Shown here: one piece after another, positions 1-20,054 of the stretch | How positions within the stretch are numbered: the first letter of the stretch is position 1 | Layout: each line of letters opens with the position of its first letter | IMG/VR virus record: IMGVR_UViG_3300034175_000008 | Coordinates: 1 to 20,054 of that record | Direction: 5' to 3' (one strand) | DNA: 20,054 nucleotides | Source: a virus | Position numbers and translations under genes: made by a program | The notes under the pieces: model-generated | What the model saw: only the letters and a program-made list of their open reading frames with translations | Database searches by the model: none | Told to the model about the DNA's origin: nothing

Positions 1-2386
1 GATAAGCAGGTAATACAAAACGAGGGTCTCGTGTTCTACCTATCTCATGAAAGATAATATCACCATCATCTTCAACAGGGTCTACACCTGGAAAGTGAAC
101 ATACCAAACGTATTCAGAGAAGCCTTGCCAACCACTTACATTTGAACACGTAAGAACACCACTCGAAGGTGTACCATCAGTGTTTGCTGCATAAGCAATA
201 TAATCAGGAGCAGGAGGTCTTGAATCATAGAGATTAGGCGCATTGATATAAACATCATCTTGCACATTCCATGCAAGCTGTGTATAATCAAAACGAGTAC
301 CTACAACTTCAACAACACCATTCTCATCAATCTTTACTGAATTAACACGAATGTAAAGATCAGATTCATGTCCAATCTTTAAAGTCTCACTCTCAATTTT
401 AAGAAAGTCACCAGGTTCTGGAAACTTAGATTCCAACCAATAACGTAGTTTAAAGCCAATAGCAGTTCTACTTGTTCTAACCAGTTCTTCAGCCTTAGCA
501 AGTGCATGATAAGGATCAGTAATCGTATCAGAGAAGATTTCTTGCTCAAGAGGAACTTGACCATCTTCTTCCATCATATCCTGATAGACTTCATCTGAAT
601 AGTTAACTTCAATAAATTCAGAATAAGTGACAGAACGTGTAGTCCAAATCAGCTTACTACCAGTGCCTATTGTAGCAGCAACAGCTGTACGAGCGCCACC
701 AGAACCATCAGTAGAAATTAAAGTAACTTCATACACTCTATATTCTGTTGCGTGTCCAAGATTTACTGTAGAAGTATGCAGACCACGAGAACCTCCATCA
801 TCCCAATCAAAGTGATGAATAGTTGCATTACCATTATACACATCTTTGATAGTAAGATCTAATTCATCATCACAAGCAGCTTTAATAGTGTATGTGGCAT
901 TCTCACCAGGATTTGTTTTAAAGATGTAAGTAAGTGTAATAGTTTCACCATCACCTTGCCAAACACCATAGTTATTCAAATACTGACCACCATCTTCTTC
1001 TTCATCGTAACCAGCTTCAGCAGGTAATGGATAACGAAAGCTACCAATACCTCTAAGATGACTCTCATTAGACTTAGGAGGCCAAGATGCAGAATCTTCT
1101 TTCCACTGTTCAAATTCGTTATGAAATCTAACAGTGCAGCTATTTAATCTTTCAGAGCCAGTTGGCCATTGAATAGAAATTTCTTGAGCTTCAACAAGGC
1201 GTGTATCATCAATCGTGTCTGCAAGAATAATGTCGTCGTTAGTCTCAGGATATTGCAGAGATAAACGATACTGACCGGCAGACCATACTAAACGTCCATC
1301 ACCCATAGAAGAAAGAATAGTTTCAATGTTTTCACGATGTGGCTTAGCAGTGTCAATAAGAGTATTCAATTCATAGAGAGGTAAATCTCTATTAGTAATA
1401 AATACAGTACCATCAGTATTCTGATAGAACTTACCACCAACACGTACATCTTCTTGAACAATAGTGTCGCAGATTGCAGCAGCAGCTTCAAACGAAGGTA
1501 GGTCAAGATCTTCTTCAGTAAGTGCTTTACCAGCTAAAGGCTCTAAGAGATAGTCTAAAAGGCACCAAGCAGGATTATTCGTATACACTCTAGTCGTCTG
1601 AAGAACACCACCAATAACCTTACGTACCTTGCGACCTTCAATTAAGAACTGAAGCATCGGCACACCATTGAATTGTGGTGCATCGCGATTTAAACGAAAG
1701 CTTGCAGCAGCCCATGCCATGTTAGTAAACTTGGCGTCTCTACGTTCACTAAAGTTAAGCGTGTGGATAGTATCAGCTTCACCACCATCATAGTGACAGT
1801 CAATTCTTAAAGCAGCAACAACAGTTTTCTTCTTACCGTCAGAGGTCTCAGTGCTAGAATAGAAGTTACCAAGAGCAGGGTCATTTACATAACGCCCTTC
1901 ATCAATGATAACATCAGAAACTGAATTAATTGGACCTAAGCAAAGAGCCTGTTGGAAGTACAGAAACTCATTCTGACCGCCTTTAGTAAGACTTTCTGAC
2001 ATGTAACCACGAATACCGCCAGTTACAGTGCCAGTACCATTTACACGTTCATAATTTCCAGTACTTGGTTCAAAGTAAAGCTGACTATAATCATAAGAAT
2101 AACCGGCTTTGTTCACAATACCTGTAAGAAAGCTCTTATCAGCATTTGGTGCTGTATATAAGAACTGTCCTTTAGTAGCGTGCCAAGCACGAAAGCCTCC
2201 AATCTTATTTCGACCGTAAGCAATAGGAAGATATCCAGCGTCACCTTCTACAGGGATTTCGAGACCTTTACGAGCCTCGGCAGCCTTTGTTGCTTTCTCA
2301 GCAGCTTTCTTTGCTTGCACAACTTGGTATGCAGTAGCAAGAGCAATGATAACAAAGATTGCAATGGAAATAGGATCAATACCCAT
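1..2386 (-). CDS. J-like central tail tip protein (Phage-tail_3 type), 3' end beyond window
   Basis: The frame is open from an ATG at 2386-2384 to base 2 with no stop, at least 795 codons, so the C-terminus is missing. Residues 5-22 form a hydrophobic helix (PISIAIFVIIALATAYQVV), followed by a Lys/Ala/Glu-rich helix to about residue 40. Then comes an IPVEGDAGYLPIAYGRNKIG stretch, which matches the 'YGr.rvGG' opening of lambda J/Phage-tail_3 tail proteins. The middle has hub-like segments such as LNFSERRDAKFTN. Residues about 467-580 look like an inserted beta-sandwich. From about residue 615 the pattern DPYHALAKAEELVRTSR and later PEPGDFLKIESETL is typical of this family, followed by a possible fibronectin-like domain. 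By family knowledge it sits at the tail tip and contacts the receptor. Its ATG overlaps the TAA of the preceding gene (TAATG), suggesting translational coupling. Confidence 0.85.
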   Translation of the reverse strand, partial: MGIDPISIAIFVIIALATAYQVVQAKKAAEKATKAAEARKGLEIPVEGDAGYLPIAYGRNKIGGFRAWHATKGQFLYTAPNADKSFLTGIVNKAGYSYDYSQLYFEPSTGNYERVNGTGTVTGGIRGYMSESLTKGGQNEFLYFQQALCLGPINSVSDVIIDEGRYVNDPALGNFYSSTETSDGKKKTVVAALRIDCHYDGGEADTIHTLNFSERRDAKFTNMAWAAASFRLNRDAPQFNGVPMLQFLIEGRKVRKVIGGVLQTTRVYTNNPAWCLLDYLLEPLAGKALTEEDLDLPSFEAAAAICDTIVQEDVRVGGKFYQNTDGTVFITNRDLPLYELNTLIDTAKPHRENIETILSSMGDGRLVWSAGQYRLSLQYPETNDDIILADTIDDTRLVEAQEISIQWPTGSERLNSCTVRFHNEFEQWKEDSASWPPKSNESHLRGIGSFRYPLPAEAGYDEEEDGGQYLNNYGVWQGDGETITLTYIFKTNPGENATYTIKAACDDELDLTIKDVYNGNATIHHFDWDDGGSRGLHTSTVNLGHATEYRVYEVTLISTDGSGGARTAVAATIGTGSKLIWTTRSVTYSEFIEVNYSDEVYQDMMEEDGQVPLEQEIFSDTITDPYHALAKAEELVRTSRTAIGFKLRYWLESKFPEPGDFLKIESETLKIGHESDLYIRVNSVKIDENGVVEVVGTRFDYTQLAWNVQDDVYINAPNLYDSRPPAPDYIAYAANTDGTPSSGVLTCSNVSGWQGFSEYVWYVHFPGVDPVEDDGDIIFHEIGRTRDPRFVLPAY

Positions 2387-2973
2387 TATTTCTTACCCCA
2401 TTTCAAAATGACTGCAGAAGACCCTTCATAGACGGCATCAAAGCTACTATCTGTAGCATCTTTCTGTCTAACAAAGTCTCTACTAAGATAGTAACCTTTT
2501 ACCATATCTAATGAGATAAGAGGGCTAACACCCACTAATTCAAGATCGACAGAACCTTCTTCTGTATCAACCAAATAGGCAGCGCTATTAATACGACCTT
2601 TATATGACACAAAAGTATCTGCAATATCAGTGTAAGGAAGACCTGTTGCTGGATTAATAAACCCAACTCTAACTTCCATGACCTTACCTACAAGGCCTTG
2701 ACCAAGCAAAGCACCATCCGCAAAGGCTGGGTCTGCTAAAATCACTTTGTATTGTTCTCTATCAACAGTCGTATTAAGCTGCGGCGGATCTGCTGATTTA
2801 AGTTTACCATCAGCTAAATAAGTAATACCATTGGATAGAGTAACATCTGCAAAGTGACTCGTTGTATTAAAGTGAATCATACCATCGTTGTAGTGCCTCA
2901 CGAGCACCATGTAAAAAGATGAAATGGTTTCATTCGCTATTAATGCAACAACGTTACTTGAGAGTTGTCTCAT
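2386..2973 (-). CDS. DUF2163-like tail tip (baseplate hub) protein
   Basis: 195 residues. It starts MRQLSSNVVALIANETISSF and shows an early FNTTSHFADVTLSNGITYLA segment, in which a 'field displayed, then threshold' beta pattern resembles phage DUF2163/BR0599-type proteins. The C-terminus FVRQKDATDSSFDAVYEGSS followed by WGKK resembles the 'R..p.DtS.d.v......WGk' ending of hub proteins lying just before J-like genes. The position between a probable distal tail protein and the J-like protein supports a role in the tail tip ring. The start ATG overlaps the previous stop as ATGA (2973-2970), and no good Shine-Dalgarno site is visible, so reinitiation by coupled translation is likely. The family match is from memory of the pattern; the structural role is inference from position. 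Confidence 0.6.
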   Translation of the reverse strand: MRQLSSNVVALIANETISSFYMVLVRHYNDGMIHFNTTSHFADVTLSNGITYLADGKLKSADPPQLNTTVDREQYKVILADPAFADGALLGQGLVGKVMEVRVGFINPATGLPYTDIADTFVSYKGRINSAAYLVDTEEGSVDLELVGVSPLISLDMVKGYYLSRDFVRQKDATDSSFDAVYEGSSAVILKWGKK

Positions 2974-3581
2974 AATACTTGTAGTTTCTCTATAATTTTG
3001 ATTGTTCCGTTGTCCATCAAGATACCGTCTGTAAATACCATGCCTGTTACAACATCAGTATCATATAGACCTTTCATGATGACATCATCAAGATAACTGA
3101 CAGCAGTTCCACCTGGAACAGCCATCCGTAATTCTGGATAGATATTTAGAGTAGTCTCGGCTTCCATATTATTAGTAGCCATGTAAATCTTATCATGATT
3201 TGCGAATTTTAGAAATGTGCCTTTTGGAACAAGGCCACTATGTCCTGCGATTGTTACCGAAGAAGCTCCTAGAGAGCCTGTAGCAGTAATGGCAGCGGTG
3301 CATGTTCTCCGCTTTATTACGCCAATATTCTGCGGCATCACAATGAACATAGGTTCAGAATTCCCGCTCGTTACAAAGTTTACGAATAGATCATTCGCAG
3401 TGAGCGTAAGAGGCATTAAGTTGGTTTCAATTTCCCAACGTTGTGCCGTCCTACGACTCACCTTACGATGTAATGATAGGGTATCTGCCATGAAGATCGG
3501 ATGATTGCTTTTCACAGTCATGGGAGCCACGAACTGTGCTAAGGTCTCACCCGTATCTGGATCATAGATACCGTACATCAT
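2970..3581 (-). CDS. Probable distal tail / tail tip protein
   Basis: 203 residues from the ATG at 3581, the first base but four after the tape measure stop (TAA at 3588-3586). An in-frame GTG at 3617 would add 12 residues inside the tape measure gene but has no ribosome site, so I reject it. The protein is beta-rich: MMYGIYDPDTGETLAQFVAP, then a basic stretch SLHRKVSRRTAQRWEIETN, then alternating hydrophobic strands and no membrane segment. The R..RW.IE pattern followed by 'MPLTLTANDLFVNF' recalls the first belt of distal tail or tube-initiator proteins. The slot directly after the tape measure is where siphoviruses usually encode the distal tail protein. I do not recognise the family with certainty; the function is inferred mainly from position. 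Confidence 0.5.
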   Translation of the reverse strand: MMYGIYDPDTGETLAQFVAPMTVKSNHPIFMADTLSLHRKVSRRTAQRWEIETNLMPLTLTANDLFVNFVTSGNSEPMFIVMPQNIGVIKRRTCTAAITATGSLGASSVTIAGHSGLVPKGTFLKFANHDKIYMATNNMEAETTLNIYPELRMAVPGGTAVSYLDDVIMKGLYDTDVVTGMVFTDGILMDNGTIKIIEKLQVL

Positions 3582-3585
3582 TTTA

Positions 3586-6500
3586 TTATCTTCTTGCGCT
3601 TGTGAAACCACTTTCACGATTGTTTGAATTTACGCCATCAGTGATCTGTGGGAGCATTTCGTAAACATGTCTACGAGTTTGCCTAGAGATATCACCAATA
3701 ATTCTGAGATTAACAGTAGTACCAGCTTTTGCTTTACCCATAGATCTAGGGTCGATACCAGGTTTTGCTGGTCTCATATTGACACTAGAAGTAGATGGTG
3801 CGCTACCTACTAAACCGCCTACTGCAAACTTATTCTTATTGATTGCTTCAAGGACAGGCAAATAGGCTCTTGTTGATTTCTCGTTGATGATGTATTCGCC
3901 ATTAGATACCCAAGCAGGAATGGAATCAGATGTACCAGTACCAGGACCAGCAAACTTACCACCACCAGCTTTCTTTTGAGCACCCCCGAAGCCTCCAGTA
4001 AGAAGCATCAGTAAAGGACTTAGCATTTTCAAGAAGCCACCACCAGCAAATCCAGGAATTAAACCACCAGCTTTCTTCTTCATAATCCCTGTGCTACCCA
4101 ACAGAAGAAGTAGAGGACTTAAGAACTTTAAGAACCCACCACCCTTGAATCCAGGAATCATTCCACCCTTAGCAAACTTAGGCATAGCACCATCACGGCC
4201 AACCATACCACCACCTGAAAAGAGTTTAGCAAGAAGATTACCAGCAAGTATACCAAGAATACCAGCAATACCTGCTTGTCCACCCAACATACCACCAATA
4301 CCACCACCTGCTCCGCCAGCACCTAAAGCTCCAGCAGCACCTGTACCGCTACCTGCAGCACCTGTAAGAACAGAAGATAGTTGTTCACTACCAGTTAAGA
4401 ACGATGTGTCAAGACTACTAGCAAAATCAGTAGCAATATTAGGAAGTTTATCAGTCAGTAAGAATGCACCATCTTGTACAGCTTCACCACCACTCATAAC
4501 GCTTGAGAAACCCTTTTCAGGACTTAACAAACTATTCATAAGAGGCGAGGGTCCACCAGTAGCAAAAGGAGCAACATTACCAAGGAAACCACCAGAAAGG
4601 CTATCAGCACCACCAGCAATTTTATTACCAAGACCACCACCAGCGCCATAAAGACCCTGACCAAGTCGTCTAAACATATTACTAAAGATACCATTCTCAC
4701 CAGTGATTGGTTCCATCAATCCATTAACAAATCCATCAATGATAGACTTTGTAAACGTATCTAAGAAACCCTTAAGCGCACTCTTCCAATCACCACCAGT
4801 AATAGCAGCAGTCAGAGTATCACGTACACCTGCATCAAACGATTGAGCAAGATTCTCTCCTGCATCAATCGCACCAGCACGAAGATTATCAATACCCTTA
4901 GCAAGAAGACCTAATGCATCAGCAGTATCCATAGCTTTAAGTTGCAATTGCGACGTATCTATACCATTAATATTACCCTGAGCAATAAGAGACTCAAGAT
5001 TCCTCAAGTAGTCTTGCATAGCAGACATCTTAAGAAGTTGAGCATTAGTAGCTGATCTTAACGTATCTACGTTTATACCAGAATCTGCGAGATTGAATAG
5101 ATCACCATCACGTTGTGATAGACCTGCCCTTTGCGTCCTATTAAAGTCACGAGCTTGCCTATCTGCATCTTCACGTGCAAAAACACTGTCGTTAACACCA
5201 CTTTTAAGACGCTTAGCAGTTACAACAATATTATCTGGTTCACTTGCAACAGCAGCAGGGACAGCTTCAGCAACCGCAGTCTTAACAGCAGCAGCCCATC
5301 TAAATGCAAGATGCGAATGATCACCTTCATCTAGGTGTTCAATTATCTCATAACCAGCTTTTCGATAAGCAGCTACAATTGTAGCATGGTTGACACCGCG
5401 ATCTCTTGCGATATCAACTGCTTGACCTGTCAGATGTAGACTATTAGGTACACCACCAACTTTTCTATTATGTGCAACAGAACGTCTAGTACTTGTAACA
5501 GTGCCAAATTGATCACCAAGCGCAGCAGCACTATTTAAGCTAGTACCACCAGTAGAAACAGGAGCGGTGGCATTAAAGATATTCTGACCTTTAAGAGTCT
5601 TATGAATACCTTGTAGCTCATCCCTCGATTGTTCTGCAACAGTCTTTAATTGCTCTGTAGGTGTTCCAAGCATACCTTGAAGTCTGGCTTCCAATCCAGT
5701 CTTTGCAGCACTTTGGAATTCAGCAAGAACGCTACTAGCGCTTTCACCGGCACCATATTTATTGAGAATGTCAGAAAGTTTCTTGGGCATTTCATCACCA
5801 AGAACTGTCGCAATTTTAACAATTTGTTCAGCAGCAAGACCTTCCTTAATAGCGCCATTACGCGTACCCTTAGGAATCTTCAAGAACTGTTGGAATGAAC
5901 CCTGATAGTTAGGATACAATTCCTTCATCTTCTCAAAAGCAGTCTTAGCACCATGCGTTAATGCATCCGCAAAATCGATACCAATGCCATTGAGCACAGA
6001 GACTAATTCACCAGATGATCTAAGAGATCTCATCGCAGATAGCACAGCTTCGTCAGTATTGCCGAAGACACTCTTACCAGTCTCATTATACTTCGCCAAT
6101 TCTGAAGAAATATGAATGGATAGCATAGATAGTCTTTTAGCAAAGCCTAGATCAAGATACTCTAATGAAAGCGTATCAAGACTTGTAGAGAAGGCTTCAT
6201 TGATATTTTCAGCATACTTATTAAGTGAGTCAGTACTTGCTTTGATAAATAGCGATCTATCAGCTTCAGCCTTATTAACCTGTTTCAGAACACCAAGATA
6301 CTCTTCAATACTGCTAGCATCATCAGCCTTAGCTCGTAGTAATACGATTTCTTTCTCGTACTGAACTATTTCACCAAGTTGACCTGCTGTTAGTTTCGAA
6401 GCAAATTCAATACCATTATTAGAGATAATCTCATTTAACGATGCACCAGTGTTACCAAAGCTCTTGACAATCTCCGAACGCATTTGCGCTAAGAGGTTTG

Positions 6501-9500
6501 CCTTATTTGCAAGCAAACTAGATACATCATCAGTTGGTGAAGCTTTCTCAAGCTGTTCCTCAATATCATGTATCTGTTTAGCAACACTAGAAAGAGTTTT
6601 ACGCGAATTACCTTCAAGTCTAGCAAAACCAAGTTCAGAAATAGCAATACCAGCTTCATTGACATCAGCGAGGAGTTCTTTGAAACCGTACTTATCTTTG
6701 GTAGCTGCCTTTTCTTTAGCTGGTGCTTGTGTTAGTGCATCCAAACCTTCTTTAAACTTAGCAAAATCAACTGCCGCTCTCGCAAGGCCATCTGAAATAT
6801 TAGATGGAACATCTTTTCCTTCATTGACTAAACGTTGGACTTCACCACCATAAAGGGCTTGTCGCGCAGCAGCATTTGTAGCTTGACCTGTAAGCTTATT
6901 AAACTGATCTGGTCTACCTTTGTTTCTAAAGACTTCACTATTAGGCGCGACAGGTAATCCACCCATGTTACCTAAATAGGCAGTTAGAGCAGTTCCTGAA
7001 ACACCAGCTTTAGAAGCATTTATAACTGAATCATTTAAAGCCTTAGCAGCAACTAATTTGGTTTGATTCATTTGATTCTGAAGAGCTTTCATAGCCTCTT
7101 GGGTACGTTCAATAGCTTTAACACTATTGTCACCAAGGCCAGCAGCAATTGCCTGATCTAAAGCGACTTCAGCAAGTTGTGTCTTCCGAATCTCATCAGC
7201 AAGGTCAATAATATTCTCAGTTGGTAGATTGATATATTGCGCCATATCGATTGTAGGAATGCTAAGTTGACCTAATGCACTATTCAGACCTTCAAGCGTA
7301 AAGTCTTTTGCACCAGCACTAATTGCTTCTTTTCTTTCTTGAAGCATTCTTTTAAGAGCTGCATTACTACCTTTACGATCGCCTCTTGATACTGCATTAT
7401 CAAAATCAGTCTTAGCTTTCTTATATTCATCAGTCGCTGTTTGAAAGAGTGCGGCTGCCCCAGAAAGATCACCACGCATGAACATTAAAGCTTTATCAGA
7501 GAATGTATCTCCAAATAAACTCTTCTGCTCGCCAATAAGACCTTCATTTGAAGAGGTCTTTTCAAGGTATTCAGCGTAAGCTTTAGCTGAATCATCAGCA
7601 GCTTTCTTATTAGCAACAGCAATCTGTTGTGCAGTATCAGTATGCGCACCAAGAATATCCTTAGCGGCATTTCGAGATAGTGCAAGATATCCTAAAAGGA
7701 TTTTACGATCTTTAGCACCGCCAAAGAACTTCTCACCATCTTCACCAAAGTCAAGACCAAGTTCTTTCATTTCAACAGAGAAGGCTGCTAAGTCTTTCTT
7801 GAATTTAGCAATCTTCTCACGCTGCTCATTTAGTCTAATAAAGGCTTCTGTACCCTTATCAAGAGCAGCTTTGATTCTATCGAGCTCTGCCTTTTCTTCT
7901 TTCTGACGCTTCAGATAGTTCGCATAAGTACCATCAACAGCATAGCTATAATGAGAATTCTGCATACGTAACATTGCTGCTAAATATGCATCTTCCAGTG
8001 TGTTGATATCCTTAAGTTCGTCTTCAGTAGCAAAAGGCGATAGTCTAGCAACTTGCTTCGCATTATTCACACGTTTAGCTTGTTCGCCACCAGTACCGTC
8101 AAAGCGTTTATCTCGACTTCTTTCACGTAACGCTTTGAAGTTAGGATCATCATTGATTGCTTGACCTATACTTCTAAAGGTCTCAACAACTCCAATTCCA
8201 AACGATTTGAAGAAGCCCGCAGTTGGTTTACCAATATTCCTATTAAGGATTTCTCCAGCATCAGTAGCATCTTTACCAATTTTATCAAAAAGTCTTTGAA
8301 TAGGTTGATCTAAACCATACTTCTCATCGAAACTAGCGATTGCTTCATTAGCCGTATCAAGACCTAAGAAACGATCAATTCTGCTACCTATACCATTATC
8401 AGGTGTGAATAGCTTTTCGTTATTAGTCTTAGTCTTAGTTAAGAATGGATTCTCTTTTTGTTCAGCATCCGCTCTAAATGGATAACGTGCCAATAGTTCA
8501 CGAATATTTGCAATTGCAGCCTCAGCGTCTCTTTGCTGACCTTCAGTTAGTTTACCTTGCTTCGCAGCCAGATCATTGAACTGTTCAGTAGTAGTTTTAA
8601 ATTCACCAAGGTTAGCTTTAATAGCAGCGAGTTGAGAAGGTGCTAACTTGTTATAATCAATGTTACGAATATCAGTACCAAGACCAACTTTCTTCCCATC
8701 GATATCAAGATTTCCAAATTCTTTACTAAGTGCTGCACCTTTACCAACATTGCTCTGTGCTTCAAAACCAAGGAAACCAATAAGTTTGTCGCCAAAGAAT
8801 TTAAGGTTATCACCAAAAGATTCAAAAGGTCCAAACAAACCTGTTATAGTAGCAGCAAGTAATACAAAACCACCAGCTATAAGACCAATCGTACCAATAA
8901 TTGGAAGCAATGCAGTACCAAGCCCACCTGCTGCAGCAAGAGCACCACCAGCAACACCACCAGCAAGTGACCCAATACCACCAATCAGTTTCTTAGAGCC
9001 AACACCAATACCACCTTTTACACCACCTGCAGCAAGACCACTAGCACCAACAGCAACACTCGTTCCAATACTACCTAATAAACCTTTAATCTGAAGCTTA
9101 CGAAGTTCTGCACCCATGCTTCTAATACCTTGAATGCGTTGCATCCAAAAGTCTTTAGAAAGGAATGTTGTATTAATTCGTCTAGCTACAGCATTAAATT
9201 TCTCAGAAAGGCCAGCAGTAGCAGCAGTAAGACCAGCAGCATTAGCGCCACTTACACCTTTTTCAAGACGTCTTTTGCGCTTTGAAAGTTCCTTTTCCAT
9301 ATCTGCATCAAGCTCTTTCTTAAAGCCTCTTGCATTACTGAAAGGATTTTCTTTCTTAAACGTATTAACTTTAATATCGCGTTGAGCTACTAAACCGTCT
9401 CTGACTTTGGCTAACTTATCTCTGATCTTATCATCGATAAAGCTATTCTTTGCACTACTAAATGTGCGCAAGCCTCTAAAACTTTTTGCCAAAAGATTGA

Positions 9501-12500
9501 CAGCAACGATCGTACCACCTACACCAATAACAAGACCAGCAATGTTGCTTCCAAACAAACCAACAGCATCAGCTGCACCAGTAGATGCACTAGCAATACT
9601 AGCTAAACCAATAGCCAATGCACCGAATACAGCAAATTTACCAAATGTAGTACGTAAAGGTGATAGAGCAAATAATAGAGCACTTTGTAATGCATCTTTC
9701 AATTTCCCAAACATATTAGGAAGTCTAGAAGCACCAGCCGAAATTGATCTATCAAAAGCAGCAAAGTAATTAAGGAAAGCAGTTTTAATTTCCGAAGCGC
9801 CTTCAACAACAGCCTTACGACCATCTTTTAAGAGAGCACCAACATTACTACCAAAGACTTTCTTACCTTTAATACCACCAGCTAATTGAGTAAAGGCTGC
9901 AGTAAAGTTAGTATTTGCTTTTCTACCACCCTTGCCATTATCGCCTGTACCAAAAAGTTCACCAAGACTTAGTTGCTTCTTAGCATACGCATCACGGTTC
10001 TTAATGATGTTATTTAAAACAACACCAATATTGCTACCAAAGCTACGAAGACCATCAACAATACCACTTTGCGTTCCAGAGAGTGACTTACGAAAACCTC
10101 CAAAGACAGAAGTGAAACCACCTAAAGCATTTATAGCAAGTTGTGCTAAGAATGAATCCTTAGGGAAGATCTTCTTAATAAATTCGAAACCTTTAAGAAC
10201 AATATTACCAAGAAGTGAAGCCCACTGAACACCTAATTCTGCCAACAATCTAGCGCCACCGTCTCTACCGAATAATGCAATAGCAAAGAATGGTAAAGCA
10301 GCAAATGTTGCAGAGACCATTCCAAAAGCATCAGTAAAGCCTAGTGCCATGATACCTGAAGCAGCAAGAGCAAACGTAGGCGAGCTAAATAGTTTACCAG
10401 CAAGTTTATAAGCATTTGACTTAGCAACAGTACCTGGAATCGAACCTATAAGACCAGAGTAGGCATTTATAAGCGTTCCAAGGATACCATCAGCTTGTCG
10501 GGTAGCTTCTCCATCTTTACCCTTTTTGAGAGTGCCGAATAGAAGATTACCAATAGAAACTCTAGCAGTCTTGCTTAGAATTGCATATGCAGCGGCAATA
10601 CCTAAGACGCCATGAATGACTTCATTGCTGAACAGTGGAACAACGTTACCTACAAGATTAAACAGCTTTGAAGCAAAAGCACCAAAAGGAGGAAATGCTT
10701 CGTCAAGTAAAGCACTAATAAAAGATGCAAAACCTTTACCAATAACAACAGCAAAATCAAACATGCTTTCAGCAAAGTTATTGATAAATTCGCCAGCAAG
10801 TCTACCAGCCATTTCACCTAAAAGAGGTCCAAGATGGAGTACAGCACCATTAGTGATATCGTTAAATAGTGAGAAGAAATAACCAATAGCAAAGAGTTTC
10901 ACTTTACCACTGAGCAAACTACTACCACTCATTAAGACAAAAGCAGCAGCAAAGATACCACCAAACGAGGTAGCTAATTTACTAACAGCATCACCCCAAT
11001 CAATCTTAGTGATTGTATTAGTGAATTCTTCAGTATTAAGCGAGATAGTCTTAAAGATCGCTGCAACTTGAACGCCAAGATTAGAAAAGCCAGTAATGAT
11101 GAAATCTTTAAAGCTGGAGATACCACCTTCAGCACCACCAAGCTTTCTCGTGTAGTCGACGATACCATCAATTGTATCAGGCCAATAAGAATGTCCTACA
11201 ACTGCATCCCAAATATCAAAGAAAGTTTCTTTAATGAAATCTCCGAATTCACTAACACGCCGTTCAACTTTTCTTAATGGGCCAGCCGCACTATCAAAGA
11301 TGTCTTTAAAAAGTCTCTGAATAAAACTAAGAGCCTCTTGCGTACCCTCTTTGAGTGCATCAAACATTTCTCCAAAGCTTAGACCACTAAGACTTTTAGC
11401 AAGTCCATCAGTGAAGCCAACAAAGATACCAGCAAGGAAAGAAATCGTTCCACCAATACCAACAACAATACCATTATAGAGTTGCTCAGCAATTGACTTA
11501 GAGAAATAATCTTTCTCAAAAATCTTTCCGAATAGTGTACCTATGGCAGATGCTACCGTTTTCAAACCAGCAACAAGACCAGCAGCTAAAGCTTTAGAAA
11601 GCTTCACACCACTAGCAAAGTTAAAGGTATTTGCAAAACCATCGATAAGAGCATCGCCAATGACTTGAGCATTAATTCTGAATTTCGATAAGACTAAGTT
11701 AACGTCAGGTGCAAAGATATCGCTATAAACACGCTTAATGATAGCACCAAAACCAAGAAAAGCACCTTTGATTTGATCAAAACGCGTATCACGGATCCGA
11801 ATAAGACGATTTTCTACAAGACCAAGCGAAATTGCAGTATCTTCAATTGCATACGTAAATTGTTTAGCTTGATCAACAGGTGCGCTAAAAGTCCCTTTAA
11901 GATCACTTAAGTTAATAGCAAACGAATTTCTCGCTTGATTAAGCTTCTCAAAGTTATCTACAAATTCTTTCAATGATTTTGACTGAAAAAGCTCTACATA
12001 ACCGCGAGCAATTTCATTATCCTTGCCAAATACATTTACTAGCTCGCTGACTTCTTCAAGTTTACGACTGAGAGGTAGAAGCTTTTTGTAAACGTCAGTC
12101 TCAAGCGTTCTTCCAAAGATGACAAGCTGTCTAGTACCTTCAGAAAATACATTAGCAACTGGTCCAGCAATAACAGGAACTAGTCCTTTAAGCTTTATCA
12201 TGGACGATTGAAAGTAACTAAAGGTTTGAGCAATTAAATCAATAGTAAGTCTTACATTTTTACGAATTTCCTCAGGATTAAAGAAACTCGGGTCTTCGCC
12301 TTTAGGTTGCTTAAAACGACCAAATAATTTTTGTAATTTGCTTTCAGGAATATCAATATTTTTCTCTTTGTCAAAGAAGCTTTGTAAAGCTTTAACCATT
12401 GACGAAGAACGCTGTTGGATACCAATAGCAACAGGTGACGTATTGAACTTTTGAAAGAAATCAGTCTTAATAGAAGACATTTCTCTAACATAATTCTTGA

Positions 12501-13512
12501 AAGATAACTTAGCAACATTTGTTCTTTCGATAATGGTATCCATGCCTCTTGCAAAGGTGTTACCAGTTACCAGAAAGTTAGCAGAAATCTTTTTATTGAT
12601 GCCAACATAGTTACTAAGATCACCAATGCCAAGAGCAATTTGCTGTTTAAGAATTCTGAAAGAAGTTGAAACTGAACCAGTTGTAGCTGCAAAATCTGCA
12701 TCAACTGTCTTAGCCATTTTCTCTAGAGCGCCGATAACAACTTTAGAACTGAGCTTACCAGCTTCAGCGAAGGCGTACATCTGACCAGTTGTTAGTCCAA
12801 GTGATTTGGCAAGTTCTTGTCCAAGATAGCCTGATTGTTCAAGAACAGAACGAAGCTCTTGACCACGCAGCTGACCAGAAGCAAGACCCTGATTAAGTTG
12901 AACCATAGCTGAAGCGACAGACTCAAAAGAGCTACCAGATAACGCATTTGCTTTGTTAAGTGTTTCACTAACCTTGATAAGTCTAGTTTGTGAAATACCG
13001 AGTTCTTTTGTTGATCGAGCGAGTGTAACAAAAGTGTTAACCGTATTATCAAAATCAGAACGAGTAGAATTTGCTACTGCGCCTAATGTCTTTTGTAAAC
13101 GAATAACTTCAGCCATATCTTTATTGACAAGCTTCAGTCTATTTTGCATATTGTTGATCTGATCGCCAGCTTTAGCGAATTCAGTACCAAGTCTTAATGC
13201 AGCAAAAGTAACACCAAGCGCAACAGCAGCATTACGAAATTGCTTTAGCTGTAATGAAATTCCACCGATACCTGTTGCAGTGCTTCTAAGAGCAACAGCC
13301 GATTGAATTCTAAAATCATTTACAGATTTTGTAGCTGCATTAGCTTCCTTGGTAACACCTTTGAAGGCAGTACCTGATTTATTCGACTTGAGAGAAGCAT
13401 CTGCTTTGTTAGCATTAGTAAAGATATCTGCGAGTTGTTTATTAAGACTCTTTAGATTTCTACTTGCTTTTTCAGAACCACTCTCTTCGACGTCAATAAT
13501 AACGCCAGCCAT
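3586..13512 (-). CDS. Giant tape measure protein with M15-type peptidase domain
   Basis: 3308 residues, half the window; most tape measures have about 700-2000. ATG at 13512 has a clear AGGAG site 7 bases upstream. Residues 110-290 match the tape measure N-terminal domain, with LASGQLRGQELRSVLEQSGY and LGLTTGQMYAFAEAGKLSSK. Many hydrophobic or Gly/Ala-rich segments follow, for example around residues 640-720, 850-1100, 1250-1320 and 1470-1560, as expected for a protein that coils in the tube and crosses membranes. Residues 2659-2740 are a peptidase M15-like domain (H2693, D2700, H2732/H2734). Near residues 3050-3130 lie two 33-residue repeats. The C-terminal GPGTGTSDSIPAWVSNGEYI is a motif common at tape measure ends. 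The protein sets tail length and is presumably cleaved or ejected on infection. No frameshift or internal stop is seen. Confidence 0.95.
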   Translation of the reverse strand: MAGVIIDVEESGSEKASRNLKSLNKQLADIFTNANKADASLKSNKSGTAFKGVTKEANAATKSVNDFRIQSAVALRSTATGIGGISLQLKQFRNAAVALGVTFAALRLGTEFAKAGDQINNMQNRLKLVNKDMAEVIRLQKTLGAVANSTRSDFDNTVNTFVTLARSTKELGISQTRLIKVSETLNKANALSGSSFESVASAMVQLNQGLASGQLRGQELRSVLEQSGYLGQELAKSLGLTTGQMYAFAEAGKLSSKVVIGALEKMAKTVDADFAATTGSVSTSFRILKQQIALGIGDLSNYVGINKKISANFLVTGNTFARGMDTIIERTNVAKLSFKNYVREMSSIKTDFFQKFNTSPVAIGIQQRSSSMVKALQSFFDKEKNIDIPESKLQKLFGRFKQPKGEDPSFFNPEEIRKNVRLTIDLIAQTFSYFQSSMIKLKGLVPVIAGPVANVFSEGTRQLVIFGRTLETDVYKKLLPLSRKLEEVSELVNVFGKDNEIARGYVELFQSKSLKEFVDNFEKLNQARNSFAINLSDLKGTFSAPVDQAKQFTYAIEDTAISLGLVENRLIRIRDTRFDQIKGAFLGFGAIIKRVYSDIFAPDVNLVLSKFRINAQVIGDALIDGFANTFNFASGVKLSKALAAGLVAGLKTVASAIGTLFGKIFEKDYFSKSIAEQLYNGIVVGIGGTISFLAGIFVGFTDGLAKSLSGLSFGEMFDALKEGTQEALSFIQRLFKDIFDSAAGPLRKVERRVSEFGDFIKETFFDIWDAVVGHSYWPDTIDGIVDYTRKLGGAEGGISSFKDFIITGFSNLGVQVAAIFKTISLNTEEFTNTITKIDWGDAVSKLATSFGGIFAAAFVLMSGSSLLSGKVKLFAIGYFFSLFNDITNGAVLHLGPLLGEMAGRLAGEFINNFAESMFDFAVVIGKGFASFISALLDEAFPPFGAFASKLFNLVGNVVPLFSNEVIHGVLGIAAAYAILSKTARVSIGNLLFGTLKKGKDGEATRQADGILGTLINAYSGLIGSIPGTVAKSNAYKLAGKLFSSPTFALAASGIMALGFTDAFGMVSATFAALPFFAIALFGRDGGARLLAELGVQWASLLGNIVLKGFEFIKKIFPKDSFLAQLAINALGGFTSVFGGFRKSLSGTQSGIVDGLRSFGSNIGVVLNNIIKNRDAYAKKQLSLGELFGTGDNGKGGRKANTNFTAAFTQLAGGIKGKKVFGSNVGALLKDGRKAVVEGASEIKTAFLNYFAAFDRSISAGASRLPNMFGKLKDALQSALLFALSPLRTTFGKFAVFGALAIGLASIASASTGAADAVGLFGSNIAGLVIGVGGTIVAVNLLAKSFRGLRTFSSAKNSFIDDKIRDKLAKVRDGLVAQRDIKVNTFKKENPFSNARGFKKELDADMEKELSKRKRRLEKGVSGANAAGLTAATAGLSEKFNAVARRINTTFLSKDFWMQRIQGIRSMGAELRKLQIKGLLGSIGTSVAVGASGLAAGGVKGGIGVGSKKLIGGIGSLAGGVAGGALAAAGGLGTALLPIIGTIGLIAGGFVLLAATITGLFGPFESFGDNLKFFGDKLIGFLGFEAQSNVGKGAALSKEFGNLDIDGKKVGLGTDIRNIDYNKLAPSQLAAIKANLGEFKTTTEQFNDLAAKQGKLTEGQQRDAEAAIANIRELLARYPFRADAEQKENPFLTKTKTNNEKLFTPDNGIGSRIDRFLGLDTANEAIASFDEKYGLDQPIQRLFDKIGKDATDAGEILNRNIGKPTAGFFKSFGIGVVETFRSIGQAINDDPNFKALRERSRDKRFDGTGGEQAKRVNNAKQVARLSPFATEDELKDINTLEDAYLAAMLRMQNSHYSYAVDGTYANYLKRQKEEKAELDRIKAALDKGTEAFIRLNEQREKIAKFKKDLAAFSVEMKELGLDFGEDGEKFFGGAKDRKILLGYLALSRNAAKDILGAHTDTAQQIAVANKKAADDSAKAYAEYLEKTSSNEGLIGEQKSLFGDTFSDKALMFMRGDLSGAAALFQTATDEYKKAKTDFDNAVSRGDRKGSNAALKRMLQERKEAISAGAKDFTLEGLNSALGQLSIPTIDMAQYINLPTENIIDLADEIRKTQLAEVALDQAIAAGLGDNSVKAIERTQEAMKALQNQMNQTKLVAAKALNDSVINASKAGVSGTALTAYLGNMGGLPVAPNSEVFRNKGRPDQFNKLTGQATNAAARQALYGGEVQRLVNEGKDVPSNISDGLARAAVDFAKFKEGLDALTQAPAKEKAATKDKYGFKELLADVNEAGIAISELGFARLEGNSRKTLSSVAKQIHDIEEQLEKASPTDDVSSLLANKANLLAQMRSEIVKSFGNTGASLNEIISNNGIEFASKLTAGQLGEIVQYEKEIVLLRAKADDASSIEEYLGVLKQVNKAEADRSLFIKASTDSLNKYAENINEAFSTSLDTLSLEYLDLGFAKRLSMLSIHISSELAKYNETGKSVFGNTDEAVLSAMRSLRSSGELVSVLNGIGIDFADALTHGAKTAFEKMKELYPNYQGSFQQFLKIPKGTRNGAIKEGLAAEQIVKIATVLGDEMPKKLSDILNKYGAGESASSVLAEFQSAAKTGLEARLQGMLGTPTEQLKTVAEQSRDELQGIHKTLKGQNIFNATAPVSTGGTSLNSAAALGDQFGTVTSTRRSVAHNRKVGGVPNSLHLTGQAVDIARDRGVNHATIVAAYRKAGYEIIEHLDEGDHSHLAFRWAAAVKTAVAEAVPAAVASEPDNIVVTAKRLKSGVNDSVFAREDADRQARDFNRTQRAGLSQRDGDLFNLADSGINVDTLRSATNAQLLKMSAMQDYLRNLESLIAQGNINGIDTSQLQLKAMDTADALGLLAKGIDNLRAGAIDAGENLAQSFDAGVRDTLTAAITGGDWKSALKGFLDTFTKSIIDGFVNGLMEPITGENGIFSNMFRRLGQGLYGAGGGLGNKIAGGADSLSGGFLGNVAPFATGGPSPLMNSLLSPEKGFSSVMSGGEAVQDGAFLLTDKLPNIATDFASSLDTSFLTGSEQLSSVLTGAAGSGTGAAGALGAGGAGGGIGGMLGGQAGIAGILGILAGNLLAKLFSGGGMVGRDGAMPKFAKGGMIPGFKGGGFLKFLSPLLLLLGSTGIMKKKAGGLIPGFAGGGFLKMLSPLLMLLTGGFGGAQKKAGGGKFAGPGTGTSDSIPAWVSNGEYIINEKSTRAYLPVLEAINKNKFAVGGLVGSAPSTSSVNMRPAKPGIDPRSMGKAKAGTTVNLRIIGDISRQTRRHVYEMLPQITDGVNSNNRESGFTSARR
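4000..4167 (-). repeat. Two in-frame 33-codon repeats in the tape measure C-terminal region
   Basis: Copies at 4099-4167 and 4000-4068, 99 bases apart, encode GGMIPGFKGGGFLKFLSPLL and GGLIPGFAGGGFLKMLSPLL, each followed by a Leu/Met-rich run and a basic KKKAGG or QKKAGG linker. The coding sequence differs at several wobble positions, so the duplication is not recent or is held by selection on the protein. Each unit is a glycine loop plus a hydrophobic helix long enough to enter a membrane. Confidence 0.8.
5293..5538 (-). other. Peptidase M15-like domain inside the tape measure
   Basis: Residues 2659-2740 of the tape measure. The segment NSLHLTGQAVDIARDRG, an amphipathic helix HATIVAAYRKAGYEII, and then GDHSHLAFRW follow the order H-x6-D ... 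H of zinc-binding ligands in M15 peptidases (D-Ala-D-Ala carboxypeptidase and phage endopeptidase group, PF08291-like). H2693, D2700 and H2732 or H2734 are the likely zinc ligands. In this setting it most likely cuts peptide cross-links in the cell wall during DNA entry. The fold is inferred from motif spacing; activity is not shown. Confidence 0.75.
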
Positions 13513-13526
13513 ATTATTCTCCTATC

Positions 13527-13565
13527 AATTAAAACCCCGCCAGAGGGTTTAAGTCTAGCGGGGTT
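13527..13565 (-). terminator. Terminator-like hairpin just before the tape measure gene
   Basis: An 8-bp perfect stem (13533-13540 with 13558-13565, AACCCCGC/GCGGGGTT) and a 17-base loop. On the minus strand the hairpin is followed by TTTTAATT, a short U-rich tail. It lies between the stop of the gp10-like gene (13569) and the tape measure ribosome site, with no room for a promoter after it. It therefore probably attenuates rather than ends transcription, lowering tape measure output. The loop is long for an efficient terminator. Confidence 0.6.
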
Positions 13566-13568
13566 GGT

Positions 13569-13862
13569 TTATCGAGACCGAACGATTGTACCACTAGGGC
13601 GTATACCCTTGCGTGCTAACAATGTTTTTTCTATAAAGAATGATGGTGCTTGTTGTGAACTTCCATCGTTGAGACGGTCAATATGATCAACATCGTTGAC
13701 TATATTTCCTTCCTCATCGAGTCTCCATCCATCACGAGCCTCACCAGTGTCAACAGGTGTGCTATCTCTTAGAGCCTTGACACACTCTAATCGTTTAGAT
13801 GCAGCAGCAAGTGCTATTGCATCCTTGGCCTCTTTAAGGAGATTTCCTTTGAGTTTAATCAT
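13569..13862 (-). CDS. HK97 gp10 / lambda Z-like tail completion protein
   Basis: 97 residues. The core STPVDTGEARDGWRLDEEG, then IVNDVDHIDRLNDGSSQQAP and SFFIEKTL, matches the 'TPvdTG.lr.gW...g..i.N...Yi..ln.GssqqAP..fie' signature of HK97 gp10-like proteins. These include lambda Z and work at the head-tail interface or in tail completion. It is somewhat short for the family (usually about 110-150), lacking a long N-terminal extension. The ATG at 13862-13860 overlaps the end of the chaperone frame (stop 13857-13855) by 8 bases, implying coupled translation. Its position is odd: Z-like genes normally sit between head closure and tail terminator, but here it is between the GT chaperone and the tape measure. 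The family call is firm; the exact step in assembly is inferred. Confidence 0.8.
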   Translation of the reverse strand: MIKLKGNLLKEAKDAIALAAASKRLECVKALRDSTPVDTGEARDGWRLDEEGNIVNDVDHIDRLNDGSSQQAPSFFIEKTLLARKGIRPSGTIVRSR

Positions 13863-14184
13863 CGAAATTTAACTGATCGCCTCCTTTAGCTGTAATCATC
13901 TTTTGGAAGAACATAGAAGTCTTTAGACCCTTATCATCGGTTTGTCTAACTGAATTATAGATCTTATCAAGAGACGGAAATAGTTTCCAAGCTTTCTCTT
14001 TAACGCCTTGCGCCTGAAGAAGCTTGTGAGTGCGATCATCCTCACGCCAACCAATAGGTCGCTGCTCGAAATAAGCAAACCATCCTAATAGTTCATCGTA
14101 AGGCATTTCTTCCAGTTCACGAATTGTCTTCTTTAATTGAAAAGCAATTTCAAAGACAGCCAAATCGTCATCTGTTAATCGGAG
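13855..14184 (-). CDS. Tail assembly chaperone T-like domain, made as a -1 frameshift extension (GT)
   Basis: This frame has no good start of its own. The -1 frame opens after a TGA at 14193-14191, and the first usable start is a TTG at 14163 without a ribosome site. It is instead reached from the upstream 110-residue frame at the slippery heptamer 14190-14184. Counted from the first codon read after the slip (14184) it adds 109 residues, giving a fusion of about 217 residues spanning 14507-13855. The segment YDELLGWFAYFEQRPIGWRE closely follows the 'ell.W.AyyrleP.G..R.d' pattern of lambda T/DUF4035-type chaperones. In lambda, G and GT bind the tape measure and recruit tube subunits; GT is a minor product set by frameshift rate. 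The order tube - G - T - tape measure is the same here. Confidence 0.85.
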   Translation of the reverse strand, partial: LRLTDDDLAVFEIAFQLKKTIRELEEMPYDELLGWFAYFEQRPIGWREDDRTHKLLQAQGVKEKAWKLFPSLDKIYNSVRQTDDKGLKTSMFFQKMITAKGGDQLNFDD

Positions 14185-14507
14185 TTTCCCTCAGCACTCT
14201 GCGAGATACCAGAGAATTCCATAATAGCTTTCGAGAGTTCCCGAAGATCGTCAATGGGCCAAGCTTCAAAGTCGGCATCAACTAATTGATCACCACCAAC
14301 AACTGCTGACTTAATAACAGTACGAAGAATGTTCAGACCAGCGTCATCATTCTCTTCGTCCTTCTCAAGAGGCTTTGCAGCTTCCTGAATCTGCTTAACT
14401 TCAGCAACAGTCAGTTTAGTAATAGTGATATCAGCATCAAGAAACTTAATGTTCTTGCTGCGCTTACGACCTACAAGGGCTTTAATGCCAGTAGAGGGGA
14501 CTTCCAT
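14175..14507 (-). CDS. Tail assembly chaperone, lambda G-like
   Basis: 110 residues, from an ATG at 14507 directly abutting the TAA of the previous gene (TAAATG), so translation is probably coupled. The sequence starts MEVPSTGIKALVGRKRSKNI, then has FLDADITITKLTVAEVKQIQ, a highly charged segment EKDEENDDAG and a helical end AWPIDDLRELSKAIMEFSG. This is the small, acidic, helical type seen for tail chaperone N-terminal proteins ('l.v.e..ei.......ed..gl..l...i...v........f..lp..dl..l...i..f.g'). The last codons GGA AAC TCC GAT TAA contain the slippery site that yields the longer GT form. It should be present in excess over GT and is absent from finished virions, by analogy with lambda. Confidence 0.85.
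   Translation of the reverse strand: MEVPSTGIKALVGRKRSKNIKFLDADITITKLTVAEVKQIQEAAKPLEKDEENDDAGLNILRTVIKSAVVGGDQLVDADFEAWPIDDLRELSKAIMEFSGISQSAEGNSD
14184..14190 (-). promoter_or_regulatory. Programmed -1 ribosomal frameshift site (GGGAAAC)
   Basis: In the reading frame of the G-like gene the bases are read GAG GGA AAC TCC GAT TAA. G GGA AAC is a canonical X XXY YYZ heptamer (XXX = GGG, YYY = AAA), differing only in its last base from the GGGAAAG of lambda G/T. Slippage one base back yields GGG AAA and continues CTC CGA TTA ACA into the T-like frame. The zero-frame stop is two codons past the heptamer. The two frames overlap only from 14190 to 14175, which confines the shift to this site. No obvious stimulatory hairpin is seen downstream. 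Confidence 0.85.
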
Positions 14508-14753
14508 TTACGAACCTTTCGAGATATTTTGCTCAAGGTTTTCGACACCTTTTCGCATTGCATATAATTCAGTCAGAGTAAGAAGAACCTCACTTGACTT
14601 TTCAGGATTACCATCGAAATCACTAACGCGATCGATAGTCTTAGAGATAGAAATATCAACACTTCTCTTTACGTGCTTAAGCGTAGCAAGAATGACGAAA
14701 TCCTTACTAAACGGCTTAATGCGAGCAGGTGCTGATTCTAATGTATCAGACAT
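14508..14753 (-). CDS. Small protein of unknown function between tail tube and chaperone genes
   Basis: 81 residues, from an ATG at 14753 with an AGGAA ribosome site 6-7 bases upstream. It reads MSDTLESAPARIKPFSKDFV and continues with alternating Val/Ile/Leu through LATLKHVKRSVDISISKTID, then a helical end (LLTLTELYAMRKGVENLEQN). There is no membrane segment and no signal peptide. I do not recognise a family. It immediately precedes the G-like chaperone, with its stop codon touching that start, and follows a terminator hairpin. It is therefore co-expressed with the chaperones rather than with the abundant tube protein. A second tail chaperone or accessory assembly factor is the natural guess, but that is inference from position only. 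Confidence 0.7.
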   Translation of the reverse strand: MSDTLESAPARIKPFSKDFVILATLKHVKRSVDISISKTIDRVSDFDGNPEKSSEVLLTLTELYAMRKGVENLEQNISKGS

Positions 14754-14774
14754 ATTTATTCCTAGATGTTTACG

Positions 14775-14822
14775 AATTAAAACCAGGAGTACCTTGACTT
14801 GTCGGCACCAAAGTACTCCTGG
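14775..14822 (-). terminator. Rho-independent terminator-like hairpin after the tail tube gene
   Basis: A perfect 10-bp stem (14783-14792 with 14813-14822, CCAGGAGTAC/GTACTCCTGG) with a 20-base loop, followed on the minus strand by TTTTAATT. It lies 82 bases past the tail tube stop codon (14904). The 81 bases between (14823-14903) hold no ORF or clear structure. The next gene starts at 14753, too close for a conventional promoter after the hairpin, so downstream genes must depend on read-through. This fits a high tube to low chaperone ratio. Confidence 0.75.
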
Positions 14823-14903
14823 AGTGGTTCCTATTTTCTGTAGATGCCCTGAAAGGTCACAATCAAGAACCTCAGTAAGCGTCGAAAACAGGAGGTAGAA
14901 AGA

Positions 14904-15500
14904 TTAGACGGTATAAGCGCCCCAGAATGCACCCTGCACAGTCAAGGTCAGAGTAGCAGTATTGGCATCAGTAAGCTGAGGATTAACCGCAATAGCTTCC
15001 AGTTTACCAATGAAGTAGAACTGCGAATTCGGGACAGTACCAAGACCACCCGCAGTCGAAGCAAACTTCGTTGCACCAGTACCAGTCGGATTCGAATTCA
15101 ACAGAGTGAATCTCATCACACGCTGAATACCGTCACCAATCATGTCAGCCAGAAGCGAAGTACCATCTGCCCAATTGCCTGGGATATAGTTGATGGTGAG
15201 TTCCATCGACGGCGCATCAGCCTGACCCTGAATCTGGGACGAGGTTGCTTGACCATAAGCAGGAACGTTCACAACGTTGGCAGGAGTACCAATAGCAGGA
15301 AACTCGCGAATATCCGCAAGACGAATAAATGCACCAGCAGCTTTAGTGCCGCCGTTATTAGCAATTTCAGTAGCAAACAAAGCTTGGAATTCAGCAGCAG
15401 TATCAAGAGCAGCCAAACCCGAAGCAGTCAGCTCAGTGCTAGGAGCATGCACGGACAAGTCCGAGAACATACCTGCACCAATAGAAGTAATATGAGCCAT
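14904..15500 (-). CDS. Major tail protein (tail tube)
   Basis: 198 residues, from an ATG at 15500 eight bases past the previous stop. The ribosome site is weak (AAGAAA). The N-terminus MAHITSIGAGMFSDLSVHAP is followed by IRLADIREFPAIGTPANVVN and VPAYGQATSSQIQGQADAPS, the pattern seen around the beta-hairpin of siphovirus tube proteins ('l.ei.dip.ig...e.idv..........qg.....'). Then comes MELTINYIPGN and a beta-rich C-terminus ending GAFWGAYTV. The position between tail terminator and tail chaperones is the standard one for a lambda V-type tube protein. Synonymous codons ending in C are frequent, as in the capsid gene and unlike the tape measure, consistent with high expression. The gene is followed by the strong hairpin at 14783-14822. 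Family call from motif and context; I am fairly sure. Confidence 0.85.
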   Translation of the reverse strand: MAHITSIGAGMFSDLSVHAPSTELTASGLAALDTAAEFQALFATEIANNGGTKAAGAFIRLADIREFPAIGTPANVVNVPAYGQATSSQIQGQADAPSMELTINYIPGNWADGTSLLADMIGDGIQRVMRFTLLNSNPTGTGATKFASTAGGLGTVPNSQFYFIGKLEAIAVNPQLTDANTATLTLTVQGAFWGAYTV

Positions 15501-15508
15501 TTTTCTTG

Positions 15509-15904
15509 TTAAACTCCGTAGAGGTTAAAAGGTATAGTGTAGTGTTGACAAGTCAAAAGAGAGTTATCTTTATCTTGACCTTTAGGCATTAGAGTAGATT
15601 TACCAAATTGGCACCAGTTATTAACTGTAGTGCCTAGTAAATAGTGATCTAGCCTATCAGCAATTTCATTGGCTCTAGTAGGACCAAAACCAAAGGCTGT
15701 ATATATTTCGATTATACATGTACCTGCCAAAGAACTTAAATTAAGTCCCTCGTCAGAAGGTAAAATAGAAACTCTAATGAATTCTTCCGCCTTATCGTTA
15801 GTCGATGAAAAGTCAGAAGGCACTGTCTTGATCTTTTCTGCTAACCACTCCGCAGAGTTGAAAACAGAATGCACTTTGGTTTGTAAGTCAGAGTATTTAC
15901 CCAT
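15509..15904 (-). CDS. Tail terminator protein (lambda U-like)
   Basis: 131 residues. ATG at 15904 has the best ribosome site in the window (GAGGTGA) and overlaps the previous gene by 8 bases. The sequence MGKYSDLQTKVHSVFNSAEW is followed by EEFIRVSILPSDEGLNLSSL, then GTCIIEIYTAFGFGPTRANE and IADRLDHYLL. This 'rv.i.p........g.g.i.I.iy.p.g.Gp..a..iad.l...l' order matches tail terminator proteins (lambda U, DUF4128-type). It caps the tube when the tape measure's length has been reached and joins the tail to the head. The gene directly precedes the tube protein, as in lambda. The strong ribosome site suggests expression independent of coupling. Confidence 0.75.
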   Translation of the reverse strand: MGKYSDLQTKVHSVFNSAEWLAEKIKTVPSDFSSTNDKAEEFIRVSILPSDEGLNLSSLAGTCIIEIYTAFGFGPTRANEIADRLDHYLLGTTVNNWCQFGKSTLMPKGQDKDNSLLTCQHYTIPFNLYGV

Positions 15905-16250
15905 TTCTTATCACCTCGAACATATAGATCAATCCAACGCCTTTAATGACGTCTCCAATCTTCCACGTTGCACTATCAAATTCTAACACATCATAACTAT
16001 TAAGATCACCAAGATCGGCAGCCCTAGCTATCATGGTACGTTTAGAAGTAGTAGATTCTTTCTTAGTCTTCTCTCTATCCACTTGTATCAATTGAACAAT
16101 CTTAGGAATATCAGTAGTAGCGGCAACCTTGCCAGTACCAAAGTTAAACGTCGGTTTATTCTTCTTAGTAAAAGTAGCATCAATAGCAAGATCTTTACAA
16201 AGCTTAAAAGCCTTTAAAAGTTGTTTATCCATAAGTGCGGTATATGACAT
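15897..16250 (-). CDS. Probable head closure (stopper) / head-tail connector protein
   Basis: 117 residues. It starts MSYTALMDKQLLKAFKLCKD with a helical N-terminus. A basic middle (REKTKKESTTSKRTMIARAA) follows, then AADLGDLNSYDVLEFDSATW and KIGDVIKGVGLIYMFEVIRN. The closing 'd.l.f....W.i..v.......y.f.v.r.g' is the usual end of small beta-barrel head closure proteins (gpFII/gp16 type). Its place between the adaptor and the tail terminator is the standard stopper position. I recognise the architecture and context rather than a specific family, so the name is provisional. The start is two bases past the previous stop region (TAA at 16256-16254). Confidence 0.6.
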   Translation of the reverse strand: MSYTALMDKQLLKAFKLCKDLAIDATFTKKNKPTFNFGTGKVAATTDIPKIVQLIQVDREKTKKESTTSKRTMIARAADLGDLNSYDVLEFDSATWKIGDVIKGVGLIYMFEVIRNG

Positions 16251-16253
16251 AAA

Positions 16254-16727
16254 TTAATTCGCCCTATACCACGCACGAGAACCTCTATTTAGTAATAAAG
16301 GTCTAATCGTCCTATGAATCCAAGAAGGCATCTTAGGTGGTGTCGAAATATCAGTTAATTGGATTGGACCAAGGCTGAGATTAACAACACCACCCGTCTC
16401 GTCTAATAGGCCATCATTGTTTAATAGATGATAGGCTAATTCAATAGTAGCTTTTATGATCTTAGATGGAACACCGTCCATAGCAATCACATAGCCAACG
16501 CGTGGATCAAAGTATTCACCAACACGAGGAAAAGCTAGCGGTTGGCTTTCACTTACAGCAACACCTGTCCATTCAAAAGACTCAATCAGCATTGTAGCAG
16601 AGATAAGTGCCTTAGACCGAGTGTCTTCGTCAGCTTCATCCCAAGCAGCAACATCTAAACGATTCTCAAAATGAGCATTCGCATCTTCTAACGTAACGTA
16701 AGAATTGACACCTAGTTCAATTGCCAT
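16254..16727 (-). CDS. Head-tail adaptor protein (HK97 gp6-like; 'DnaT-like' family)
   Basis: 157 residues from an ATG at 16727 with an AAGGA site about 9 bases upstream. The segment YVTLEDANAHFENRLDVAAW, then SKALISATMLIESFEWTGVA and QPLAFPRVG, is the signature 'Y.tl.eAn.Yf..R.....W.......r..aLi.At..id...w.G.....Qpl.fPR.g'. The family is often labelled putative DnaT-like ssDNA-binding protein, but genomic context places it as the connector below the portal. The second half has IIKATIELAYHLLNN and a C-terminal SWIHRTIRPLLLNRG. It follows the capsid gene directly. The helical core is typical of gp6/gp15-type adaptors. Good confidence in the family, and adaptor role by position. Confidence 0.8.
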   Translation of the reverse strand: MAIELGVNSYVTLEDANAHFENRLDVAAWDEADEDTRSKALISATMLIESFEWTGVAVSESQPLAFPRVGEYFDPRVGYVIAMDGVPSKIIKATIELAYHLLNNDGLLDETGGVVNLSLGPIQLTDISTPPKMPSWIHRTIRPLLLNRGSRAWYRAN

Positions 16728-16739
16728 AAGTGAATATCC

Positions 16740-17933
16740 TTACGAGTGGAAGATCGGAAGAATACCAAGCGAGAGAGCCGAAGAAGCCTTACGCTGCCAG
16801 TTGCCACGAGCGTTTGCAATGGTAGTAACACCAGCCAAAGCTTCAAACGTGGTACGGCTATCCTCAGTAACGAGGGTATAGTCAGTGTCGCTTGGGAAAG
16901 CTTCCTGCGAACCGTTCCAGTTGTAACCAGCCGGATGCAGAACATAACCCCAACGATACCAGATGGAAGTCAAACCACCACCCTTATACTTGTTACCATC
17001 GCGAGTGATTTCGGTCTCATCAGGCACATCGAGAGCTTCCATAGCAAGCGCTCCAGGGAGCACCAAATAGGAAGTCTTAGTACCAACAATGTCAACACCA
17101 GCACCAGTATTAATCTTAGTAAGATCGGCGCTCGACAGATTCGTAGCAGCACGCGAAGAAATCAGACGGAACTTACCATCAAAGATCGTCGAGAACTCAA
17201 CGTTACCATCAGTGACCTTATCCTGATCGACAAGGTTTGCCGAACGGAGTTGAGCCATGAGAGCGGGCGAAGTAATAAGATACATGAAATCAGGCTCATA
17301 ATCCTTGTATGCCATACCAACAGCATTAAGGAACGATTCAGCACGCGCTGCACCTTGGCTGGAAGCAGAAGCTGCACCAACAAGAGTGGACGCACCAAGA
17401 TCGATATAGAAGCCATACTTCTTATCAGTCGGGTCGTTGTCAAAAGTCTGACCACCAAGGCCAGTTGCACCACTACCAGTAGCAGCACCATTCAGTGCTT
17501 CCGAGATAGCAACGCCCTTGAGAACGGCCATAACAGCGTTATGCTCGTCCTGTGCCTTGGTTTCACCAAAGTCACGACCAATCTTAGCAAGACCATCTTC
17601 CTGAGTGACAACCTTCGCCATGTTAACCTTCTCAGCACCATGGGTACGGACGGTCTTGATGTACGAAAGATAGTCAGACGAGTAAGTGGTCTTCGTACCA
17701 TCAGAAGCATCAGTAAGCGACGCAACGTTGATGGTAGGATTCATTGGCTTGTACCAACGAAGCTGACCGATAAAAGTCTCGGTATCTTTATCAATTTGAT
17801 CATTACCACTGACAATTGCAGTGCTAGAAAGCTTACGCGCATTGGTGTAAGCCTCGTGGGAGTAAGCGCCAATAGTTTCTTGCAGAACAAGATTGCTAAC
17901 GCCAACACCCGGAAGATCATTATAACGTGACAT
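16740..17933 (-). CDS. Major capsid protein (HK97 fold)
   Basis: 397 residues. ATG at 17933 has an AAAGGAAA ribosome site. It starts MSRYNDLPGVGVSNLVLQET, followed by an E-loop-like region LRWYKPMNPTINVASLTDAS. A long helix region (KIGRDFGETKAQDEHNAVMA) resembles the spine helix. FDGKFRLISSRAATNLSSAD lies in the P/A-domain area. The C-terminal SIWYRWGYVLHPAGYNWNGS matches the conserved end of gp13-like major capsid proteins (PF20036 type). It sits directly after the scaffold gene and before the adaptor. No protease cleavage segment (delta domain) is evident at the N-terminus; the separate scaffold supplies that role. Codon use is distinct: there are no TTA, CTA or TCA codons across almost the whole gene, so the antisense strand is open, consistent with selection for efficient translation. 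Confidence 0.9.
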   Translation of the reverse strand: MSRYNDLPGVGVSNLVLQETIGAYSHEAYTNARKLSSTAIVSGNDQIDKDTETFIGQLRWYKPMNPTINVASLTDASDGTKTTYSSDYLSYIKTVRTHGAEKVNMAKVVTQEDGLAKIGRDFGETKAQDEHNAVMAVLKGVAISEALNGAATGSGATGLGGQTFDNDPTDKKYGFYIDLGASTLVGAASASSQGAARAESFLNAVGMAYKDYEPDFMYLITSPALMAQLRSANLVDQDKVTDGNVEFSTIFDGKFRLISSRAATNLSSADLTKINTGAGVDIVGTKTSYLVLPGALAMEALDVPDETEITRDGNKYKGGGLTSIWYRWGYVLHPAGYNWNGSQEAFPSDTDYTLVTEDSRTTFEALAGVTTIANARGNWQRKASSALSLGILPIFHS

Positions 17934-17951
17934 GCACGCTTTCCTTTCAGG

Positions 17952-18662
17952 TTAACCGCGTCGGAGTTCACCCTTCGCGACTCTAGCTATTACTTCTGAT
18001 TGAGGTAAGCCAAAGAGACTGCCTTCAGTCTTCTTGCCACCACCATCAGGAGTTGTTTTTGTGACACCTGAACCGCTGCTATTCTTAGGCTTGAGTAACC
18101 AAGTATTTTCCTTGTCCTCTAAGTAAGCCTTTACTAGCACTTCGATAGAACGACCATCTTTAGCAACCCATTCGCCATTCTCATCTTTCTTCAGCATTTT
18201 CGTAATATCGCCAGTAGCAACATCACGAGCCTTCTGATTACGGAAATCAAATGATCCTAGAGTATCCCGCACTGATGCATCACGCGTAAGACGAGTAATT
18301 TCCTTTTCAAGATCTTTAATAGTCGCGTCTTTCGTTGCAACTAGTGTATCCTTGTCAGCAATTTCTCTGGCGTGAGCTTCCTCTAGCTTACCTTGTTCCC
18401 TCAGCTTAGCGGTTTCAGCTTCACGCTCTTTACGTTCGACTTCAGCAACCTTTGCAAGTGCTTCGTCTCGCGCCTTATAAGCGGCATCAATACTGGCTTT
18501 GACTTTCTTGTTATCGAGTTCTAAAGCTTCTTTAGCTTCTCGCTCAGCCTTTTGTTCCTCAGTTTCCTGATCGTCCTCGTTATTGTCGAGGTCATCTTTC
18601 TGGCTGTTATCATCAAGATTGTCTTCGTTGTCGTCTTCTAATTCAGGTTTATCGATAGGCAT
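17952..18662 (-). CDS. Capsid scaffolding protein
   Basis: 236 residues from the ATG at 18662, which has a strong AAAGGAAAA site six bases upstream. An in-frame ATG at 18689 would add nine residues but has no ribosome site. The N-terminal 45 residues are extremely acidic (NEDNLDDNSQKDDLDNNEDD). Residues about 45-130 are a charged heptad-like coiled coil (EQKAEREAKEALE, KVAEVERKEREAETAKLREQ, ADKDTLVATKDATIKDLEKE). A small folded region follows (SIEVLVKAYLEDKENTWLL), then a Gly/Ser/Lys-rich linker and a basic end, KGELRRG. Acidic front, coiled-coil middle and basic tail just before the capsid gene is the classic phage scaffold design. The basic C-terminus is the usual contact with capsid subunits. 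It should be absent from mature heads. The family is not identified by motif, only by architecture and place. Confidence 0.8.
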   Translation of the reverse strand: MPIDKPELEDDNEDNLDDNSQKDDLDNNEDDQETEEQKAEREAKEALELDNKKVKASIDAAYKARDEALAKVAEVERKEREAETAKLREQGKLEEAHAREIADKDTLVATKDATIKDLEKEITRLTRDASVRDTLGSFDFRNQKARDVATGDITKMLKKDENGEWVAKDGRSIEVLVKAYLEDKENTWLLKPKNSSGSGVTKTTPDGGGKKTEGSLFGLPQSEVIARVAKGELRRG

Positions 18663-18689
18663 TTTGATTTTCCTTTGAGCACGGCTCAT

Positions 18690-18791
18690 TTAAATGAAAG
18701 TACGACTCTCATTTATAAAATCGGATAGATATAGGTTCAGTTGGATACTATCTTTTCCAGACCCATATCTGGGTTAAATTAACGGGTTCTC
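18690..18791 (-). promoter_or_regulatory. Intergenic leader of the capsid genes with small alternative hairpins and a weak promoter candidate
   Basis: Between the polymerase-like gene (stop 18794-18792) and the scaffold lies the largest spacer of the head region. At 18758-18773 two mutually exclusive small hairpins are possible: ACCCA-GATA-TGGGT and CCAGA-TATGGG-TCTGG on the minus strand. Neither is followed by a U-tract, so they are not terminators. A TATAAA box at 18717-18712 could be a -10 element, but its -35 (CTGAAC, 17-bp spacing) matches poorly. A host-type or phage-specific promoter for the abundant capsid genes would be sensible here, but the sequence does not prove one. Confidence 0.3.
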
Positions 18792-20054
18792 TTAACCAAC
18801 TCCGTACCATCCGTAGTTATCTTTAAAACCAAAGGGCACTTGTTGCAGAATATCTTCTGGCTTAAGAATGTCATCTTCTGTGAGCACTTTACCATCAACA
18901 ACTGAGCGACCAGCGACAGGGATAAGTCCTTTGTCAATAGCTTCGTTCAAGTAATTGTCATAAAGTTTTCTAGGAAGACCACGAGCAAGCATTTCATTCA
19001 ATACCATTAGAATAACATTATTCTTAAGCATATCAGCATAAATGCTTCTCAACTCTCTTCGTCCATCCATTAAGTCTGCAATGTTAGTAAAGAATGCATC
19101 ATGCACAGTAGCAGTAGGAATTTTATTCTTACGACCCCATGAATGAAAACGTTTCACAATAACAGCATCGTTTGAGTGGTTACCATTAACAGCATAAGCG
19201 GTTCTAGCTCTTGTTAAGTCAGCAATATCATTAATCTTACCATCCTTATCAGAGAACTCATCCCACCAACTAACACGTGTCTTTTGTGGCACCATTACAA
19301 TATTAACTGACCAAGTCCCATCAGGGTTCTTATATACAAGTCTTTCTTCAAAAGCCTGAGTAAAGGGCTGTTCAAGCACCTTACCTTCGAAGTTAACCCA
19401 AGGAACAGTAGTCCAATCAGGTGGAACCTTATTCAGCTTTGTAACACCAATTTCAAAACCTGGAAATAACTTAATACCTGCAATCTTAAGTTCAAGAATA
19501 CGCTTTCCAACAGTTCTATCTCCAGGTGCACCAACACCGTATATCATATCGGCTAAGGATGCTTCTGGTTTATAGAAAGAAAATTTCTTTAAGAACTTTT
19601 CACTAACAGGTTGTCCAGCTTTAATACCAAGGATTTCAGATACAGCATCAGGTAGAATATACGAGCCTTTCTTATAGCCTAGTAATTTACCTTTAGCAAT
19701 AGTTGTCCATGAAAGTGCAGCATCAGCAGGTTTTGCATTCTCTAGAAATGATGCAGCCATACGACCTAAAAAGCGTGTGAAGCCTTCTTGAATAGGGGCT
19801 TCAGCAGCTAGATACTCGCTAAAGATTTTGGCAACAGTTTTAAAGTCATCTGGAGTAACAATATTATCGTATTGTGCTGTAAGCTTCTCAACAAGTAATT
19901 TCGTTTTAGGATTTAAGAACCAAAGTTGATCTATAATATCATCAGTAGGCGTTAAGCCTTTGTTAAATACGTCTTTGACATTCTGTCTTAAATCCAAATA
20001 TGCTTGTGCTGTATCAGGGTCATATCTTTGATATCGCGCAGCTTGTGCAGTAAT
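18792..20054 (-). CDS. N4-virion-type single-subunit RNA polymerase, C-terminal part (5' end outside window)
   Basis: The frame is open from the window edge (20054) to a TAA at 18794-18792, 420 residues. A TTG at 19997 is not needed as a start because the frame continues upstream. Near the end, TAYAVNGNHSNDAVIVKRFH followed by SWGRKNKIPTATVHDAFFTN parallels T7 RNA polymerase's HSQDGSH ... ALIHDSFGT. The HD pair (window residues 318-319) is motif C, with the catalytic metal-binding Asp (T7 D812). The wording is closer to N4 virion RNA polymerase-type proteins than to T7, as far as I remember them. Upstream segments PWVNFEGKVLEQPFTQAFEE and VMVPQKTRVSWWDEF fit the same family. Motifs A and B are not visible and would lie beyond the edge. 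If N4-like, it is packaged in the virion and transcribes early genes on entry. The place directly before the capsid genes supports a virion protein. Confidence 0.7.
   Translation of the reverse strand: MTAQAARYQRYDPDTAQAYLDLRQNVKDVFNKGLTPTDDIIDQLWFLNPKTKLLVEKLTAQYDNIVTPDDFKTVAKIFSEYLAAEAPIQEGFTRFLGRMAASFLENAKPADAALSWTTIAKGKLLGYKKGSYILPDAVSEILGIKAGQPVSEKFLKKFSFYKPEASLADMIYGVGAPGDRTVGKRILELKIAGIKLFPGFEIGVTKLNKVPPDWTTVPWVNFEGKVLEQPFTQAFEERLVYKNPDGTWSVNIVMVPQKTRVSWWDEFSDKDGKINDIADLTRARTAYAVNGNHSNDAVIVKRFHSWGRKNKIPTATVHDAFFTNIADLMDGRRELRSIYADMLKNNVILMVLNEMLARGLPRKLYDNYLNEAIDKGLIPVAGRSVVDGKVLTEDDILKPEDILQQVPFGFKDNYGWYGVG

Follow-up and report, generated by a model that had tools for sequence, protein, structure and literature searches.

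The window analyzed here, a stretch of 20,054 bases, is an entire IMG/VR virus record (IMGVR_UViG_3300034175_000008), which stops at that length. All of the features that we describe in it lie on the minus strand (Table 1), and the highest coordinates are thus the most upstream. At this end is a truncated reading frame that we assign to a fusion of a MuF-type head protein and a single-subunit RNA polymerase (RNAP), followed by genes for scaffold, major head, head-tail adaptor, major tail, and tape measure proteins. Siphovirus capsid and tail neighbors had been named in an earlier note, made from the sequence of the window alone, and the PHROG and Pfam matches to the scaffold, major head, tail, and tape measure genes bear this out. 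For the scaffold gene, the ATG at 18662, which follows a Shine-Dalgarno-like AAAGGA, is a likelier start than the first ATG of the open reading frame at 18689. The tape measure protein contains an internal Peptidase_M15_3 domain (residues 2671-2735, E = 1.8e-8).

Table 1. Features of the window, with the evidence for each assignment.
Feature	Position	Strand	Evidence
C-terminal 420 aa of MuF-RNA polymerase fusion	18792..20054	-	frame open to contig end
NGNHSNDAV, equivalent to the T7 RNAP NFVHSQDG segment with His784	19161..19187	-	sequence and MAFFT alignment with T7 RNAP
VHDAFF, motif C, equivalent to T7 RNAP His811-Asp812	19089..19106	-	sequence and alignment
CCCGTTAATTTAACCC, copy of promoter-like element M1 (CCCGTTANNTTAACCC)	18771..18786	-	one exact match in window, 0.05 expected
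GAGAGTCGTACTTTC, first short hairpin, triloop CGT, one G-U pair if RNA	18696..18710	-	sequence
GAGCCGTGCTC, second short hairpin, triloop CGT, beside Shine-Dalgarno-like AAAGGA of scaffold gene	18677..18687	-	sequence
Head scaffolding protein	17952..18662	-	phrog_206, E = 7.2e-15; start inferred
Major head protein	16740..17933	-	phrog_247, E = 4e-17
Head-tail adaptor	16254..16727	-	phrog_477, E = 2.5e-23
Major tail protein	14904..15500	-	phrog_158, E = 3.2e-10
Tape measure protein, 3,308 aa	3586..13512	-	Pfam TMP_3, E = 2.3e-47

The earlier note had recognized a single-subunit RNAP motif C and an NGNHSND segment in the C-terminal part of the truncated frame. Both are present, and they are supported by homologues and by profiles, for which the fragment alone provides moderate evidence: two RNA polymerase families in PHROGs are matched (E = 1.4e-5 and 2e-5). 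The Pfam RNA_pol score of the fragment, 16.2 bits (E = 0.005), is below the family cut-off of 22 bits, and a PDB sequence search with it returned weak unrelated matches only. Its full-length identity to homologues in three other phage records is 51-59%, the upper value being to a 1,556-aa open reading frame (L006:6620-11290; 59% over 420 aa), of which it corresponds approximately to residues 1137-1556. While motif C and the His784 segment are visible in the window, motifs A and B and the MuF part were read from relatives because the contig ends before them, the 5′ part of the gene lying beyond it.

When 50,697 phage records were searched by tblastn, the fragment recovered EBPR siphovirus 1 (51%, full length) and the Noahviruses DSS3_VP1 and DSS3_PM1 (30%), plus one weak phage polymerase match. 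The complete 1,556-aa frame, which lies in a 76.9-kb IMG/VR relative, matches Pfam Phage_Mu_F at residues 145-250 (E = 4e-11) and RNA_pol downstream (E = 2e-10); its PHROG matches agree, being to families for head morphogenesis (phrog_241, E = 2e-59) and RNA polymerase (phrog_414, E = 3e-20). Among PDB sequences, a full-length relative finds T7 RNAP at E = 0.0035. Over the full length, RNA_pol (PF00940) scores 27-40.6 bits in relatives, above the 22-bit cut-off in 15/15 genomes, and Phage_Mu_F (PF04233) scores 44-58.5 bits in three relatives (cut-off 29.6). The fused polymerase is found in all 15 records examined. Open frames for the fusion measure ~1,465-1,578 aa (typically ~1,550); MuF is N-terminal in them, and the polymerase is placed last. 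In DSS3_PM1, both domains are in one 1,463-aa protein, QGH74736.1. In all 13 genomes tested, there is a single MuF domain, and it is always in the fusion frame. The gene order in relatives is portal, fusion, scaffold, capsid. For six independent close pairs, dN/dS is 0.06 in both the MuF and the polymerase parts and 0.05 in the part between them, which indicates purifying selection on both halves. By these profile matches, the gene encodes a fusion of an SPP1 gp7-type minor head domain to a complete T7-like single-subunit RNAP. This N-terminal MuF domain, which the earlier note had missed, would provide a packaging route.

The catalytic residues are intact in the 59 full-length relatives. The equivalents of T7 D421, R425, D537, K631, Y639, G640, H784, H811, and D812 are invariant (59/59), such that T/DxxGR, the motif A Asp, the motif B Lys/Tyr/Gly, and the motif C His-Asp show no variation, while the R627 equivalent is R in 55 and replaced in 4. 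The motif A Asp and the motif B Lys/Tyr, which the earlier note had singled out as the residues to look for in a full-length frame, are thus present in relatives of 51-66% identity. The blocks around motifs A and B are among the best-conserved stretches of the whole fusion protein (mean identity 0.86-0.88). The conservation of motif B is partly built in, as a motif B peptide was among the six patterns of our first IMG/VR scan; motif A and T/DxxGR lay outside these patterns.

An AlphaFold2 model of fusion residues 381-1556 (pLDDT 82, pTM 0.77) superposes on T7 RNAP with a Z-score of 30.1 (526 residues, 3.6 Å), with model residues 189-1176 equivalent to T7 42-883, and the T7-like fold thus spans the protein from residue ~569 to 1556. 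The model contains a low-confidence insertion between motifs B and C. The next structural matches are mitochondrial RNAP (Z ~27) and then N4 mini-vRNAP (Z 19.4). The comparison with N4 and T7 that the earlier note had proposed therefore confirms a single-subunit RNAP fold, yet its label "N4-type" does not hold by structure, since the predicted fold is nearest to T7 RNAP and the architecture differs from that of N4. Judged from the model, "N4-type" suits the presumed role of the protein, not its family. For the N-terminal part, a Foldseek search of the model against the PDB gave nothing below E = 0.3, and a library of predicted viral structures gave head morphogenesis and minor capsid proteins, one of them named an ADP-ribosyltransferase. 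With its intact catalytic residues and T7-like fold, the fused domain is probably an active polymerase.

Stretches that encode relatives are numerous among uncultured viruses. An IMG/VR scan with the polymerase part found 368 stretches, all of them relatives, and a scan on the His784 and motif C words found at least 561 relatives (561 of 600 stretches among the matches listed). Among the 50,697 annotated phages, only EBPR siphovirus 1 and the roseophages DSS3_VP1 and DSS3_PM1 encode the fusion, and in these three the gene is annotated as a head or hypothetical protein, never as a polymerase. A prophage scan of 84,980 bacterial and archaeal species yielded only two contigs (L092 and L093), both from one metagenome bin. 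The bin is assigned to Gammaproteobacteria in GTDB, and one of the contigs has 74,179 bases like an IMG/VR record. These are probably phage contigs that were binned with a bacterium. With no other match among these species, a prophage lifestyle was rejected, and from its near-absence from bacterial and archaeal genomes the lineage looks virulent.

In EBPR siphovirus 1, the fusion gene is split into gp47 and gp49, annotated as separate genes with an HNH gene between them. The split interrupts motif B (AQNMV / TFYG) and is also the point at which a match to group I introns begins (40.5 bits, E = 2e-8, below the Rfam gathering score of 50). The HNH reading frame ends at the second exon. The predicted intron (L002:19024-19873), with its NUMOD/HNH frame, lies inside the motif B codons. 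Insertion at a catalytic codon is typical of homing group I introns, and the simplest reading of the split is a homing group I intron of ~850 nt at such a codon.

A second polymerase is widespread in this lineage. Besides the fusion, and at a distance from it, the 13 long IMG/VR relatives and DSS3_PM1 encode a stand-alone T7-like RNAP. This protein has ~735-780 aa in 12 long relatives, and two further ones reach 926-994 aa. In the two longer frames (G007:C1:40438-42273 and G008:C1:18123-20177), the profile match is in two pieces; these look interrupted, perhaps by an intein or another kind of insertion. The annotation of DSS3_VP1 names the stand-alone gene "RNA polymerase" and the fusion "head morphogenesis". 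In the 54.5-kb record of EBPR siphovirus 1, the fusion is present and a second polymerase was not found; this record is partial according to GenBank and complete according to its paper (PMC3097231). In our phylogeny, the fused enzymes form one group (support 91/99), and the stand-alone enzymes form another (97/91) near those of Autographiviridae. Since the two sets are separate clades, we rejected the idea that the stand-alone polymerase was recently copied into the MuF gene. The fused group joins N4 vRNAP in the tree, but the N4 branch is so long (7.25 changes per site) that the topology neither supports nor excludes kinship with N4. Both polymerases split alike between the Noahvirus and window lineages, which suggests that both were probably in their common ancestor.

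Two kinds of non-coding elements lie between the fusion and scaffold genes. The first, M1 (CCCGTTANNTTAACCC), is promoter-like and partly palindromic, its inner bases being degenerate. The copy in the window is a few bases past the fusion stop codon and upstream of the scaffold gene, the same place as in most relatives. With at most one mismatch allowed, nine genomes contain 41 copies of M1 in gene sense and a single copy in the opposite orientation, and four sets of shuffles contained none. Each genome has M1 at about five syntenic locations. These precede the terminase module, the scaffold gene, the stand-alone RNAP block, and the block for the ssDNA-binding protein and DNA polymerase, and another lies elsewhere. 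EBPR siphovirus 1 has M1 at two of these locations, with one mismatch. In DSS3_VP1 (L144-L147), another element, AATAGGGTGCGTTAAAGAGGGGGA, is present instead; it is T7-promoter-like and has ~13 copies, all in gene sense. A motif search of non-coding regions for a second promoter class returned mainly M1-like and purine-rich words. Because M1 is used at late modules such as the scaffold, its distribution favors the stand-alone enzyme as its reader.

The second kind is a set of small hairpins in the scaffold leader. Just upstream of the ribosome site, scaffold leaders have short hairpins, most often two and otherwise one or three, each made of a [C/T]GT triloop on a stem of 4 bp; in the window, the first ATG of the scaffold frame overlaps one of them. 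The hairpin class is kept in 75/85 leaders, and candidate loops flanked by 3 Watson-Crick pairs amount to 68% in scaffold leaders versus 2.5% genome-wide. All four pair types occur, and the stem thus covaries. These hairpins are possibly a translational control element for the scaffold. The promoters of N4 vRNAP are template-strand hairpins with a purine at the center of a 3-base loop. The leader hairpins are unlikely to be such promoters, as a start at the N4 distance would fall after the Shine-Dalgarno site and the center of the template-strand loop is C rather than a purine.

Taken together, we think it probable that the fusion is a virion RNA polymerase, a T7-like enzyme that is carried on the MuF protein, packaged, delivered, and used to transcribe the first phage genes. 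Against this count the single promoter-like class that the motif searches gave, with no early class to assign to the fused polymerase, and the EBPR siphovirus 1 record with its fusion but no second polymerase. In the following scheme, packaging, delivery, activity, and temporal order are inferred. The protein would be made late, its gene being between those for portal and scaffold, and the MuF half would bind the portal and bring one or a few copies into the procapsid in the manner of SPP1 gp7. At infection, the polymerase would leave through the long tail, probably in unfolded form and either together with the DNA end or before it; it would then refold in the cell and transcribe the first phage genes without host RNAP. 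These genes would include the second, stand-alone T7-like RNAP, which in turn would serve the replication and late modules. Where the sole MuF protein of a phage ends in a polymerase, packaged cargo is the simplest explanation. For SPP1 gp7, the portal is known to bring a few copies into the procapsid, and the protein is portal-bound in the capsid (PMC6316719); MuF proteins in many phages bear C-terminal cargo (PMC6316719, PMC5576092, PMC5512222). The earlier note had raised the objection that a packaged polymerase would have to pass a narrow tail tube. This is not decisive in light of three precedents: N4 vRNAP is modelled as unfolded while ejected through a ~35 Å tube (PMC12633501), 80alpha gp44 leaves by way of a siphovirus tail along with the DNA (PMC11661146), and in P23-45 the vRNAP belongs to the tape measure protein (PMC10770324). 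A bolder version of this scheme, which we regard as conceivable and on balance doubtful, is that MuF tethers the polymerase to the portal or to the leading DNA end and that transcription helps pull the genome in, with two T7-like polymerases and no host RNAP involved. If so, a siphovirus head protein would be both an ejection factor and the first transcription engine.

Other uses of the fusion appear less plausible. It is improbable, in our estimation, that the polymerase is active but never delivered, i.e., that it is made late and stays in the producing cell, free or on the procapsid, for late transcription, with the MuF fusion serving merely for co-expression. The location of the gene in the late structural cluster speaks for this, as does the promoter-like element directly between it and the scaffold gene. 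However, all long relatives already have a stand-alone T7-like polymerase, permanent fusion to the only MuF domain of the genome, a portal-associated one, would be a poor design for a free enzyme, and MuF C-terminal cargo has been proposed to be virion-delivered in other phages (PMC5576092). We also consider it very unlikely that the protein is cleaved during head maturation, leaving MuF in the head and a freed polymerase to work alone in the capsid or cell. Proteolysis in head maturation and self-processing of polyvalent proteins are common, and there is a long stretch between MuF (to ~400) and the polymerase (from ~569), yet the T7-like fold already begins at the latter residue with no obvious disordered linker, the confidence of the model there is mostly >70, and Pfam and PHROG searches of fusion relatives found no N4-type metallopeptidase domain. 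Finally, the low-confidence insertion between motifs B and C and the R627 replacements might suggest that the polymerase fold now serves as a portal plug, structural or DNA-gripping, and has lost RNA synthesis, a reading made highly implausible by the nine invariant catalytic and signature positions and by the conservation of the motif A and B blocks.

P23-45 and the N4-like, crAss-like, and giant phages are known to have virion RNA polymerases. The packaged enzyme that we propose is like N4 gp50 in being a single-subunit RNAP encoded in the virion gene cluster with a second RNAP, in that case N4 RNAPII, encoded elsewhere (PMC4496689, PMC12633501), and the presumed likeness extends to early transcription by a delivered enzyme. 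The two differ in architecture and setting: N4 gp50 has 3,500 aa with the polymerase mid-protein and large extensions on both sides, whereas the fusion has ~1,550 aa with MuF N-terminal and the polymerase C-terminal, and N4 is a short-tailed phage, whereas the window phage has tape measure, major tail, and head-tail connector genes. P23-45 is likewise long-tailed, with a virion RNAP fused to a structural protein (gp96) and a second enzyme (nvRNAP gp64) (PMC10770324). Its virion enzyme is a two-barrel cellular-type RNAP joined to the tape measure protein, while here a T7-type enzyme is joined to a MuF head protein; the tape measure gene here is distinct from the fusion and gave no polymerase match. 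The pair of virion and non-virion polymerases nonetheless recalls the two-polymerase cascades of N4 and P23-45.

The carrier resembles SPP1 gp7 and the MuF polymorphic toxins in its N-terminal MuF domain, its gene position between portal and scaffold, and a C-terminal cargo that is proposed to be delivered (PMC6316719, PMC5576092). Known MuF cargos are toxins, ADP-ribosyltransferases, RNases, and nucleotide enzymes, and we found no RNA polymerase among them. Fold and catalytic motifs are common to the fused enzyme and the stand-alone T7-like RNAPs of Autographiviridae, but the latter are early proteins on their own, whereas the MuF-fused enzymes form a separate deep clade. A survey of polyvalent proteins reported N4-like virion RNAPs only in N4-like phages and prophages, with other fusion partners (PMC5512222). 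No published MuF-RNAP fusion was found in the open-access literature searched. The same fusion protein is, under other names, gp47/gp49 of EBPR siphovirus 1 and the "minor head protein-like protein" of Noahviruses DSS3_VP1 and DSS3_PM1, and our assignment thus corrects the annotation of a gene filed as "head morphogenesis" or "hypothetical protein". Both the enzyme type and the carrier domain are known; their combination is new, and it occurs in a large, almost unannotated phage lineage. If the fusion is packaged, it represents a further, independent virion RNAP route, in which the simplest known polymerase type is cargo on a MuF head protein, and this route would be common to hundreds of uncultured siphoviruses and two cultured roseophages. 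Such phages would be candidates for transcription independent of host RNAP, and in DSS3_VP1 and DSS3_PM1 the passage of a ~110-kDa enzyme domain through a tail tube becomes testable.
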